Origin: Lentzea alba
Lineage (GTDB): Bacteria > Actinomycetota > Actinomycetes > Mycobacteriales > Pseudonocardiaceae
DNA length: 64,000 nucleotides
Reading direction: 5' to 3'
Assembly (NCBI RefSeq): GCF_011067745.1
Contig: NZ_JAAMPJ010000005.1
Location: 124,001-188,000 of the forward strand
The notes under the pieces: model-generated
Told to the model about the DNA's origin: nothing
Seen by the model: only the letters and a program-made list of their open reading frames with translations
Database searches by the model: none
In this document: positions 1 to 64,000 of the stretch, one piece after another
How the letters are laid out: the number at the start of each line of letters is the position of its first letter
Numbering within the stretch: position 1 is the first letter of the stretch
Made by a program: the position numbers and the translations under genes

Positions 1-384
1 GTGGCCAGGCCGGACGAGACGTTCATGCGGTGCGAACTCATCGCGCACCCGCCGCTGTTCGAGCCGCCCGCGGGCTATGCCGTCGAGGTGAGCCGGGGCC
101 CGGTCATCGGGGTACGGGTGGTGAAGGACGGCGAGGTAGCGGCGAGCGGGCTGATGGCAGTCGTCGGTGAAGACGCTGTCGCACACCGCATCGAGACCGC
201 GCAGGCGCATCGGCGGCGTGGGCTCGGCAGCGTGGTGATGAGTGTGCTGGTACGGGAAGCGATGAAGGACGGCGCTACGACCGGGCTGCTGTTCTCGTCC
301 ACCGAGGGAGTGCACCTGTACCGCAGGCTCGGCTGGGAGCGGATCTCCGACCTCGTGGTCGCGAAGAACCAGGTCGAGGTGTGA
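1..384 (+). CDS. GNAT-family N-acetyltransferase, probably 5'-truncated
   Basis: The visible 127 residues carry a GNAT acetyl-CoA-binding core: an HRIETAQAHRRRGLGSVVM segment (R/Q-x-x-G-x-G/A type loop) followed by a helix and a C-terminal SSTEGVHLYRRLGW motif, typical of the final strand and helix of the fold. Such enzymes transfer an acetyl group from acetyl-CoA to an amine; the substrate cannot be read from sequence. A GTG sits exactly at base 1, so this may be the true start, but the reading frame is open to the window edge and single-domain GNATs usually run 140-200 residues, so an N-terminal part is probably missing. A strong hairpin follows the stop. Confidence 0.8.
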   Translation: MARPDETFMRCELIAHPPLFEPPAGYAVEVSRGPVIGVRVVKDGEVAASGLMAVVGEDAVAHRIETAQAHRRRGLGSVVMSVLVREAMKDGATTGLLFSSTEGVHLYRRLGWERISDLVVAKNQVEV

Positions 385-386
385 GA

Positions 387-416
387 AAGGCCCCCGGCGC
401 GCACGCCGGGGGCCTT
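387..416. terminator. Bidirectional hairpin terminator
   Basis: A perfect 13-bp stem (387-399 with 404-416, loop CGCA) starts three bases after the acetyltransferase stop. It lies between two convergent genes and begins AA and ends TT, so it can serve both strands. Confidence 0.85.
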
Positions 417-427
417 CGAACAGCAAA

Positions 428-913
428 TCAGGAACGCGGCGCGTTGCCCGCCTGGTCGGTCAGCATGCGCAGGCCCGACACGAGGCCGCCCGCGAGGTCG
501 CCCTCCTTGAAGGACGCCACCATGCTCATCACCGCGAGCTTGGCCCCGCGGTCGGCGAGACGGCGGTGGGACTCCTCGCCTGTCACGATCTCGACCACGC
601 GCTCGCCCGGCGACACGGCCACGAGGACGTGGTGCGACGGACGCTCGGTCGAGGCGTGCAGCTCCTGTGCGCGCTCGTGAGCGTTCGTGCCGAGTTCGCC
701 CAGGTACACGCTGAAGTCGAGGCCCGTGGTGCGGCTGGACAGCGTCAGCGCCTCGTCCAGCTGCGCGAGCTGGGCCGGCGTGAACGGCAGTTCCGGCGCG
801 TGCGGCTCGTACATCTTCGCTGCGGAGACGCGGCCGCTGTTGGTCACAACAGAGCCGAGCGGCAGCGTCGACGGGTCGACGGCCTCGATCGCTTTACCAG
901 TTGCCACGGGCAC
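428..913 (-). CDS. DUF5130 (TPM-like) domain protein
   Basis: A 161-residue protein that I recognise as the actinobacterial DUF5130 family, related to the TPM fold. It has conserved blocks FSVYLGELGTNAHERAQELH near residues 68-87, then a beta-rich VLVAVSPGERVVEIVTGEE segment. There is no signal peptide or membrane span. The start overlaps the end of the upstream small membrane gene by 20 bp, so the two are probably cotranscribed and translationally coupled. Biochemical role is unknown. The gene ends at a shared bidirectional terminator. Confidence 0.8.
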   Translation of the reverse strand: MPVATGKAIEAVDPSTLPLGSVVTNSGRVSAAKMYEPHAPELPFTPAQLAQLDEALTLSSRTTGLDFSVYLGELGTNAHERAQELHASTERPSHHVLVAVSPGERVVEIVTGEESHRRLADRGAKLAVMSMVASFKEGDLAGGLVSGLRMLTDQAGNAPRS

Positions 914-1139
914 CTCCCTTGGCGGTCGAACCCGAGGCAGCGGGCTCGGCGGCGCCGTGGTGGTCCGCGCTCAACCCGGCCGGGTTCGCGCTCCACCACA
1001 CCGGGGCGTAGCCCCATTCCTGGCCGGGCCGGTACCGGGGAATCCGGGTGGCCTTTGGCCTCACCGTCAGCAGCGTGATCACGCCGTAAATCGCCAGCGG
1101 GATCAGCGCGAAGACGAGAACGGTCTCCACGATGGTCAC
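894..1139 (-). CDS. Small one-span membrane protein, CtaJ-like
   Basis: An 81-residue protein with a single N-terminal membrane span (about residues 4-25) and a short cytosolic tail carrying the conserved-looking YRPGQEWGYAPVWWSANP block. This architecture resembles the small protein annotated in actinobacteria as an accessory subunit of the aa3 cytochrome oxidase (CtaJ); I infer that from memory of the motif and there is no oxidase gene nearby. Its end overlaps DUF5130. A TACCGT hexamer at 1147-1152 lies 7 nt upstream of the GTG, consistent with a leaderless transcript. Confidence 0.6.
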   Translation of the reverse strand: MTIVETVLVFALIPLAIYGVITLLTVRPKATRIPRYRPGQEWGYAPVWWSANPAGLSADHHGAAEPAASGSTAKGGARGNW

Positions 1140-1666
1140 GGCGGGTACGGTAGCCGAACTCGGCCGCGCGCGAACGGCCGGGCCAGCAAGATCGCGGTCA
1201 ATCGCACGATCGAGCCGCTAGCAGAGCACCGGCCGCCGTGCACACGGCAAGGCCGGAAACCACCGGTTCGATGAGACCCAATACCTGGATGGCCTAGAGC
1301 GCCTGCACGGCCAAGCTGTGATTGCAACGGCAACTACCAGTGACCACAGGCCGGCCACGGGTTCGGGCGCGAACCACCACGGCATGCGCTCGCGACGGCG
1401 AACAACGGCGGCACGACGATGCGATCGCCGTTTCTACTATGACGCACGTCACGTTCCACCCGTTTGAACGCTACGGAACGTGTCCATACCGGCCAGTAAG
1501 GCCAATGAGTGCTCTCGTGCGGCGCAGCGGTTACACCCGGTCAGTCCTCACCCGGTCGGATGCGAACGGGTGCCGGTTTGGGGTCTTGTTCCCGGAACAC
1601 CCACCTCTTAGCTTTTCACCTATACGGGTCTTGCGCACCCGCCCCGAGCGTCTTGGAGGACACAAA
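1140..1666. other. 527-bp intergenic region upstream of the repeat-protein gene
   Basis: No convincing gene is present. The left end holds the -10-like TACCGT of the divergent small membrane gene. The right part holds two 9-bp direct copies of CACCCGGTC (1534-1542 and 1549-1557, period 15) and an inverted CGGGTG near 1567, then a candidate promoter and an untranslated leader. I recognise no known riboswitch. The leftward open frame around 1136-1333 has a random-looking composition and no ribosome-binding site. Confidence 0.5.
1586..1614 (+). promoter_or_regulatory. Candidate promoter of the DSVRIT-repeat gene
   Basis: TTGTTC (1586-1591), a 17-bp spacer and TAGCTT (1609-1614) match a sigma-70-type promoter moderately well. 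They would give a leader of about 45 nt ending in the GGAGG at 1655-1659. No start site has been seen; this is pattern-based only. Confidence 0.4.
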
Positions 1667-2155
1667 ATGTTCACGATGACCCGCCCCCAGGCCGTGACCT
1701 TCACTCTTCCGAGCTACAAGGACGATTCAGTGCGTATCACGGCCAGTGACTCCGTTCGCATCACGGCGAGCGACTCCGTTCGGATCACCGCGGCCGATTC
1801 GGTGCGCATCACCGCCGGAGACTCGGTGCGCATCACCATGTCGGACTCGGTCCGCATCACGGCGAGCGACTCGGTCAGGATCACCATGTCCGATTCCGTC
1901 CGAATCACGGCGCGTGAGGACTCCGTTCGGATCACCGCCGAGCAGGATTCCGTCAGGATCACCGCGCGTGAGGACTCGGTCCGCATCACGGCACACGACG
2001 ACTCGGTCCGCATCACGGCACACGACGACTCGGTCCGCATCACCGCTCAGGACGACTCGGTCCGCATCACGATGGACGACTCCGTGCGGATCACCGCGCA
2101 CGACGACAGCGTCCGCATCACGGCACGTCAGAACGACTTCTCCCTCGCGGCCTGA
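1667..2155 (+). CDS. DSVRIT tandem-repeat protein, unknown function
   Basis: The 162-residue product starts at the ATG preceded by GGAGG seven bases upstream. After a 19-residue leader (MFTMTRPQAV...YKD) it consists of sixteen copies of Asp-Ser-Val-Arg-Ile-Thr-Ala/Met. Units 1-7 repeat every 8 residues; most later units repeat every 9 with charged linkers (RE, EQ, HD, QD). It ends RQNDFSLAA. There is no signal peptide, cysteine or membrane span. Alternating polar and aliphatic residues suggest stacked short beta-strands (a solenoid) or a multi-core precursor peptide; neither is demonstrated. Arg is written with five codons and Ser, Val and Asp codons also vary while the residues stay fixed, so selection appears to act on the peptide. 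I recognise no family. The next gene is a convergent HNH nuclease. Confidence 0.85.
   Translation: MFTMTRPQAVTFTLPSYKDDSVRITASDSVRITASDSVRITAADSVRITAGDSVRITMSDSVRITASDSVRITMSDSVRITAREDSVRITAEQDSVRITAREDSVRITAHDDSVRITAHDDSVRITAQDDSVRITMDDSVRITAHDDSVRITARQNDFSLAA
1724..2128 (+). repeat. Coding tandem array, 16 units of 24 or 27 bp
   Basis: Sixteen imperfect units encode DSVRIT plus linkers. The period is 24 bp in the first seven units and mainly 27 bp afterwards, with one 24-bp unit (DSVRITMD). The ATC for Ile is constant while the other codons vary. The array keeps other frames open on both strands, which are shadows. Confidence 0.95.
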
Positions 2156-2167
2156 CCCACCAGCAGA

Positions 2168-2836
2168 TCAGGCCGCGGGTTCACCCAGGTACGGCAACCA
2201 CTGCGGATCAGCCTCGGCCACCCCGGCGAGCAACCGCCAGTGCGGACCCCGCGGCGCGGCAGGGACGACCCGCAGCCGCCAGCCCAGTTCGGACAGCAGC
2301 TTGTCCGCCTTGCGGTGATTGCACTTCGCACAGCAGGCGACGCAGTTGGTCCAGGTGTGAGGTCCGCCACGCGAACGCGGCACGACGTGGTCGATCGTCT
2401 CGGCCCGCCCGCCGCAGTAAGCGCAGCGATAACGGTCGCGGTGCATGAGCCCGGCACGGGTCATCGGCACGCGACCGCGATAGGGCACGCGAACATAGGT
2501 GCTCAGCCGGATCACGGACGGCACGAGCACCTCGGACTTCGACGAGTGCAGCACGAGCCCTGAAGCGTCCCCGTGCACGACTTCAGCCTTCCCGCACACC
2601 ACCAGGACGACCGCCCGGCGCAGTGACAACGCCGTGAGCGGCTCGAACGTGGCGTTCAGCAGCAGGACCTTGCGTCTTCCCCAGGGGAACACCGCCGGCG
2701 TCGGACCGGAACCTCCCCCGTCTCGATCCGCATCCGGCACCGCCCGCAACTCGGGCTGATTTCGGCATGGGGGGACCGTCGGCGCCGTCTCGCCCGAGAG
2801 CGAGCCGCCGATAGGGGTCGGTTGTCGGTCTGGCAC
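2168..2836 (-). CDS. HNH endonuclease
   Basis: A stand-alone HNH nuclease of the actinobacterial type. The core begins VLLLNATFEPL (about residue 57), and the C-terminal zinc-binding HNH module reads CAYCGG...TIDHVVPRSRGG...NCVACCAKCNHRKADK, with paired CxxC-type cysteines and the DH-N-H catalytic set. It should cut DNA using a single metal ion; target is unknown. The first ~50 residues are low in conservation, so the true start may lie downstream of the GTG at 2836. It converges on the repeat-protein gene with only 12 bp between stops, and the downstream neighbour is divergent, so it is monocistronic. Confidence 0.8.
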   Translation of the reverse strand: MPDRQPTPIGGSLSGETAPTVPPCRNQPELRAVPDADRDGGGSGPTPAVFPWGRRKVLLLNATFEPLTALSLRRAVVLVVCGKAEVVHGDASGLVLHSSKSEVLVPSVIRLSTYVRVPYRGRVPMTRAGLMHRDRYRCAYCGGRAETIDHVVPRSRGGPHTWTNCVACCAKCNHRKADKLLSELGWRLRVVPAAPRGPHWRLLAGVAEADPQWLPYLGEPAA

Positions 2837-2887
2837 GCGACCACCTCCACCGGTTCAGCCATAGGAGACCACACTTACCAGGAAAAA

Positions 2888-2912
2888 ATCACGTGTGATA
2901 AGTGACGCGTCA
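2888..2912. promoter_or_regulatory. Two short palindromes in a divergent intergenic region
   Basis: ATCACGTGTGAT (2888-2899, arms ATCAC/GTGAT) is followed by the perfect palindrome TGACGCGTCA (2903-2912). They lie between the divergent HNH and prolyl oligopeptidase genes and could bind a dimeric regulator. The binding protein is unknown. Confidence 0.3.
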
Positions 2913-2987
2913 TGGATGTGTGATCAAACCCGAGGTGAACGCGCTCCCTATCGGGGATGGTTTTCATCGCCCGCTACGCTTGACAAG

Positions 2988-5084
2988 GTGACAGAGGTTC
3001 CTTCCACTCCACTGCCTGCGACGATCACCTACCCGATCGCCGAACGGCTAAACCTCACCGAGCAGATTCACGGCCGCGACATCGCGGATCCGTATCGCTG
3101 GCTCGAGGACACGGCGGACCCCCGCACCGAGGCGTGGTCGCAGGCGCAGGACGTGCTCGCCCGCTCCTGGCTCGACGCCGTACCGGGCCGCGAACGCCTC
3201 GGCACCAGGCTGAAGGAGCTGATGCGCACGGGTTCGGTGTCCACCCCGACCTGGCGCGCCGGCAGGGCCTTCTTCACCCGCCGCGGTCCCGAGCAGGACC
3301 ATCCCGTGGTCATGGTGCGGGAGACCGACGGCACCGAACGCGCGCTGCTCGACGTGAGCGCCCTCGACCCGTCCGGCCGGACCACTCTGGACAGCTGGTC
3401 CCCCAGCCTCGAAGGCACGCGCCTGGCGTACCAGGTGTCGGTCGGCGGCAACGAGCACTCGTTGCTGCACGTCATCGACGTCGAGACGGGCGAGCTCATC
3501 GAGGGCCCGATCGACCGGTGCCGCTACTCCGCGATCGGCTGGCTGCCGGGCGGTGAGGAGTTCTTCTACGTCCGCCAGCTCGACCCGGCGTTGCTGCCCG
3601 ACGACGAGAAGCTGTTCCACCGCCGTGTGTGGCGCCACCGCGTCGGCACCGACCCGGCCACGGACCTCGAGGTGCACGGCGACGGCCAGGCGCACACCTT
3701 CTACTACTCGCTCACCCTCTCGCAGGACGGCCGCTGGCTGATCGTGAGTGGTGCGCCCAGCACGATGAAGCACGACTCGGTGTGGATCGCGGACCTGCAC
3801 GGTGACGCCGCCCTCAAGCCCGTGATCCTGACCGAGGCGGGTGCGCAGTGCTCGGCGTTCGTCGCCCGTGACGGCAGGCTCTACCTGCACACCAACCACG
3901 GCGCTCCCCGGCAGCGCCTCTGCGTCGCCGACCCGGCGAACCCCACCGAGTGGACCGAGCTCATCGGCGAGGAGCCGGACTCGGTGCTCGACGGCGTCCG
4001 CTGGATGAACGGCGACCTGGTCGTCCTGCGCACCAGGCACGCGGTGTCCGAACTGCACCTGCACGACGCCGTGACGGGCGCGCACAAGCAGGCGATTCCG
4101 CTGCCCGGCACGGGTTCGTTGCACGGCATGTCGGTTGTGGACGCTCTCACCGACCACGACCAGGACACGTTGTGGTTCGGGTGGACTGACTTCGTGACGC
4201 CGCAGTCGGTGTTCCGCTTCTCCAAGTCCACCGGCGAGACCGTGCTGCACGAGGCCGCGCCCGGCCGCGTCGAACTGCCCGCGGTGACGACGCAGCAGAT
4301 CGCGTACACGTCCAAGGACGGCACGACGGTCCGGATGTTCGTCGTGAGCGGCGAACAGCAGCCCGACCTGCCCCGTCCCGCGCTGCTCACCGGCTACGGC
4401 GGTTTCGCGATCGGCCGCGGTCCCGGCTACAGCGCGACCACGCTGGCCTGGGTGGAAGCGGGCGGCGTGTGGGTGCACGTGTCGTTGCGCGGTGGCGACG
4501 AGGAAGGCGAGGACTGGCACGTCGCCGGCATGCGCGAGAACAAGCAGAACGTGTTCGACGACTTCCACGCCGCCGCGGAGCGTCTGGTGCGCGACGGGTG
4601 GACCACGCCGCAGCAGTTGTCGATCATGGGCGGCTCGAACGGCGGTCTGCTCGTCGGGGCCGCCCTCACCCAACGCCCCGAGCTCTACGCGGCGGTGGTG
4701 TGCTCAGCGCCACTGCTCGACATGGTGCGCTACGAGAAGTTCCTGCTCGGACGGTTGTGGGCCGATGAGTACGGCAGCGCAAGCGTTTCCGAGGAGCTGG
4801 GCTGGCTGCTTTCCTACTCTCCTTATCACCAAGTGGTAACGGACGTTGAGTACCCTTCTGTCTTGTTCACGGTGTTCGAGTCGGATTCTCGTGTGGACCC
4901 CAACCACGCCAGGAAGATGTGCGCGGCACTGCAGCACGCTTCGTCAAGTGATCCGACCAAGCACCCGGTGCTGATCCGCCGCGAGACCGAGGTCGGTCAC
5001 GCGGGACGGTCGGTCAGCCGGACGGTCGCTCTCGCCGTGGACCAGCTGACGTTTCTCGCGAATGCCACCGGCATGGAGTTGTAG
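2988..5084 (+). CDS. Prolyl oligopeptidase (S9A) family serine peptidase
   Basis: About 698 residues, matching the usual length of cytosolic prolyl oligopeptidases that cut short peptides after proline. An N-terminal YPIAERLNLTEQIHGRDIADPYRWLED block starts the fold, a seven-blade propeller covers roughly residues 70-420, and the C-terminal alpha/beta-hydrolase holds the triad Ser550 (GGSNGG), Asp637 (RVDPNH) and His671 (VGHAG). No signal peptide is seen. I chose the GTG at 2988 because TACGCT ends 7 nt before it, consistent with a leaderless transcript, and the family conservation begins right after it; the open frame extends 93 bp further upstream. Confidence 0.92.
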   Translation: MTEVPSTPLPATITYPIAERLNLTEQIHGRDIADPYRWLEDTADPRTEAWSQAQDVLARSWLDAVPGRERLGTRLKELMRTGSVSTPTWRAGRAFFTRRGPEQDHPVVMVRETDGTERALLDVSALDPSGRTTLDSWSPSLEGTRLAYQVSVGGNEHSLLHVIDVETGELIEGPIDRCRYSAIGWLPGGEEFFYVRQLDPALLPDDEKLFHRRVWRHRVGTDPATDLEVHGDGQAHTFYYSLTLSQDGRWLIVSGAPSTMKHDSVWIADLHGDAALKPVILTEAGAQCSAFVARDGRLYLHTNHGAPRQRLCVADPANPTEWTELIGEEPDSVLDGVRWMNGDLVVLRTRHAVSELHLHDAVTGAHKQAIPLPGTGSLHGMSVVDALTDHDQDTLWFGWTDFVTPQSVFRFSKSTGETVLHEAAPGRVELPAVTTQQIAYTSKDGTTVRMFVVSGEQQPDLPRPALLTGYGGFAIGRGPGYSATTLAWVEAGGVWVHVSLRGGDEEGEDWHVAGMRENKQNVFDDFHAAAERLVRDGWTTPQQLSIMGGSNGGLLVGAALTQRPELYAAVVCSAPLLDMVRYEKFLLGRLWADEYGSASVSEELGWLLSYSPYHQVVTDVEYPSVLFTVFESDSRVDPNHARKMCAALQHASSSDPTKHPVLIRRETEVGHAGRSVSRTVALAVDQLTFLANATGMEL

Positions 5085-5098
5085 GAGGGCACGACCAC

Positions 5099-6010
5099 GT
5101 GCTGAGGACGAGTCCCGTGGACGACGTCTCGAACAAGGCCGCGGAAGCGGTCGACTTCGTGGACAGGTACGGCCCCACGATCCTCGCGGGCGCGATCAAG
5201 ATCGTCGTGGTCCTGATCGCCGCCTTCGTGCTGAGAGCCGTGCTCCGCAAGATCATCGACCGGATCACCATCCCCGGCAAGGAAGGCAAGAAGCCGGGGC
5301 TGCTCAAGCCGTTGCGCGAACGCGCGCCCCAGGCGCTCGGGAACCTCGTCTCCGAACGCCGGGAGCAGCGCGCCCGCACGATCGGCTCGGTGCTGAAGTC
5401 CATCGTCACGATCCTGATCTTCGGAATCGCGTTCCTGGAGATCATGATCGTGATCGGGCTGGACATCACGCCCGTGCTGACCTCGGCGGGCATCCTGGGC
5501 GTCGCGATCGGTTTCGGCGCCCAGAACCTGGTCAAGGACTTCCTGTCCGGCATGTTCATGCTGCTCGAGGACCAGTACGGCGTCGGTGACGTCGTCGACC
5601 TCGGCCCGTCGATCACCGGCACCGTCGAGGCGGTCGCGCTGCGCACCACCACGATCCGCGACACGGGTGGCACCGTCTGGTACGTCCGCAACGGCGAGAT
5701 CCTGCGCGTCGGCAACTCGTCGCAGGGCTTCGCGGTCGCGGTCGTCGACCTGCCGCTGAGCTACGGCGCCAACCTCGCCGAGGCGACCAAGGTGCTGGAG
5801 CGCCGGGTCGCCGACGTGGCCGAGAAGGAACCGCTCAAGACGGACATCACGGCCAAGCCCGAGGTGCTCGGCGTCGAGAAGTTCACGCCGGAGGGCATCA
5901 CCCTGCGGGTCACCGTGAAGACCCGCCCCGGCCGGCAGTGGGCGGTCCAGCGCAACCTGCGCGCGCAGCTGATGCCGGCGCTGGAAGAAGCGGGCTTCAC
6001 GGCCAAGTGA
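5099..6010 (+). CDS. MscS-family mechanosensitive ion channel
   Basis: A 303-residue small-conductance mechanosensitive channel. Membrane spans lie near residues 27-50 and 98-121, followed by the pore-lining helix and hinge ([23 protein letters not shown], about 129-151) and the conserved beta-domain entry [12 protein letters not shown]. The remaining cytosolic vestibule is complete. Such channels release osmolytes on hypo-osmotic shock. The GTG start has AGGAGGG 9 nt upstream and only 14 bp separate it from the peptidase stop, so readthrough from that gene is likely. Confidence 0.9.
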
Positions 6011-6128
6011 GTTAGAACACCCATTCGAGACGGTGATCACCCGGCGTCCTGCCAGTTCACACCCCTATGGCGAAACCAACAGCCGGGGCGGCCTGCGCGC
6101 GGTGGCTCGCGTGAGTCAGGATGGTTGG

Positions 6129-6512
6129 GTGGGAAACCCCGTGAGCTTCTTCGAACAGGTCGGTGGCGAGGAGACGTTCCGCCGTATCGTCGCGCGCTTC
6201 TACAAAGAGGTGAAGGCCGACGACGTCCTCCTGCCGCTGTACCCGGAAGAGGACCTCGGACCTGCGGAGGAGCGGCTGCGGCTGTTCCTCATGCAGTACT
6301 GGGGCGGCCCGCACACCTACTCGGAGAACCGGGGTCACCCGAGGCTGCGAATGCGTCACGTGCCGTTCTCGATCGGCCCGATCGAACGCGACGCGTGGCT
6401 GCGCTGCATGCGGATCGCCGTCGACGAGGCAGGCCTCGACGAGGCCCACCGCAAGCAGCTCTGGGACTACCTGGAGATGGCCGCGAACAGTCTGATGAAC
6501 AGCTGGTCCTGA
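6129..6512 (+). CDS. glbO: Group II truncated haemoglobin (trHbO)
   Basis: A 127-residue globin very close in pattern to mycobacterial GlbO. Visible haem-pocket residues are Tyr25 (B10), Tyr38 (CD1, in PLYPEEDL), proximal His77 (RMRHVPF) and Trp90 (G8, in ERDAWLRCM). The family binds oxygen tightly and is linked to oxygen/NO or peroxide chemistry at the membrane. GTG codons at 6129 and 6141 both give good N-termini before [12 protein letters not shown] took the first. A further in-frame GTG at 6111 is less likely. Confidence 0.92.
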
Positions 6513-6569
6513 GCGCCCATCACCCGATCGGGTCCTTTCGCAGCGAGACGAATGGCAGGATGACCCCCC

Positions 6570-8162
6570 GTGCGACGTTCCTCCGACCTCAGCCCCGAGA
6601 TCGCCGAAGAGTCCGTCTGGTGGCGTGACGCCGTCTTCTACCAGGTGTACGTGCGCTCCTTCGCCGACTCGAACGGCGACGGCGTCGGCGACCTCGACGG
6701 CATCAGGTCCCGCCTCGGCTACCTGGAACTGCTCGGTGTCGACGCCCTCTGGCTCACCCCGTTCTACCGCTCGCCGATGGCCGACCACGGCTACGACGTC
6801 GCCGACCCGCGCGACGTGGACCCGCTGTTCGGCGACCTGGCCGCGTTCGACCGGCTGGTGGCGGACGCGCACGAGCACAACATCCGCGTGACGGTCGACC
6901 TGGTCCCGAACCACACGAGCGACCTGCACGAGTGGTTCCAGGAGGCGCTGCAGGCCGGTCCGGGCAGCATGGAGCGGTCGCGCTACATCTTCCGCGAGGG
7001 CCGCGGTTTCGACGGCTCGCAGCCGCCGAACAACTGGGTGTCCGTCTTCGGCGGTCCTGCCTGGACCCGCGTGCCCGACGGCCAGTGGTACCTGCACCTG
7101 TTCGCGCCGGAGCAGCCCGACCTGAACTGGGACCACCCTGAGGTCCGCGCCGACCTGGAACAGACGCTGCGGTTCTGGCTGGACCGCGGTGTCGACGGGT
7201 TCCGCATCGACGTGGCGCACGGCATGGCGAAGCCGGAAGGCCTGCCGGACATGGAGATCCGCACGCAGGTTCCGGGCGTGCTGTCCGACGACGTGCACGA
7301 CCCGCGGTTCGACAACGACGGCGTGCACGAGATCCACCGCATGATCCGCAAGGTCATGGACGGCTACCCCGGCACCATGGCCGTCGGCGAGATCTGGGTG
7401 AAGGACGACGAGCGCTTCGCCGCCTACGTCCGTCCCGACGAGCTGCACCTGGGCTTCAACTTCCGGCTGGTCGAGGCCGACTTCGACGCCGACGCCGTCC
7501 GTTCGGCGATCGAACACTCGCTGGCCGCGGTGTCGTTGACCGGCACGCCCGCCGCGTGGACGTTGTCCAACCACGACGTGGTGCGCCACGTGACGCGGTA
7601 CGGCGGCGGCGCTCTGGGCGAGCAGCGGGCCCGCGCGATGACGCTGGTCGAGCTGGCGCTGCCGGGCGTGATCTACCTCTACAACGGCGAAGAGCTCGGC
7701 CTGCCGAACGTGGAACTGCCCGACTGGGCGCTGCAGGACCCGACCTGGGAGCGCTCGGGCCACACCGAGCGCGGCCGGGACGGCTGCCGCGTGCCGATCC
7801 CGTGGGAGGGCGCCACCCCGCCGTTCGGGTTCTCCACGGCCGTCAACACCTGGCTGCCGCAGCCGAACGAGTGGGACCACCTCACCGCCGAGGCGCAGCT
7901 GGAGGACCCGGGCTCGATGCTCTCGCTGTACCGCGAGGCGCTGGAGCACCGGAAGTCCCACGCGGGCTTCTCCGGCGAGGAGCTGGAGTGGTACGGCGCC
8001 CCGGCGGGATGCTTCGCGTTCCGACGCAAGGGCGGCGGGCTGATCTGCGCGCTGAACACGTCCGGTGCGTCCGTGCCGCTGCCGCCCGGCCAGGTGCTGC
8101 TGTCGTCCGGGCCGATGGACGGCGACCAGCTTCCGCCGGACACCGCGGTCTGGCTCGCCTAA
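6570..8162 (+). CDS. GH13 alpha-glucosidase / oligo-1,6-glucosidase type
   Basis: A 530-residue GH13 enzyme that starts WWRDAVFYQVYVRSFADSN, the typical alpha-glucosidase entry. The (beta/alpha)8 barrel has nucleophile Asp214 (GFRIDVAHG), acid/base Glu274 (VGEIWV) and Asp336 (LSNHDVV), with substrate His in VDLVPNHTS. A small C-terminal beta domain ends the protein. No signal peptide is seen, so it probably hydrolyses imported malto-, isomalto-oligosaccharides or trehalose-like sugars in the cytosol; specificity is not decided by these motifs. Its stop overlaps the convergent LtrA gene by 4 bp. Confidence 0.9.
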   Translation: MRRSSDLSPEIAEESVWWRDAVFYQVYVRSFADSNGDGVGDLDGIRSRLGYLELLGVDALWLTPFYRSPMADHGYDVADPRDVDPLFGDLAAFDRLVADAHEHNIRVTVDLVPNHTSDLHEWFQEALQAGPGSMERSRYIFREGRGFDGSQPPNNWVSVFGGPAWTRVPDGQWYLHLFAPEQPDLNWDHPEVRADLEQTLRFWLDRGVDGFRIDVAHGMAKPEGLPDMEIRTQVPGVLSDDVHDPRFDNDGVHEIHRMIRKVMDGYPGTMAVGEIWVKDDERFAAYVRPDELHLGFNFRLVEADFDADAVRSAIEHSLAAVSLTGTPAAWTLSNHDVVRHVTRYGGGALGEQRARAMTLVELALPGVIYLYNGEELGLPNVELPDWALQDPTWERSGHTERGRDGCRVPIPWEGATPPFGFSTAVNTWLPQPNEWDHLTAEAQLEDPGSMLSLYREALEHRKSHAGFSGEELEWYGAPAGCFAFRRKGGGLICALNTSGASVPLPPGQVLLSSGPMDGDQLPPDTAVWLA

Positions 8163-9286
8163 GCCCGCTCCTTCTCCTCCACCGCCAGCAGCGCGCCGAC
8201 CACGAGAACGAGCGCGGTGACCTGCGCGATGGCGAGCCACAGTCCGATCGGCACGGTCGCGAGCGCCGCGACCGTGCCGATGACACGCCACTTGACCGTG
8301 CCGATCCGCAGCCTGAGGCGGAAGTAGACCTGGCCGGCCAGGAAGATCGCGACACCGCCGCCCAACGCGAGCGCGCCGCTGAGGTAGAGGTGCTCGGTGG
8401 CGTGGCCGATCGTCTTCTTCACGCCGACCGCCACGACGACGATGCCGAGCAGGATCGGCGCGTGGGCCCAGCCGAACGCCGACAGCGCCGCGCGGGCCCG
8501 TTCGGACCGCGTCATGTTCAGGAGACTGTGTTCGGCCCGCACGTCCTGGTCGCGGCCGAAGTAGCACCACCACATCTGGTAGACGAGCGCGAGACCGAGC
8601 AACGCGGCCACCACGAGCTGCAGGTTGAGCGGCAGCCCGGCCGCCCCGATGCCGATCGCGATGATCGACTCGCCGAGCGCGACGATGACCACGAGGCCGT
8701 GCCGTTCCACGAAGTGCGCCGACCTGATCTGGAACTCCCCGTGCCGCCGGTTCACGTACGGCGACACGATCATGAGCACCACGGCGGCCGTCCAGGCCAC
8801 CGCTCGCCACGTGCTGGGCAGGAACCCGCCGATCATCACCAGGCCCGCTGAGCCGAGGTTGAACGGCGCCAGGCGCGCCATCGCCGCGGCCGAGCCCGGT
8901 CCGCCCGCCGAGATGAACAGCCCGGAGTGCACCAGGTTCACGATCAGGTAGCCGATGCCGAACGCCGGTCCGGCCGCCTCGAACGCGTTCGGGATCGCGA
9001 GCGCGATGACGAGGAACCCGCCCATGCCGGCCATGAGCAACACCCGCCGCAGCGCGGTGTTCGGCGGGACGGCGTTCGTGAGCCAGACGTACCCGAAGTA
9101 CATCCAGAGGATCACGAACAGCATGATCACGACCTGGCCGAAGCCCAGCGGCGACGTGTCGTCGGCGAGCTTGCGGGTCAGCTGCGTGATCGTGAAGACG
9201 AACACCAGGTCGAAGAAGAGCTCCAGGGTCGAAACCCGGTACTCGGTCTCCTCCTGCGGCTGCGTTTCGGCGGACACGCGCGACAT
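8159..9286 (-). CDS. ltrA: Low temperature requirement protein A (LtrA) family membrane protein
   Basis: A 375-residue polytopic membrane protein. The N-terminal RVSTLELFFDLVFVFTITQL and central SAHFVERHGLVVIVALGESI blocks are diagnostic of the LtrA family, first linked to growth of Listeria at low temperature. About ten hydrophobic segments span most of the length. Biochemical function is unknown. It ends inside the last codons of the convergent glucosidase and no terminator is visible there. Confidence 0.88.
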   Translation of the reverse strand: MSRVSAETQPQEETEYRVSTLELFFDLVFVFTITQLTRKLADDTSPLGFGQVVIMLFVILWMYFGYVWLTNAVPPNTALRRVLLMAGMGGFLVIALAIPNAFEAAGPAFGIGYLIVNLVHSGLFISAGGPGSAAAMARLAPFNLGSAGLVMIGGFLPSTWRAVAWTAAVVLMIVSPYVNRRHGEFQIRSAHFVERHGLVVIVALGESIIAIGIGAAGLPLNLQLVVAALLGLALVYQMWWCYFGRDQDVRAEHSLLNMTRSERARAALSAFGWAHAPILLGIVVVAVGVKKTIGHATEHLYLSGALALGGGVAIFLAGQVYFRLRLRIGTVKWRVIGTVAALATVPIGLWLAIAQVTALVLVVGALLAVEEKERA

Positions 9287-9352
9287 CGTGCCCCGCGCAT
9301 CCGCTTGGGGCGCCCCGAATTCTCCGGCGGCGAAGCTGGACCTAACTCCAGG

Positions 9353-9982
9353 TCAGACGATCAGCGGCAACATCGAGTGCCGCCGGCGCACCACCGCGCC
9401 GTACTTCGCGTCGATCCGCAGCCAGGCGTCCGTCGCGGTGACCCGAACCTCGCCGTTCTCACCGAGGAAACCCATGCCCGACAACGCGAACAGGACTCGC
9501 AGCGGCACCTTCACGTCCAGCCCGGACCCGCTGATCGTGAGCACGGTCTGGTCCAGCAACGACGCCGGCGGCGTCCCGTGCGGTCCGGTGTTCTCCCGCG
9601 CCACCTCGGCGCCTTCGTCCGCGAGCTTCGCGATCACCTCGACGGGCAGCCGGTCCACGAGCAGCCAGCCCTCGGCGGGTGGGAGGGCCGAGCGCCACAT
9701 CAGGTCCTTGGCGGGACCGGGATCGATGCGTTCGTCCCGCATGACCGCGAGCCCCGTCAGCAGGTCCGGTCCGGACACCGTGACGTCGGCCGGATTCGCC
9801 TGCCCCGCAACGGTTCGCGTGGCCAGCGCGTCGAACGGCGTGGCGACCCACGCGTCGAGCAGTTCCTCGTTGCGGTTGCGCAGCCGCACCACGGTCTGCC
9901 CGTCCAACCGCACGGCCCTCGCGGCGAACGCCCCGAGGTCGTCTCTCTCGGCCGCATCGGCCAACACCAGTTCAGGCACCAT
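9353..9982 (-). CDS. Conserved hypothetical protein coupled to a thioesterase
   Basis: A 209-residue soluble protein of unknown family. I chose the ATG at 9982 because AGGGGGA (9984-9990) lies just upstream. The start overlaps the stop of the preceding acyl-CoA thioesterase gene by 11 bp, indicating translational coupling. A repeated feature is short hydrophobic strands (TVVRLRNRNEELLDAWV, DVTVSGPDLLTGL) reminiscent of a beta-sandwich, but no catalytic motif is visible. The conserved position next to the thioesterase suggests a shared pathway; that is inference. Confidence 0.7.
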   Translation of the reverse strand: MVPELVLADAAERDDLGAFAARAVRLDGQTVVRLRNRNEELLDAWVATPFDALATRTVAGQANPADVTVSGPDLLTGLAVMRDERIDPGPAKDLMWRSALPPAEGWLLVDRLPVEVIAKLADEGAEVARENTGPHGTPPASLLDQTVLTISGSGLDVKVPLRVLFALSGMGFLGENGEVRVTATDAWLRIDAKYGAVVRRRHSMLPLIV

Positions 9983-10403
9983 TTCCCCCTGCCCGCCACC
10001 CGGCGAGAAAGTCACGCTCGGCCTCGGTCAGCCGACGCGGCCGCGCGGTGGTCACGTTGTAGGGCGCCATGAGCGTCTCCGCCCTGGTGACCACCGGGCT
10101 GTTCGGCTCACGACTGCCCCGCACGACGTAGTCGAGTGTGAACGACGCGGACTTCAGCTCTCGCACCGACATCTCCACCACGATGTCCTCGCCGGTGAAC
10201 ACGATCGGCGCGAGGTACTCGACCAAGAGCTTGGCCACGACCATGCCCTCGGCCATCTCCTTCACCCCGTGGCGGGCCGCCTCGGTGAACAGCAGCTCGA
10301 TCCGGGCCTCTTCCAGCAACGTCACCGTGTTCGCGTGGTTGACGTGGCCGAACGCATCCATGTCCGACCATCTCGGCCGCACACCAGTGACGAAGACACC
10401 CAT
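9972..10403 (-). CDS. Acyl-CoA thioesterase, 4HBT hot-dog fold
   Basis: A 143-residue single hot-dog domain. The signature RWSDMDAFGHVNHANTVTLLEEAR (split by the catalytic-type Asp and the HVN turn, residues ~11-34) is that of the 4-hydroxybenzoyl-CoA thioesterase/YbgC group, which hydrolyses acyl-CoA to free CoA and acid. Length is typical. It is the first gene of a two-gene leftward unit and overlaps the next gene. Confidence 0.88.
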   Translation of the reverse strand: MGVFVTGVRPRWSDMDAFGHVNHANTVTLLEEARIELLFTEAARHGVKEMAEGMVVAKLLVEYLAPIVFTGEDIVVEMSVRELKSASFTLDYVVRGSREPNSPVVTRAETLMAPYNVTTARPRRLTEAERDFLAGWRAGGNGA

Positions 10404-10453
10404 GCAGGGACCCTACCGTTCACGAACCTTCACAGGACCTCCACACCAGCCGA

Positions 10454-10482
10454 TTGAAAGTCGATAGGCAGCTCTCGATACT
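10454..10482 (+). promoter_or_regulatory. Leaderless-type promoter of the DUF2975 gene
   Basis: TTGAAA (10454-10459), a 17-bp spacer and GATACT (10477-10482) are followed after six bases by the ATG at 10489. TCGATA is repeated at 10461 and 10475, which could form an operator over the promoter. Confidence 0.65.
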
Positions 10483-10488
10483 CGATCT

Positions 10489-10986
10489 ATGTCTCGCGCA
10501 CCGGTGATCTTCCTGCAGGCTCTGCTCGCCATCGCGTTCCTCGGCGGGCTGTTCGCGCAGGTCGTGGTGATCCCGACGACCGCGGTGGATGAGGTCGAGC
10601 TGTTCCCGCCCTACGAGTCCGTGAGAGTGCCGTTCGTGGTGTCCGCGATCGTCTTCGTCGCGTGCCTGCAGGTCCTGGCGGTGGCATTGGGCGGAATGCT
10701 GCACAGGGCGGGCAAGGGCACGGTGTCCGAGGCCGGCACGCTCATGTGGACGAACATCGCCATCGGCGCCGTCGCCGCCGGTGCCGTGGTGCTCGCCTGG
10801 CTGTTCGTCTACGTCACTTTCGCCGAAATCCCCTCGCCCGCCGACGGCATGGAGACCCTGAGCCTGTGGATGGGGTCCGCCGTCGGCACGGTCGCGGCGA
10901 TCGGCGTCGCGCTGCTGCTCGTGATCGGACGGCAGTGGCTGCGTCGCGCGATCGAGCAGGGCGCCGAGCTGGAGCAGGTCGTCTGA
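10489..10986 (+). CDS. DUF2975 membrane protein
   Basis: A 165-residue protein with four membrane spans (about 5-27, 46-68, 86-108 and 124-147), matching DUF2975. In many bacteria this family is followed by a small XRE regulator; here none follows, because a strong hairpin overlaps its stop codon. Function is unknown. The ATG is the position expected for a leaderless transcript from the promoter just upstream. Confidence 0.8.
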   Translation: MSRAPVIFLQALLAIAFLGGLFAQVVVIPTTAVDEVELFPPYESVRVPFVVSAIVFVACLQVLAVALGGMLHRAGKGTVSEAGTLMWTNIAIGAVAAGAVVLAWLFVYVTFAEIPSPADGMETLSLWMGSAVGTVAAIGVALLLVIGRQWLRRAIEQGAELEQVV

Positions 10987-10999
10987 CCTGCTCCAGCTC
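10966..10999. terminator. Hairpin terminator overlapping a stop codon
   Basis: A perfect 15-bp stem (10966-10980 with 10985-10999, loop GTCT) contains the DUF2975 stop and its last five codons. It separates two convergent genes, DUF2975 and NAD-glutamate dehydrogenase. Confidence 0.8.
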
Positions 11000-11006
11000 T
11001 TCAGCA

Positions 11007-14000
11007 CTACCTGACCATGCTCCGCACCTGGCGGGCAGCGACGGACAGGGTGGCCAGGTCCAGCTGGTGCACCCGGTTGATCTCTTCCAGCGCGCCGCGC
11101 GAACGAGCCAGGCGGGAGGCGTTGGCCTGCTCCCACTTGGAGATCTTCTCGCTCGCCGTGTCGCCCTCGTCGCTGGCCCTCAGCACGTCGATGGAGATGG
11201 CCCGCAACGACGAGTAGAAGTCGTCGCGCAGAGCCAGCCGGGCCAGGGCGTGCCAGCGGTTGCCACGTTCCAGGTTGGTCACCGAGTCCAGCATGTGGTC
11301 GATGTCGAGGTGGGCGGACAGCGCGAAGTACACCTCGGCCGTCTCCCGGTGCGTGCGCTCCGGGCCCGCACCGCCGGTCGGGCCGAACTCGCGTTCGGCC
11401 AGCTCGGCGATCTCGGTGACGTCGAGCAGGCCGTACATGTAGAGCAGCGCGGCGACCTTGCGGGCCAGCTCAGCCGGGACGCCCTGTTCGACGTACCGCT
11501 CCGCCTTGCCGGCGACCACGTCGAACTCCTTGCCCTGCAACAGCTCGAAGGCGAACGGGCTGAGCTCCCCGACCACGCCGCGGAAGCGGTTGATCGTCGA
11601 GCCCACCGCGAGCGGCTGCGGGCGGTTCGAGAGCAGCCAGCGGGACGCGCGGTCCAGCAGGCGGCGGGTCTCCAGGACCATGCTGTCCTGGACCTCCGTC
11701 GGCACCACGTTGTCCAGCGCCTGGATCTCGCGCCAGATCGACGGCAGGTCGAAGACCTCGGTGACCACGGCGTAGGAGCGGACCGCGTCGGTCGCCGACG
11801 CGCTCATCTCCTCGGCCAGGCGGAAGGCGTAGGACACGCCACCGCCGTCGACCACCTCGTTGACGACCACCGTGGTGATGATCTCCTTCGCCAGCGGGTG
11901 GTTCGGGATGGCCAGACCGAAACGCTCGCGCAACAAGCTCGGGAAGTAGTCCGGCAGCTTGTTCTTGAACGTGTCGATCGTCGGGATCTCGCTCGCGAGC
12001 AGCTCTTCCTTCAGCGTGAGCTTGGTGAACGCGAGCAGCGTGGCCAGCTCCGGTGAGGTGAGGCCCGCGCCCTGCTTCTCCAGCGCCTTGAACTCCGCGA
12101 CGCTCGGCAACGCCTCCAGCTTGCGGTTGAGCGCCCCGCGCTGTTCGAGGTCGGCCGTGAGCCGCGCGTGCACCGACAGCATCGGACCGGCGTGCGCCCG
12201 GCTGACGCCGAGGACGTTGTTCTGCGAGTAGTTGTCCGCCAGCACGAGCTCGCCGACCTCGTCGGTCATCTCGGCCAGGACCTCGTTGCGCTGCTGCTGC
12301 TCCAGCGACCCCTCGCGGACCAGGTGGTCCAGCAGGATCTTGATGTTGACCTCGTGGTCGGAGCAGTCCACGCCGGCGGAGTTGTCGAGCGCGTCGGTGT
12401 TGACCTTGCCGCCGGCACGCGCGAACTCGATGCGGCCGCGCTGGGTCAGGCCCAGGTTGCCGCCCTCACCGACGACCTTGACCCGCAGCTCGTCGCCGTT
12501 GACGCGGATCGAGTCGTTCGCCTTGTCGCCGACGTCTGCGTGCGACTCGGTCGACGCCTTCACATAGGTGCCGATGCCGCCGTTCCACAGCAGGTCGACC
12601 GGCGCCAGCAGGATCGCCTTCTTCAGCTCCGGCGGCGACAGCTTGTCGACGCCCTCGGGCAGTCCCAGCGCGACACGGGCCTGTTCGGAGAGCGGGATCG
12701 ACTTGGCCGTGAGCGGGAAGATGCCGCCGCCCTCGCTGATCAGCGAGCGGTCGTAGTCGTCCCACGACGAGCGCGGCACGTTGAACAACCGCACGCGCTC
12801 GGCGTAGGAGGTGTCCGCGACCGGGTTCGGGTCGATGAAGATGTGCCGGTGGTCGAACGCGGCCACGAGCCGGATGTGCTCGGACAGCATCATGCCGTTG
12901 CCGAACACGTCACCGGACATGTCACCGATGCCAACGACGGTGAACTCCTCGGTCTGCGTGTCCACACCGAGCTCGCGGAACGAGCGCTTCACGCTCTCCC
13001 ACGCGCCCTTGGCCGTGATGCCCATGGCCTTGTGGTCGTAGCCGATCGAGCCACCGGACGCGAACGCGTCGCCCAGCCAGAAGCCGTAGCTCTGGCTCAC
13101 ACCGTTCGCGATGTCGGAGAACGTCGCGGTGCCCTTGTCCGCAGCCACGACCAGGTACGTGTCGTCGCCGTCGTAGCGCACGACCTGCGGCGCGGGCACG
13201 ACCTCGTTGTTGATCAGGTTGTCGGTGAGGTCGAGCAGGCCCGAGATGAACATCTTGTAGCAGGCGATGCCCTCGGACATGAAGTTCTCGCGGTCGATGC
13301 CGGGGTCGCCCGTCACGGCGATCGGCTTCTTGACCACGAAGCCGCCCTTCGCGCCGACCGGCACGATCACCGCGTTCTTCACGGCCTGCGCCTTGACCAG
13401 GCCGAGGATCTCCGTGCGGAAGTCCTCCCGGCGGTCGGACCAGCGCAGACCACCGCGCGCGACGCTGCCGAACCGCAGGTGCACGCCCTCGATCCGCGGC
13501 GAGTACACGAAGATCTCGAACTTCGGCCGCGGCGCGGGCAGGTCCGGGATGGCCTGGGGGTTGAGCTTGACCGACAGGTACGGCCGGGCGTTGCCGTCGG
13601 CGTCGCGGAAGAAGTAGTTCGTCCGCAGCGTGGCGTTGATCAGCGTGAGCAGGCTGCGCAGGATGCGGTCCGCGTCGAGGCTCGTCACGTCGTCGATCAG
13701 CTTGCCGGTCTCGACGACCATCGTCTCGGTGCGGCCGGCCCGCGTGGCGTCGTCGAGCCGCGGGTCGAACCGGGACTCGAACAACGCCACCAGCGCGATC
13801 GCCACGCTCGTGTGGCCGAGCACGGCGTCCTCGATGTAGTCCTGCGAGTACGGCGTGCCGGCCTGCCGCAGGTACTTCGCGTACGCGCGCAGCATCGCGG
13901 CCTGCTGCCAGGTGAGCCCGGCCTGCAGCACCAGCGAGTTGAACCGGTCGACCTCGGCCTCACCACGCCACACGGCCGCGAACGCGTCCTGGAACCGCAC

Positions 14001-15950
14001 CCGCACGTTGTCGAGGTCGGCCTCGGACAGCTGGGCGAGCGCGGCCTGGTCGATGCGCAGGCCGAAGTCGTAGATCCAGCACTGCACGCCGTCTTCGCGC
14101 GCGATCTCGTACGGCCGTTCGTCGACCACGATGACGCCCATGCGCTGCAACATCGGCAGCACGTCGGACAGCGTGATGCCTTCGCCGGTCAGGAACAGCT
14201 TGAAGCGCCGCTCCCCCGGCTCGGCGTCCTCGGGCACGTAGAACACCATGTCGAGGCCGCCCTCGACGAGCGCCTCGATGCGCCGGTAGTCCTCGAGACC
14301 CGTGCTCGCCGGGAAGTCCTCCTTGTAGGCCTCCGGGAAGACCGCGGCGAACCGCTGGCCCTGCTCCGTGGCCGACTCGGCGCCGAGCTCACCGCTGTCA
14401 CCGGTGACGGCCTCGACCATGCGGTCGTCCCAGCTGCGCACCGCCTCGGCCAGCTTGGCCTGGATCGCGTGGACGTCCGGCTCCAGCGTGCGCGCCGGGT
14501 CCGTGTGCACCATGAAGTGCACACGCGCGAGTGCGGACTCGCCGATGCGCGCGCTGTATTCGAGGTTCAGCCCCCCGAGCTCGGCGAGCAGCACCTCCTG
14601 CATCGCGAGGCGGCTCGTCGTCGTGTAGCGGTCGCGCGGCAGGTAGACCAGGCACGAGAAGAAGCGGCCGAACGGATCGCGGCGCAGGAACAGCCGCAGC
14701 CTGCGGCGTTCGGCGAGCGCGATGACACCCGTCGTGGTCTGGTACAGCGTCTCGCTGTCGACCGAGAACAGCTCGGTGCGCGGGTAGTTCTGGATCACCT
14801 CGAGCATCCGCTGGCCCGAGTACGACTGCAGCGGGAAGCCCGCGCGGTGGATCACCTCGCGCACGCGGCGCTCGATCACCGGGATGTCGAGCACGTCCTC
14901 GTGCAGCGCGGTGGTGCTGAAGATGCCCAGGAACCGGTGCTCCCCGGAGACGTTGCCCTCGGAGTCGAACGTCTTCACGCCCACGTAGTACGGGTAGACG
15001 CTGCGGTGCACGCTGCTCTGCGCACTCGCCTGGGTGAGGACGAGCAGGTCGGGGCTGAGCGCCTGCGCGCCGTTGTCCGGCCCGGCGGTGAGGCTGCGCG
15101 CCGCGAGGCTGTCCTGCCGCAGCACGCCGAGCCCGCTCGCGAGCACCGCCCGCAACGCCGGCTCGCCGTCCTCCTGCACCAGCTCGTACTGCCGGTAGCC
15201 CATGAAGGTGAAGTGCCCGTCGGCGAGCCACTTGAGCAGCTTCGAGCCGTCGGTGGTGTCCTCGGCCGAGTCCTTGCCCAGCTCCTCGGCCAGCTGCAGG
15301 GCAGTCGTCACCATCCGGTCGGTGTCCTCGACGACCTCGCGCACGTCGGTCAGCACCGTCAGCAGCCGGGTCTCGAGCTCGCGGGCACGATCGGGGTCGG
15401 TGATGAGGTCGACCTCGATGTTCATCCACGACTCGGCCAGCGCGTCCGCCGGCGGATCGGCCGGGTCGGCGGTGGGCAGCACCTCGGTGCGCTCGCCGGT
15501 GACCGGGTCACGCCGAACAACGACGATCGGGTGCACAACGCGCTGCACCTGCACACCACCGCGGGTGAGCTCGGACGCGACCGAGTCCACGAGGTACGGC
15601 ATGTCGTCGGTGACGACCTGGACCACCGTGACGGGGCACTGCCACCCGTCGGTCCCGCGCGTCGGGTTGAGGATGCGCACCGCGGCGCGTCCCGGGACGC
15701 GGCTCTCGGCGAGCTGGTAGTTCGATCGCACCGCTCCGACCAGGTCCACCGGGTCGTCGTCGTTGACTTCCTCGGCGGGCACGTGCCGGTAGAAGAGGCG
15801 GATCAGATCAGCGAGTTCGGGTGCATTGGCGGCGGCCCGTTCGATCAGCTCGTCACGGACCTGTTCAGGACTGGCCGTTGGACTCTCGCCGTCCGCGGTG
15901 GTGACCGCGGGGGCGTCGTCGGTTCGGGTCGGGGCTCCAGTCGAGGTCAT
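11007..15950 (-). CDS. gdh: NAD-specific glutamate dehydrogenase, 180-kDa class
   Basis: A 1647-residue enzyme of the large NAD-GDH class (like mycobacterial Gdh), which interconverts glutamate and 2-oxoglutarate plus ammonia. The N-terminal half has ACT-like regulatory segments (e.g. VQVVTDDMPYLVDSVASEL). The catalytic domain begins near PRPKFEIFVYSPRIEGVHLRFG (about residue 810) with RGGLRWSDR and the VPVGAKGGFVVKK lysine-containing block near 860, followed by the NAD-binding region with VVGIGDMSGDVFGNGM near 1010. A C-terminal helical domain completes it. Length is full. It is monocistronic, with hairpins on both sides. Confidence 0.93.
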   Translation of the reverse strand: MTSTGAPTRTDDAPAVTTADGESPTASPEQVRDELIERAAANAPELADLIRLFYRHVPAEEVNDDDPVDLVGAVRSNYQLAESRVPGRAAVRILNPTRGTDGWQCPVTVVQVVTDDMPYLVDSVASELTRGGVQVQRVVHPIVVVRRDPVTGERTEVLPTADPADPPADALAESWMNIEVDLITDPDRARELETRLLTVLTDVREVVEDTDRMVTTALQLAEELGKDSAEDTTDGSKLLKWLADGHFTFMGYRQYELVQEDGEPALRAVLASGLGVLRQDSLAARSLTAGPDNGAQALSPDLLVLTQASAQSSVHRSVYPYYVGVKTFDSEGNVSGEHRFLGIFSTTALHEDVLDIPVIERRVREVIHRAGFPLQSYSGQRMLEVIQNYPRTELFSVDSETLYQTTTGVIALAERRRLRLFLRRDPFGRFFSCLVYLPRDRYTTTSRLAMQEVLLAELGGLNLEYSARIGESALARVHFMVHTDPARTLEPDVHAIQAKLAEAVRSWDDRMVEAVTGDSGELGAESATEQGQRFAAVFPEAYKEDFPASTGLEDYRRIEALVEGGLDMVFYVPEDAEPGERRFKLFLTGEGITLSDVLPMLQRMGVIVVDERPYEIAREDGVQCWIYDFGLRIDQAALAQLSEADLDNVRVRFQDAFAAVWRGEAEVDRFNSLVLQAGLTWQQAAMLRAYAKYLRQAGTPYSQDYIEDAVLGHTSVAIALVALFESRFDPRLDDATRAGRTETMVVETGKLIDDVTSLDADRILRSLLTLINATLRTNYFFRDADGNARPYLSVKLNPQAIPDLPAPRPKFEIFVYSPRIEGVHLRFGSVARGGLRWSDRREDFRTEILGLVKAQAVKNAVIVPVGAKGGFVVKKPIAVTGDPGIDRENFMSEGIACYKMFISGLLDLTDNLINNEVVPAPQVVRYDGDDTYLVVAADKGTATFSDIANGVSQSYGFWLGDAFASGGSIGYDHKAMGITAKGAWESVKRSFRELGVDTQTEEFTVVGIGDMSGDVFGNGMMLSEHIRLVAAFDHRHIFIDPNPVADTSYAERVRLFNVPRSSWDDYDRSLISEGGGIFPLTAKSIPLSEQARVALGLPEGVDKLSPPELKKAILLAPVDLLWNGGIGTYVKASTESHADVGDKANDSIRVNGDELRVKVVGEGGNLGLTQRGRIEFARAGGKVNTDALDNSAGVDCSDHEVNIKILLDHLVREGSLEQQQRNEVLAEMTDEVGELVLADNYSQNNVLGVSRAHAGPMLSVHARLTADLEQRGALNRKLEALPSVAEFKALEKQGAGLTSPELATLLAFTKLTLKEELLASEIPTIDTFKNKLPDYFPSLLRERFGLAIPNHPLAKEIITTVVVNEVVDGGGVSYAFRLAEEMSASATDAVRSYAVVTEVFDLPSIWREIQALDNVVPTEVQDSMVLETRRLLDRASRWLLSNRPQPLAVGSTINRFRGVVGELSPFAFELLQGKEFDVVAGKAERYVEQGVPAELARKVAALLYMYGLLDVTEIAELAEREFGPTGGAGPERTHRETAEVYFALSAHLDIDHMLDSVTNLERGNRWHALARLALRDDFYSSLRAISIDVLRASDEGDTASEKISKWEQANASRLARSRGALEEINRVHQLDLATLSVAARQVRSMVR

Positions 15951-16150
15951 CTTCAGGCGACTCCACGCTATCCGGCACCTCTGTGTGCCGGGTTCGCCCC
16001 CACCCTAGATGGGATGGGAGCCGCCACCGGCAACAGGAGGGGCACTGACGAACCACTGAATCGAGGGCTGAATCGAGTCACATCATCAGTCGCGACAACG
16101 CATTCCGCATGGTGGACGCGACAGCACACGAGCGAGCCCGACGGGCTGGC

Positions 16151-16222
16151 CGGACCGGCCATCCGGCCGGTCCGCAGCGCACGATCGATCATGGGCCCCG
16201 GCGGTCCCTGGAGGACCGCCGG
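16151..16222 (-). terminator. Two tandem hairpins after the FG-rich gene
   Basis: Stem 1 pairs 16151-16160 with 16165-16174 (10 bp, loop ATCC); stem 2 pairs 16198-16207 with 16213-16222 (10 bp, loop CTGGA). They lie downstream of the FG-rich gene and upstream of NAD-GDH in the same direction, so they probably end the ettA transcript. I see nothing else in the 348-bp gap 15951-16298 beyond a presumed GDH promoter. Confidence 0.65.
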
Positions 16223-16298
16223 CGACGTTCACCAAGCCTTGGCTCGCACCCGGCGGGCTGAGCACTTCGCGGTGCCGGGAGTGTGGTGTTTCCCACCA

Positions 16299-19200
16299 TC
16301 ACGCGCCCGGCAGAGTCCACCCCGCGGGACCGTGCGGCCCGACCGGGCGGATGGGCCCGGTGGTCTCGCTGTCCGGCGCCGCGCCCACGGGGACGATCGG
16401 GCCGGTCTTCTCCTGCTCGGTCTCCGCTAAGGGTGGAGCGGACTCCGGGCCGGGTTGAGCTCCCGGCTCCACGGCGGCGGGCGAGGTGTACGGCTGTGCC
16501 GGGAGGAAGTACTCCGAACCCGGTCCTTCGCCTGCCGACGGCGGCTGCGCGCCGAACGAGCTCAGCGGGCTGTCGCCGGCCGGTTCAGCCGGGAACTGCT
16601 GGCTGCCGAAGGACGGTGTTGAGCGGTAGAGCGAGTCGGCGACGGGTGAGCCCGCGGCCGAGTCCTGGTGGGCACCGAAGGACGAGCCGGGCCGAAAGAG
16701 GGGGTCCGCGCCGGACTCGCCCGGCAACGCCTGCGTGCCGAAGGAGGAGCCAGGCCGGAACCCCGAGTCGTCGCCGGGTTCCGCTGGCACCGACGGCGAG
16801 CCGGCCGACTGATCAGACCCGAACCTGAAGCCGACACCGGACTCCGCCTGCGAGCCGAACGAAGAGCCGGCCCCAAATCCGGATCCCTCACCCGGCTCCG
16901 GCTGCGAGCCGAAAGGCGAGCCGGGCCGAAATCCCGAGTCCTCGCCGGACTCCACCGGCATAGACGGCGAACCGAACGACGAACCAACCCCAAGCCCGGA
17001 ACCCTCACCGGACTCCGACTGCGAACCGAAGGACGAGCCCGGCCCAAACCCCGATTCCGTGCCCGACTCCGACACGGAAGGCGAGCCAACCCCAAACCCC
17101 GAACCCTCACCGGATTCCGGTTGCGAGCCGAACGAAGAGTCCCGCCCGAACCCCGAGCCCCCGCCGGACTCCACCGACGGCGAACTAGGGCGGAGCCCGG
17201 CGTTCCCACCCGACTCCTCCCCCGACACCGGCTGCGTACCGAAGGACGAGCCCGGTCCAAATCCCGAGTTCTCGCCCGGCTCCGCCGACGGCGAACCGAA
17301 GCGGAACCCGGCGTTGCCACCCGACTCCTCCGCCGACATCGGCTGCGTGCCGAAGGACGAGCCGGGGCCGAACCCCGAGTCCTCGCCCGAGTCCGGCACC
17401 GACGGCGAACCGAAGGACGAACCAGGCCGGAAGCCGGAGTCCTCACTCGACCGCGCCGACACCGGCTGCGTGCCGAACGACGGGCCAAGGCCGAAGCCGG
17501 GGCTTTCGCTGGACGCGGCTTCCGCGGACGACTGCGTGGCGGACGGCTGCGCGCCGAAGGACTCCCCTGGGCGAAAGAGCGGGTCCGTGGTGGAGGACCG
17601 CTCCCCTTCCGCGCCGGATCGCTCGGAAGCGACGGCGGAGTCCGCGGCGGCCCCTGGTTCGGCGGCCGACCAGTCCGGGACGCTCAGGTCGGTGGCTTCG
17701 ACCTGCTCCTCGTCGGAGCGGCGGCCCGTCTCGTAGGCGACGAGCGCTTCCGCCAGCAGGTCGGCGAGGCTCAGGTCGCTGGGCTTGCGGCGGCTGCTCG
17801 GGCGGCCCGTTCGCGTGCCGGACTCGCCGGTGCTCTCGGTGCCGGTCGCGGCGGCGATGGTGAGTCCGGTTTCGGTCGGCGCGTCCGCCTGCGATGCCTG
17901 GTCGACCGGGTCTGACGGGGTCGCGGGCTCGGTTGCGAAGTAGTCGTACTGCGGGGTCGAGTCGGACTCGGTGCCCACGCCGGATCCGGCATCGATGGCG
18001 CGGTCGGGCTGGTCGCCGAAGCCGCCGAAACCCGACTGGGTGCCGAAGCCGGGTGGTGTGCCGAAGCTGGGTGGTGTGCCGAAGCTGGTCTGGGTGCCGA
18101 AGGTCGGCTGCGTCCCGAAGTTCTGGGTGCCGAAGCTCGACTGACCGCCGAAGCCGGGCTGGGCGGTGCTGTCGGGCGGTGCCGGCTGGTCGGCGGCGCG
18201 GGGCAGGCGGACCGGGACGGTGGGGACGTCCCCGGTGTCGTCCTCCACGTCCGCCGAGCTCAGGAACGTGCTCGACAGCAGGTCCGGTTCCGGGGCCTGC
18301 GGGACCTCGTCCGGGGTGGGTACCGACGGGATCGGATCCGGGAGGGGCGGCAGCGGTGTGTGGTCGGGGTCCGGTTTCGGTTCCTGGTCCGGGTGCTCCG
18401 CCGGCTCCGGGGAGGGGACGGAGGCGGACGGCCGCTGGGACTTCGGGGTGCTGAAGTCGAGCGAGCTGAAGTCGAGGTCGGGGAGCTTGCGCTCGTCGTC
18501 CGGGTCGGAGGGCGTGGCCGGGAAGCCTCCCGCCGGGGTGTGCAGCGGGTAGGACGGTTCGTCGAGGTGCGGGCCGAAGTCCGGGGCCGCCGGGGGACGG
18601 CCGAACGCCGCGGCCAGGCCGGAACGGCCGGGGCGGTCCGGCATGTCCGGCGAGGGTGAGTCCGCGAAGTAGTTCGGGTGGTCGGCGGGTGCGGCGTGCG
18701 ACCCGGAGGAGTCCGGGGTCGCGGCGTCGTCTTCACGGAGGCGGGACGGCGGTTCCACGCGCCACGACGGGGTCGAGGGCTCGGCCTCGCTGTCACGGGC
18801 ACGGCGGCGGCCACCTGCTCGCAGGCCCTGGGCCTTGAGCATGTCCAGCACGCTCTCCGGCTGGGAGTTCGAGGCTTCCGCACGAGCAGCGGCTTCCGCG
18901 CGGGCAGCCTCCTCGCGTTCCGCGGCCTGGCGGGCGACTTCCTGATGTGCCGCTTCCTGACGCGCGACGTCCCGGCGAACCGCTTCCAGCCGGGCGGCCT
19001 CGCGCCGAGCCTCCTCCAGGCGAGCGGCCTCCTGACGCGCCGCTTCCTGACGGGCTGCTTCCTGGCGTACCGCTTCCTGACGGGCTGCTTCCTGGCGTGC
19101 GGCTTCCGCACGAGCGGCTTCCTGGCGCGCGGCCTCTTGGCGCGCGGCTTCCTCCGCCTCGCGGGCCTCGCGTTCCGCCTGGGCGCGTTGTTCCTCGCGC

Positions 19201-20885
19201 GCCTGGCGTTCCGCCTCGATCTGGCGGCGGGCCTCGCGCTGCAACTCCATGAGCTGCTGCTCGACCTTGCGCTTTCGTTCCTGCTCCGGGCTCAGCGGCG
19301 GCTCCGACGCCGGCGTCGCTTCGGGCTGGGGTGTCTGGGGCTGGGATGTCGGGGGCTGGGATGCCTGCGGTTCGGAGGCGGCCGGGGTTTCGGCGAGGGT
19401 GTTCGGCTCGTCGTCCTCGATCTCGCCCGCGGCCACTCGAGCGGCGCGGCGGCGACCGCTCACCATGGCACCCGCGGAGGCGATCAGGCCCGAGGCGGGG
19501 ACGGTGCGGTCGGAGGACGGGGTTGCGGGGGGCGGTTCCACGGGCTCCGGGGTTTTGTCGTCGGGCTCGCCGAACGGCTGGACCATGCGCCACCGATCGG
19601 CGGCGTGCTGGCGTGCCGCGGACAAACCCTCCACGGTCATGTCTTCGGCAGCGCGGCGAACGCGCTTGACCGACAGGCCATCGCCTTTGCGGACCTGGAC
19701 AGGTCTCCACTGGCGCAGCTGTTGTTTCAGGGCGGCGGACAGCACGCCGTCGGTGACGATCGGCATGCCCTCGACCGGGCGGAGCACGCTCGCCAGTTGC
19801 TGGTGCAGGTCGGCCGGCTGGCGGTGGACGCCGGAGAACTCGGCGGCCAGTCTCGCGCGCACCGCGTAGACGGCGCGGGCTCGGCGGCGTTCGGCGGCGT
19901 GCGCGGAGCGCAGGTTCGTGAGCGCGTCGGCCAGCTCGCCCGACACCTCGTGCACGTGGGCCAGCGCGAGCAGGCTTTCCGCGAGCAGGGTGTCGAGCTG
20001 GTGGCGTTCGGCACTCGTCGCGGCCTCGCGCAGCATCTCGCGGGCCAGCGCGACCCGACCGGCGGGCAGGTGCACGCGGGTGGCCAGCGCCAGGCGCAAC
20101 CAGCCGGTCGTCGACGCCGACGGTGCCCGCACCGGGAGGTCGAGCACCGGGCCGCCGACCTCGCTCGCGTCGAGCAGACGGTTCGCGTCCATCAATGCGA
20201 GCACCAGTTCCAGCGTGAGCCGCCCCATCCCCTCGCCGCTGTCCGCGGACGGGTCGGAGAACCTGCTCAGCAGGTCGAGGCCTTCGCGCGCGGCCCCGAT
20301 GGCGGCGGCGATGTCGCCCCACCGCCGGTGCTGCGCGGCCTGCACCGCGCGGATCACGCCGCGCAGCAACAGACGGGTGTCGTCGTCGAGCGTCGTGTCG
20401 GCGACGTAGAGCTGGTCCGCTTCCGCGAGCGCCCGCGTGGGTTCGTCGCCGCGGCCGACCGTGACGAGGCATTCGCTGGCCTGCACCAGAGCCGACGCCC
20501 GCAGCTCAGCGGGCACGTCCTGCGCTTCCAGCACGGGCGTCACCGCGGCGAACCCCGTCAGCGGGGCTCCCACGGACCGCGCGCACGCCGCGAGTTCCAC
20601 CCGCAGCAGCCACGCGGTCTCGTGTTCACCGGCTGCTTCGGCGGCCTTCAACGCGTCGATCGCCCGGTCGGCGATGCGGACGCCGCGGCCGACGCGGTTG
20701 CCCGCGAAGACCACCAGCGACTCCGCCCGCAGGCGGTCGGCTTCGTCGTGACGGGCGGAGGCGAGCGCGAGTGCGCGCTCACCCAGCACCAGAGCGAGCT
20801 CCGGTGCCCGCCAACGCAGCCGCCAGGCGGGCACGACCAGCGTGCTCACCTCGACGTTCGCCTGCGTCTCGCCCCTCGCCGCCAC
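16299..20885 (-). CDS. Giant TPR-like / coiled-coil / FG-rich disordered protein
   Basis: A 1528-residue protein in three parts. Residues 1-400 are helical pairs with TPR-like composition (RWGDIAAAIGAAREGLDLL, LDTLLAESLLALAHVHEVSGELADAL). Residues ~532-672 form a long charged helix of RQEAA-type pentapeptides, a strong coiled-coil or single-helix candidate. From ~700 to the end the chain is Pro/Ser/Gly/Glu-rich and disordered, with roughly thirty Phe-Gly dipeptides in two clusters (about 920-970 in FGTQ/FGTP style; 1120-1490 in GFGPGSSFG style). There is no signal peptide or membrane span. It starts 18 bp after ettA, so both share an operon. The N-terminal part may be conserved in relatives, while the tail looks fast-evolving. 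Function is unknown; scaffold or phase-separating roles are only inference. Confidence 0.85.
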   Translation of the reverse strand: MAARGETQANVEVSTLVVPAWRLRWRAPELALVLGERALALASARHDEADRLRAESLVVFAGNRVGRGVRIADRAIDALKAAEAAGEHETAWLLRVELAACARSVGAPLTGFAAVTPVLEAQDVPAELRASALVQASECLVTVGRGDEPTRALAEADQLYVADTTLDDDTRLLLRGVIRAVQAAQHRRWGDIAAAIGAAREGLDLLSRFSDPSADSGEGMGRLTLELVLALMDANRLLDASEVGGPVLDLPVRAPSASTTGWLRLALATRVHLPAGRVALAREMLREAATSAERHQLDTLLAESLLALAHVHEVSGELADALTNLRSAHAAERRRARAVYAVRARLAAEFSGVHRQPADLHQQLASVLRPVEGMPIVTDGVLSAALKQQLRQWRPVQVRKGDGLSVKRVRRAAEDMTVEGLSAARQHAADRWRMVQPFGEPDDKTPEPVEPPPATPSSDRTVPASGLIASAGAMVSGRRRAARVAAGEIEDDEPNTLAETPAASEPQASQPPTSQPQTPQPEATPASEPPLSPEQERKRKVEQQLMELQREARRQIEAERQAREEQRAQAEREAREAEEAARQEAARQEAARAEAARQEAARQEAVRQEAARQEAARQEAARLEEARREAARLEAVRRDVARQEAAHQEVARQAAEREEAARAEAAARAEASNSQPESVLDMLKAQGLRAGGRRRARDSEAEPSTPSWRVEPPSRLREDDAATPDSSGSHAAPADHPNYFADSPSPDMPDRPGRSGLAAAFGRPPAAPDFGPHLDEPSYPLHTPAGGFPATPSDPDDERKLPDLDFSSLDFSTPKSQRPSASVPSPEPAEHPDQEPKPDPDHTPLPPLPDPIPSVPTPDEVPQAPEPDLLSSTFLSSADVEDDTGDVPTVPVRLPRAADQPAPPDSTAQPGFGGQSSFGTQNFGTQPTFGTQTSFGTPPSFGTPPGFGTQSGFGGFGDQPDRAIDAGSGVGTESDSTPQYDYFATEPATPSDPVDQASQADAPTETGLTIAAATGTESTGESGTRTGRPSSRRKPSDLSLADLLAEALVAYETGRRSDEEQVEATDLSVPDWSAAEPGAAADSAVASERSGAEGERSSTTDPLFRPGESFGAQPSATQSSAEAASSESPGFGLGPSFGTQPVSARSSEDSGFRPGSSFGSPSVPDSGEDSGFGPGSSFGTQPMSAEESGGNAGFRFGSPSAEPGENSGFGPGSSFGTQPVSGEESGGNAGLRPSSPSVESGGGSGFGRDSSFGSQPESGEGSGFGVGSPSVSESGTESGFGPGSSFGSQSESGEGSGLGVGSSFGSPSMPVESGEDSGFRPGSPFGSQPEPGEGSGFGAGSSFGSQAESGVGFRFGSDQSAGSPSVPAEPGDDSGFRPGSSFGTQALPGESGADPLFRPGSSFGAHQDSAAGSPVADSLYRSTPSFGSQQFPAEPAGDSPLSSFGAQPPSAGEGPGSEYFLPAQPYTSPAAVEPGAQPGPESAPPLAETEQEKTGPIVPVGAAPDSETTGPIRPVGPHGPAGWTLPGA

Positions 20886-20903
20886 GACGTCGCCGTTGCC
20901 CTC

Positions 20904-22580
<1,677 letters not shown>

Positions 22581-22790
22581 GGCGGCGATCGTAGAGCGGT
22601 GCCCGGAGGCCACTGACCTCGGTCGCCGACAAGCAGGCGTTCACCCTCGCGACGAGCGTCACGCGACTCGGTGACCTGCTCGTTCCGTTCGAACGTGAAC
22701 GACTCTCGGCGATCGGTCCTCGTCGGCCCCGATCTACGAGCTTCCCTCCTTCTTCGTGGTTCGCAGTGCGTACATCTTCACCGGCGGCGT

Positions 22791-22824
22791 GTTCGGATCG
22801 GGTGGGTTCCCCAACACCCGGAAC
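22791..22824 (-). terminator. Hairpin downstream of the SSB gene
   Basis: CGGGTG (22799-22804) pairs with CACCCG (22815-22820), and GTTC (22791-22794) can extend the stem to GAAC (22821-22824) with a bulge. It lies between the SSB stop and the ettA start. The rest of the 272-bp gap holds nothing I can assign. Confidence 0.5.
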
Positions 22825-22852
22825 CCGTTTGCCCCGAACGGCGCAAGCCGGA

Positions 22853-23266
22853 TCAGAACGGAATGGGCTCTTCGGCGAGATCCTCGCCGACCCGCGGTTC
22901 AACGACCGGGGCGGCGCCCAGTGACTGCACACGGCTCAAGTCCAGCCCGACGTGGAGCGCGTCCAGGTTGAACGCCGTCCGCTTCTGGTCGTCCTTCTCG
23001 TAGTGCCGCATGCGCAGCTTGCCTTGGACGATCACGGGATCACCTTTGGACAGCGTGGTCTTGACGCTGTCGGCGAGCTTGCGCCAGCACGAGATGCCCA
23101 GCCACAACGTCTCGCCGTCCTCCCAGTCGCCGATCGACGTGTTGTACCGGCGCTCGGTGGAGCTGAGGCGGAAGTACGCGTTGGTCTTGCCGTCCTCGCC
23201 GTGCTTGTACGTGATCTCGCTCGCCACAGAACCAACAACGGTGATCACGGTGGAATTCCAGGCCAT
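22853..23266 (-). CDS. ssb: Single-stranded DNA-binding protein (paralogue)
   Basis: A 137-residue single OB-fold protein. MAWNSTVITVVGSVASEI and the central RLSSTERRYNTSIGDWEDGETLWLGISCWRKLADSVKTTLSKGDPVIVQGKL follow the SSB pattern for binding single-stranded DNA as an oligomer. The tail is short and ends EEPIPF, close to the DDDIPF-type tip that recruits repair proteins. The ATG at 23266 has GGAGG a few bases upstream; the frame upstream of it is not conserved. No rpsF/rpsR neighbours are present, so this is probably an accessory SSB rather than the replicative copy. Confidence 0.9.
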   Translation of the reverse strand: MAWNSTVITVVGSVASEITYKHGEDGKTNAYFRLSSTERRYNTSIGDWEDGETLWLGISCWRKLADSVKTTLSKGDPVIVQGKLRMRHYEKDDQKRTAFNLDALHVGLDLSRVQSLGAAPVVEPRVGEDLAEEPIPF

Positions 23267-23466
23267 CGGGTTTGCCTCCGGGTTCGAGGGGGTGCCGGTC
23301 CAGGTTGCTCCGGTGGCGGGCGGGGTGGGCGGGGCGGACGCGGATCTGTGGATTACTCGCGGGTTGTGGACAGGTCGCGATCTTGGGACGCCTCGGACCG
23401 CGAAATTGTCGGACCTGTGTGCTAGTGCGGCGCTGGAGCGGGAGCGAGTGAGTGAGCGCCCACTCA

Positions 23467-23496
23467 TTGACATGAGTGAGTACTCACTCATATAGT
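23467..23496 (+). promoter_or_regulatory. Consensus promoter with TetR-type operator in the spacer
   Basis: TTGACA (23467-23472) and TATAGT (23491-23496) are 18 bp apart, and the GTG start follows after seven bases. The spacer is almost filled by a perfect 20-bp palindrome, ATGAGTGAGT plus its complement (23472-23491). A related GTGAG...CTCA arrangement lies just upstream (about 23447-23466). A repressor bound here would block polymerase; the neighbouring TetR is the obvious candidate. Confidence 0.85.
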
Positions 23497-23503
23497 TGCG
23501 GAC

Positions 23504-24112
23504 GTGTCAGAGGAACCACGCCGCCGCCGCGCCCCCGCGATGAGCCCGGAAGATCGCCGCGAAGCGATCGTCCAGGCCACGCTGCCGCTCGTCGTGAAAG
23601 CCGGCGCGAACGTCACGACCAGCCAGATCGCGGCCGCGGCCGGCATCGCGGAAGGCACGGTCTTCCGCGTCTTCAAAGACAAGGCGGAGCTGCTGGACGC
23701 GTGCATCCAACGCGCGCTGCACTCCGACGAAGAGGTCGCCCGCCTCGAAGCGATCCCGGCGGACGTGCCGTTGGAGGAACGGCTGACCTCGGGAGTCGCC
23801 ACGTTCAGCGGCTACCTCGACCGCATGTGGGGTGTCATCGGCGCGTTGCGCGAGTCCGGCTACCAACCCCGCGACGAGGACCACAAGAAGCACAAGGGCC
23901 CGCCGATCGGCATGCAGCAGCTGTCCGAGGCCGTCGCGGGCCTGTTCGGCGAGGAGGAGCTGCGCGTCAGCCCCGACCTCGCGGCGCGGATGCTGCTCGG
24001 CGCCGTCTTCACGAACCGCATGGGTTCGGGCTTCGGCCAGACCACCGCCGAGCCCGCGACCATCGTCGACCTTTTCCTGCACGGCGCGCTCAAGGGGGAA
24101 ACAGATGAGTGA
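23504..24112 (+). CDS. TetR-family repressor of the adjacent ABC exporter
   Basis: 202 residues with an N-terminal TetR helix-turn-helix (REAIVQATLPLVVKAGANVTTSQIAAAAGIAEGTVFRVFKDKAELLDACI, residues ~19-69) and a ligand-binding C-terminal helical domain. Gene order TetR-ATPase-permease with an 8-bp overlap to the ATPase gene implies one operon. The 20-bp palindrome inside the promoter points to autoregulation of the whole unit, with derepression by a drug or metabolite ligand. Ligand unknown. Confidence 0.92.
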   Translation: MSEEPRRRRAPAMSPEDRREAIVQATLPLVVKAGANVTTSQIAAAAGIAEGTVFRVFKDKAELLDACIQRALHSDEEVARLEAIPADVPLEERLTSGVATFSGYLDRMWGVIGALRESGYQPRDEDHKKHKGPPIGMQQLSEAVAGLFGEEELRVSPDLAARMLLGAVFTNRMGSGFGQTTAEPATIVDLFLHGALKGETDE

Positions 24113-25028
24113 GCTCATGATCGAAGCCACGGACGTGAGCAAGAAGTTCGGTGACGTGCACGCCCTCGACGGCGTGAGCGTCACCGCGAAGAAGGGCTCC
24201 GTGCTCGGCCTCCTCGGCCACAACGGCGCCGGCAAGACCACCCTGGTCAACGTCCTCACCACGATGTTGCCGCCCTCCGCCGGCAGCGCGAGGGTCGCGG
24301 GGTTCGACGTGGTGCGGCAGAGCCACGAGGTCCGCAGCCGCATCGGCCTGACCGGCCAGTTCGCCGCCGTGGACGAACAGCTCAGCGGGCACGACAACCT
24401 CGTGCTGATCGCCCGCCTGCTCGGTGCCAGTCGCAAGCAGGCCCACCAGCGCGCGGACGACCTGCTGGAGCAGTTCGACCTCACCGACGCCGCCAAGCGC
24501 AACGCCAAGACCTACTCCGGCGGCATGCGGCGCCGGCTCGACCTGGCCGCGTCGCTGGTCGGCAACCCCGAGGTGCTGTTCCTGGACGAACCGACCACCG
24601 GCCTCGACCCCGCCAGCCGCCTGGCGATGTGGGAGATCGTCGAGAAGCTCGTCGCGGACGGCACGACCGTGCTGCTCACGACGCAGTACCTGGACGAGGC
24701 CGACCGGCTCGCCGACACGATCACCGTGCTGTCCCACGGCAAGGTCGTCGCCTCCGGCACGTCGGCCGAGCTCAAGGCCCAGGTCGGCCAGCGCACGGTG
24801 ACCGTCACGCTCGAATCGGCGTCCGAAGTGGACACCGCGCTGAAGGCCATCAACGCCGTGGGCCTCCACCCGGTCGCGGAAGGTCTCACGCTCACCACGC
24901 CCGTCAGTGCGTCACGCGACCTTGCGACGGTCGTGCGCGCGTTGGACGACAACGGCCTGGAGGCGCACGAAATCGGCCTCGGAGAGCCCACTTTGGATGA
25001 CGTCTACCTCACTCTCGCCGCGAACTAG
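24105..25028 (+). CDS. DrrA-like ABC exporter ATP-binding protein
   Basis: 307 residues with Walker A GHNGAGKT (38-45, Lys44), signature YSGGMRRR, and Walker B VLFLDEPTTGLDP, then the extra C-terminal segment typical of DrrA-type ATPases that power export of antibiotics or lipids. AAGGGGGAA precedes the ATG, which lies within the end of the TetR gene. The permease follows after 9 bp. Confidence 0.93.
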   Translation: MSELMIEATDVSKKFGDVHALDGVSVTAKKGSVLGLLGHNGAGKTTLVNVLTTMLPPSAGSARVAGFDVVRQSHEVRSRIGLTGQFAAVDEQLSGHDNLVLIARLLGASRKQAHQRADDLLEQFDLTDAAKRNAKTYSGGMRRRLDLAASLVGNPEVLFLDEPTTGLDPASRLAMWEIVEKLVADGTTVLLTTQYLDEADRLADTITVLSHGKVVASGTSAELKAQVGQRTVTVTLESASEVDTALKAINAVGLHPVAEGLTLTTPVSASRDLATVVRALDDNGLEAHEIGLGEPTLDDVYLTLAAN

Positions 25029-25037
25029 GGGGAAATC

Positions 25038-25835
25038 ATGGCGACTCTGACCTGGCACGGCAGCAACTACCCGACACAGGTTCTGGTGCTGACCGGCCGT
25101 TCGCTGCGCGCGCTGCTGCGCACGCCCGCACTGGTGTTCTTCAGCATCCTGCAGCCGCTGATCATGCTGACGCTGTTCAGCCAGATCTTCGGCAGCATCA
25201 CGTCCACGGCGAACTTCCCGCCGGGCATGAGCTACATCAACTACCTGCTACCCGCGATCCTCGTAAACACCGCGATGCAGTCCTCTCTCGCGTCCGGCAT
25301 CGGGCTCGTGCAGGACATGTCGAACGGTGTGCTCGCACGGTTCCGTTCACTGCCCATCAGGCCGAGCACGGTTCTGTTGGCGCGCAACCTCTCCGACGCG
25401 GTCCGCACCGCGTTCCAGCTGATCCTGATGATCGCGTTCGGCGTACTGGTGTTCGGGTTCCGGCCCGATGGCGGCGTGCTCGGCACCCTCGCCGCCCTGG
25501 GCCTCGCGCTGGTCGTGGGATGGGCGCTGAGCTGGGTGTTCATCGCGATCGCCGCGTGGGTGCGCAAGGCCGAGCTGATGCAGACCGTCGGCTTCCTGGC
25601 GATGTTCCCGCTGATGTTCGCGTCCAGCGCGTTCGTGCCGGTCAGCGGCCTACCGGGCTGGCTGCAGGCGATCGCGAAGATCAACCCGCTGACCTACGCG
25701 GTCGACGCCGCCCGCAGCCTGGCACTCGCCCACCCCATCAGCGGAGTGGTCGGCGCACTGGTCACGAGCGGCACGATCGCCGTCATCGGAGCGTTCTTCG
25801 CGGTCCGCGGCTTCCGCCGGCCGTTGTCGGTCTAG
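25038..25835 (+). CDS. DrrB-like ABC-2 permease
   Basis: 265 residues with six predicted spans and the ABC-2 pattern: an N-terminal amphipathic stretch (LTGRSLRALLRTPALVFFSILQPLIML), a central NGVLARFRSLPIRPSTVLLAR coupling region, and a C-terminal INPLTYAVDAAR motif. It should form the membrane channel for the ATPase encoded just upstream. Its stop overlaps the convergent CopD-CtaG gene by 4 bp. Confidence 0.92.
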   Translation: MATLTWHGSNYPTQVLVLTGRSLRALLRTPALVFFSILQPLIMLTLFSQIFGSITSTANFPPGMSYINYLLPAILVNTAMQSSLASGIGLVQDMSNGVLARFRSLPIRPSTVLLARNLSDAVRTAFQLILMIAFGVLVFGFRPDGGVLGTLAALGLALVVGWALSWVFIAIAAWVRKAELMQTVGFLAMFPLMFASSAFVPVSGLPGWLQAIAKINPLTYAVDAARSLALAHPISGVVGALVTSGTIAVIGAFFAVRGFRRPLSV

Positions 25836-27763
25836 CCCTTGCCTGACATCTTCCGCAGCATCGCGTTATAAGCCTCGAGGTCGGCGTCGTTATCGGCGTC
25901 GGCCTTGCGGTCGTACCGCTTCGCGTCCCGGCCGTCCTGCCGCGCCCACTGCGTGAGCAGGGCGACCATGACCACCAGCAACGGGATCTCCCCCGCCGCC
26001 CACGCGATGCCGCCGCCCAGCCGCTGGTCCTCCAGCAGGTTCTGCACCCACGGCAGCGACAGGCCCCGGTAGAACTGCTCGCCGATGACGCTCGACGAAC
26101 TCATCAGAATGACGCCGAAGAACGCGTGGAACGGGATCGACGCGAACAACAGCCCCAGCCGGCCGAGCGGCGGCAGCTTGTTCGGGGACGGGTCGATGCC
26201 GATCACCGGCCAGTAGAAGACGTAACCGGCGAGGATGAAGTGAGCGTTCATCGCGAGGTGCGCCCAGTGGAACGGCAGGGCGGCCTCGAACAGTCCCGAG
26301 AAGTACAGCGCATAGAAGGACCCGACGAACAGCGCCAGCGCCACAAAGGGGTTCGTCAACAGCCGTGCGACCGGTGAGTGCACAAAGGCCAGCACCCACT
26401 CTCGCGGACCCGGCACTTCTTTGTTGACCGGCAACGCGCGCAACGCCAGCGTGACCGGCCCACCCAGGACGAACAGGATCGGCGTCAGCATCGAAAGCAC
26501 CATGTGCGCTTCCATGTGCACGCTGAACATCGCCGGCGAGAACCGTCCCATGCCCGACGACGTCGCGAACAAGAGAGAGAAGCACCCGCACAGCCACGCG
26601 ACGGTGCGACCGACCGGCCACTTGTCGCCACGCTTGGTGAGCCTGCGCACGCCCAGCACGTAGATCAGCGCCAACGCCAGCGCCGCAGTGCCGTAGATCA
26701 GGTCGAAACGCCAGTCGAACAGGATGCGCGCCAGCGTCGGCGGTCCGGCGAGGTCGTAGCCGATCGCGATCTCCGTGCGGCTGGGCAGTTCGGTGCTTCC
26801 ACCCGGAGGAGGCGTGCGGGCCAGCGCCACGGCCAGACCGATCGTGAACATCATCAGCAGCACTTCGAGGCCCGCGAGCTTGAGCAACGCGTGCGGCTTG
26901 CCGTCGACAACGCCGTTCACACCGCGTTCGCGCTGGAAGTAGCCGAACACGCCGAGCAGCAGCAGACAGGCCAGTTTGCCGAGTGTCAGCCAGCCGTAGG
27001 TCGACGTCACGAGGTCGACCGGTGTGACACGCACGAGCGCGTTCACCACACCCGAGACGGCCATGACGATCCAGCAGACCAGCGCCACCTTCGAGAACCT
27101 CGTCGCGGCGAGGGGAAGGTGAGCGCCACCACGCCTGCCGTGCGCGAGCAACGCGATGAGGCCGCCCACCCAGAGCACCGCGGCGATGAGGTGGAACAAC
27201 AGGCTGTTCGTCGCCATGTCGTGCGAGCCGCCGGACGACGAGTGGCCTGTCACCGCGACGGGTACCAGCGCGAAGATCGCCAGGAACAGCAACACCGTCG
27301 TCCAGCCCCACGACAGCACGAGCCGGCAGCCCAGTGCGAGCAAGCTCACGATGATCGCCGTCAGCAGCCACGCCTTGGACTGCTCCAGCAGCATCATCGT
27401 CGCGATCATCTGGCTGAACGTGAACGAGCTCACCGGCCGGTCGATCGCGGACGCCGTGGTGAACGGCACGGACAGCACGGCACCCACGAGCCACACGAGC
27501 GCGAACCACCCTGCGGTGCGCATCGCGGCGTATCCGTCTGCTGCGAGAGTGCCCGACTTCTGCGGTGGCACAAGGAATGCCGCCAACAGCAACGAGCCGA
27601 TGGTCACCACCGCGCCTGTCTCCGTCAGCACGCGCACGACGAGCACCCCCGCCGGAGGGTTGCCCGAGAGCGCGCTGAACGCGACGGCGGCGAGGGCCGC
27701 GATCGCGAAGCCGATGACGACGAGGGGCACCAAACCCGTTCTGGTGGAGCGTTCGATTGCCAC
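25832..27763 (-). CDS. CopD - CtaG fusion: copper transport / cytochrome oxidase assembly protein
   Basis: 643 residues, about 14-16 membrane spans. The N-terminal half (to ~330) resembles CopD, with HSSSGGSHDMATNSLLFHLIAAVLWVGG carrying the histidines expected for copper handling. The C-terminal half (from ~350) resembles the CtaG/caa3-assembly family, with FSVHMEAHMVLSMLTPILFVLGGP and PFHWAHLAMNAHFILAGYVFYWPVIGIDP. Together they probably deliver copper across the membrane for oxidase CuB/CuA assembly. The fusion is common in actinobacteria. It starts at GTG 27763. Confidence 0.88.
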   Translation of the reverse strand: MAIERSTRTGLVPLVVIGFAIAALAAVAFSALSGNPPAGVLVVRVLTETGAVVTIGSLLLAAFLVPPQKSGTLAADGYAAMRTAGWFALVWLVGAVLSVPFTTASAIDRPVSSFTFSQMIATMMLLEQSKAWLLTAIIVSLLALGCRLVLSWGWTTVLLFLAIFALVPVAVTGHSSSGGSHDMATNSLLFHLIAAVLWVGGLIALLAHGRRGGAHLPLAATRFSKVALVCWIVMAVSGVVNALVRVTPVDLVTSTYGWLTLGKLACLLLLGVFGYFQRERGVNGVVDGKPHALLKLAGLEVLLMMFTIGLAVALARTPPPGGSTELPSRTEIAIGYDLAGPPTLARILFDWRFDLIYGTAALALALIYVLGVRRLTKRGDKWPVGRTVAWLCGCFSLLFATSSGMGRFSPAMFSVHMEAHMVLSMLTPILFVLGGPVTLALRALPVNKEVPGPREWVLAFVHSPVARLLTNPFVALALFVGSFYALYFSGLFEAALPFHWAHLAMNAHFILAGYVFYWPVIGIDPSPNKLPPLGRLGLLFASIPFHAFFGVILMSSSSVIGEQFYRGLSLPWVQNLLEDQRLGGGIAWAAGEIPLLVVMVALLTQWARQDGRDAKRYDRKADADNDADLEAYNAMLRKMSGKG

Positions 27764-27786
27764 GTCGTGGAGCCTACGACCCTCTA

Positions 27787-28314
27787 GTGTTGCGCCGCGT
27801 GAGACGTTCTCTCCTGTTCATCCTCGCCCTGCTCGCGGTGGCCGGTTGCTCGTACCGCATCCAGGGCGAACCGATCTCGGCGCCGCAGCCGCCCCTGACC
27901 ATCGCGACGCCGCGCAAGACCGAGGGCGTCGACCCGTGCGCTCTCGTCACGGAGAAGGACCTCAAGCCGGTCGGGACGCTCAAGTTCCAGCCCGTGCCGC
28001 GTGCCGAGATGGCGAACTCCTGCCTGTACACGCTGAAGGAGAACGCGTACGTGCTGGTAGCGGTCCCCTACCGGTCGTTCGACGAGTCGAAGAAGTCGCA
28101 GAAGTCCGGCCGTGAGGTCCAGACCGGCAAACACGCCACGTGGCTCAGTTGCGGCCAGCAGGAGAAGGACATGGTGTGCACGGCCACCATCGCGGTGACG
28201 CGCAACGAGTCGCTGCTGGTCGCCATCGGCGTGGCCGGCGGCACCGAGAGCAAGGCGCGGGACGCGCTGGCGCCGATCGGTCAGGAAGCGCTCAAACGGA
28301 TGCCGACTGCCTAG
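27787..28314 (+). CDS. DUF3558 lipoprotein
   Basis: 175 residues with a short signal peptide and lipobox LAVAGC (lipidated Cys21 if started at 27787), then GVDPCALVTEKDLKPVG and a paired-cysteine beta domain, which match DUF3558, an actinobacterial surface lipoprotein family of unknown role. Two starts are possible: GTG 27787 (after TACGAC) and GTG 27799 (TAGTGT ends 8 nt before it). Either leaves the signal peptide intact. Its end overlaps the convergent MFS gene by 23 bp. Confidence 0.8.
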   Translation: MLRRVRRSLLFILALLAVAGCSYRIQGEPISAPQPPLTIATPRKTEGVDPCALVTEKDLKPVGTLKFQPVPRAEMANSCLYTLKENAYVLVAVPYRSFDESKKSQKSGREVQTGKHATWLSCGQQEKDMVCTATIAVTRNESLLVAIGVAGGTESKARDALAPIGQEALKRMPTA

Positions 28315-29455
28315 CGGCCCGCCTGGCCAGCCAGGTCGCCGGGATGATCAGCGCGGTGACCAGGGCCACGAACCCGAGTGACACGACCAGCGAACTGACG
28401 TGCGCGAGGCCGCCCACGATCGGCGGGCCCGCGAGGAACCCGGTGTAGGCGATCGTCGTCACGAGCCCCAGTTCCCTCTCACCACCGCTGCCGTCGGCGC
28501 GTTTGCCGGTCTCGCTCGCCAGGTCCATGACCACGGGGAACGAGAACGCGAGCCCGAGACCCGCCATGCCGAACCCGACGTACCCGGCGGCGGGGAACGG
28601 CACCGCGACCGTCAGCGTCAGCCCCGTCGCGGCGAGGCCACCACCCGTGGCGAGAAGGCGGTGCGGGCCGAGCACGCGTTGGATCGGTTCGCCGAACCAC
28701 CGTGCGAGCCCCATCGCGACGGAGAAGCCCGCATAGGCGTATGCGCCCGCCGCGTCACCCATGCCCCTTTCACGCACCATGAACAACGCAGACCAGTCCG
28801 CCGCCGCCCCTTCCGCGATAGCACTGCACAGCGCGACGCACGCCAACAGCCAGAGAACCGGACTCTTGAGCACGTTCGTGCGTTCGGTGACTTCTTCCCT
28901 ATGACGCTCGCCTACTCCTCCGGGGATCTTCTTCGCGATTAACGCGGTGATGATGAGACCTACGAACGCAGCTAGGAGGAAATGCTTCATCGGCGTCCAG
29001 TGCGCCTGAGCGGCGGCGGCACTGCCCAACGAACCGATGAGACCCCCGAAGCTGAAACCCGCGTGGAACTGCGGCATCAACGGCCGTTGCAGATCGCGGA
29101 CGACGACGACCGCGGCGACATTCATCGACACGTCCATCGCGGCGATGCTCGCACCTAGTGCGATCAGCGTGAGGCCGAACTGCACTGGTGACTTCGACAG
29201 CGCGAGTACCGGCAGAAGCAATGGACTGAGGAGGCTGCTCGCTATCAGGACTCCACGCGACCCGTAGACCGCGCAGATCCGTGCCGCCAACGGTGCCGTG
29301 ACGGCCAGCCCGACACTCGCCCCGAGCAACGCCAGGCCGAGGCTGCCCACCTCCGCGCCGATCTGCTCGGCGAGCGCGGGCACGCGAGCGGCCCAGGTGC
29401 CGAAGACGGCGCCGTTCAACAGGAAGACGACGAACGTGGCCAGGCGTGGGGACAT
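28292..29455 (-). CDS. MFS transporter, divergent from a LacI regulator
   Basis: 387 residues and about 12 spans of the YbjJ/sugar-efflux-like MFS type (LATFVVFLLNGAVFGTWAARVPALAEQIG at the N-terminus; QFHAGFSFGGLIGSLGSA in the middle). Substrate unknown. I chose the ATG at 29455 rather than 29467 because a CATGCT -10 element ends seven bases upstream of it, matching a leaderless start. The promoter spacer contains a LacI-type palindrome, so the divergent regulator probably represses it. Confidence 0.85.
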   Translation of the reverse strand: MSPRLATFVVFLLNGAVFGTWAARVPALAEQIGAEVGSLGLALLGASVGLAVTAPLAARICAVYGSRGVLIASSLLSPLLLPVLALSKSPVQFGLTLIALGASIAAMDVSMNVAAVVVVRDLQRPLMPQFHAGFSFGGLIGSLGSAAAAQAHWTPMKHFLLAAFVGLIITALIAKKIPGGVGERHREEVTERTNVLKSPVLWLLACVALCSAIAEGAAADWSALFMVRERGMGDAAGAYAYAGFSVAMGLARWFGEPIQRVLGPHRLLATGGGLAATGLTLTVAVPFPAAGYVGFGMAGLGLAFSFPVVMDLASETGKRADGSGGERELGLVTTIAYTGFLAGPPIVGGLAHVSSLVVSLGFVALVTALIIPATWLARRAARQSASV

Positions 29456-29462
29456 GCGCTCC

Positions 29463-29492
29463 AGCATGACTGAAGCGCTTCAGCCATGCCAA
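29463..29492 (-). promoter_or_regulatory. MFS promoter with LacI-type operator
   Basis: On the minus strand, TTGGCA (29487-29492) and CATGCT (29463-29468) are 18 bp apart. Between them lies the perfect palindrome CTGAAGCGCTTCAG (29470-29483), whose central CG and TGAA.CGCTTCA form is typical of LacI/GalR operators. Confidence 0.75.
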
Positions 29493-29528
29493 CCGTTCGG
29501 GTGCGATCTCTCGCCTACGATGCTGTCC

Positions 29529-30608
29529 GTGGACTCCGATCGCCGACGCAGGCCGACGCTGGACACCGTCGCCGCCGCGGTCGGGGTTTCCAGGGCAACG
29601 GTCTCGAACGCGTACAACCGTCCCGACCAGCTCTCGTCGTCGTTGCGCGAACGCATCCTCGAGACGGCGCGCTCTCTGGGCTATGCGGGCCCGGATCCCG
29701 TTGCCCGCTCTCTGGCCACACGGTCGTCAGCCGCCGTGGGTTTCATGCTGCCGCAGGGCCTGTCCGGAGCCTTCTCGGATCCCGCGCTGTCGATCGTGCT
29801 CGACGGCCTCGCCTCGACCGTCGACGGCCACGACCACAGCCTGGTCCTGATGCCGGGCGACGCCACCGGCGGCCCGCGCCCGTCGATCGTGACGCGCACC
29901 CAGGCGGACGTGATGGTCGCGTACTCGCTGCCGGACTCCGCACCGGCGTTCGAGGCGGTGGCCGCCCGCGGACTCCCCCTGGTGGTGATCGACCAGCCGG
30001 TGCTGCCGAACTCGGCGCGGGTCGAGGTCCAGGACTACCTGGGCGCCTCGCTGGCCGCTTCGTTGCTGCTCGGGCTCGGCCACTCGTCGTTCGGCATCCT
30101 GACGTTCTCCCTGCACCCGGACGGAGTATCGGGACCGGTTTCCTTCGAGCGCCGTTCGGCCGCGCCGTTCCGCGTGAGCCGCGACCGGCTCGGCGGCTAC
30201 CTCGACACTTTGGAAAAAGGCGGGGTGAAACCGGACAATGTTCCGGTGTGGGAGGCGCGCGGCAGTGATCGCGAGCTCGGACGTCTCGGCGCGCGGTGGT
30301 TGCTCACCCGCACGCCACGGCCGAGCGCTCTGCTGTGCGCGTCGGACCAACTGGCCTTCGGCTGCCTGCGAGCAGCGCGCGATCTGGGCTTGACCGTCCC
30401 CCGGGACATTTCCGTGGTCGGCTTCGACGACGTCCCCGAAGCGGCCTACAGCGACCCGCCGCTGACTACTGTGCGTCAACCCTTGGCCGACAAGGGCCGC
30501 CGAGCCGGCGAGCTCGCGTTGAAGTTACTGGCCGGCGGCAGACCGCCGAGGCCAACGAGACTCGACGTTTCCCTCGTGGAGAGAGCCTCAACGGCCCCAC
30601 GAACGTGA
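29529..30608 (+). CDS. LacI-family transcriptional regulator
   Basis: 359 residues. The N-terminal helix-turn-helix reads RPTLDTVAAAVGVSRATVSNAYNRPDQLSSSLRERIL and a periplasmic-binding-protein-like domain follows, ending in the GFDDVPEA...PPLTTVRQPLADKGRRAGELAL pattern. It should bind the CTGAAGCGCTTCAG palindrome 46 bp upstream and control the divergent MFS gene. GTG 29529 is preferred over ATG 29520 because TACGAT (29516-29521) ends seven bases before it; the effector is unknown, probably a sugar or nucleoside. Confidence 0.9.
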   Translation: MDSDRRRRPTLDTVAAAVGVSRATVSNAYNRPDQLSSSLRERILETARSLGYAGPDPVARSLATRSSAAVGFMLPQGLSGAFSDPALSIVLDGLASTVDGHDHSLVLMPGDATGGPRPSIVTRTQADVMVAYSLPDSAPAFEAVAARGLPLVVIDQPVLPNSARVEVQDYLGASLAASLLLGLGHSSFGILTFSLHPDGVSGPVSFERRSAAPFRVSRDRLGGYLDTLEKGGVKPDNVPVWEARGSDRELGRLGARWLLTRTPRPSALLCASDQLAFGCLRAARDLGLTVPRDISVVGFDDVPEAAYSDPPLTTVRQPLADKGRRAGELALKLLAGGRPPRPTRLDVSLVERASTAPRT

Positions 30609-30623
30609 TACATGTCACGTTTG

Positions 30624-30665
30624 GACTGTTTTCGCCACCCATTTGGACGTAGGGCGGAAACAGTC
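30624..30665 (+). terminator. Long-loop hairpin after the LacI gene
   Basis: GACTGTTTTCGCC (30624-30636) pairs with GGCGGAAACAGTC (30653-30665), 13 bp with one T-G wobble and a 16-nt loop. It separates lacI from the tRNA. Confidence 0.6.
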
Positions 30666-30735
30666 GATCGACTCCGGACGATGTGTCCGGTGGGGGCATC
30701 GGGCGACCACACTTCGTGGCCGCTTCAGCTCCCAA

Positions 30736-30811
30736 GCCTCCGTAGCTCAGTGGAGAGAGCGAGGGACTTCTAATCCCGAGGTCGCAGGTTCGAATCCTGC
30801 CGGGGGCGCCA
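30736..30811 (+). tRNA. tRNA-Arg (anticodon TCT)
   Basis: A 76-nt cloverleaf with encoded CCA. The acceptor stem GCCTCCG pairs with CGGGGGC (one T-G), the D stem is GCTC/GAGC, the anticodon loop CTTCTAA reads TCT (AGA codons), and the T arm is GCAGG-TTCGAAT-CCTGC. A terminator follows 34 nt downstream. AGA is rare in this GC-rich window. Confidence 0.96.
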
Positions 30812-30845
30812 TGCAGACCTGCTCACTTGAGCAGAGCGTTGCTTC

Positions 30846-30880
30846 GGAAGGGCCGCGACCACGTTGGTCGCGGCCCTTCC
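30846..30880 (+). terminator. Terminator of tRNA-Arg
   Basis: A perfect 15-bp stem (30846-30860 with 30866-30880, loop ACGTT). It can also serve the convergent TetR gene. Confidence 0.85.
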
Positions 30881-30943
30881 TGCTGCTCCGATCGTGTCCC
30901 GTCCAAGCTCCGGGGTCGGCAACCGTACCGACTGTTTCCTTCG

Positions 30944-31642
30944 CTAGCCCTGGGCACCGGCCGTGCGGCGGAGGCGTTCGAGCCCGTCGAGGAGCAGGTC
31001 GAGGGTGAACTCGAACTCGACCTGGCTGTCGCACCATCCCAGCGTGGGATCGGCGCTGTCGTGCATCTCGGCCGCTGTCATGGCCGCGAGATGCGGCATG
31101 CGCTCGGCGAGCGCGGCCAGTTCCGCCTCCGAGACACCGTCCTCCGGTCCGCCGTCGGCCGCCCCTGGACTGAAGATCTCCTGTACGAACCCGAGCGGCA
31201 TGCTGCCGAACGCGTGCAGTGCGCGGTGCGCGAGCCGGTACGAGAACCCGGCGTCGATCATGGTGCCCAGGATGCCTTCGTAATAGGCGAACACGCGTGG
31301 CGGAATCGCCCGCCGGGTGCTCAGCAGCCCAGGCATCCACGGATGGCGCAGCATGGCCTGGCGCGCCGCGAGGAACTGTCGGCGGAGCCGCTCGCGCCAG
31401 TCGCCGTTCGTCGGGAGGTGGGCGGTCGTGGCGTCGATCTCGGCGAGGACTGTCTCGACGACGCCGTCGAGCAAGGCTTCCTTGGCGGGCAGGTGATGGT
31501 AGAGCGACATCGCCTCGATCCCGAGGTCGGCCGCGAGGCGGCGCATCGTCAGCGCCCCGATCCCGTTGGCGTCCACCAAGGCGACGGCGGCGGCCAACAC
31601 GCGCTCGCGGCTGAGCGGCGTCCGGGATGCCTTGGCTGCCAC
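30944..31642 (-). CDS. TetR-family regulator (TetR_C type)
   Basis: About 232 residues: helix-turn-helix LSRERVLAAAVALVDANGIGALTMRRLAADLGIEAMSLYHHLPAKEALLDGVV, then a tetracycline-repressor-like C-terminal domain (WRERLRRQFLAARQAMLRHPW). GTG codons at 31642 and 31654 are both possible; the former follows GAGGAGA closely and gives the more typical MAAKASRTPLSRERV start. It is divergent from a DUF4386 gene, and two matching operators lie between them. Confidence 0.9.
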   Translation of the reverse strand: MAAKASRTPLSRERVLAAAVALVDANGIGALTMRRLAADLGIEAMSLYHHLPAKEALLDGVVETVLAEIDATTAHLPTNGDWRERLRRQFLAARQAMLRHPWMPGLLSTRRAIPPRVFAYYEGILGTMIDAGFSYRLAHRALHAFGSMPLGFVQEIFSPGAADGGPEDGVSEAELAALAERMPHLAAMTAAEMHDSADPTLGWCDSQVEFEFTLDLLLDGLERLRRTAGAQG

Positions 31643-31666
31643 ATGTCTCCTCACTCTTGCCGCTAC

Positions 31667-31697
31667 CTTACATTGTAAGTTACCTTACGACGTAAGG
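31667..31697. promoter_or_regulatory. Paired TetR operators
   Basis: CTTACATTGTAAG (31667-31679) and the palindrome CCTTACGACGTAAGG (31683-31697) share the half-site CTTAC/GTAAG. They are centred about 17 bp apart between the divergent TetR and DUF4386 genes. A TACAAT -10 for the TetR gene (minus strand, 31672-31677) lies inside the first one, implying autoregulation. Confidence 0.8.
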
Positions 31698-31722
31698 TTG
31701 GTCGGTCGTCGAAGGAGCCACG

Positions 31723-32406
31723 ATGCACCCGCTTGTCCGCACCGCCCGCACGACAGGCCTGCTCTACCTCAGCCTGGCCATTGCCGGTGGCCTCGGTTTC
31801 CTGCTCATCCGGCAGCGACTCTTCGCAGCCGGCGACCCCGCGGCGACGCTCGCCAACCTGGTCGAGCACGAAACGCTCGCCCGCGTCGGCATCGCGTTCG
31901 AACTGCTCGTGGTCGTCACGCAGGCGCTCGCCGCCGCGTGGTTCTACCGGCTGTTCCGCACCGCGGACTCGTTCGCCGCCGCCGGTATCGCCGCGTTCGG
32001 CCTCGTCAACGCGGTCACGATCCTCACCAGCGCGGCGATGCTCGCCACCGCGCTCGAGGTGGCACTGGCGCCTGCGGGAGACACGGCCGCCACCGTCCAG
32101 CTGCTCTACCTGATCAGCGCGAACCTGTGGGGCGTCGGGGCGTTGTTCTTCGGCCTGTGGCTGATCCCCATGGGCTGGTGCGTGCTCCGCTCCGGGTGGA
32201 TGCCGCGCGCGCTCGGCTGGGTGCTCGTCGTCGGCGGCGTCGCCTACGTGCTCAACGCGTTCGTGCGCTACCTCGTCCCCGGCTCGGAAAGCGCTGTCGA
32301 CGCACTCACCGTGCCCGCGACCGTGGGCGAACTCTGGATGATCGGCTACCTGCTCGTGCACGGCGTGGGCGCCCGCGCCCGCGAGGAAACGCCGGCCGCG
32401 GTCTGA
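31723..32406 (+). CDS. DUF4386 membrane protein
   Basis: 227 residues with six spans, matching DUF4386 (ARTTGLLYLSLAIAGGLGFLLIRQRL at the start; GLWLIPMGWCVLRSGWMPRALGWVLVVGGVAYV near the end). Function unknown. AAGGAG lies upstream of the ATG. Its position opposite a TetR gene with shared operators suggests an inducible membrane response, but the signal is unknown. It converges on an MFS gene. Confidence 0.85.
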   Translation: MHPLVRTARTTGLLYLSLAIAGGLGFLLIRQRLFAAGDPAATLANLVEHETLARVGIAFELLVVVTQALAAAWFYRLFRTADSFAAAGIAAFGLVNAVTILTSAAMLATALEVALAPAGDTAATVQLLYLISANLWGVGALFFGLWLIPMGWCVLRSGWMPRALGWVLVVGGVAYVLNAFVRYLVPGSESAVDALTVPATVGELWMIGYLLVHGVGARAREETPAAV

Positions 32407-32440
32407 CGGGACAGGACACCGGGTTCGACCGTCCCTCAGG

Positions 32441-34030
32441 TCACAGGGCTGATCCGACCCGGCTCGACCCGAGACCGGTCTCGGCGTCGTCCGCCGCGGA
32501 GCGCACGCGGTTCTTCGGGCCTCGCAGTGCGACGTAGACGGACAACACCACCATGACGGCCGCTCCCGCCCACATGGACTGCTGCCATCCATCCACAAAG
32601 GACTCGCGGGCAGCCTGGACGATCTGTGCCGCGTGCGAGCCGGTGCTGCCCGAGACGTCGACGGCGTTGGCGACGCCTTCCCTGGCGACGTCCGCGGCTT
32701 CCTGGGGGACACCGGACAGCTTGCCGTTGATCGAGCCGCGGTAGCCGGCGGACAGGAGCGCGCCGAGCAGGGCGACACCCAGGGCGGTGCCGAACTCTCG
32801 GGTGATGTCGTTGAGCGCGGAGGCGACACCCTGCTCGTCTCGCGGCAACGAGCCGGTGATGGCCTCTGTGGACGGTGTCATCGACAGGCCCATGCCGAGG
32901 CCCATGGCGACCAGCCCCGGAAGAATCGACGAGTAGCCGCCCTCCACCGAGACGAACAGCGCCATGAACACCAGTCCCACGCAGGTCAGCACGACTCCGG
33001 TGATCATGGTCGCGCGGGAGCCGATGCGCTCGGCCAGCTTGGCCGCGAGGCCGGAGGTCAGCATCATCGAGATCGCCATCGGCATCATGGCCGCCGTCGA
33101 CGCCAGTCCCGACCATCCGAGCACGGCCTGGAAGAACGGGAACAGCACCACGCCGATGCCCGCCTGGACGCCGAAGACCACCAGCAACGTGAGCGAGCCT
33201 CCTGCCAGGCCGCGGTCCCGGAACAGGCGCACGTCCAGCAGAGAGGTGTCGCGGCGGCGCAGCTCCCAGACCACGAAGCCGATGCCGGCGACGATGCCGA
33301 CGGCGAGGCTGGTCAACGTCTCGGGGGCGGTCCAGCCGCGTTCGGGTCCCTCCTGCAGCACGAAGATGAGGCCGACGACGGCGACGGTGGAGAGCAGTGC
33401 GCCGACGGTGTCGAAGGGGTGAGCCGAGCGCTCGCGGGAGTTGGGCACCGACTTCACCGTCGTCACGAGCGCCACGACGATCAGCGCGGTCGGGAGTGCG
33501 AACAGCCAGCGCCAGTCCGCGATGTCGACCAGGACCGCTGAGAGGAACATGCCCAGGATGCCGCCGCCTCCCGCGACGGCCGTCCACACGCCGATGGCTT
33601 TGCCGCGCCGTTCCTCGGGGAAGGTGGAGGTGATGACGGCCAGGGTGATCGGCATGATGATCGCGGCGCCGACACCGCTGATCGCGCGGGCCGCGATCAT
33701 GACCTCGGCGGTCGGGGACAGTGCCGCCACCACGTTCGCGATGCCGAACAAGGTGAGCCCGGCGGTCAGCATGGGTTTGCGGCCCGAGCGGTCGCCGAGC
33801 GCGCCGAGCGGCAGCAGCAGCGCGGCCAGGGTCAGGGTGTAGATGTTGATGATCCAGAGAACCGTGCCCAGCGAGGCCCCGAACTCGACGGCCATGTGGG
33901 TCTGCGCGACGTTGAGGCCCGAGACCGAGGCGACGACGGCCATCAACGAGATGGACACGGAGATGAGGATGGTGCGCAGTTGACGCGCGTCCGGTGCGGA
34001 AGCCCCCTGTACGGGCTGGTTGGTGCTCAT
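32441..34030 (-). CDS. DHA2-family (EmrB/QacA type) MFS efflux transporter
   Basis: 529 residues with about 14 spans. LNVAQTHMAVEFGASLGTVLWIINIYTLTLAALLLPLGALGDRSGRKP is the DHA2 signature with motif A, and motif C-like GGGGILGMFLSAVLVD follows. It should extrude drugs or cations using the proton gradient. AGAGGAA precedes its ATG. The divergent XRE-cupin gene is the likely regulator. Confidence 0.9.
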   Translation of the reverse strand: MSTNQPVQGASAPDARQLRTILISVSISLMAVVASVSGLNVAQTHMAVEFGASLGTVLWIINIYTLTLAALLLPLGALGDRSGRKPMLTAGLTLFGIANVVAALSPTAEVMIAARAISGVGAAIIMPITLAVITSTFPEERRGKAIGVWTAVAGGGGILGMFLSAVLVDIADWRWLFALPTALIVVALVTTVKSVPNSRERSAHPFDTVGALLSTVAVVGLIFVLQEGPERGWTAPETLTSLAVGIVAGIGFVVWELRRRDTSLLDVRLFRDRGLAGGSLTLLVVFGVQAGIGVVLFPFFQAVLGWSGLASTAAMMPMAISMMLTSGLAAKLAERIGSRATMITGVVLTCVGLVFMALFVSVEGGYSSILPGLVAMGLGMGLSMTPSTEAITGSLPRDEQGVASALNDITREFGTALGVALLGALLSAGYRGSINGKLSGVPQEAADVAREGVANAVDVSGSTGSHAAQIVQAARESFVDGWQQSMWAGAAVMVVLSVYVALRGPKNRVRSAADDAETGLGSSRVGSAL

Positions 34031-34113
34031 CGGTTCCTCTCAGCGTCCTTCTGTCGTGCGCGGCCTGGGTCGTTCCGGGCCACCTGCCCGACGTTACGCA
34101 GAGCTTGCAGATC

Positions 34114-34131
34114 AGGCATACAATCTTGCCT
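34114..34131 (+). promoter_or_regulatory. Promoter/operator of the XRE-cupin regulator
   Basis: AGGCA (34114-34118) and TGCCT (34127-34131) flank the -10 hexamer TACAAT (34119-34124), and the ATG starts seven bases after it. The inverted repeat around a leaderless -10 suggests autorepression. Confidence 0.6.
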
Positions 34132-34713
34132 ATGACGCAAGAAGAAGGTGCGCTGGACAGCCTCGTGCGCAAACGGATCCGGGCACTGCGGGTCGCACAG
34201 GGCCTGTCCCTGGAGGACCTCGCCAAGCGAGTCCACCTGGGACAGTCCTCGCTGAGCCGCATCGAGAACGGCCAGCGCCGCCTGGCACTGGACCAGCTCG
34301 TCGCTCTGGCCCGCGCCTTGGACACCACCCTCGACCAACTGGTCGAGAACGCGGCGGACGATGTTGTCATCAGTCCGATGAACCACGGCGCCAACGGCCT
34401 GAGCTGGCCGATGAAGGGTGACCCGGCCATGAACGTCATGCGCCGGCGGTTCACCGAGCCACCACCGGACAATCCCGCCAAGATGCGCGCCCATCCCGGC
34501 AGGGAGTGGCTCGTCGTGCTGTCCGGCACCGCGACCCTGTTGCTCGGCGACCGCCGCTTCCGCGTCGAGACCAACCGTGCCGCCGAATTCCCGACCATGA
34601 TGCCGCACGCCATCGGCGCGGAAGGTCGCCCGTGCGAGGTCATGTTCATCTTCGACCGGGACGCCCGTCGCGGCCATCGTGAGAACGGCAACTCCGAGGA
34701 CAACGACTCATAA
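34132..34713 (+). CDS. XRE-cupin transcriptional regulator
   Basis: 193 residues with an XRE helix-turn-helix (IRALRVAQGLSLEDLAKRVHLGQSSLSRIENGQRRLALDQLVALARAL, ~17-64) and a C-terminal cupin barrel (HPGREWLVVLSGTATLLLGDRRFRVE, ~123-148). The cupin usually binds a small ligand. It is divergent from the DHA2 exporter and probably controls it and itself. The stop is followed by a 113-bp gap before MerR. Confidence 0.88.
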   Translation: MTQEEGALDSLVRKRIRALRVAQGLSLEDLAKRVHLGQSSLSRIENGQRRLALDQLVALARALDTTLDQLVENAADDVVISPMNHGANGLSWPMKGDPAMNVMRRRFTEPPPDNPAKMRAHPGREWLVVLSGTATLLLGDRRFRVETNRAAEFPTMMPHAIGAEGRPCEVMFIFDRDARRGHRENGNSEDNDS

Positions 34714-34826
34714 CCGCGTCACTTGCGTCCACGGCCACCACTGGGGGGCACGTGCGCCCGGCTTGACCGTGCCGTAGCGGCATGGTTTCCACTTGAGGCA
34801 AGTTGGAGTGGGGCAGAGGGGATGTC

Positions 34827-35558
34827 GTGTTGGGGTGGAGCACTCGTCAGCTGGCCGAACTGGCCGGCACGACGTTGCGCACGATCCGGCACTACCACGA
34901 CGTCGGCCTGCTGGAAGAGCCCGAACGCCGGGCCAACGGGTACAAGAGCTACGGGGTGCAGCACCTCGTGCGGGTGTTGCGCATCAAACGGCTGACAGAT
35001 CTGGGGCTGTCGCTGCCGCAGATCGCGGAGCTGGGGGACGCCGACGAGCATCCCGAGCAGGCGTTGCGGCTCCTCGACGCCGAGTTGGCCGGGACGATTG
35101 AGCGGCTGCAGCGGGTTCGGGCCGAGCTCCAGTTGATTTTGCGGCAAGCGTCGCCCACCGATTTGCCGCCCAGCGTGGCAGGGGCGATTGCCGATGCGGA
35201 CCTCTCGCAGGCTGATCGGTCGTTCGCGGTGGTGCTGGCGCAGGTGCTCGCGCCGGAGGCGATGGTGCGGTATTCGCGGTCGTTGCAGGGGTATGCGCAG
35301 GATCCGGTGATCGTGGAGTTCGACAACCTGCCGGCGGATGCGGACGAGGAAACTCGGCAGCGGTTGGCTGAGCAGATGGGCGCGTTGCCGGTCGTGCGGA
35401 AGGTGTGGGAGGTCTTTCCGGAGGGCGTCTACGCGGACGCGCCTCGGGGGAAGGCTTACGCGATCGAGGCTCTTGGACGGGCGTTGGTGGAGTTGTACAA
35501 CCCCGCGCAGATCGATGTTCTGGTTCGGATCAATCGGCCCAGCGGCGTGTCCGGCTAG
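34827..35558 (+). CDS. MerR-family transcriptional regulator
   Basis: 243 residues. The MerR DNA-binding domain reads STRQLAELAGTTLRTIRHYHDVGLLEEPERRANGYKSYGVQHLVRVLRIKRLTDLGLSLPQIAEL, followed by the dimer helix and a larger effector domain without cysteine metal sites, so a drug or redox-inert ligand is more likely than a metal. AGAGGGGAT precedes GTG 34827; an in-frame TTG at 34803 overlaps the inverted repeat ACTTG-AGG-CAAGT (34791-34803). A small membrane gene follows after 8 bp and may be the target. Confidence 0.88.
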   Translation: MLGWSTRQLAELAGTTLRTIRHYHDVGLLEEPERRANGYKSYGVQHLVRVLRIKRLTDLGLSLPQIAELGDADEHPEQALRLLDAELAGTIERLQRVRAELQLILRQASPTDLPPSVAGAIADADLSQADRSFAVVLAQVLAPEAMVRYSRSLQGYAQDPVIVEFDNLPADADEETRQRLAEQMGALPVVRKVWEVFPEGVYADAPRGKAYAIEALGRALVELYNPAQIDVLVRINRPSGVSG

Positions 35559-35566
35559 GGTGCCGC

Positions 35567-35950
35567 GTGGACAAGACTCGGTTGGGCGTCGGACTCGTGG
35601 TCGTCGTGTTGGTGGTGCAGACGCTGGCCAGCCTTCTGTGGAACGCCGACGCGACGCTGACCGGGGTGGCGCTCGCGTTCAACGCGGTGGCAGCGGTGTC
35701 GACGGGGTTGTTCGTGCGCCGGGGCGGGCGCGCTGCCTGGGTGGTTGCCGGGTGGTGCGCTGGGTTTTTCGGTTGGCACGTGGTGGGGCTCGGCGAGTTG
35801 GCCGGCTGGTGGACGACCGGGCTGGACGCGGCGTTCCTGATCATGTCGCAGTACCAGCTGTCGGTCGGCTACCAGGCGGTGATGGCCACGGCGGCCGGGT
35901 TCGCCGTGCACCTGTTGCTGCCGCGTCAGGACCAGGCTTCGGCCACGTAG
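35567..35950 (+). CDS. Small four-span membrane protein
   Basis: 127 residues with four hydrophobic segments (about 6-24, 32-48, 56-76, 101-121) and no recognisable family motif. It starts at GTG 35567, with TAGGGT just upstream, eight bases after the MerR stop, so it is likely cotranscribed with MerR. The last 25 bp overlap the convergent LysR gene. Confidence 0.65.
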   Translation: MDKTRLGVGLVVVVLVVQTLASLLWNADATLTGVALAFNAVAAVSTGLFVRRGGRAAWVVAGWCAGFFGWHVVGLGELAGWWTTGLDAAFLIMSQYQLSVGYQAVMATAAGFAVHLLLPRQDQASAT

Positions 35951-36843
35951 GCGTCGAAACCGGTGCGTCGCGACTGCGTGAGGTCCAGGCAGCACCGGAC
36001 GAAGTCGGCGACCACCTCACCCGCGTCCGGCAGCCACGCGACGCCTACCTCGCTGGGACTCACGCCGCTCACCGGCACGTGAACGACGTCCGGACGCGGG
36101 TAGGAGTGCGCCGTGGACGCCGGGACCAGCGCGATCCCGTGGCCCGCGGCGATCGCGCCGAGGAACTCGTCCGGCTGCTCCGCGACGGCACCGACGCGCA
36201 CCTCACGACCGTCCCTTTCGGACAGTGCCAGCCAGTGCTCGCGCCAGGTGCCCTTGAGCGACGGGGCGACGATGACGGGCTCGTCCCACAACTCGGGGAA
36301 GGCGATCTCGTCGCGTCCGGCCAGCGGGTGCGCGGAAGGCAGTGCCACGCAACGGGGTTCACTGAACAGCACCCGCGCTTCGAACGACTCGTCGCCGGGA
36401 AAAGGCAGGCGCAGCAACGCCACCGGCACCTCTTCCGCGGCCAGGCCCGCCGTCGGATCCGACCACTGCGCCTGCCGCAGGTCGACCCGCCAGCCCGGCC
36501 GCAGCTCGCGGAACGCGGTGACGACGTCCTGCATCGCCGCGTTCGCCGTGCTGGTCAGGAACCCGACGCGGAGCACGCGCGCGGCACCGCGGGTCTCGCT
36601 CACCGCGGCTTCCCAGCCGGCGAGCACCGGCGGCACGCGCTCGGCGAGGGCGTGGCCTGCGTCGGTCAACGTCATGCCGGTGCTGGACCGCGTGAAGAGC
36701 CGCACGCCCAACTGCGACTCCAGGTGCCTGAGCTGTTTGGTCAGCGATGGTTGTGACACGAACAGCTGGTTCGCTGCGCGCGTGAGGTTGCCTTCCTGGG
36801 CGATGGCGGCGAAGTACCGCAGCAGCCTGGTGTCCACATCCAT
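35926..36843 (-). CDS. LysR-family transcriptional regulator
   Basis: 305 residues: N-terminal winged helix MDVDTRLLRYFAAIAQEGNLTRAANQLFVSQPSLTKQLRHLE and a periplasmic-binding-like effector domain (VLRVGFLTSTANAAMQDVV onward). Length is normal. TAACCT ends six bases upstream of the ATG, consistent with a leaderless start. The divergent-side neighbour is a TetR gene in the same direction, so its usual divergent target is absent; ligand and targets unknown. Confidence 0.9.
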   Translation of the reverse strand: MDVDTRLLRYFAAIAQEGNLTRAANQLFVSQPSLTKQLRHLESQLGVRLFTRSSTGMTLTDAGHALAERVPPVLAGWEAAVSETRGAARVLRVGFLTSTANAAMQDVVTAFRELRPGWRVDLRQAQWSDPTAGLAAEEVPVALLRLPFPGDESFEARVLFSEPRCVALPSAHPLAGRDEIAFPELWDEPVIVAPSLKGTWREHWLALSERDGREVRVGAVAEQPDEFLGAIAAGHGIALVPASTAHSYPRPDVVHVPVSGVSPSEVGVAWLPDAGEVVADFVRCCLDLTQSRRTGFDAYVAEAWS

Positions 36844-36867
36844 CCCGACAGGTTATGAAAATGGACA

Positions 36868-37437
36868 TCAACCACAGGTGAGCACACGCGAAAGTTGGTG
36901 TTCCACCAGGTCTTCCGCCGCCGCCGGTGTCACCTGGCCGATCAGCACCTGAAGCATCAGGCCGTCGACGAACGCCAGCAACGCCATCGCGTCCCGCCTC
37001 GGATCACCGCCCGGCCGCACCGCCGTGATCATCCCCGCCAGCCAGGTCACCATCTCGTCGTTGCCCTCGCGCAACGGCTGCCCGAGGCGCGGTTCGACCA
37101 CGGCCTGCGCCAGGAACGCCGCCAGCACCGGAGCCTCGGCGCGGGCGGCGGGGCTCAGTGGCAGGAGTTCGAGCAGGATCGCGCGCAGGTACGTCGCCGG
37201 GTCGTCGGAGTGCACGGCGCCCAGGCGAGCCGCCACGCGTTCGCTGATCAGCTCGAACGCGAACATCAGCAGCTCGTCCTTGGTCGCGAAGTAGTGCTGG
37301 ACGCGCCCCATGGACACGTCCGCCTCGGCAGCCACGTGGCGCAGGCTCACGGCGTCGAGGCCCTTCGTGGCGATCAACCGGCACACGGCGGCACCGATCT
37401 GGCGGCGGCGTTCACCGTGGTCGACCTGCTTCGGCAT
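36868..37437 (-). CDS. TetR-family regulator
   Basis: 189 residues from the ATG at 37437 (MPKQVDHGERRRQIGAAVCRLIATKGLDAVSLRHVAAEADVSMGRVQHYFATKDELLMFAF), a typical TetR/BetI-like N-terminus with a GRVQHYF recognition helix. The longer frame upstream would run through the operator and is rejected. It is divergent from a methyltransferase gene, with two copies of one operator type between them. Confidence 0.9.
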   Translation of the reverse strand: MPKQVDHGERRRQIGAAVCRLIATKGLDAVSLRHVAAEADVSMGRVQHYFATKDELLMFAFELISERVAARLGAVHSDDPATYLRAILLELLPLSPAARAEAPVLAAFLAQAVVEPRLGQPLREGNDEMVTWLAGMITAVRPGGDPRRDAMALLAFVDGLMLQVLIGQVTPAAAEDLVEHQLSRVLTCG

Positions 37438-37447
37438 GAACACTCCC

Positions 37448-37500
37448 CAATGCGATCGCATTGCATCCTACCCACGACCTGTTTTACGATGCGTTCGCAT
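37448..37500. promoter_or_regulatory. Two ATGCG-N2-CGCAT operators
   Basis: CAATGCGATCGCATTG (37448-37463) is a perfect 16-bp palindrome 10 bp before the TetR start. A second copy, ATGCGTTCGCAT (37489-37500), overlaps the end of TACGAT (37485-37490), a likely -10 of the methyltransferase gene. The shared core indicates that one TetR represses both directions. Confidence 0.8.
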
Positions 37501-37522
37501 TGCAAAACGTCAGGGGGACGTC

Positions 37523-38158
37523 ATGCAGTTCTGGGATTTCGCCGCGCTCACCTACTACCGAGTGCTCGACCGGTTCTCCGGATCGCTCAACCGGCTCGTG
37601 ATCGAGAAGCTCGACCTGTCACCCGGCGAGGCCGTGCTCGACATCGGGTGCGGCACCGGGGCCCTGATCCCCGACCTCGCGGAAGCCGTTGGGCCACAAG
37701 GACGTGTGGTCGCCATGGACTTCAGTCCGCGCATGGTCGCGATCGCCGGGAAACGGGCGAAGTGGCCCAACGTCGAGGTGCGCCAAGCCGACGCGTGCGA
37801 CACCGATCACGGTGCCGGGCAGTTCGACGCGGCGGTGGCGCTCGGGGCGTTCAGCGCGATGCCGGACGTGCCGGCGGCGATCGCGAACGCGGCGGACGCG
37901 CTCAAGCCGGGCGGGCGGTTGTTCGTCTTCGACGTGCGGCTGGCCAGGAAGACGCGCACGACCAGGTTCCTGCGGGCGGCCTACCGCAGGATCGCGGGGT
38001 TCACCGGGGCCGACGTCGCCACCGAGCTCCGGAAGGTGTTCGAGCAGGTGGAGCCGGTGTTCGCCACAGAGGGAGACACCACGACGGTGGTCATGGCCAG
38101 GAAGGTCACGGATACGGCCAGCCGTTCGGAACGCACACCTTCCCGTCCTGCGGGATGA
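37523..38158 (+). CDS. Class I SAM-dependent methyltransferase
   Basis: 211 residues with SAM motif I VLDIGCGTG (38-46), acidic loop MDFSP, and a UbiE-like arrangement (LKPGGRLFVFDVRL). Substrate unknown. AGGGGGA precedes the ATG. It lies opposite a TetR gene whose operator overlaps its promoter, so it is probably inducible. The C-terminal 17 residues overlap the convergent DUF3152 gene by 53 bp. Confidence 0.88.
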   Translation: MQFWDFAALTYYRVLDRFSGSLNRLVIEKLDLSPGEAVLDIGCGTGALIPDLAEAVGPQGRVVAMDFSPRMVAIAGKRAKWPNVEVRQADACDTDHGAGQFDAAVALGAFSAMPDVPAAIANAADALKPGGRLFVFDVRLARKTRTTRFLRAAYRRIAGFTGADVATELRKVFEQVEPVFATEGDTTTVVMARKVTDTASRSERTPSRPAG

Positions 38159-38897
38159 CCGCGCCCTGAGGCACGCCGTTGGTGATGCGCACGATCTCGT
38201 CGTTGGACACGCTGAACGTCTGCTGCATCATCACCGGCGCCGGACCGCCCGCCACCTCGCACGCCCGGTGGTTCTGGCCGAACGCGTGGCCGACCTCGTG
38301 GTTGACCATGTACCGGCGGTACGAGGTCAGGTCCGGCAGAAAGGCTACGGCGCCGCGGAACCAGCGGGCGGCGTTCAGCACGACGAGGTTGCCGTTGCGG
38401 CACGAGACGTCGACCGGGATCTCGAAGCCGCACACGGCACGCGCGGTCTGCTGAGAGGCGAGCCTGATGCGCACCGAGGCAGGACCGGTCACCCGGCGGA
38501 CCGAGAGCGCGCCGCGTGCCGTCCAGCCGCGCGGGTCGGTCAGGGTGGCGTCCACGAAGGCGGAGAAGGCCTGTTCGTCGACGGTGATGCCGTCCTCGAC
38601 CTCGACGGCGTAGGTGCGCACCGGACCACCAGTGCCCACGACCACGCCCGTGCCCTGGACGACGTGGAACGAACCGGCGCCGGCGACCGGGAAGTCCGGG
38701 CCGTCGGGCAGATCCGAGCTGGACGTGTACACCCGCGGCGGCGGAGCTGCCGGAGCGGGCGGAACCGAGGAAGACACCACGGGCGGGGAAGTTGTCGTGG
38801 TCGGTGCGGCCGCGGGTGATGTTTCGCCGGCCAGCTGGGTGGTCGTGAGCAGCAGCGCCGTCAGCGCGACGGCCCCCAGGACCAGGTGCACCTTCAT
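38106..38897 (-). CDS. Secreted DUF3152 metalloprotease-like protein
   Basis: 263 residues: an N-terminal signal or anchor segment (5-24), a Pro/Thr/Ser-rich linker (30-60), and a DUF3152 domain. The zinc-type motif HEVGHAFGQNH (His200, Glu201, His204, His210) and a downstream PVMMQQ methionine turn match the metzincin layout, so a peptidase activity outside the cell is plausible. The ATG at 38897 gives a proper signal peptide; the frame extends further upstream without one. Confidence 0.85.
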   Translation of the reverse strand: MKVHLVLGAVALTALLLTTTQLAGETSPAAAPTTTTSPPVVSSSVPPAPAAPPPRVYTSSSDLPDGPDFPVAGAGSFHVVQGTGVVVGTGGPVRTYAVEVEDGITVDEQAFSAFVDATLTDPRGWTARGALSVRRVTGPASVRIRLASQQTARAVCGFEIPVDVSCRNGNLVVLNAARWFRGAVAFLPDLTSYRRYMVNHEVGHAFGQNHRACEVAGGPAPVMMQQTFSVSNDEIVRITNGVPQGAVIPQDGKVCVPNGWPYP

Positions 38898-38976
38898 GAC
38901 AGCGAGACTCGCCGGAACTGATGAAGAACCTGTTTGCGTTCCGCTTGACTGTCGTGAAGACCTGCATACTGCGGTG

Positions 38977-39642
38977 GTGTGTGCCCACATCCTCGTCGCC
39001 GAGGACAACGTTCACCAGGCGGAACTCGTCCGCCGCTACCTCGAGCACGACGGGCATTCGGTGGTGGTCGTGCACGACGGACGGGCGGCGATCGACGAGA
39101 CGCGGCGGCGCAACCCCGATCTGCTCGTGCTGGACGTGATGATGCCGTTGGTGGACGGCATCGACGTGATGCGCGCCATCAGGACCGAGTCGGACGTGCC
39201 CATCGTGCTGCTGACCGCACGGTCCACTGAGGACGACGTGCTGCTCGGGTTCGACCTGGGAGCGGACGACTACATCACCAAACCGTTCCGGCCGCGGCAG
39301 ATGGTGGCGAGGGTGCGGACGATCCTGCGGCGCACCGGACGTGCCCGCGAGACCAGCGCCACCGTGCTCAAGGTCGGAGACCTCGTGGTTGACCCGATCC
39401 GGCACGAGGTGCGCATCGACGACGATCTGGTGAGCCTCACGCCCGCGGAGTTCCGGTTGCTGGCCAAGATGGCCGCCCAGCCGCAACGGGTGTTCACGCG
39501 CGAACAGCTGTTGGAGGACGGGTTCATCACGGCACGCACGGTCGACGTGCACATGATGAAGCTGCGCCGCAAGATCGAACAGGATCCGCGCCGGCCGGAA
39601 CGACTGCTCACCGTCTACGGCATCGGGTACAAGCTCGTTTGA
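38977..39642 (+). CDS. OmpR-type response regulator
   Basis: 221 residues. The receiver has acidic pair Glu9-Asp10, phospho-acceptor Asp53 (VLDVMMP), Thr80 and Lys102 (TKPF); the C-terminal winged helix begins near 125 and ends DVHMMKLRRKIEQDPRRPERLLTVYGIGYKLV. GTG 38974 or 38977 can serve as start; CATACT ends six bases before the latter. Its kinase partner lies 1.2 kb downstream, separated by an antisense TnpB element whose right end abuts or includes the stop codon of this gene. Confidence 0.92.
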   Translation: MCAHILVAEDNVHQAELVRRYLEHDGHSVVVVHDGRAAIDETRRRNPDLLVLDVMMPLVDGIDVMRAIRTESDVPIVLLTARSTEDDVLLGFDLGADDYITKPFRPRQMVARVRTILRRTGRARETSATVLKVGDLVVDPIRHEVRIDDDLVSLTPAEFRLLAKMAAQPQRVFTREQLLEDGFITARTVDVHMMKLRRKIEQDPRRPERLLTVYGIGYKLV

Positions 39643-39648
39643 CTTCCT

Positions 39649-39667
39649 CCCCTTGGTGAACGAGGGG
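39649..39667 (-). other. Right-end hairpin / presumed 3' end of a TnpB guide (omega) RNA
   Basis: CCCCTTG (39649-39655) pairs with CGAGGGG (39661-39667), loop GTGAA, immediately downstream of the TnpB stop. In IS605-group elements the guide RNA ends in such a hairpin, and the guide is the flanking host sequence. Here that would be the minus strand of the last codons of the response regulator (below 39639). RNA production is not shown. Confidence 0.5.
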
Positions 39668-39672
39668 TAGTC

Positions 39673-40698
39673 CTACGGCTCGCGCCGCGGGGCTTTCTGC
39701 TTCGCCGCCGATCGCCCGCCCGGAGGGTTCCGTTGAGGTCTTACATCGGCTCCACAGACTGTCACCGCCAGCCCGGCGGCCAGAATGTTGCGTGCCGCGT
39801 TGACGTCCCGATCATGAGTCGCGCCGCAGCCACAAGTCCACACGCGCGCGTGCAACGGCATCGCCGCCGCAAGTGCGCCGCAGACAGAGCACAGTTTGGA
39901 CGACGGGAACCAGCGAGTGGTGATCTTGTGCAGGTAGTCGGTGCGCCGGTCGGCAATACGGGCATGGACACGCGCGACCTTGACGCGGGCTCTGTCCCGG
40001 TTGTTGCTGCCCTTCTGCTTGCGACACAAGGCACGCTGTGCCCTGGCCAGCGCCATCCGGTCGCGGCGTTCATGCCGCGGATTGCGGATCTTCTCCCCCG
40101 TCGACAGCACAGCCAGATGGTCGAGGCCGACGTCGATACCCACCACCGAATCCACTGTGGGCAGCGGCGTCACGCTCGGGTCCTCGCTCGACAGGGACAC
40201 GAACCAGCGCCCAACCGCGTCTCGCGACACCGTCACTGTCGACGGCACCGCTCCTGCGGGCAGCGACCGCGACCAGCGGATGTTCAACGGCTCAACCATC
40301 TTCGCAAGCGCCAACGTCCCATCACGCCACCGGAACGCCGATCGCGTGTACTCCGCCGAGAGGCGAGATTTCTTCCGCGACTTGAACCTGGGATACCGAG
40401 CACGCTTGGCGAAGAAGTTCGCGAACCCGGTCTGCAGATGCCGCAACGCCTGCTGCAACGGCACCGACGACACCTCGCCCAGAAACGCCAGTTCCTCGGT
40501 GCGTTTCCAAGCGGTCAGCAACGCCGAAGTGGCCTCGTAGCCGATCCGATCCCCTCGCTGCGTCCACGCCTCCGTGCGGGCCTGCAACGCCAGGTTGTAA
40601 ACCTTGCGGACACAGCCGAACGTGCGCGACAACTCCGCAGCCTGCGCCTCAGTTGGACAGAACCGGAACTTGAACGCCCGCCTCACCTGCCCGTTCAC
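39673..40698 (-). CDS. TnpB-like protein lacking the RuvC-II region (predicted nuclease-dead)
   Basis: 341 residues. The N-terminal helix-turn-helix/wedge part (RAFKFRFCPTEAQAAELSRTFGCVRKVYNLAL) and RuvC-I Asp189 (VVGIDVGLDHLAVL) are normal, as are the zinc ribbon (Cys270, Cys273, Cys289, Cys291) and RuvC-III Asp298 (HDRDVNAARN). However, the chain goes straight from DYLHKITTR (254-262) to WFPSSKLCSVCG. Relatives have about 60 residues here, holding the RuvC-II V-E-D-L motif with the second catalytic carboxylate. The Asp189-Asp298 gap is 109, against about 170 in ISDra2 TnpB (D191-D361). The frame is open, so this is an in-frame loss; it may bind guide RNA and DNA without cutting. Confidence 0.85.
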   Translation of the reverse strand: MNGQVRRAFKFRFCPTEAQAAELSRTFGCVRKVYNLALQARTEAWTQRGDRIGYEATSALLTAWKRTEELAFLGEVSSVPLQQALRHLQTGFANFFAKRARYPRFKSRKKSRLSAEYTRSAFRWRDGTLALAKMVEPLNIRWSRSLPAGAVPSTVTVSRDAVGRWFVSLSSEDPSVTPLPTVDSVVGIDVGLDHLAVLSTGEKIRNPRHERRDRMALARAQRALCRKQKGSNNRDRARVKVARVHARIADRRTDYLHKITTRWFPSSKLCSVCGALAAAMPLHARVWTCGCGATHDRDVNAARNILAAGLAVTVCGADVRPQRNPPGGRSAAKQKAPRREP

Positions 40699-40820
40699 CG
40701 TTCACAACCTACCAAGCCCACTGCATGCCCCCAGGTGGGTGGGTCGTCAACGCCATATCGCCCCGGCGACGACACGGCTGTCCCCGCCATGAAGGATGGG
40801 TTCTCCTCGAAGGACTCCGT

Positions 40821-42548
40821 ATGAAAAGCCTGCTCGTTCGGTTCTTCCTGTTCTCCGTGGTGATCGCGGCCTGTTCGATCGCGATGACGGCGTGGCTCGC
40901 GAGCCAGGCGACGACCGGCGCGATCCGGCGGGAGCAGGGGGAAGCGCTCGCCACGGACGCACAGATCTACGACGGGCTGCTGAAGGCGGCGGCCACGCAC
41001 CGGAGCTGGGCTGCGGCGAAGTCCGATGTGGACGACTTGGCACGGACGTTCAACCGGCGCATCGCGTTGACCGATCGCAACGGCAAACCGTTGCTGGACA
41101 CCGGCAACACGAGCTCTCCACCGCTGCCCGTCAACCCCAAGGTGTCCGTCGACCCGCTCAACGTCGACTCGTGGCTAAAGCCCGGTGCGGGCAAGATCGA
41201 CCCGAGGGCGGCCGGGCCGTTCCGGCTCACCGACGACGAGTACGCGAAATTGCGGGGCTATGCGGACCGGTTGTTGCAGTGCAACGACAAGATCACCATC
41301 GTGGAGCAGCCCAACCGCAGGCCGCGGCTCGCGAACGACGAGCCGGGCAGGCCGTCCCAGTGGGAGGACTGCACGGCGGGCGACCTGCTGTACACGCTGA
41401 CACCGACCGAGACGGCCGCCTACGCCGAGCTGCACGGGCTGTTCACCGGGTGTGTGAGCCGGCTGCCCGAGAACTACCGGTTCGGACCGAAGGACGGGCC
41501 GATCTCGCTCGACTGGGAGACCACGGTCGCCCAGTTCTCGGATCCTCCGGTCGCGGAGTGCATGGACAACGCGCGCCGGGAGCAGCTGCGGCCGTGGGTG
41601 GCCGAGTACGCGCACGCGTTCATCACCGAGCCGACCGGTGTCGAGCCACAGGCGATCGACCTGTCGACGACCGGGACCAAGCGGATCATCCTGGTGGCGC
41701 TGGGAATTCTCGCGCTGGCCGGGTTCGCGTCGTGGATCACCGCGACGCAGCTGGTCCGCCCGATCCGCGCGTTGACCACCGCCACCAAGCGCACCGCCGA
41801 GGGCGATCGGACCGTGCGCGTCGACGGCGGCGCCGGCGAGATCGGTGAGCTGGCGAAGTCGTTCAACGCGATGTCCGAGAAGCTCGCCGAGAATGAACGG
41901 CAGCGGCAGGCGTTGGTCAGCGACGTCGCGCACGAGCTGCGCACGCCGTTGGGCAACATCACCGGCTGGCTGGAGGCGACGCAGGACGGGCTGGCCGAGC
42001 CGGACCCGCACCTGATCGCCATGCTGCTGGAGGAATCCCTTCTGCTGCAACGACTCGTGGACGACCTGCACGATCTGGCACAGGCCGACGCGGGCACACT
42101 TCGGCTGCACCCCGAGCCGATCGCGCTCGACGACGTGGTCGACCAGGTGGTGAACGCCCAGCAGAACCGCGAGATCCTGCTGCGGGCGGAAACCACGCCG
42201 GTGCACCTCAGCGCGGACCCGGTGCGCCTGCGGCAGGCGCTCGGCAACCTCGTCGCGAACGCCGTCCGCTACACCGCACCGGGTGGCGAGGTCGTCGTGA
42301 AGCTGTTCCAGGAAGGCGAAAACGCTGTTCTGGAGGTCGTCGACACCGGCACCGGCATCGCACCGGACGACGTGCCGCACGTGTTCGACCGGTTCTGGCG
42401 GGCGGACAAGTCGCGCAGCCGTCGCACCGGTGGCAGCGGGCTCGGCCTCGCGATCACGCGGCACCTGGTGGAGGCGCACGGCGGCACGGTGTCGGTGACC
42501 AGCACGCTCGGCCACGGGTCGACGTTCCGGATCAGCCTGCCGCGGTGA
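40821..42548 (+). CDS. Sensor histidine kinase
   Basis: 575 residues: first membrane span (about 6-28), a long extracytoplasmic sensor (30-288), second span (290-311), HAMP, HisKA with His371 (SDVAHELRTPLGNI), and HATPase_c with NLVANAVRYT, DTGTGIA and GGSGLGLAI boxes. It should phosphorylate the response regulator whose gene ends at 39642. AAGGA lies six bases before the ATG. The intervening TnpB element may have uncoupled their expression; whether a promoter exists in 40699-40820 is unknown. The stop overlaps the convergent flavin reductase gene by 17 bp. Confidence 0.92.
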   Translation: MKSLLVRFFLFSVVIAACSIAMTAWLASQATTGAIRREQGEALATDAQIYDGLLKAAATHRSWAAAKSDVDDLARTFNRRIALTDRNGKPLLDTGNTSSPPLPVNPKVSVDPLNVDSWLKPGAGKIDPRAAGPFRLTDDEYAKLRGYADRLLQCNDKITIVEQPNRRPRLANDEPGRPSQWEDCTAGDLLYTLTPTETAAYAELHGLFTGCVSRLPENYRFGPKDGPISLDWETTVAQFSDPPVAECMDNARREQLRPWVAEYAHAFITEPTGVEPQAIDLSTTGTKRIILVALGILALAGFASWITATQLVRPIRALTTATKRTAEGDRTVRVDGGAGEIGELAKSFNAMSEKLAENERQRQALVSDVAHELRTPLGNITGWLEATQDGLAEPDPHLIAMLLEESLLLQRLVDDLHDLAQADAGTLRLHPEPIALDDVVDQVVNAQQNREILLRAETTPVHLSADPVRLRQALGNLVANAVRYTAPGGEVVVKLFQEGENAVLEVVDTGTGIAPDDVPHVFDRFWRADKSRSRRTGGSGLGLAITRHLVEAHGGTVSVTSTLGHGSTFRISLPR

Positions 42549-43338
42549 GCAGGTCCACGTTGATCATTCCGGCCGCCTGGGCGCCCTGCGCGGCGGCGAC
42601 GATCACGATGGCCGCGGGGTCCGTGACGTTGCCTGCTGCGTAGACGCCGGGCACGCTCGTGCGGCCCTTTTCGTCCGTGCGCACGAACGGGCCGACCGGG
42701 GTTTCCTCGGTTTCGGCACCCAACGCCAGCAGGAACTCGTCGCGCGGTTTCATCGGTGCGGAGTACACGAGCGCATCAGCGGGGATGCGTTCCGAGCCGG
42801 AGATCACCGCGACGAGCCGGTCGTCCTCCACCTCGATGGCGTCCACCGTCGGAACGTGCGTGACGTCGGCCGACCACTGCCGGACCAGCTTCACCTTCAT
42901 CTCCTCGCCGAACACCGCGAGCTTCTGGTCGCGAACCTCGTAGCCGTGGCAGTACGGGCAGCCGAAGACGTCGCGGCCCCAGCGGTCGCGCAGGGCGTCG
43001 GGCACCTCGTCGACCAGGCCGGTCGCGAACAGCAGGCGCTTGGCGTGCACCGTGCGTCCGGACAGTTCGACGGCGAACCCGTCGTCCGTCTTGGTCACGT
43101 CGACGACCGTGTCGTTGATGATCTCTCCGCCGTAGCCCTCGACCTCAGCGCGACCGTGCTTGAGCAGGTCCAACGGCGATTGGCCGTCGCGAGAGAGGTA
43201 GTTGTGCATGTGCGCGGCCGGCTTGTTGCGCGGCTCGGCACCGTCGACCACGAGCACGCTCCGGCGTGCCCTGGTCAGCAACAGGGCGGCGCTCAGTCCG
43301 GCCGCTCCCCCACCGATGATGACCACTTCGTATCCCAT
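42532..43338 (-). CDS. Thioredoxin-reductase-like FAD/NAD(P) oxidoreductase
   Basis: 268 residues with FAD-binding GGGAAGLSAALLLTRA (9-24), redox pair Cys127-Pro-Tyr-Cys130, and a C-terminal GVYAAGNVTDPA FAD motif. This is the short TrxB-like family; the second nucleotide-binding glycine motif is weak (VFGEEMKVK), so NADPH use is uncertain. The ATG at 43338 fits the family start MGYEVVIIGGG. It is divergent from an XRE-cupin regulator with shared operator repeats. Confidence 0.88.
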   Translation of the reverse strand: MGYEVVIIGGGAAGLSAALLLTRARRSVLVVDGAEPRNKPAAHMHNYLSRDGQSPLDLLKHGRAEVEGYGGEIINDTVVDVTKTDDGFAVELSGRTVHAKRLLFATGLVDEVPDALRDRWGRDVFGCPYCHGYEVRDQKLAVFGEEMKVKLVRQWSADVTHVPTVDAIEVEDDRLVAVISGSERIPADALVYSAPMKPRDEFLLALGAETEETPVGPFVRTDEKGRTSVPGVYAAGNVTDPAAIVIVAAAQGAQAAGMINVDLLTAAG

Positions 43339-43353
43339 GACTCGACTGTGCGG

Positions 43354-43395
43354 TCGACAGTCCAGTTTTGGCAAAGTATGTTGCCGTTATGGCAA
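43354..43395 (+). promoter_or_regulatory. Promoter with TTGCC/GGCAA operator repeats
   Basis: TCGACA (43354-43359), 17-bp spacer, TATGTT (43377-43382), then ATG after six bases. GGCAA (43370-43374), TTGCC (43381-43385) and GGCAA (43391-43395) form two overlapping inverted repeats across the -10 and the start codon, suggesting autoregulation and control of the divergent flavin reductase. Confidence 0.65.
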
Positions 43396-43949
43396 CAACC
43401 GTGGGGCAGCGGCTCGCCGCGCTGCGAGCCGAGCACGACCTGACGCTGGCGACGTTGTCCGAGATGACGGGCATCTCGAAGTCGACGCTGTCGCGACTGG
43501 AGTCCGACCAGCGCAAGCCGACGCTGGAACTGCTGCTGCCGTTGTCGCGGACCTACCAGGTGACGCTGGACGACCTGGTCGGCGCGCCCGAGGTGGGCGA
43601 TCCGCGGGTCGCGATGAAGCCGCGCGAGCTCGACCACGGCCGCGTCGGCATCCCGCTGACCAGGTCGATCGGGCCGCTGCAGGCGTGGAAGATGATCCTC
43701 AGCGACGCCACGCTGCACGAACCGCGCGTGCACGAGGGCTACGAGTGGTTCTACGTGCTGAGCGGGCGGATCCGGCTGCGACTCGGCGACAAGGAGGTCG
43801 TGCTGCGGGCGGGCGAGGTCGCGGAGTTCGACTGCCGCCAGCCACACGCGCTGAGCAGCGCGGACGGCCGCCCGGCCGAGATCATCAGCCTGTTCGGCAA
43901 ACAGGGAGAACGCATCCACACCCGCGCCGCGCCACCACAGCGCTCGTAG
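43389..43949 (+). CDS. XRE-cupin transcriptional regulator
   Basis: 186 residues: XRE domain (VGQRLAALRAEHDLTLATLSEMTGISKSTLSRLESDQRKPTLELLLPLSR, 5-54) and a C-terminal cupin (HEGYEWFYVLSGRIRLRLGDKEVVLRAGEVAEFD). This pairing with a divergent TrxB-like reductase is a recurring actinobacterial module, probably redox or metabolite responsive. The ATG is leaderless-type after TATGTT. Confidence 0.9.
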   Translation: MATTVGQRLAALRAEHDLTLATLSEMTGISKSTLSRLESDQRKPTLELLLPLSRTYQVTLDDLVGAPEVGDPRVAMKPRELDHGRVGIPLTRSIGPLQAWKMILSDATLHEPRVHEGYEWFYVLSGRIRLRLGDKEVVLRAGEVAEFDCRQPHALSSADGRPAEIISLFGKQGERIHTRAAPPQRS

Positions 43950-43981
43950 TGCGACTCCGCCGCAGCGGTCATAGTGGAGCC

Positions 43982-44251
43982 ATGTGCCGAAACATCCGGG
44001 TGCTCCACAACTTCGAACCGCCGGCCACCTCCGACGAGGTGCAGGCCGCGGCCGTGCAGTACGTGCGGAAGGTGAGCGGGGCGGCGAAACCGTCCGCGGC
44101 GAACCAGGCCGCGTTCGACAAGGCGGTCGCGGCGGTGGCGGCGGCGACGCAGGAACTGCTCGACGCGCTGGTCACCGCGGCGCCACCCAAGGACCGGGAG
44201 GTCGAGGCGGCGAAAGCCAAGGCGCGGGCAGCGGAGCGCTACGGGCGTTAG
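43982..44251 (+). CDS. DUF2277 protein
   Basis: 89 residues beginning MCRNIRVLHNFEPPATSDEVQAAAVQYVRKVSG, diagnostic of DUF2277; the rest is a helical Ala-rich segment. Function unknown. CATAGT lies six bases upstream of the ATG, consistent with a leaderless transcript. It converges on a small membrane gene with a 4-bp overlap. Confidence 0.88.
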   Translation: MCRNIRVLHNFEPPATSDEVQAAAVQYVRKVSGAAKPSAANQAAFDKAVAAVAAATQELLDALVTAAPPKDREVEAAKAKARAAERYGR

Positions 44252-44496
44252 CTCCGCACGCGCGTGTCGAGGTACATGCAGATGAGCTTGGCGGCGACAC
44301 CGGCGGACCCGACGATGAACGCCTGATCGGGACCCAGCGTGACGGCGATCGCCCACAGCAGCAGAGCGATCAGCACCAGGATGATCGTCACCTGCGCCGC
44401 GTGCGGCCACTGGTCGGGATGGACCCGCCACCTCGTGGGCTGCGGAACCTCCACGTCACCCGCTCTATCGGGTGAACGCTCCGCCTGTACCGCCAT
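44248..44496 (-). CDS. Small membrane protein, unknown
   Basis: 82 residues: a polar N-terminus (1-33) followed by two hydrophobic segments (about 35-54 and 59-76) and a short basic tail. No family motif is recognised. The ATG at 44496 has GGAGG-like sequence upstream (AGGAGGAAT on the minus strand). Confidence 0.6.
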   Translation of the reverse strand: MAVQAERSPDRAGDVEVPQPTRWRVHPDQWPHAAQVTIILVLIALLLWAIAVTLGPDQAFIVGSAGVAAKLICMYLDTRVRS

Positions 44497-44811
44497 CGTG
44501 CTCCCTCGCCGTGATTCCTCCTGCGGGACCCATTCTCCTAAGTTGATCTTCTACGCAGGGTTACTTCCGCTTGTCGTGCGGTGAGCGTTCAGTGAGCGTC
44601 GGCGAACGGCAGACGAACGGTCGTCAGCGCGATCAGCATCCGGTCCGTCACCGTCCGCTTACAGATTGAGGTCCACGCCACCACATTGAGTGGCGACTAT
44701 CCGGGTAGTCGCTCAACTCTACGTAGTCGTTACACCGTTCGGAGCAGCGCCGTTTTTGTCAGACCCCTCGGATAACGTCAGGTGAAGAGAGCGGTACGAG
44801 GGGAGAAAACG
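44497..44811. other. 315-bp intergenic region with hairpin and repeats
   Basis: No gene seen. GCGACTA (44693-44699) pairs with TAGTCGC (44706-44712) and TTGA/TCAA can extend the stem over a bulge (44686-44716). TAGTCG recurs near 44724. Upstream there are direct repeats of GTGAGCGT(T/C) around 44581-44600. The region precedes an unknown protein with a TTG start and could hold its control sites. Confidence 0.45.
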
Positions 44812-45462
44812 TTGCCGGACAACAACGTCAGCGTCACCGCACTGTCGTTCACCGAGTACGTCATGAGCGGTCAGCGTGGACGCATCAACATCGTTTCGGA
44901 ACAGCGGGGGATGTACCTGGCCACCGACACCAAGGTGTGCGGGTTCTACAACCCGATCCGCGACGCCATGCGACGAGCGGTCAACTCCACCGAACCCGAA
45001 CTGGAGCTCAAGAAGGCGGTCATGAACGCCAACCGCACGGGCCAGCCGCGGGCGTTCGAGGAGATCGCCGACGGCTTCCTGCCCTGGCTGGCGTCGTTCA
45101 AGGCCACCGGCGTGCCGGTCGAGCCCGCCACCTACCGCGCGGGCGAGCTGACCCTGAAGGTCCGCCCACACCTGGGGCTGCGCAAGAAGGACGGGACGAC
45201 CTACGCCGTGCTCGTGCACACCAAGGAGGTGCCGCTGACCAGGGAGGCGGCGAACGTCGGGCTGCGCATCCTGCAGCACACGATCGCCGACACGCTGCCC
45301 GGCGCCACGCCGATGGTGCTCGACGCGCGGCGCGGCAAGGCGTACCAGATGCCGGCGCGGACGAACCTCGGCAAGCTGGACGTGCTGATCGCGGCCGAGG
45401 CGATGGGGTACGTGACGCACTGGAAGCTGTCCGGGCTGTTCGAGTCGGTGCGCGCGGTCTGA
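44812..45462 (+). CDS. Conserved hypothetical protein, TTG start
   Basis: 216 residues, soluble, starting MPDNNVSVTALSFTEYVMSGQRGRINIVSEQRG. I recognise no domain. The middle (YRAGELTLKVRPHLGLRKKDGTTYAVLVHTKEVPLTREAANVGLRILQHTI) has alternating strands and a helix. The TTG at 44812 is favoured because AGGGGAG lies six bases upstream; GTG 44782 would add ten residues. A strong terminator follows, so it is monocistronic. Confidence 0.7.
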   Translation: MPDNNVSVTALSFTEYVMSGQRGRINIVSEQRGMYLATDTKVCGFYNPIRDAMRRAVNSTEPELELKKAVMNANRTGQPRAFEEIADGFLPWLASFKATGVPVEPATYRAGELTLKVRPHLGLRKKDGTTYAVLVHTKEVPLTREAANVGLRILQHTIADTLPGATPMVLDARRGKAYQMPARTNLGKLDVLIAAEAMGYVTHWKLSGLFESVRAV

Positions 45463-45475
45463 CCGGGGGGGTGAG

Positions 45476-45511
45476 CGACGCAGCCCGCCGGGGGGGAGGC
45501 GGGCTGCGTCG
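45476..45511 (+). terminator. Strong hairpin terminator
   Basis: A 14-bp perfect stem (45476-45489 with 45498-45511, 8-nt G-rich loop) lies 13 bp after the stop of the preceding gene. Confidence 0.85.
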
Positions 45512-45568
45512 TTCCGCTGTCGGCAGAGTTCTCGGCGCGACCGTGCCGGCCAGGGCAAGGTCGAAGCC

Positions 45569-46294
45569 ATGAGCACGACAGGGCTGGGTTTCAGCGGCGA
45601 GGTTGCGGACTACTACGCGAAGTTCCGCCCCGGCTATCCGCCACCGGTCATCGAAGCGCTGGTCCACCGGCTCGGGCTCACCCCCGGCCACCAGGTGCTG
45701 GACCTCGGCTGCGGCACCGGCCAGCTCGCGGTGCCGCTGTCGGAGCACGTTGAACACGTGGTCGCGGTCGACCCGGAGCCGGACATGCTCGCGCACGGGC
45801 CGAAGCGGCCGAACATCGAGTGGCGGCTCGGATCGGATGCGGACGTGCCAGGGCTTGGCCGGTTCGACGCGGTCGTGGTCGGACAGGCTCTGCACTGGAT
45901 GGACCACGAAAGGCTGTTCCGCGAGGCGGACACGGCGAAGTTCGCGATCATCGCGAACGGGACGCCGCTGTGGCGCCAGCACCCGGCGATCCGCGAGCTG
46001 CTGGCCGACTGGTTCGGCCGCCCGATGACCGCGGCCTGCGGGACGGACGACGTTGCGCGCCAGCGGTATGCAGACGCTCTGGAGGCGGCCGGGTTCTCAC
46101 CGCAGGAGTGGACGGTCAGCTACACCCACGAGCACACGATCGAAGAGCTGGCCGGCAGTCTGTTCTCCGCGATGTCACCGAAGACCCTGCCGTCACCGCA
46201 GGATCGTCCGCGGTTCCAGAACGAACTCCGCGACGCGTTGCGTGCCGGCACCTACACCGAGCCGATCAGCGTGACCGTGATCAGCACGTCTTGA
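45569..46294 (+). CDS. SAM-dependent methyltransferase
   Basis: 241 residues with the entry FSGEVADYYAKFRPGYP typical of the type 11 methyltransferase group, motif I VLDLGCGTG (43-51), and an ALHWMDHERLFRE motif after the SAM site. Substrate unknown. The 3' end overlaps the convergent HNH gene by 14 bp. Confidence 0.88.
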   Translation: MSTTGLGFSGEVADYYAKFRPGYPPPVIEALVHRLGLTPGHQVLDLGCGTGQLAVPLSEHVEHVVAVDPEPDMLAHGPKRPNIEWRLGSDADVPGLGRFDAVVVGQALHWMDHERLFREADTAKFAIIANGTPLWRQHPAIRELLADWFGRPMTAACGTDDVARQRYADALEAAGFSPQEWTVSYTHEHTIEELAGSLFSAMSPKTLPSPQDRPRFQNELRDALRAGTYTEPISVTVISTS

Positions 46295-46931
46295 GCAGCA
46301 CGGCCAGCGCGTCGTGCTCGGCCTGATCGACGGTCAGCTTGTAGGTGATCTTCACCGAGATCCAGTGCTGCGCGTACGTGCAGCCGTACGCCGCGACCGG
46401 CGGCTTCCACTTCGCCGGGTCCTGGTCGCCCTTGGACCGGTTGGACTTCGCGGTCACCGCCAGCAACTGGATGCCGCCGAGGTCGTTCGCGAACGCCTTG
46501 CGCTGGTCGTCGGTCCACTTGTCCGCACCGGAACGCCACGCTTCGGCCAGCGGCACGGTGTGGTCGATGTCGACCTCGGCCGCGTCCTTGATCACCACGT
46601 TGTCGTAGGGGCTGTTCCAGGTGCCCGACACGGCCTTGCAGTCCTTGTCGGTCTTCACGTCAGTGCCCTGGCGCTGCAGCACGATCTCCCTGGTGTCGCA
46701 GGAGTTCCCCTGCGAGGCCCAGTGCGGGAAGCGGTCGCGGCTGTAGCCCGCCATCTTGCTCTCCGGCGCGATCTGCAGGGCGCCGAGATCGGACGAACCG
46801 GCCGGAGCGGACCCGGTGGGCGCGGGCGTCGTGGGCGAATTGTCCTGGGGTGACTGGAGTTTCGTCAGGTACCAGCCCAGTGCCACGAGCAGTACGAAGA
46901 CCACCAGGGACGTCACCGCCGCGCGATTCAT
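46281..46931 (-). CDS. Secreted/anchored HNH nuclease (DUF1524-type)
   Basis: 216 residues: an N-terminal membrane anchor or signal (5-24), a Pro/Ser linker, and a DUF1524-like HNH domain with VDIDHTVPLAEAWRSGADKW and a downstream NRSKGDQDPAKW(K)PP block, as in extracellular actinobacterial nucleases. It probably degrades DNA outside the cell. The ATG at 46931 gives the best signal; the frame extends nine codons upstream. Confidence 0.88.
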   Translation of the reverse strand: MNRAAVTSLVVFVLLVALGWYLTKLQSPQDNSPTTPAPTGSAPAGSSDLGALQIAPESKMAGYSRDRFPHWASQGNSCDTREIVLQRQGTDVKTDKDCKAVSGTWNSPYDNVVIKDAAEVDIDHTVPLAEAWRSGADKWTDDQRKAFANDLGGIQLLAVTAKSNRSKGDQDPAKWKPPVAAYGCTYAQHWISVKITYKLTVDQAEHDALAVLLKTC

Positions 46932-46997
46932 GCGCTCATGATCGGGCATACCGATCACGGACCGATCAACCGGCCCGCGATCGGCATGTCGTCGTTA

Positions 46998-47948
46998 CTA
47001 CTTGGGCTGCGAAGTGAGGTAGCCGCCCATGTGCTTGAAGTACTCGTGCGCCTTGAGCTCAACGCCGTCGGCGGTGCGAACCTTCTTGACCAGCAACGCC
47101 TTGCTGCGACCGCGCCGGGCCTCGGCGCCCGCGACGATCGCCACGCCGTCGCCCTCGCGGTAGAAGATGCGGCCGGGCGTGCCGCCGTAGACCTCCGCGG
47201 ACACCTCCGCCTCGATGATCTCCAGGCGCTGACCGCGGTGGAAGCAGAACGCGCTCGGGTACGGCGCGCACTGCGCGCGCACCAGGCGGTCGAGCTCCTC
47301 GGCGGTCCACGTCCAGTCGATCCGCAGGTCCTCCTCCGCGCGCTTGTGGAAGAACGAGGCCTGCGAACGGTCCTGCTTCACGAAGTCGGTGCGGCCGGAC
47401 GCGATCTCGGCGAGGCCGTCGACGGTGATCGGACCGAACAGCTCCAGCGTCTTCTCGAAGAGGATCGCGGTCGTGTCGCGCGGGCCGACCGGAACCGAGC
47501 GCTGCAGCACGATGTCGCCGGCGTCGAGCGTGTCGTCCATCATGTGCGCCGTCACGCCGACCTCCTTCTCGTCGTTGAGCAGCGCCCAGATCAACGGCGA
47601 GAAGCCCGCGTACTTAGGCAGCAGCGAGTCGTGCACGTTCAGCGTGCCGCGCTTGGGCAGCGCGAAGACCTGCGGCGGGATCCAGGTCCGCCAGTTGCAG
47701 GCGACGATCACGTCCGGGTCGGCGGCCTTGAGCGCGTCGAGCAGCTCCTGGTCCTCCGGGCGTTCGCGGATGAGGACCTCGACGCCGTTCTCGCGGGCCA
47801 GGTCCTCGACCGAATCGCTCCAGATCTTCTCGTACGCGCCCTCACCCTTGGGGTGGGTCACCACCAGGACGACCTCGTGCTCGGACGCCAAAAGTGCCTG
47901 CAGGGTGCGATGACCCCAGGTCTGGAACCCGAACATGACGACCCTCAT
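46998..47948 (-). CDS. N-hydroxyornithine-type formyltransferase (siderophore)
   Basis: 316 residues of the methionyl-tRNA formyltransferase fold: catalytic Asn104 and His106 (NVHDSLLPKYAGFSP) and the LDAGD motif (141-145), then an Fmt-like C-terminal domain. Adjacent and divergent to an amino-acid N-monooxygenase, it probably formylates N5-hydroxyornithine with formyl-tetrahydrofolate, as in coelichelin-type siderophores, rather than initiator tRNA. Two iron boxes in the shared promoter support this. No peptide synthetase is in the window. Confidence 0.85.
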   Translation of the reverse strand: MRVVMFGFQTWGHRTLQALLASEHEVVLVVTHPKGEGAYEKIWSDSVEDLARENGVEVLIRERPEDQELLDALKAADPDVIVACNWRTWIPPQVFALPKRGTLNVHDSLLPKYAGFSPLIWALLNDEKEVGVTAHMMDDTLDAGDIVLQRSVPVGPRDTTAILFEKTLELFGPITVDGLAEIASGRTDFVKQDRSQASFFHKRAEEDLRIDWTWTAEELDRLVRAQCAPYPSAFCFHRGQRLEIIEAEVSAEVYGGTPGRIFYREGDGVAIVAGAEARRGRSKALLVKKVRTADGVELKAHEYFKHMGGYLTSQPK

Positions 47949-47976
47949 GGGGGTGTCCTCCTCTACTCCGGTGCGA

Positions 47977-47995
47977 TACGGTCAGGCTAACCTAA
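47977..47995. promoter_or_regulatory. IdeR/DmdR iron box 1
   Basis: TACGGTCAGGCTAACCTAA matches the IdeR/DmdR 19-bp consensus TWAGGTWAGSCTWACCTWA at 17 of 19 positions. It lies on the formyltransferase side of the divergent region; iron-loaded regulator would repress. Confidence 0.85.
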
Positions 47996-48010
47996 CTGAG
48001 ACTTGCCAAG

Positions 48011-48029
48011 TAAGCTTAGGCTTCCCTAA
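48011..48029. promoter_or_regulatory. IdeR/DmdR iron box 2
   Basis: TAAGCTTAGGCTTCCCTAA matches the same consensus at 17 of 19 positions and contains the palindrome CTTAGG-CTTC-CCTAAG. It lies just upstream of the N-monooxygenase gene, overlapping a possible -10 TAAGTT (48027-48032). Confidence 0.88.
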
Positions 48030-48040
48030 GTTAGGTGCTC

Positions 48041-49291
48041 ATGCATCCGATCTACGACATCGTCGGCATCGGGTTCGGTCCCTCGAACCTGGCACTCGCC
48101 ATCGCTCTGACCGAGCACAACGAGCAGGCCGAAACCCCCGTCACCGCGGTGTTTCTGGAACGCCAGCAGGCGTTCGGCTGGCATCGGGGCATGCTGCTCG
48201 ACGACGCCACCATGCAGGTCTCGTTCCTCAAGGACCTGGTCACCATGAGGAACCCGACCAGCCGCTTCTCGTTCCTGTGTTATCTCCAGGACCGCGGCCG
48301 GCTCGTCGACTTCGTCAACCACAAGAACCTGTTCCCGCTGCGCGTCGAGTTCCACGACTACTTCGAGTGGGCCGCGGCGCAGGTCGACGACGTGGTGTCC
48401 TACGACACCGAAGCCGTTGGCGTGGAAGCGATCCAGGACGACCTCTTCGAGGTGACCACGGCCATGGGTGACGTGTACCACGCCCGCAACCTCGTCTTCG
48501 CCACCGGACTGCGCCCGACCGTGCCCGAGGGCATCGCGCTGTCGGACCGCGTGTGGCACAACAGCCAGTTCCTGCACCGGGTCGGCGAGCTGCGGGACCC
48601 GAAGCGCTGCGTCGTCGTGGGCGCGGGCCAGAGCGCCGCGGAGGCCGTGGCGTACCTGCATCGCGAGTACCCCGGCGCCGAGGTGTGCTCGGTGTTCTCG
48701 CGCTACGGCTACAGCCCCGCGGACGACAGCTCGTTCGCGAACCGGATCTTCGATCCCGCGGCCGTGGACCACTACTACGACGCGCCGGACGCCGTGAAGC
48801 AGCGGTTGATGGACTACCACCGCAACACCAACTACTCCGTGGTCGACATCGACCTCATCACGCAGCTCTACCGCACCGAGTACCAGGAGAAGGTCCTCGG
48901 CAAGCAACGGCTGAAGATGATGAACATGACCCGTCTCGTCGCCGTCGAGGAGTCCGTGACCGGGGCGCGTGCGGTGATCCAGTCGCTCGTCACCGGCGAG
49001 CAGGAGTACGTCGACACGGACCTCGTGCTGCTCGCGACCGGGTACGACGAGGCCGCGCCGATCCTCGGTTCGCTCGACGAGACCTGCGCACGTGACAATG
49101 CGGGCCGTCTGGTCGTTGGTCGTGACTACCGCGTGCAGTCCACCCTGCGCGGCGGCATCTACCTGCAGGGCGGCACCGAGCACTCGCACGGCATAACGTC
49201 GTCGCTCTTGTCCAACGTCGCGGTGCGTTCCGGTGAGATCCTCACGTCCGTGCTGACCAACACTCCTGTGCCGGTCCTCGCGACGGCGTAA
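48041..49291 (+). CDS. L-ornithine/lysine N-monooxygenase (siderophore)
   Basis: 416 residues of the SidA/PvdA/IucD family: FAD site GIGFGPSNLALA (9-20), the substrate-side block FLKDLVTMRNPTSRFSF, NADPH site VVGAGQSAAEAVAYL, and the C-terminal LLATGYD motif. It hydroxylates the side-chain amine of ornithine or lysine using NADPH and oxygen. ATG 48041 is preferred; GTG 48035 is two codons upstream. Divergent with the formyltransferase under two iron boxes. Confidence 0.9.
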   Translation: MHPIYDIVGIGFGPSNLALAIALTEHNEQAETPVTAVFLERQQAFGWHRGMLLDDATMQVSFLKDLVTMRNPTSRFSFLCYLQDRGRLVDFVNHKNLFPLRVEFHDYFEWAAAQVDDVVSYDTEAVGVEAIQDDLFEVTTAMGDVYHARNLVFATGLRPTVPEGIALSDRVWHNSQFLHRVGELRDPKRCVVVGAGQSAAEAVAYLHREYPGAEVCSVFSRYGYSPADDSSFANRIFDPAAVDHYYDAPDAVKQRLMDYHRNTNYSVVDIDLITQLYRTEYQEKVLGKQRLKMMNMTRLVAVEESVTGARAVIQSLVTGEQEYVDTDLVLLATGYDEAAPILGSLDETCARDNAGRLVVGRDYRVQSTLRGGIYLQGGTEHSHGITSSLLSNVAVRSGEILTSVLTNTPVPVLATA

Positions 49292-49301
49292 GACTCATCG
49301 G

Positions 49302-50843
49302 GTGAAACTCGATCTCAAGCTGACGGGCTGCCGGGCCCTCACGATGGACCCGGCACGCCCCGCCGCGCACACGATCGGCATCTGGCAGGGCCGCATCGCC
49401 GGGCTGGACGAGCAGGTCGCGGACCTGCCCGCCACCGAGACCGCGGACCTCGGCAACGCCGTGGTGCTGCCCGGTTTCATCGATGCCCACACGCACCTCG
49501 CGTGGAACGGCCGTTCGCGCCGGACCATCGACGTGACGGGGCTGACCACCGCGGCCCAGGTGCGCGAACGACTGTCCGGCGCGCCGGGTGAGGACTGGAT
49601 CGAGGCGTCCGGCTACGACCGGCGGATCATGGACCGCCCGCTGACGGCCGCCGACCTCGACCCGGTCACCGGCGACCGGCCGCTCTACCTCGCGGACATC
49701 TCCGGGCACGCGTGCGTGGTGAACTCCGCGGTACTGCACCAGCTCCCGGAGATCACCAGCGACGGCTGGCTGACCGAGAACGAGCAGTTGGCCGCGCGGT
49801 CGTTGCGGCTGCCGTACTCGATCGAGGAGATCACCGCCGACCTGCACCACAGCGCGCGGCAGGTGCTGGCCGAGGGCGTGACGATGTGCGCGGAGGCGGG
49901 CATCGGGGCGGGCCTGATCGCCAGCAGCCCGCTGGAGGCGGCCGCCTACCAGCGCGCTCAGCTGCCGATCCGCGTGCAGCTCATGGCTTCCGCGTACGTG
50001 CTGCACGACGTCGCCGCCGATCCGGCGGACGGGATTGCGCGGGCGATCGACCTCGGCCTGCACACCGGGTTCGGCGACGACATGCTGTCGCTGGGCGCCA
50101 TGAAGCTGTGGACCGACGGCGGGATGATCGCGCGCACGGCCGCGTTGTCGGAGCCCTACGCCGGCACGGACAACTCCGGCCAGCTCGCGGAGTCCGAGGA
50201 GTTCATGCGGGCGGCGATCATCGACGGCCACCACGCGGGATGGCAGCTCGCGATCCACGCGATCGGTGACCGCGCGATCGACTTCACCCTGGACGCGGTG
50301 GCCGAAGCCCAGCGGCAACGACCGCGCGCCGACGCCAGGCACCGCATCGAGCACTGCGGTCTCGTCCGGCCCGACCAGCTCGAACGGATCGCGGCTCTCG
50401 GCCTGATCCCCGTTGTCCAGCCGACGTTCCTGTGGTCCTACGGCGACGACTACAGCGTGATCATGGGCGAGCGGCGGGCACCCTGGATGTACCGCGGGCG
50501 GTCGTTCCTGGACCACGGCATCACCGTCGCGGGCAGCTCGGACCGGCCGGTCGCGGACGGATCCCCGTTGCGCGCCATCGAGTTCATGGTGCGGCGCCGC
50601 TCCTCCGGCGGCCGGGCGGTGGGACCGGACGAGGCGATCACCGTCGAGGAGGCGATCCGTACCTACACGCTCGGCAGCGCCTACGCCTGCCGCAAGGAGC
50701 ACGTGCTGGGCAGCCTCACGCCCGGCAAGCTCGCGGACCTCGTGGTGCTCGGCGACGACCCGCGCACCAGCGACGCGATCGCGGACATCCCCGTGCTGGC
50801 CACGATGGTCGGCGGCACGTTCAGGTTTCAGCGTTCCGCCTGA
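49302..50843 (+). CDS. YtcJ-like metal-dependent amidohydrolase
   Basis: 513 residues of the amidohydrolase-3 family: metal ligands His63 and His65 (GFIDAHTHLAW), a mid-chain lysine/aspartate region MKLWTDGGMIA, QLAIHAIGDRAID, RIEHCGLVRP, and C-terminal AGSSDRPVADGSP. Substrate unknown. It begins ten bases after the N-monooxygenase stop, so it may share the iron-regulated transcript, although TAAGAC also precedes its GTG by seven bases. Its last codons lie in a tandem duplication. Confidence 0.88.
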   Translation: MKLDLKLTGCRALTMDPARPAAHTIGIWQGRIAGLDEQVADLPATETADLGNAVVLPGFIDAHTHLAWNGRSRRTIDVTGLTTAAQVRERLSGAPGEDWIEASGYDRRIMDRPLTAADLDPVTGDRPLYLADISGHACVVNSAVLHQLPEITSDGWLTENEQLAARSLRLPYSIEEITADLHHSARQVLAEGVTMCAEAGIGAGLIASSPLEAAAYQRAQLPIRVQLMASAYVLHDVAADPADGIARAIDLGLHTGFGDDMLSLGAMKLWTDGGMIARTAALSEPYAGTDNSGQLAESEEFMRAAIIDGHHAGWQLAIHAIGDRAIDFTLDAVAEAQRQRPRADARHRIEHCGLVRPDQLERIAALGLIPVVQPTFLWSYGDDYSVIMGERRAPWMYRGRSFLDHGITVAGSSDRPVADGSPLRAIEFMVRRRSSGGRAVGPDEAITVEEAIRTYTLGSAYACRKEHVLGSLTPGKLADLVVLGDDPRTSDAIADIPVLATMVGGTFRFQRSA

Positions 50844-50946
50844 TCGCGCCCCACCCGGCGCCTGGCCACAGCGGTCGGCGGCACGATCACGCCTCAGCGT
50901 TCCGCCTGATCGCACCCACCCAGCGCCTGACCACTGCGGTCGGCGG
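50807..50946 (+). repeat. Imperfect 66-bp tandem duplication at the amidohydrolase 3' end
   Basis: Copy 1 (50807-50872) includes the last codons and stop; copy 2 (50873-50937) repeats it with a few substitutions, including CAGCGTTCCGCCTGATCGC; a 9-bp stub of a third copy (GGTCGGCGG) is at 50938-50946. Confidence 0.85.
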
Positions 50947-50951
50947 AGGAC

Positions 50952-51263
50952 TCACCCCTCCGCGATCTTCTTGATCGCGGCCAGCCTCTTGTCCCACTGC
51001 GAGGCGAGCGACGCCATCCAGGTGGCGGTGGCGTCCAGCGCGTCGGACCGGACGGAGAAGTTGTTCTCCCGGCCGGCCCGAACGGATGCCACCAGCTCCG
51101 CCTTCTCCAGCACGCCCAGGTGCTTCACGATCGCCTGACGGCTCACCGGCAGCTCGGTCGCGAGCGCCGACGCCGACACCGGCCCCTTCGCCGCCACGAG
51201 ATCGAGCACCCGGCGCCGCATCGGATCAGCGAGCGCGGCCAAGACATCGTCGACCTGACTCAC
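50952..51263 (-). CDS. ArsR-family regulator
   Basis: 103 residues: VDDVLAALADPMRRRVLDLVAAKGPVSASALATELPVSRQAIVKHLGVLEKAELV is a standard ArsR winged helix without metal-binding cysteines. GTG 51263 overlaps the stop of the upstream SRPBCC gene by 4 bp, so translation is coupled. The usual partner pairing with AHSA1-type proteins is kept, though here the SRPBCC gene comes first. Confidence 0.9.
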   Translation of the reverse strand: MSQVDDVLAALADPMRRRVLDLVAAKGPVSASALATELPVSRQAIVKHLGVLEKAELVASVRAGRENNFSVRSDALDATATWMASLASQWDKRLAAIKKIAEG

Positions 51264-51694
51264 GTCTCCAGGTACTCCCGCAGCTCGTCCAACTCGTGGC
51301 CCCACCCGCCGAAGTTGCCGGACGCGTACTTCTCCTGGCCCTCCGACGGCAGGTCGAGCCCCGTGAACCCGCTCTCCACGACCTGCAGCAAGGTGCCGCC
51401 GTCGGTGGGCGTGAGCGTGAACTCGACCAGCGTCGCGTTGCCGGGCACCGGATCCGGCCCCAACGGACCGGACCAGCGCCACGAGAAGAACGACTCGGGC
51501 TCGACCTTCTCGATGATCGCACGCCCGGTGCCGTGCTCGGCCCACGTCAGCGTGACCTCACCGCCGGGCTCGAGCGCCGACACCGTCGCCCCCGCGTCGC
51601 CGAACCACGTGCCGAGGTGCTCGGCCGAGGTCAGCGCGGCCCAGACGCGCCGCGGTGACGCGTTGATCAGCACATCGCGTTCGATCCGATCCAC
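51260..51694 (-). CDS. SRPBCC (AHSA1-like) domain protein
   Basis: 144 residues: VDRIERDVLINASPRRVWAALTSAEHLGTWFGD begins a START-like fold with a hydrophobic cavity, and the end GGWGHELDELREYLE is typical of the activator-of-Hsp90 homologue group. Ligand unknown. GGAGG lies about five bases before GTG 51694. It is the first gene of a two-gene unit with ArsR. Confidence 0.88.
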   Translation of the reverse strand: MDRIERDVLINASPRRVWAALTSAEHLGTWFGDAGATVSALEPGGEVTLTWAEHGTGRAIIEKVEPESFFSWRWSGPLGPDPVPGNATLVEFTLTPTDGGTLLQVVESGFTGLDLPSEGQEKYASGNFGGWGHELDELREYLET

Positions 51695-51731
51695 GCGCAC
51701 CTCCTTCTGCAACCCAGCGGTTGCAGTAAGG

Positions 51732-52541
51732 CTACTGCAGGTGGAACGTGGCGGCCAGCGTCGTGAGCCGGTCCGTGATGTCCGCGTAGACGTTCGTGCG
51801 CCGAACCCAGTTCTCACAGCCGGACGACGCCGACGGCGGCGTGCCGAGCGGCGAGACCGCGTCCGTCACCCCGTACTCGAGCCGGTACGCGAGCACCGCG
51901 ATCGCCGACTCCAGCCAGAACGACGGATCGGGCGTCGGTATCTCACCCAGCCCGACCCGGAACCACACCGGCATCCGCGCGTACTGCCCGAGCGCCACCG
52001 AGATGCGCCGCGCGGCCGCGTCCTTGATCTCCCCGCGAGCCTTGCCACCCGCCAGCACCGCCTCGGTGCGCCACTCCTCCGCCATGGCGTCCTCGTCGGC
52101 GTCCAACCGCTCGGCCGCCCGCTTGGCGCCGGCCTCGTTCGCGTTGATCAGCCACTCCATCTGGCGGACCTCGTGCGACAACGCGTCCCGCTCGAACCGC
52201 GGCACCCGTCCACCGTCCAGTTTGGACCGAGCCTCGTCCCGCCGGGCCTTGAGCCCCTCGAACTCCAGCACCTCCTGCCGCAGTTCGACACGAGCCGGGT
52301 CAGCGAGGATCTCCTTCTCCGCGTCCCACGCCTTGCGCAACGCTTCGACCAGCGGCGCGATGTCGTCGGCAACCGCGTCGAGGTCGACCAGCGGACCATC
52401 ACCAGCACCGGACAGCCGCCGTTCCAGCACCGTCAGCCGAGCCGTGACGCGTTCCAACTCCGCGCTCAACTGACCGACATGACTGATCAACGTGGCGACC
52501 TGCGGCTCGACCACGTCAAGCCGTTCCTTCTCCGTGGGCAC
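51732..52541 (-). CDS. Hypothetical coiled-coil protein
   Basis: About 269 residues. Residues ~12-45 (QVATLISHVGQLSAELERVTARLTVLERRL) and ~70-150 are strongly heptad-like, then a compact C-terminal region (ISVALGQYARMPVWFRVGLGEIPTPDPSFWLESAIAVLAYRLEYGV). No known family is recognised. The start is uncertain: GTG 52541 begins the part that looks conserved, while an ATG at 52598 would add 19 residues. Confidence 0.6.
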   Translation of the reverse strand: MPTEKERLDVVEPQVATLISHVGQLSAELERVTARLTVLERRLSGAGDGPLVDLDAVADDIAPLVEALRKAWDAEKEILADPARVELRQEVLEFEGLKARRDEARSKLDGGRVPRFERDALSHEVRQMEWLINANEAGAKRAAERLDADEDAMAEEWRTEAVLAGGKARGEIKDAAARRISVALGQYARMPVWFRVGLGEIPTPDPSFWLESAIAVLAYRLEYGVTDAVSPLGTPPSASSGCENWVRRTNVYADITDRLTTLAATFHLQ

Positions 52542-52693
52542 GCAACCAGCGAACCGGACACCGCAGACCCTGAAAAGCGGGTACCCGTCGAATGCACGCA
52601 TTAGAGGCCACGTTCCGCCCGCCCGTGGCACCTGCCCCTCACGCACCGTCACCACACTGGGTGAACTCGGACAAAACGAGGTATTAATAGAAA

Positions 52694-54166
52694 ATGGCGA
52701 CCTCTGTTACTGAGACCGAACGCAAGTACGAGGCACCATCGGACGCGAGCCTGCCGGACCTCACAAACATCACCGGTGTGGCCACCGGCCCGGAAGTCTT
52801 CGACCTCGAAGCCACCTACTTCGACACCGACGACTACCGCCTGGCCCGCGCCGGCGTGACCCTTCGCCGCCGCGTGGGCGGCGACGACGAGGGCTGGCAC
52901 CTCAAACTTCCCGCAGGCGAAGACACCCGCCAAGAGGTCCGCGCCCCACTGGGCCGCGCGGTGAAGCACCCCCCGAAGGACCTCTCCTCCCTGGTCCGCG
53001 CCCACACCCGAGGCTCCGGCCTGGCCCCGGTGGCCGAAATCCGCACCAACCGCCGCCGCTGGCAACTGACCAACAACAACGGCCAACTCCTGGCAGAAGT
53101 GGTCGACGACGTGGTCACCGCCCAAACCATGGGCTCCTCGACGACCACCACCTCGTGGCGCGAGATCGAAGTAGAACTGGGCGAAGGCGGCGACCGCAAA
53201 CTCCTCGACACCGTCGAACAACACCTGGGCGAGGCAGGCATCACCCCGTCTTCCTCAAAATCCAAACTCTCCCAGGTGATCGGCGTGAAACGAGACGCCA
53301 TCCCCACCATCACCAAGAAGTCCACCGCAGGCGAGGTAGTCCTCGCCTACCTCCACGAACAACGCGCGGCCCTGCAAAACCAGGACCCCCGAGTCCGCCG
53401 CAACGAAGACGACGCCGTCCACCAAATGCGAGTGGCCACCCGCCGCATGCGCTCGGCCCTCCAAGCCTTCGGCAGAATCGTCGACCGCGAAGCCACCCGC
53501 GCCCTCACCGACGAACTGAAGTGGCTGGCCTCAGTCCTGGGCACCTCCCGCGACCTGGAAGTACTCCGCATGCGCTTCGAGGACGCCCTGCACGCCCTCC
53601 CACCCGAGTTGGTCCTGGGCGACGTGGCCGCCCGCATGACCCGCCACTTCGCCCCGCTGGAAGCCAAGGCCCACAAGGACTCCGTAGCCGCCCTGGACGA
53701 CAAGCGTTATTTCGCCCTCCTCAACGCCATCGACACCCTCCTGACCTCTCCCCCGCTGACCAAACTGGCCTCCGGCAAGGCCAAAGACGTCCTCCCCCGC
53801 CTGGTGGAAAAAGCCCGCCACCGCCTGGACGTCCGCGTAGAAACCGCCCTGGCCACCTCCAACAGCGACGAACCGCTGCACGAGGCCCGCAAAGCAGCCA
53901 AACGCCTCCGCTACAGCGCCGAGGTGGCCGAACCAGCCCTGGGCAAGCACGCCACCCACCTACGCAAACGCGCGAAGGACGTGCAAACCCTCCTGGGCGA
54001 ACACCAGGACTCGGTGGTAGCCCGCCCCGTCCTCCTGGACTTGGGCCGAGGCGACGAGAACGGCTTCACCTTCGGCCTGCTGTACGGCAAAGAGGTAGAG
54101 CTGGCACACAAAACAGAGGCGGAACTCCCCACCCTGTGGCGCAAGCTGACCAAGGAACACCTCTAG
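52694..54166 (+). CDS. CYTH-CHAD domain protein (polyphosphate-related)
   Basis: 490 residues. The CYTH part (1-200) begins with the ExExK signature ETERK (7-11) and has LRRRVGGDDEGWHLKLP; such domains are triphosphate-tunnel hydrolases. The CHAD part (~215-490) has the histidine-rich helices EDDAVHQMRVATRRMRSALQAF and LHEARKAAKRLRYSAE that bind polyphosphate. The fusion is common in actinobacteria. The ATG follows an AT-rich stretch. It is monocistronic, with a hairpin 58 bp downstream. Confidence 0.9.
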   Translation: MATSVTETERKYEAPSDASLPDLTNITGVATGPEVFDLEATYFDTDDYRLARAGVTLRRRVGGDDEGWHLKLPAGEDTRQEVRAPLGRAVKHPPKDLSSLVRAHTRGSGLAPVAEIRTNRRRWQLTNNNGQLLAEVVDDVVTAQTMGSSTTTTSWREIEVELGEGGDRKLLDTVEQHLGEAGITPSSSKSKLSQVIGVKRDAIPTITKKSTAGEVVLAYLHEQRAALQNQDPRVRRNEDDAVHQMRVATRRMRSALQAFGRIVDREATRALTDELKWLASVLGTSRDLEVLRMRFEDALHALPPELVLGDVAARMTRHFAPLEAKAHKDSVAALDDKRYFALLNAIDTLLTSPPLTKLASGKAKDVLPRLVEKARHRLDVRVETALATSNSDEPLHEARKAAKRLRYSAEVAEPALGKHATHLRKRAKDVQTLLGEHQDSVVARPVLLDLGRGDENGFTFGLLYGKEVELAHKTEAELPTLWRKLTKEHL

Positions 54167-54223
54167 CCCCCAGCGGCTTTTAGCGACGGCGGAGGCGAGC
54201 TGCCTGAACCGCAAGGTTCCGAT

Positions 54224-54260
54224 GGGGTGGTCCCGTCACGACTCGCGACGGGACCACCCC
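54224..54260 (+). terminator. Hairpin terminator
   Basis: GGGGTGGTCCCGTC (54224-54237) pairs perfectly with GACGGGACCACCCC (54247-54260), 9-nt loop, after the CYTH-CHAD gene. Confidence 0.8.
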
Positions 54261-54294
54261 ACCCACTCGCGTCTCGCAAGGTGACCACCCCAAT

Positions 54295-54311
54295 TGGTCT
54301 AAACCTTGACA
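54295..54311 (+). promoter_or_regulatory. DasR-like element overlapping a -35 box
   Basis: TGGTCTAAACCT (54295-54306) matches the streptomycete chitin-regulon motifs (TGGTCCAGACCT and dre core TGGTCTAGACCA) at 10 of 12 positions each. TTGACA (54306-54311) overlaps its end, so binding would hinder the promoter of the hexosaminidase gene 72 bp downstream. Confidence 0.6.
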
Positions 54312-54382
54312 GCCAAACCCGCCGCCTGAAACCGTGACCCTTCGCCGCCACCACAAGGTCCCCCCTTGCCCTGGAGGATGGC

Positions 54383-55948
54383 GTGACATCAAAAAGACTG
54401 CGGGCCGCACTAACGGCTCTGCTGCTCGCCGGATCAGGAGTACTGGTGACCGGAATCGCCGCAGAGGCCGCAACCCCTCTAAACGAACTGGTCCCCCAAC
54501 CAGTCCAGCTCCAGCCCCACCCGGACATCACCTTCACCCTCACCGCATCAGCAAAAATCCAGCTGGGCCCGGAAACCGCCCGCAAGCCCGCGGAACTACT
54601 GGCCGGCATCCTCCGCCCCTCAACCGGATTCGCACTCCCGATCACAGACGGGGTAACCGGCGAAGGCATCGTCCTGCTCAACAACGCCGACCCGAAAACA
54701 GGCCCAGAGGGCTACCAACTGGACGTCACGCCCAAACAGGTGGTCATCCGAGCGAACACGACAGCCGGCCACTTCAACGGCATCTCCACCCTGCGCCAAC
54801 TCCTGCCGCCAAAGGCAGAAGCCAAGACCAAGCAACCAGGCCCGTGGACCGTCCCCGGCGCGAGCATCCTCGACCACCCGAGGTACCAGCACCGCGGCGC
54901 CATGCTCGACGTGTCCAGGCACTTCTTCACCCCCGACCAGGTGAAGCGCTACATCGACCAGATCGCCACGTTCAAAATCAACTACTTCCACCTCCACCTG
55001 AGCGACGACCAGGGCTGGCGACTGGAGATCAACAGCTGGCCCGAACTCACCAAGATCGGCGGCAGCACGGAGGTCGGCGGCCGCAAGGGCAAGCTGTTCT
55101 ACACCCAGGACCAGTACAAGGACCTCGTGCAATACGCACAGAACCGGGGCATCACCGTCATCCCCGAGTTCGACATGCCAGGCCACACCAACGCAGCCCA
55201 GGCGAGCTACGCCGAACTGAACTGCGACAACAAGAAGCGCCCGCTCTACACCGGCACCGAAGTGGGCTTCTCCTCCCTCTGCATCAGCAAGGAGATCACC
55301 TACAAGTTCATCGAGGACGTGGTCAGGGAGGTCTCCGCGATCACCCCGGGCCCGTACTTCCACATCGGCGGCGACGAGGCCCTGAGCACCCCTGACGCGG
55401 ACTACGTCAAGTTCATGACCAGGGTCCTGCCGATCGTCAAGAAGTACAACAAGACCACCGTCGGCTGGCACGAGTTCATCAAGACCACCAAGGACACCTC
55501 GCTGGTCCCGCAGTTCTGGGGCACCACGACGTCAGACGCCAACGTCGCTGCGGCGGCCCAGCGCGGCAACAAGGTCCTGATGTCGCCGGCCAACCGCATC
55601 TACCTCGACATGAAGTACAACAAGAACACCAAGCTCGGTCTCGACTGGGCCGGTCTCGTCGAGGTCAAGGACGCCTACAGCTGGAACCCCGGCGCCTACC
55701 TCAACGGCGTGACAGAGGCCGGCGTCCGCGGCGTCGAAGCTCCACTGTGGACGGAGACCATCAGGACCTCCGCCGACATCGAGTACATGGCGTTCCCGCG
55801 CCTCGCCGTGGCCGCCGAGCTCGGCTGGGCACCGGCGAGCGTCCACAACTGGGACAGGTTCGCCCCGAGGCTCGGCGCGCAGGCACCCCGCTGGAAGGTC
55901 CAGGGCATCAACTTCTACGCGAGCACTCAGGTGCCCTGGAAGAAGTAA
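54383..55948 (+). CDS. Secreted GH20 beta-N-acetylhexosaminidase
   Basis: 521 residues: signal peptide (1-~30, AEA-ATP), GH20b N-terminal domain (~30-155), and catalytic barrel with HPRYQHRGAMLDVSRHF and the Asp331-Glu332 pair (HIGGDEA) for substrate-assisted release of GlcNAc from chitobiose or other ends. C-terminal WTETIRTSADIEYMAFPRL closes the site. GTG 54383 has GGAGG six bases upstream. A DasR-like site upstream fits GlcNAc-controlled expression. Confidence 0.93.
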   Translation: MTSKRLRAALTALLLAGSGVLVTGIAAEAATPLNELVPQPVQLQPHPDITFTLTASAKIQLGPETARKPAELLAGILRPSTGFALPITDGVTGEGIVLLNNADPKTGPEGYQLDVTPKQVVIRANTTAGHFNGISTLRQLLPPKAEAKTKQPGPWTVPGASILDHPRYQHRGAMLDVSRHFFTPDQVKRYIDQIATFKINYFHLHLSDDQGWRLEINSWPELTKIGGSTEVGGRKGKLFYTQDQYKDLVQYAQNRGITVIPEFDMPGHTNAAQASYAELNCDNKKRPLYTGTEVGFSSLCISKEITYKFIEDVVREVSAITPGPYFHIGGDEALSTPDADYVKFMTRVLPIVKKYNKTTVGWHEFIKTTKDTSLVPQFWGTTTSDANVAAAAQRGNKVLMSPANRIYLDMKYNKNTKLGLDWAGLVEVKDAYSWNPGAYLNGVTEAGVRGVEAPLWTETIRTSADIEYMAFPRLAVAAELGWAPASVHNWDRFAPRLGAQAPRWKVQGINFYASTQVPWKK

Positions 55949-55963
55949 CCCTCCAAGCAGCCC

Positions 55964-57301
55964 CTAGAAGTAGCCCTGCGCGCGGTCCGAGTAGCTGACC
56001 AGCAGGTGCTTCACGCGGCGGTAGTCGGCGAGCACGGCGGTGTTCGCCGGGTACGCGTAGTAGTTGTTGACCCACACCCGCTCGGCGCGCAGTTCGTGGC
56101 CGACGTTGTGCGCCCGCGCGACGTCGCGGCTCCAGATGCCGGCGCCGAGCTGGGCGGTGGCCTCGTTCGCGATCTTCAGCGCGTCGTCGCGGTCGTCGAA
56201 CCTGGTCACCGAGACGATCGGGCCCAGCACGGCGTCGGCGAACACGGCGGAGCGGTGATCACCCTCGAAGATCGTGGGCTGGACGTAGTGGCCGGAGGCC
56301 TCGCCGCCGGTCACCAGGCGTGCGCCCTCGGCCTTGCCGCGTTCGACGTACGCAAGAACTCGATCGCGCTGCGCAAGACTGACGACAGCGCCGACCATGG
56401 TGTCGGTGTCGAGCGGGTCGCCCATCCGGAGCTGCTGGGTGCGAACGGTGGCCAGGTTCAGCAGTTCCTCGTAGGCGGCGGTCTGGATCAGCGCGCGCGA
56501 GGGGGCCGTGGTGATCTGGCCCTGGTTGGCCGCGAACATCGCGAAACCCTCCAGCGCCTTGTCCAGGAAGCCGTCGCGGCGCGCGATGACGTCGGAGAAG
56601 AAGATGTTCGGGCAGCGGCCGGACACGACCGGGTGGTCGTCGGACCCGGTGACCACGTTCACCACACCGGGCGGCAGCAGGTCCGCGATCACACCGAGCA
56701 GCACGTGGATCGACGCCGGCGTCTGCAGGGCGGGTTCCAGGACCACGGCGTTGCCCGCGGCGAGCGCGGGGGCGAGCACGCGGCCGGCGTTCATCAGCGG
56801 GAACGTCCACGGCAGGCGCTCGTGCACCACGCCGAGCGGCTGGAACGAGCGGTAGTCGCAGGTGTCGCGGCCGATCTGCTCGACCTCGCCCACCTCGGTG
56901 CGGATGATCGCGGCGACCTGGCGGAACTGCTCGATCAGCATCGGCACGTCGGCGACCAGGGCCTCGCGCAACGGCTTGCCGTTGTCCCACGTCTCAGCCA
57001 CGGCGAGCTCGGTCGCGTGCTCCTCCACCCGGTCCGCGATCTCGCCCAGGACGGTGGCGCGCTCCCGTGGCGTGGTGCTCCCCCACGCCCGCGCGGCGCC
57101 ACTGGCCGCGTGCAGTGCGCGGGCCCGGTCGGCGTCGGTACCGCGCGCGACCTCCGTGAAGACGTCACCGGTCACCGGCGTGACGTTCTCGACGTACTCA
57201 CCGGACACGGGCGGCACGTAGTCGCCGCCGATGAAGTGGTCGTACCTCGGCCGGTACGCGACCACGCTGCCGGGCTGACCCGGTGCCGCGTACTGCGTCA
57301 T
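55964..57301 (-). CDS. Aldehyde dehydrogenase homologue without catalytic residues
   Basis: 445 residues, about 60 shorter than ExaC/AldA-type enzymes, with full-length similarity to them. The PWNFP Asn is Thr (PWTFP, Thr166), the cofactor Lys is Glu (VVLEPA, Glu189), the ELGGK region with the general base is missing (VTGSDDHPVVSGRCPNIFF, 217-235), and the nucleophile motif VCTCPSR is ITTAPSR (Thr264). The C-terminal GGYKQSGIGRE block is also absent (PANTAVLADYRRVKH). It cannot work as a normal dehydrogenase. The frame is clean and has AGGAG before ATG 57301, so it may be a pseudoenzyme. It is divergent from a GAF regulator of the type that controls such enzymes. Confidence 0.85.
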   Translation of the reverse strand: MTQYAAPGQPGSVVAYRPRYDHFIGGDYVPPVSGEYVENVTPVTGDVFTEVARGTDADRARALHAASGAARAWGSTTPRERATVLGEIADRVEEHATELAVAETWDNGKPLREALVADVPMLIEQFRQVAAIIRTEVGEVEQIGRDTCDYRSFQPLGVVHERLPWTFPLMNAGRVLAPALAAGNAVVLEPALQTPASIHVLLGVIADLLPPGVVNVVTGSDDHPVVSGRCPNIFFSDVIARRDGFLDKALEGFAMFAANQGQITTAPSRALIQTAAYEELLNLATVRTQQLRMGDPLDTDTMVGAVVSLAQRDRVLAYVERGKAEGARLVTGGEASGHYVQPTIFEGDHRSAVFADAVLGPIVSVTRFDDRDDALKIANEATAQLGAGIWSRDVARAHNVGHELRAERVWVNNYYAYPANTAVLADYRRVKHLLVSYSDRAQGYF

Positions 57302-57373
57302 TCTCGACTCCTGTGGATGAACGGCCCGCTGACTGGCATGAGTAGGGGAAATGCGAAAATAGGCAGCAGAACG

Positions 57374-57390
57374 TTGCATGCTCGTTGCAA
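57374..57390. promoter_or_regulatory. TTGCA-N7-TGCAA inverted repeat
   Basis: TTGCA (57374-57378) and TGCAA (57386-57390) flank seven bases in the 83-bp divergent region between the dehydrogenase homologue and the GAF regulator, and overlap a possible TTG start. Regulator binding is inferred only. Confidence 0.35.
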
Positions 57391-58854
57391 GCCGTGGATG
57401 GATCAGTGGCCCACGAACCCGGGCAACACGCACTGTTGCTGAGTCGAGTCAGAGATGCCGTGTTGAGTGGTACTCGCACGGTGAATTCGCCACGCTCAGT
57501 GATTTCCGCGTCGTGGCAACGGTCACTCGCCGCCAACGTGGATCCCGACCTGCACACCGCGCCCACGGTCTTCGCCGCCGACGAACTTCCCGATCTGCGC
57601 GAACGGCATCCGCTGCACCCCAGCCTGCCGGTGCTGCGCGAGACCCTGCTCGGCTTCGCGGAAGAAGCGAAGCACATCATGATCGTCGCGGACGCGCAGG
57701 GCCACATCCTGTGGTGCGAGGGCTCCCACGACACCCGCGGCAGTGCCGAGGACGTCGGCCTCGCGGCAGGAACCCTCTGGTCGGAGGACGCGGCGGGCAC
57801 GAACGGGATGGGCACGGCGCTGGCGGTGAACTCCGCCGTCACGGTGCACTCGGCCGAGCACCTCGTGCGGACCTACCACCACTGGACGTGCGCGGCGAGC
57901 CCGATCCACGACCCCGACAGCGGCTCCACGATCGGAGTCGTCGACCTGAGCGGCCCGATCGAGACCGTCCATCCCTCGATGGTGGCATTGGTGTCGGCGT
58001 CGGCCCGGCTCGCCGAGTCGGAGATGCTCGCGCGGATGCACACGCAGGACGAAGAGCTGCGCGCACGCAACATGCGGCACCTGATGGCGCTGCGCGGCGA
58101 GCCCGGCGCCCTGCTCAGCCCGACCGGCCGGGTCGTCGCGGTCGAGCCGTACGGGCTGCTGCCGTCCCGCGTCGACGTCACCAGCGACCGCGTCCAGCTC
58201 CCGGACGGCCGCGAGGCGGTGCTGGAACCACTCGCCCAGGGCTACCTGCTGCGCGTGCCCCGGCAACGCCACGTCCGGCGGAGCGTGCTCTCGCTGTCGT
58301 TCCTGCTCCCCGAACCCAAGGTCGTCCTGGACGGCCGCGAGGTGCCCATCTCCTTGCGGCACGCGGAGATCCTGAGCGCGCTGACGTTGGACGGCAGGCT
58401 GTCCGCCGACCAGCTCGCACTCCGCCTCTACGGCGAGCGCGGCAACCCGACGACCGTGCGCGCCGAGCTGCACCGGCTGCGCGCCCAGCTGGGCACCGAC
58501 GTGCTGTCGACCAGGCCGTACCGGCTCACCGCCGACGTCGAGGCGGACTTCCTGGCGGTGCGGGCCGCACTCAAGGACTGCGACGTGCCGCTGGCCGCCT
58601 CCCGGTACCGAGGTTCCCTGCTGCGCCGCTCCGAAGCCCCGGTCGTCCGGGACGAACGGGACAACCTCGCGACCAGCGTGCGGAAGGCCGTCCTGGCCCG
58701 CGGAGACGCGAACGCGCTGTGGACGTTCACCCAGACCGACTCCGGCGAACACGACGTCGAGGCACTGGAACAGCTGGTCAGGCTGCTTCCGGCGAACGAC
58801 GTGCGGCTCGCCATCGCCACCGCGCGCCTGAGGAGACTCAGTCAGGACGATTGA
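57385..58854 (+). CDS. GAF-domain transcriptional regulator
   Basis: About 489 residues. An N-terminal SVISASWQRSLAANVDPD block and a GAF domain (~80-215, with EDVGLAAGTLWSEDAAGTNGMGTAL) match AcoR-like activators found beside aldehyde dehydrogenase genes. Instead of an AAA+ domain there is a C-terminal wing-type region (ISLRHAEILSALTLDGRLSADQLALRLYGERGNPTTVRAELHRLRAQLG, ~330-378), the actinobacterial variant. Start uncertain: TTG 57385, GTG 57394 or GTG 57406. Confidence 0.85.
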   Translation: MQAVDGSVAHEPGQHALLLSRVRDAVLSGTRTVNSPRSVISASWQRSLAANVDPDLHTAPTVFAADELPDLRERHPLHPSLPVLRETLLGFAEEAKHIMIVADAQGHILWCEGSHDTRGSAEDVGLAAGTLWSEDAAGTNGMGTALAVNSAVTVHSAEHLVRTYHHWTCAASPIHDPDSGSTIGVVDLSGPIETVHPSMVALVSASARLAESEMLARMHTQDEELRARNMRHLMALRGEPGALLSPTGRVVAVEPYGLLPSRVDVTSDRVQLPDGREAVLEPLAQGYLLRVPRQRHVRRSVLSLSFLLPEPKVVLDGREVPISLRHAEILSALTLDGRLSADQLALRLYGERGNPTTVRAELHRLRAQLGTDVLSTRPYRLTADVEADFLAVRAALKDCDVPLAASRYRGSLLRRSEAPVVRDERDNLATSVRKAVLARGDANALWTFTQTDSGEHDVEALEQLVRLLPANDVRLAIATARLRRLSQDD

Positions 58855-58880
58855 CAAGAGTCTCACCAACTGAATATCTT
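58851..58880 (+). promoter_or_regulatory. Promoter of the FAD oxidoreductase operon
   Basis: TTGACA (58851-58856), 18-bp spacer, TATCTT (58875-58880). AGTCTC (about 58859) and GAGACT (about 58890) form inverted 6-bp arms around the -10. AGGGGG precedes the ATG at 58911. Confidence 0.75.
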
Positions 58881-58910
58881 TCCCCCTAAGAGACTTAGTA
58901 GGGGGTCATA

Positions 58911-60200
58911 ATGCGCGTACTCATCATCGGAGCGGGGACCGGTGGCCTGTGTCTGGCGCACGGGCTGAAGAAGGCCGGCGTGGACGTGGCGCTGTTCGAA
59001 CGCGACCGCACGCCGCGCAGCATGCTGATCGGCTACCGGGTCGGGATCAGCCCGGACGGCAGCAGGGCGCTGCACAGCTGCTTACCTCCGGACGTGTTCG
59101 CGGAGTTCGTCCGCACCACCGCGAGGCCTGCCGTCCGGATCAACATGCGGACCGAGAAGTACAAGGAACTGCTGGTCGCCGAGCTTCCCCGGAGCGCGGA
59201 CCGGGCCCACAACGAGAACTCGGTCAGCCGCATCGCGATGCGCACGGCCCTGCTCAACGGCCTGGAGGACGTCGTCCGGTTCGACAAGACGTTCACGCAC
59301 TTCAGCCGCAACGACGACGGCTCGGTCACCGCGTTCTTCGACGACGGCACGTCCGAGACCGGTGACGTGCTGGTCGGCGCGGACGGCGCGCAGTCCAAGG
59401 TGCGCAAGCAGTACCTGCCGCACGCGAAGATCGTGGACACCGGCATCACCACCATCGCGGCCAAACTGCCGTTCACGCCGGAGAACGCGGCGCTGCTGCC
59501 ACCGCAGGCCGACGGCGGCGTCACGCTGCTCTACGGCCCGAAGGGCATGTTCGTGATCATCCACGTGATGCGCTTCGATCGCCAAGAAAAAGGTGACAGT
59601 GGTGTCGAGGACGACTACATCATGTGGGGCTACGCGGCCTCGCACGACAAGTTCCCGGACATGACGGGCATGACCCAGGAACAGCTCAGGCAGGTCGTGC
59701 TGGACATGACGCCGAAGGTCCACCCGAACCTGCGCGAGCTCTTCCGCCGCGGCGACCCCGAGACGCTGTTCCAGATCAAGGTCCGCACGTCCGAGCCGCT
59801 GCCGCCGTGGAAGGCGAGCAACGTCACGATGATCGGCGACTCGGTGCACCTGATGACACCCGGCCGCGGCATCGGCGCGAACACCGCGCTGCGGGACGCG
59901 GAACTGCTCACCCGCAAGCTGACCGAAGCCCACCACGGCAAGGAGATCGTGCAGGCGATCTCCGAGTACGAACGGGAGATGGTCGAGTACGGGTTCGAGG
60001 CCGTGCTGGCCTCGCGCGAGCAGATGGACGGCAACGGCGTGATCCACAAGCCCGTGATCGGCAGGATCGCGCTGGCGTTCATGAGGACGTTCCTGCGCGT
60101 CACCAACGCCGTGCCCGCGCTCAAGCGCAGGATGATGGCCCAGGACGCCGCCCGCCGTGATCACGTAAATTCGGCGCATGAGGTTGTTCACGCCGGGTGA
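58911..60200 (+). CDS. FAD-dependent monooxygenase / oxidoreductase
   Basis: 429 residues of the aromatic-hydroxylase-like flavoprotein group: N-terminal FAD motif GAGTGGLCLAHGL (7-19), DG motif GDVLVGADGAQSKVRKQYLP, and GDSVHLMTPGRGIGANTALRDAELL for flavin phosphate/ribityl binding. Substrate unknown; hydroxylation of a hydrophobic compound is most likely. It is the first gene of a three-gene unit, and the next gene starts within its last 23 bp. Confidence 0.88.
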   Translation: MRVLIIGAGTGGLCLAHGLKKAGVDVALFERDRTPRSMLIGYRVGISPDGSRALHSCLPPDVFAEFVRTTARPAVRINMRTEKYKELLVAELPRSADRAHNENSVSRIAMRTALLNGLEDVVRFDKTFTHFSRNDDGSVTAFFDDGTSETGDVLVGADGAQSKVRKQYLPHAKIVDTGITTIAAKLPFTPENAALLPPQADGGVTLLYGPKGMFVIIHVMRFDRQEKGDSGVEDDYIMWGYAASHDKFPDMTGMTQEQLRQVVLDMTPKVHPNLRELFRRGDPETLFQIKVRTSEPLPPWKASNVTMIGDSVHLMTPGRGIGANTALRDAELLTRKLTEAHHGKEIVQAISEYEREMVEYGFEAVLASREQMDGNGVIHKPVIGRIALAFMRTFLRVTNAVPALKRRMMAQDAARRDHVNSAHEVVHAG

Positions 60201-60720
60201 GGTGGTCGTGCGGCGTGAGGTGCTGCACGGCAAGGTCTGGTCGGAGATGCCGACCAGGGTGATCGTCGACGAGCCGGGGCTGCTCGCGGTGTTCGTGGAA
60301 CCGGGCACCCGGCTCACCTACCCCGACCATCACCACCCGCACCCGTGGGACAAGCCGGAACGAGGCTTCTGGCGCGGTCACGGCAAGCTCATGCTGCACC
60401 GCCCGCAGGACGCCTACTCCGTCGACCTGTTCTGGAAGGGCGACGACCGGGTGTTCGGCAACTACTACCTGAACCTGCAGGCGCCCTACCGCCGCGTCGA
60501 GGACGGCTTCGAGACCCTCGACCACGCGCTCGACTACACGCTGGCGCCGGACGGCACCTGGGCACAGCGCGACCTCGACGAGTTCGAGGAGCAGGTCGCG
60601 TCGGGCAAGTACACGGCGGAGGAAGCCGAGTCGATCAGGGCAGAGGGCCTCAAGATCGAGAAGATGCTGGCCTCGGGCGAGATCTGGTGGGACACGGCCT
60701 GGGCGGACTGGAAGCCTTGA
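60178..60720 (+). CDS. DUF402 protein (FomD-like phosphatase fold)
   Basis: 180 residues with DUF402 hallmarks: HGKVWSEMPTRVIVDEPGLL, FWKGDDRVFGNYYLNLQAPYRRVEDGFETLDHALDYTLAPDGTW and an acidic cluster for metal binding, followed by a helical WDTAW end. Relatives hydrolyse nucleoside diphosphates or nucleotide conjugates. TAAATT lies six bases before the ATG, so it may also have its own leaderless promoter inside the upstream gene. Confidence 0.85.
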   Translation: MRLFTPGEVVVRREVLHGKVWSEMPTRVIVDEPGLLAVFVEPGTRLTYPDHHHPHPWDKPERGFWRGHGKLMLHRPQDAYSVDLFWKGDDRVFGNYYLNLQAPYRRVEDGFETLDHALDYTLAPDGTWAQRDLDEFEEQVASGKYTAEEAESIRAEGLKIEKMLASGEIWWDTAWADWKP

Positions 60721-61304
60721 AAGTACGTCCGCTCACGTTCGACGCGCTCGTCGCCGAGATCGTCACCCGCATCAGCGCGATGGACGGCCGCACGCGGGTG
60801 CTGATCGACGGCGCACCCGCGTCCGAGCCGGGCAGGCTCGCGGACGCCGTCGTCGAACCGTTACGCACCTTGGGCCGCGCGGTGCAGCGGGTGTCCACTG
60901 AGGACTTCCTGCGCCCGGCGTCGGTGCGGCTGGAACACGGCCGCACCGACCCGTACTCCTACCGGCACGACTGGTTCGACCTGGGCGGCCTGCAACGCGA
61001 GGTCCTCGATCCCGCCCTGGACGGCAAGGTGCTGCCGTCGCTCTGGAACGCGGCCACCGACCGCGCCAGCCGCGCGGAGTACGTCTCCCTGCCGGAGAAC
61101 GGCGTCGTGATCGTGGACGGCACGCTGTTGCTCGACCGCTGGCTGCCGGCCGAGCTGACCGTGCACCTGTGGCTCTCCCCCGGCGCTTTGAAACGCAAAA
61201 CCACCGAGCAGTGGACGCTGCCCGCCTTCGAGGACTACGAACCGGTGGCAGACCTCTTCGTCCGCTACGACCACCCGGAACGGCCAGGCCTGGTCGAGTC
61301 GTGA
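60717..61304 (+). CDS. Uridine-kinase-like protein with degenerate P-loop
   Basis: 195 residues, starting at a TTG that overlaps the DUF402 stop (TTGA). The fold follows uridine kinases: VLIDGAPASEPGRLADAVVEPL at the Walker A position, VSTEDFLRP, SYRHDWFDLGGLQREVLDPAL, VVIVDGTLLLDRWL. The P-loop lysine-Ser/Thr pair is replaced by Arg-Leu, so ATP-dependent phosphorylation is doubtful. It is the last gene of the oxidoreductase operon. Function unknown. Confidence 0.75.
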   Translation: MKVRPLTFDALVAEIVTRISAMDGRTRVLIDGAPASEPGRLADAVVEPLRTLGRAVQRVSTEDFLRPASVRLEHGRTDPYSYRHDWFDLGGLQREVLDPALDGKVLPSLWNAATDRASRAEYVSLPENGVVIVDGTLLLDRWLPAELTVHLWLSPGALKRKTTEQWTLPAFEDYEPVADLFVRYDHPERPGLVES

Positions 61305-61367
61305 ACCCCTGCCTCGAATGAACCGCGGTTCCCCCTGCGGACATAGACGGGGCAGAGAGGAGGGTCC

Positions 61368-61913
61368 GTGACCGACGAAGAACTCTGGGGGCAGGTCCGG
61401 GCCGGTGACGGCGAGGCGTTCGGGCAGCTGTTCGAACGCCACGCCCAAGCCGTGTTCGCCTACTGCCTGCGCCGCACCGGCGCGTGGTCGGTTGCCGAGG
61501 ACCTGTTGTCCGTGGTGTTCCTGGAAACCTGGCGCAAACGCGCCTCAGTGGTGGTCGAGGGGTCGTTGCTGCCGTGGTTGTACACAGTCGCGCTCGGAGT
61601 GACGCGAAACCACCAACGCGCTCGCACGCGGTACGAGGCCGCGCTTGGCAGGGTTCCGCCGCACGACGCGGACGACGACCACGCCGATGACGTGGCACGG
61701 CGGGTGGACGCGGAAACCAGGACCAGGGCGGTGATCGCCGAACTGGAGAAGCTGTCTGCCGGGGATCGGGAAGTGCTGGAGATGTCCGCGTGGTCGGACC
61801 TGAGCCAGGCGCAGATCGCCCAGGTGCTCGGCATCCCGGTCGGCACGGTGAAGTCCCGACTCGCTCGCGCCCAGCACACCGTGCGCGGCGCATTCGTCGA
61901 GGAGGCACTGTGA
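61368..61913 (+). CDS. ECF-type RNA polymerase sigma factor
   Basis: 181 residues: region 2 (FGQLFERHAQAVFAYCLRRTGAWSVAEDLLSVVFLETWRKR, ~18-57) and region 4 (LEKLSAGDREVLEMSAWSDLSQAQIAQVLGIPVGTVKSRLARAQ, ~125-168). GAGGAGGG precedes the GTG. A perfect 12-bp palindrome, GAACCGCGGTTC (61320-61331), lies upstream. The next gene overlaps by 4 bp (GTGA) and is the probable membrane partner. Confidence 0.92.
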   Translation: MTDEELWGQVRAGDGEAFGQLFERHAQAVFAYCLRRTGAWSVAEDLLSVVFLETWRKRASVVVEGSLLPWLYTVALGVTRNHQRARTRYEAALGRVPPHDADDDHADDVARRVDAETRTRAVIAELEKLSAGDREVLEMSAWSDLSQAQIAQVLGIPVGTVKSRLARAQHTVRGAFVEEAL

Positions 61914-62638
61914 GCAACACTCCTGGGGTCACGCCCGAAATCCCGCAGCTGGACCCGATGCGCGTGCAGGTCCGCAAGCACGCGATGCTCAACGCGATCG
62001 AGGAAGAGCCGCGCCGGCGGTGGTGGCGGATCGCCGTACCCGCGAGCGTGCTGGCCGCGGCCGTCGTCGCCACGACCGTGCTGTGGACGCCGACCAATCC
62101 GTCCGCCTATGCGTCCTGGACCGCCGAGCCACGTGCTCCCGGCCCTGGTGCGGATTCGGTGGTCGAGAAGTGCCGCAAGCTGATCGCCGAGTCCCCCACC
62201 GCCGACATGCCGGACTGGCCGGAGACGCCGACCGACCTGACGATCGTGGACCAGCGCGGCGACCTCACGATGGTGCTGTTCACCGGCCCGGAGAGCGAGC
62301 AGTCCTGTCTGGGCTCGCCGAAGGGCATCGAGATGGCCGGAGGCGGTGGCAGTCCCAACGGCCGGCCACCGCTCGGTTCCGCCCGGTTCCGCATGGGAAG
62401 TCTGGGCACGAGCGATCCCGATCCCGGCCAGGGCGAGCCACGCCGGACGCTGGTCGCGGAGGTCGGCGCCGAGGTGGCCAAGGCTCGCGTCAGCACCGAC
62501 GACGGCAAGCAGGTGACCGCGACGGTCGACAACGGGTGGATGGTCGCGTGGTGGCCGACCAAGGCGAAGGCGATCTCGGTCACGCTGTACAACAGTGCGG
62601 GCGAAGTGATCGGGACGGAAAGCGCCGAAATCAAGTAA
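61910..62638 (+). CDS. Single-span membrane protein, candidate anti-sigma partner
   Basis: 242 residues: cytosolic N-terminus (1-40), one membrane span (about 41-61, WWRIAVPASVLAAAVVATTVLW), and an extracytoplasmic beta-rich domain with two cysteines. There is no zinc-binding anti-sigma motif, so calling it an anti-sigma factor rests on topology and the overlapping gene order with the sigma factor. No family is recognised. Confidence 0.65.
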   Translation: MSNTPGVTPEIPQLDPMRVQVRKHAMLNAIEEEPRRRWWRIAVPASVLAAAVVATTVLWTPTNPSAYASWTAEPRAPGPGADSVVEKCRKLIAESPTADMPDWPETPTDLTIVDQRGDLTMVLFTGPESEQSCLGSPKGIEMAGGGGSPNGRPPLGSARFRMGSLGTSDPDPGQGEPRRTLVAEVGAEVAKARVSTDDGKQVTATVDNGWMVAWWPTKAKAISVTLYNSAGEVIGTESAEIK

Positions 62639-62648
62639 CCTCGGCGAC

Positions 62649-62933
62649 ATGTGGCGGCCGGAGACCAGGAACCGAGCGATGCTGGTGCTCGCGGTCTTCC
62701 TGCCTGCCCTCTACGCCTTCACGTTGTTCTCCTCGCCGACCGAGGTCGTCGCGGCCGTGACCGCGCTCGCCCTGGCGTTGATCGTGGTCGTCGCGCTGGT
62801 GCCGCGGACAGCAGCACCAGCGCGATCGCTGTCGATCCGCGAACGCGCCCAACGCACAGCCCAACTACGGCTGCGCAACCCAGATGCCGCTGGTCGGCCC
62901 CGTCCTCGAGCACCGGGATGCCGGACGTTCTGA
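62649..62933 (+). CDS. DUF6412 small membrane protein
   Basis: 94 residues with two spans (about 10-28 and 33-52) and a basic C-terminal tail. I recognise the DUF6412 type that sits directly before a short YidC gene in actinobacteria. TAACCT lies seven bases before the ATG, suggesting a leaderless transcript. Function unknown; a link to membrane insertion is inferred from the pairing. Confidence 0.7.
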   Translation: MWRPETRNRAMLVLAVFLPALYAFTLFSSPTEVVAAVTALALALIVVVALVPRTAAPARSLSIRERAQRTAQLRLRNPDAAGRPRPRAPGCRTF

Positions 62934-63592
62934 CACGTCCGCGAAATCCCCAACTCGATACGGAGAACCAACCCTTGTTCGCTGACCTGGGCGCTGCCCT
63001 GGCGAGCTTCGGCATGCCCGCGCTCGCCATCATCGTGTTCACCATGGCGGTGCGGCTGATGCTGCACCCGCTGGCCCGCGCCGCCGTGCGCGGCGAGAAG
63101 GCCAAGGCCAAGCTCGCCCCGGAAATCCAGAAGCTGCAGAAGAAGTACGGCAAGGACCTCGTCCGGTTCTCGGAGGAGTCGCAGAAGGTCTACAAGCGCA
63201 ACGGCGTGTCGATGTTCGCGGGCATGCTGCCGATGCTCGCCACCGCACCGTTCTTCATGGTCATGTACCAGGTCGTCACCACCCCCAACCCCCTGTTGGC
63301 GGGGACGATTTTCGGGGTTCCGCTAAGTGCTCATTTCCTGAGCACTTTCAGCTGGGCGTTCTTCGTGCTGTTCGCCCTGCTCGCGGTGGTGGCCTACGTG
63401 ACCGTGAAGTGGCAGCAGTCGCGGATGACCACCACGCCTCAGCCGGGGTTCATGACCGGGTTGATCAAGGTGCTGCCGTTCGGCACGATCCTGGTGGCCG
63501 CGTACCTGCCGCTGGCCGCCGGTCTGTACCTGCTCACCACGACGACGTGGACGATCGCGGAACGCGCGCTGCTCTACCGCATCCTGAGCTGA
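62918..63592 (+). CDS. Short YidC/Oxa1-type membrane insertase
   Basis: 224 residues from ATG 62918, or 205 from TTG 62975, which has the better ribosome site (GGAG). The conserved YidC core is present: IIVFTMAVRLMLHPLARAAVRGEKAKAKLAPEIQKLQKKYG, then a SMFAGMLPMLATAPFFMVMYQVV span, two further spans and a final hydrophobic end. It inserts small proteins into the membrane. This is a second, shorter insertase without the large periplasmic domain. It overlaps the convergent PucR gene by 19 bp. Confidence 0.88.
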   Translation: MPDVLTRPRNPQLDTENQPLFADLGAALASFGMPALAIIVFTMAVRLMLHPLARAAVRGEKAKAKLAPEIQKLQKKYGKDLVRFSEESQKVYKRNGVSMFAGMLPMLATAPFFMVMYQVVTTPNPLLAGTIFGVPLSAHFLSTFSWAFFVLFALLAVVAYVTVKWQQSRMTTTPQPGFMTGLIKVLPFGTILVAAYLPLAAGLYLLTTTTWTIAERALLYRILS

Positions 63593-64000
63593 AGCTGCGC
63601 GATGAGCCGGACGAGCGGGTCGTCGAGGTCCAGGTCGATCCGCTTCAACCGGTACCGCAACGTGTTCGGGTGGACGTGCAGCCGTTCCGCGGCGGCCCGC
63701 ACGTCACCCAGCGCGTCGAGGTACGCCAGCAACGACTTCGCGAGCTCCGGGTCGAGCGCCTCGATCCGGGGATCGCGGATGCGCGGATTGTCCTGCAACA
63801 AAGCCAGGATCTCGCTCACCAGCACCTGTGACCGGACGTCGGCGAGCGTCGCCACCTCGGCGTCGAGGTCGCGGGCCATCGCGTCCAGCACGCGTTCGGC
63901 TTCCTGCCGGGAGATCCGCACCTCGTCCAAAGTGGACACGGTGGAGCCGACCGCGGCCTGCACGGACGTGTGCAGGTGTCGCCGAGCCGTGGTGACGATC
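63574..64000 (-). CDS. PucR-type regulator, C-terminal part (cut by window edge)
   Basis: The visible 142 residues are the end of a PucR/CdaR-family regulator: VRISRQEAERVLDAMARDL, a helical linker, and the C-terminal helix-turn-helix LGDVRAAAERLHVHPNTLRYRLKRIDLDLDDPLVRLIAQLQLRM. The frame stays open through base 64000, so the N-terminal ligand or GGDEF-like part lies outside. It is read leftwards and converges on YidC. Confidence 0.85.
   Translation of the reverse strand, partial: IVTTARRHLHTSVQAAVGSTVSTLDEVRISRQEAERVLDAMARDLDAEVATLADVRSQVLVSEILALLQDNPRIRDPRIEALDPELAKSLLAYLDALGDVRAAAERLHVHPNTLRYRLKRIDLDLDDPLVRLIAQLQLRMR

Follow-up and report, generated by a model that had tools for sequence, protein, structure and literature searches.

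What does a small bacterial protein built from sixteen copies of one short motif do, and what keeps the copies alike? The question is raised by a gene of Lentzea alba that lies in a stretch of 64,000 nucleotides (hereafter the window), and it can be taken in three parts: what is held constant, in which genomes, and for what use.

Repeat units and their selection

The gene (1667–2155, plus strand, stop codon included) starts with ATG behind a GGAGG ribosome-binding site (1655–1659, plus strand, by direct reading) and encodes 162 amino acids. Its translation falls into three parts, all on the plus strand: an N-terminal leader of 19 residues (1667–1723); 16 DSVRIT units with spacers of two or three residues, delimited by unit analysis (1724–2122); and a C-terminal tail, ARQNDFSLAA, whose end is ssrA-like by comparison with the organism's own tmRNA tag (2123–2152). 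This is the layout of 16 units behind a 19-residue leader that the original prediction described, and all 16 units are perfect DSVRIT. Its term "heptapeptide" was loose: the repeat exists, but its fixed part is D-S-V-R-I-T, joined to a variable spacer, and in the wider SVRIT group the fixed part is SVRIT, without the D. The period change from 8 to 9 residues that it reported is real, with one late exception: start-to-start spacings run 8 (seven times), 9 (six times), and then 8 and 9.

The fixed residues are written in varying codons, as had also been claimed. The cores use two codons for Asp, four for Ser, three for Val, five for Arg, and two for Thr; Ile alone is uniform (ATC, 16/16). The 16 units contain 12 distinct 18-nt cores. 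Compared in pairs, they show 344 codon differences, every one of them synonymous (0 non-synonymous). Two adjacent 27-bp units are identical, so some units are recent duplications. The proposal that the pattern reflects selection on the peptide is borne out by the synonymous-only core differences.

Between relatives, the first seven units of 20 Lentzea-group genes show 1486 synonymous and 0 non-synonymous codon-pair differences in the cores, and 500 synonymous and 961 non-synonymous ones in the spacers, a sharp contrast; these are pair counts, not independent events, and cover 20 of the group's 22 genes (two of other spacing were left out, and one that was kept is titled Nocardia sp.). All 22 genes together hold 421 perfect cores and 2 one-off cores. 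Among the 144 distinct array proteins introduced below, 2619 perfect cores stand against 72 with one substitution, and the least uniform array has 6 against 3. These counts support selection on the peptide; the Lentzea-group spacers, to judge from their codons, drift close to freely.

In its own genome (10.2 Mb) the array protein has one match, and its closest named relatives are in Lentzea. TRF reports more tandem repeats in the window, at 16850–17500 (periods 54–117) and 18926–19153 (periods 15–45).

Locus, promoter block and family

A sigma-70-like promoter can be read directly on the plus strand: a −35-like hexamer, TTGTTC (1586–1591), and, 17 nt away, a −10-like hexamer, TAGCTT (1609–1614). 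It runs into a conserved block, TTTTCACCTATACGGGTCTTGC (1613–1634, plus strand), which was recovered by genome and family searches and contains the predicted transcript start. In the column consensus of 49 rows, CTTGT at the −35-like hexamer and the −10-like hexamer itself are conserved, and the block reads TTTTCACCTGTACGGNNCTTGC (in Lentzea, CACCTATACGG). In a set of 77 ungapped upstream regions the block alone stands out; the hexamers are not visible there, at least partly because their spacing shifts and was left unaligned. In the loci read, the start codon lies 50 or 65–72 nt downstream of the block. The 22-nt block is single-copy in the window's genome in a search at up to 3 mismatches, and as there is no second copy it was rejected as a regulon element; a 20-base form has one further place in that genome, at 2 mismatches.

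The 20-base form, at no more than one mismatch, occurs in 271 of 390 genomes of the family, from 36 of 46 genera; a reversed-pattern control finds 10 genomes. Among 184 loci with block-like sequence that had already been fetched (a set smaller than the 271 block-bearing genomes), 179 carry an array of at least three units. The five others are four loci from outside the family, with no array, and L166, with two GVRIS units in the portion read. In a sample of 397 genomes from the order, the matches listed for the block beyond the family all have 1–2 mismatches, and the reversed-pattern controls also match.

The array keeps its chromosomal place. Of the 69 loci that exceed 5 kb, 67 have it between ctaJ/DUF5130, which is divergent, and an HNH endonuclease gene, which is convergent (some genomes are present twice in these sets); the exceptions are L079, which stops at a contig end, and L082, a secreted gene. 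In the window, ctaJ (an aa3 oxidase subunit; NF050118, E 3.2e-30) occupies 894–1139 and the HNH gene (PF14279, E 8.2e-12) 2168–2836, both on the minus strand and both backed by synteny. Other conserved neighbours, labelled by eye, are prolyl oligopeptidase-like, MscS-like, globin, and glucosidase genes; the first persists at L216, where the array is absent.

Between ctaJ and the promoter are fragments (1163–1534, minus strand, from three short tblastn matches) that resemble an MFS transporter ORF, of which many relatives have an unbroken copy in this position. The match at 1427–1534 (E 9e-15) is to the first 36 residues of the called ORF, perhaps upstream of its true start; the others lie at 1174–1302 (E 2.8e-7) and 1163–1219 (E 0.1). 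A divergent MFS transporter, aligned over at least 390 aa, adjoins the array in 26 of the 67 loci. Most of the Lentzea loci that were read, and several other genera, keep the transporter ORF whole here.

Protein searches recover the same build. GTDB species genomes yielded 32 loci, all SVRIT arrays, from Lentzea, Umezawaea, Saccharothrix, Actinosynnema, and Solihabitans, with one record titled Nocardia sp. The 390 family genomes gave matches in at least 112, from 20 of 46 genera, a lower bound with nine candidates scored per genome. Weaker matches were read in 29 cases and show the same architecture with other cores, for example GVRIS, GTRVT, or GTRIT; one of them, L082, is the different, secreted gene already mentioned. 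Homologues sharing the motif, whose absence the original prediction had named as evidence against itself, are thus widespread in Pseudonocardiaceae, and their unit numbers, which it had proposed to compare, vary. Because same-build relatives are so widespread, and with core variation synonymous only, a chance or low-complexity artefact is ruled out.

Several loci of one genome can occur in the fetched set, so distinct proteins were counted: 144, of which 143 are complete, with 3–60 units each (14 to 29 within Lentzea). Their cores are GTRVT (52), SVRIT (43), GVRIS (36), GTRIT (3), GVRVT (3), GVRIH (3), GIRVN (2), GVRVN (1), and GVRIE (1). Further cores, GVRIN and GIRVT, come from loci that lack the block at one mismatch; arrays kept at such loci are those of g27 (GTRVT), g38 (GVRIN), G361 (GVRIS), and G004 (GIRVT, with its HNH neighbour assigned by eye). 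The general core is [GS]-[VTI]-R-[IV]-[STNHE], in which only Arg followed by Ile or Val is common to all. Spacing is lineage-specific as well: 6, 8/9, 7/12, or 11 residues, and the spacings of the three largest lineages cluster at 6, 8, and 9. The smallest members, in G374 and G375, have 31 residues, with four GVRIN units in one genome and three GVRIN plus one GVRID in the other. The pI runs from 4.5 to 12 in SVRIT arrays and from about 11.4 to 12 in the others, a range that contradicts a conserved net charge.

The array is missing from some genomes. In g20, g41, and g45 (one genome each) the ctaJ and HNH neighbours are present and the array is absent. For six genomes of g30, the closest HNH match reaches about 50–56% identity and has no usual neighbours within 1.5 kb, and the array locus was not identified. 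A profile search of 40 genomes, mostly ones missed by the block search, gave three matches: G004; G309, a secreted array; and G304, judged to be chance. This result is no proof of absence, because the profile missed a three-unit remnant in G359. Class-wide, the profile matched 4 of 355 genomes, with at most 21 candidates scored per listed genome; the window's own genome and one family member are real, and the matches in G882 and G915 were read and judged to be chance reading-frame repeats. A 51-aa ORF with three ST[VA]RGGRFGF repeats takes the array's position at L235 (G392, in a different family of the order), about 160–315 bp from the HNH gene; it is not counted as a relative, because among 16 further genomes of its genus it has just two weak matches (E 8.7e-4 and E 0.0034).

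No catalogue gives the family a name. On the window protein, DUF2345 (PF10106) scores 69.9 bits against a cut-off of 30.7, and ChapFlgA and Glyco_hydro_65C also reach their cut-offs; 28 Pfam families have matches on these repeats at E≤1. Among sister arrays, a GTRVT protein (115 aa) matches nothing in Pfam at E≤0.01, and a GVRIS protein (a 151-aa excerpt) has a sub-threshold match to DUF4774 only. The Pfam and NCBIfam matches (DUF2345, ChapFlgA, Glyco_hydro_65C, T6SS VgrG, and others) are mutually inconsistent and were read as an effect of repetition or composition. Searches of NCBIfam, PADLOC, Rfam, PDB, and phage sequences returned no name for the family: PADLOC-DB gave no anti-phage defence family at E≤0.01 for two arrays, and the phage search found no match to the array. 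Two hypothetical Bacillus proteins matched in a plasmid search (29–34% identity) and were put down as probable low-complexity matches. In the open-licence literature searched no described family was found, and the core motif strings occurred in no relevant paper. The original prediction knew of no described family either, and none emerged here, the three Pfam models above their cut-offs being judged repeat effects. The array family is accordingly regarded as new; its mechanism may prove to be of a known type.

Core exchange, leader and tail

How often does an array change its core? On a tree of the neighbouring HNH proteins, ten core types plus "none" require 16 changes; the minimum is 10 and the mean for shuffled labels is 83. 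Whole arrays have therefore rarely switched core. Such a pattern would be expected if units are homogenised again and again, if a partner constrains them, or if both apply. Some types need several changes on this tree (SVRIT 3, GTRVT 6), which is quick, has many weak branches, and retains 149 of 199 rows after rows below 60% HNH identity were removed and duplicates collapsed; either the same core has arisen repeatedly, or the tree may be wrong at those points.

Outside the array, two elements recur. A leader motif, [VILFA]T[RLQHS][SPM], at about residues 12–16, is present in 64 of the family's 115 distinct leaders, whereas shuffling them gives 6.3; the motif was picked after inspection, and the leaders, taken as distinct when their first 12 residues differ, share ancestry. 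At the other end, AA closes 77 of the 143 complete proteins, 55 of which have LAA, and the remaining 66 have neither; for comparison, of 460 ORFs called mechanically in the long loci, none ends in LAA and 21 end in AA. SVRIT arrays account for 37 of the 55 LAA ends; outside SVRIT, 18 of 100 proteins have one. Tails such as DFSLAA are found with SVRIT cores and with GTRVT cores.

The window protein ends in SLAA, and the tmRNA tag of its own genome is ATSNDTRTAYALAA. LAA is listed as ClpXP C-motif-1 in PMC9775585, so the array tail matches both that motif and the host tag. Unlike ssrA-tagged or C-motif-1 substrates of ClpXP, the array carries a gene-encoded tail, and some lineages lack it. Where it is present, the tail would make the protein a candidate for degradation by ClpXP.

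Possible uses of the array

Any model has to explain why the core is invariant and the spacers drift, why the number of units is free, why each lineage has a core and a spacing of its own, how elements of the leader and the tail survive a switch of core, and why the promoter block is conserved. The preferred reading, to which a probability of about 0.38 is given, is that the protein is a leader plus an array of short linear motifs, often with a degron-like tail, in which the motif is the functional unit. Each core would be read, unit by unit, by a partner encoded elsewhere. The array would thereby offer multivalent binding, for titration, scaffolding, or condensate formation; unit number would be free to vary widely; a change of core would have to sweep the whole array; and the ssrA-like tail, where present, would let ClpXP set the protein's lifetime.

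This reading explains the facts with the fewest assumptions, and a precursor explains most of them; a solenoid accounts for the beta-branched core and the preferred spacings, but not for spacer drift or the tiny members. Several observations count against the motif array. No partner of the motif was found. The preferred spacings would fit a regular fold equally well. The tail is not universal, and net charge is not conserved. SVRIT and GTRVT need their three and six changes on the tree, and two genomes, G215 and G216 (g23), hold two cores, which weakens a strict matching of one core to one partner.

The regular fold is the first of the rivals. Each unit might contribute a strand, xVRIx, with the spacers as short turns, so that the array folds as a small beta-solenoid or forms a fibre or functional amyloid; on present evidence this is rather unlikely. 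In both proteins modelled with AlphaFold2, every unit receives a strand. For the window protein (an alignment of 20 rows) mean pLDDT is 54 and no residue reaches 70, so the structure prediction that had been recommended gave strands but at low confidence. For a relative from Saccharothrix deserti (8 rows, near-perfect 8-residue repeats) mean pLDDT is 77, and 70 of 140 residues reach at least 90. That model is nonetheless weak evidence, because AlphaFold2 is reported to give confident yet unrealistic beta-solenoids for perfect random repeats (PMC11795689). Foldseek found nothing in the PDB at E≤0.001, and a profile search of PDB sequences nothing at E≤10; the best weak Foldseek matches, with TM-scores of about 0.15–0.4, are mostly ice-binding beta-solenoids, with the FapC amyloid and bactofilins among them.

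Spacing speaks on both sides of the same question. The left-handed beta-helix has a hexapeptide pattern, [STAV]-x-[LIV], and the arrays show that alternation; GTRVT arrays often have 6-residue spacing (711 of about 990 spacings no longer than 12), and the clustering of the three largest lineages at 6, 8, and 9 suits a solenoid. Elsewhere, unlike in that helix, the arrays are spaced otherwise. Against a solenoid, the period differs by lineage, the spacers drift, and some members have just 31 residues, with three or four GVRIN units.

The second rival is a multi-core precursor, rated no more and no less probable than the fold: the leader would be recognised, the protein would be cleaved (ClpP, reached by way of the ssrA-like tail, is a candidate), and lineage-specific short peptides, modified or not, would be released in many copies. 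Invariant cores with drifting spacers suit it, and so do leader and tail elements that persist through core switches. Multi-core RiPP precursors of the cyanobactin and thiovarsolin type likewise have a leader and then identical cores; unlike theirs, the array locus has no recognised modifying enzyme. Fungal Kex2-processed repeat proteins (KEPs) have a core-and-spacer layout, as does the array. In PMC7329392 they are described as precursors cut to short peptides from their repeats. Repeats as a source of short peptides are thus a KEP feature; the window protein differs from KEPs in being bacterial, with no signal peptide seen and no constant dibasic site.

The same cores also occur in what look like exported proteins. 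These are small, with N-termini that resemble signal peptides by eye and about 3–6 GTRVT or SVRIT units, and they lie away from the syntenic locus. They were found in 3 genomes (57 genomes in one search): GTRVT in two genes of G309 (L283 and L297), and SVRIT in G216 (L285 and L082) and G215 (L295). In addition, G216 and G215 each carry a GTRVT array (L171 and L286, respectively), which is how they come to have two cores. The secreted forms speak for a precursor, as does the MFS transporter that is divergently adjacent in 26 of 67 loci. In the window, however, the transporter is in fragments while the array stays strongly selected; export through it is thus not required, and a dedicated exporter next to the array was rejected. 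No modifying enzyme was seen alongside the array, as originally reported: neither such an enzyme nor a protease that goes with a precursor was recognised in the conserved neighbourhood of the locus, although an enzyme may be encoded elsewhere, and inspection by eye of the surroundings of one secreted array showed no modifying enzyme either. The universal core residues, Arg and then Ile or Val, define no RiPP class that we can name, and the spacers are too variable for a constant protease site. The fifth core residue can be S, T, N, H, or E, according to lineage, which counts against a mechanism in which Ser or Thr would have to be modified in all lineages. Taken whole, the original prediction, which had offered a beta-solenoid or adhesive fibre or a multi-core precursor, is partly supported.

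A further idea, quite improbable, joins the precursor to the tail: the tail would feed the array to ClpXP, the released cores would act as lineage-specific signals that report ClpXP load, and the secreted arrays would be its exported version. Least credible of all is that the locus acts as DNA or RNA (a regulatory leader or dual-function RNA) with the repeat ORF as passenger: the 22-nt block is conserved above the remainder of the upstream region, but core variation is purely synonymous, no conserved RNA fold is predicted in the 5′ leader (the column-shuffled control is flat at zero, so this adds little), and no Rfam family exceeds its gathering score at 8 loci.

One chromosomal position kept across many genera, closely policed cores, and array-wide switches by lineage imply a function, and none was found described. 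Pseudonocardiaceae are known for their antibiotic producers. About ten core variants of one motif amount to a natural experiment, and the family illustrates that short repeat genes, easily taken for low complexity, can face extreme selection.

Two minor observations concern composition and growth of the arrays. Lysine is scarce in the 144 proteins, at 0–2.1% by core type, which could reflect avoidance of pupylation or merely high G+C. In g4, loci L106–L121 carry GTRVT arrays of up to 60 units, some of them with near-identical blocks that resemble recent amplification.
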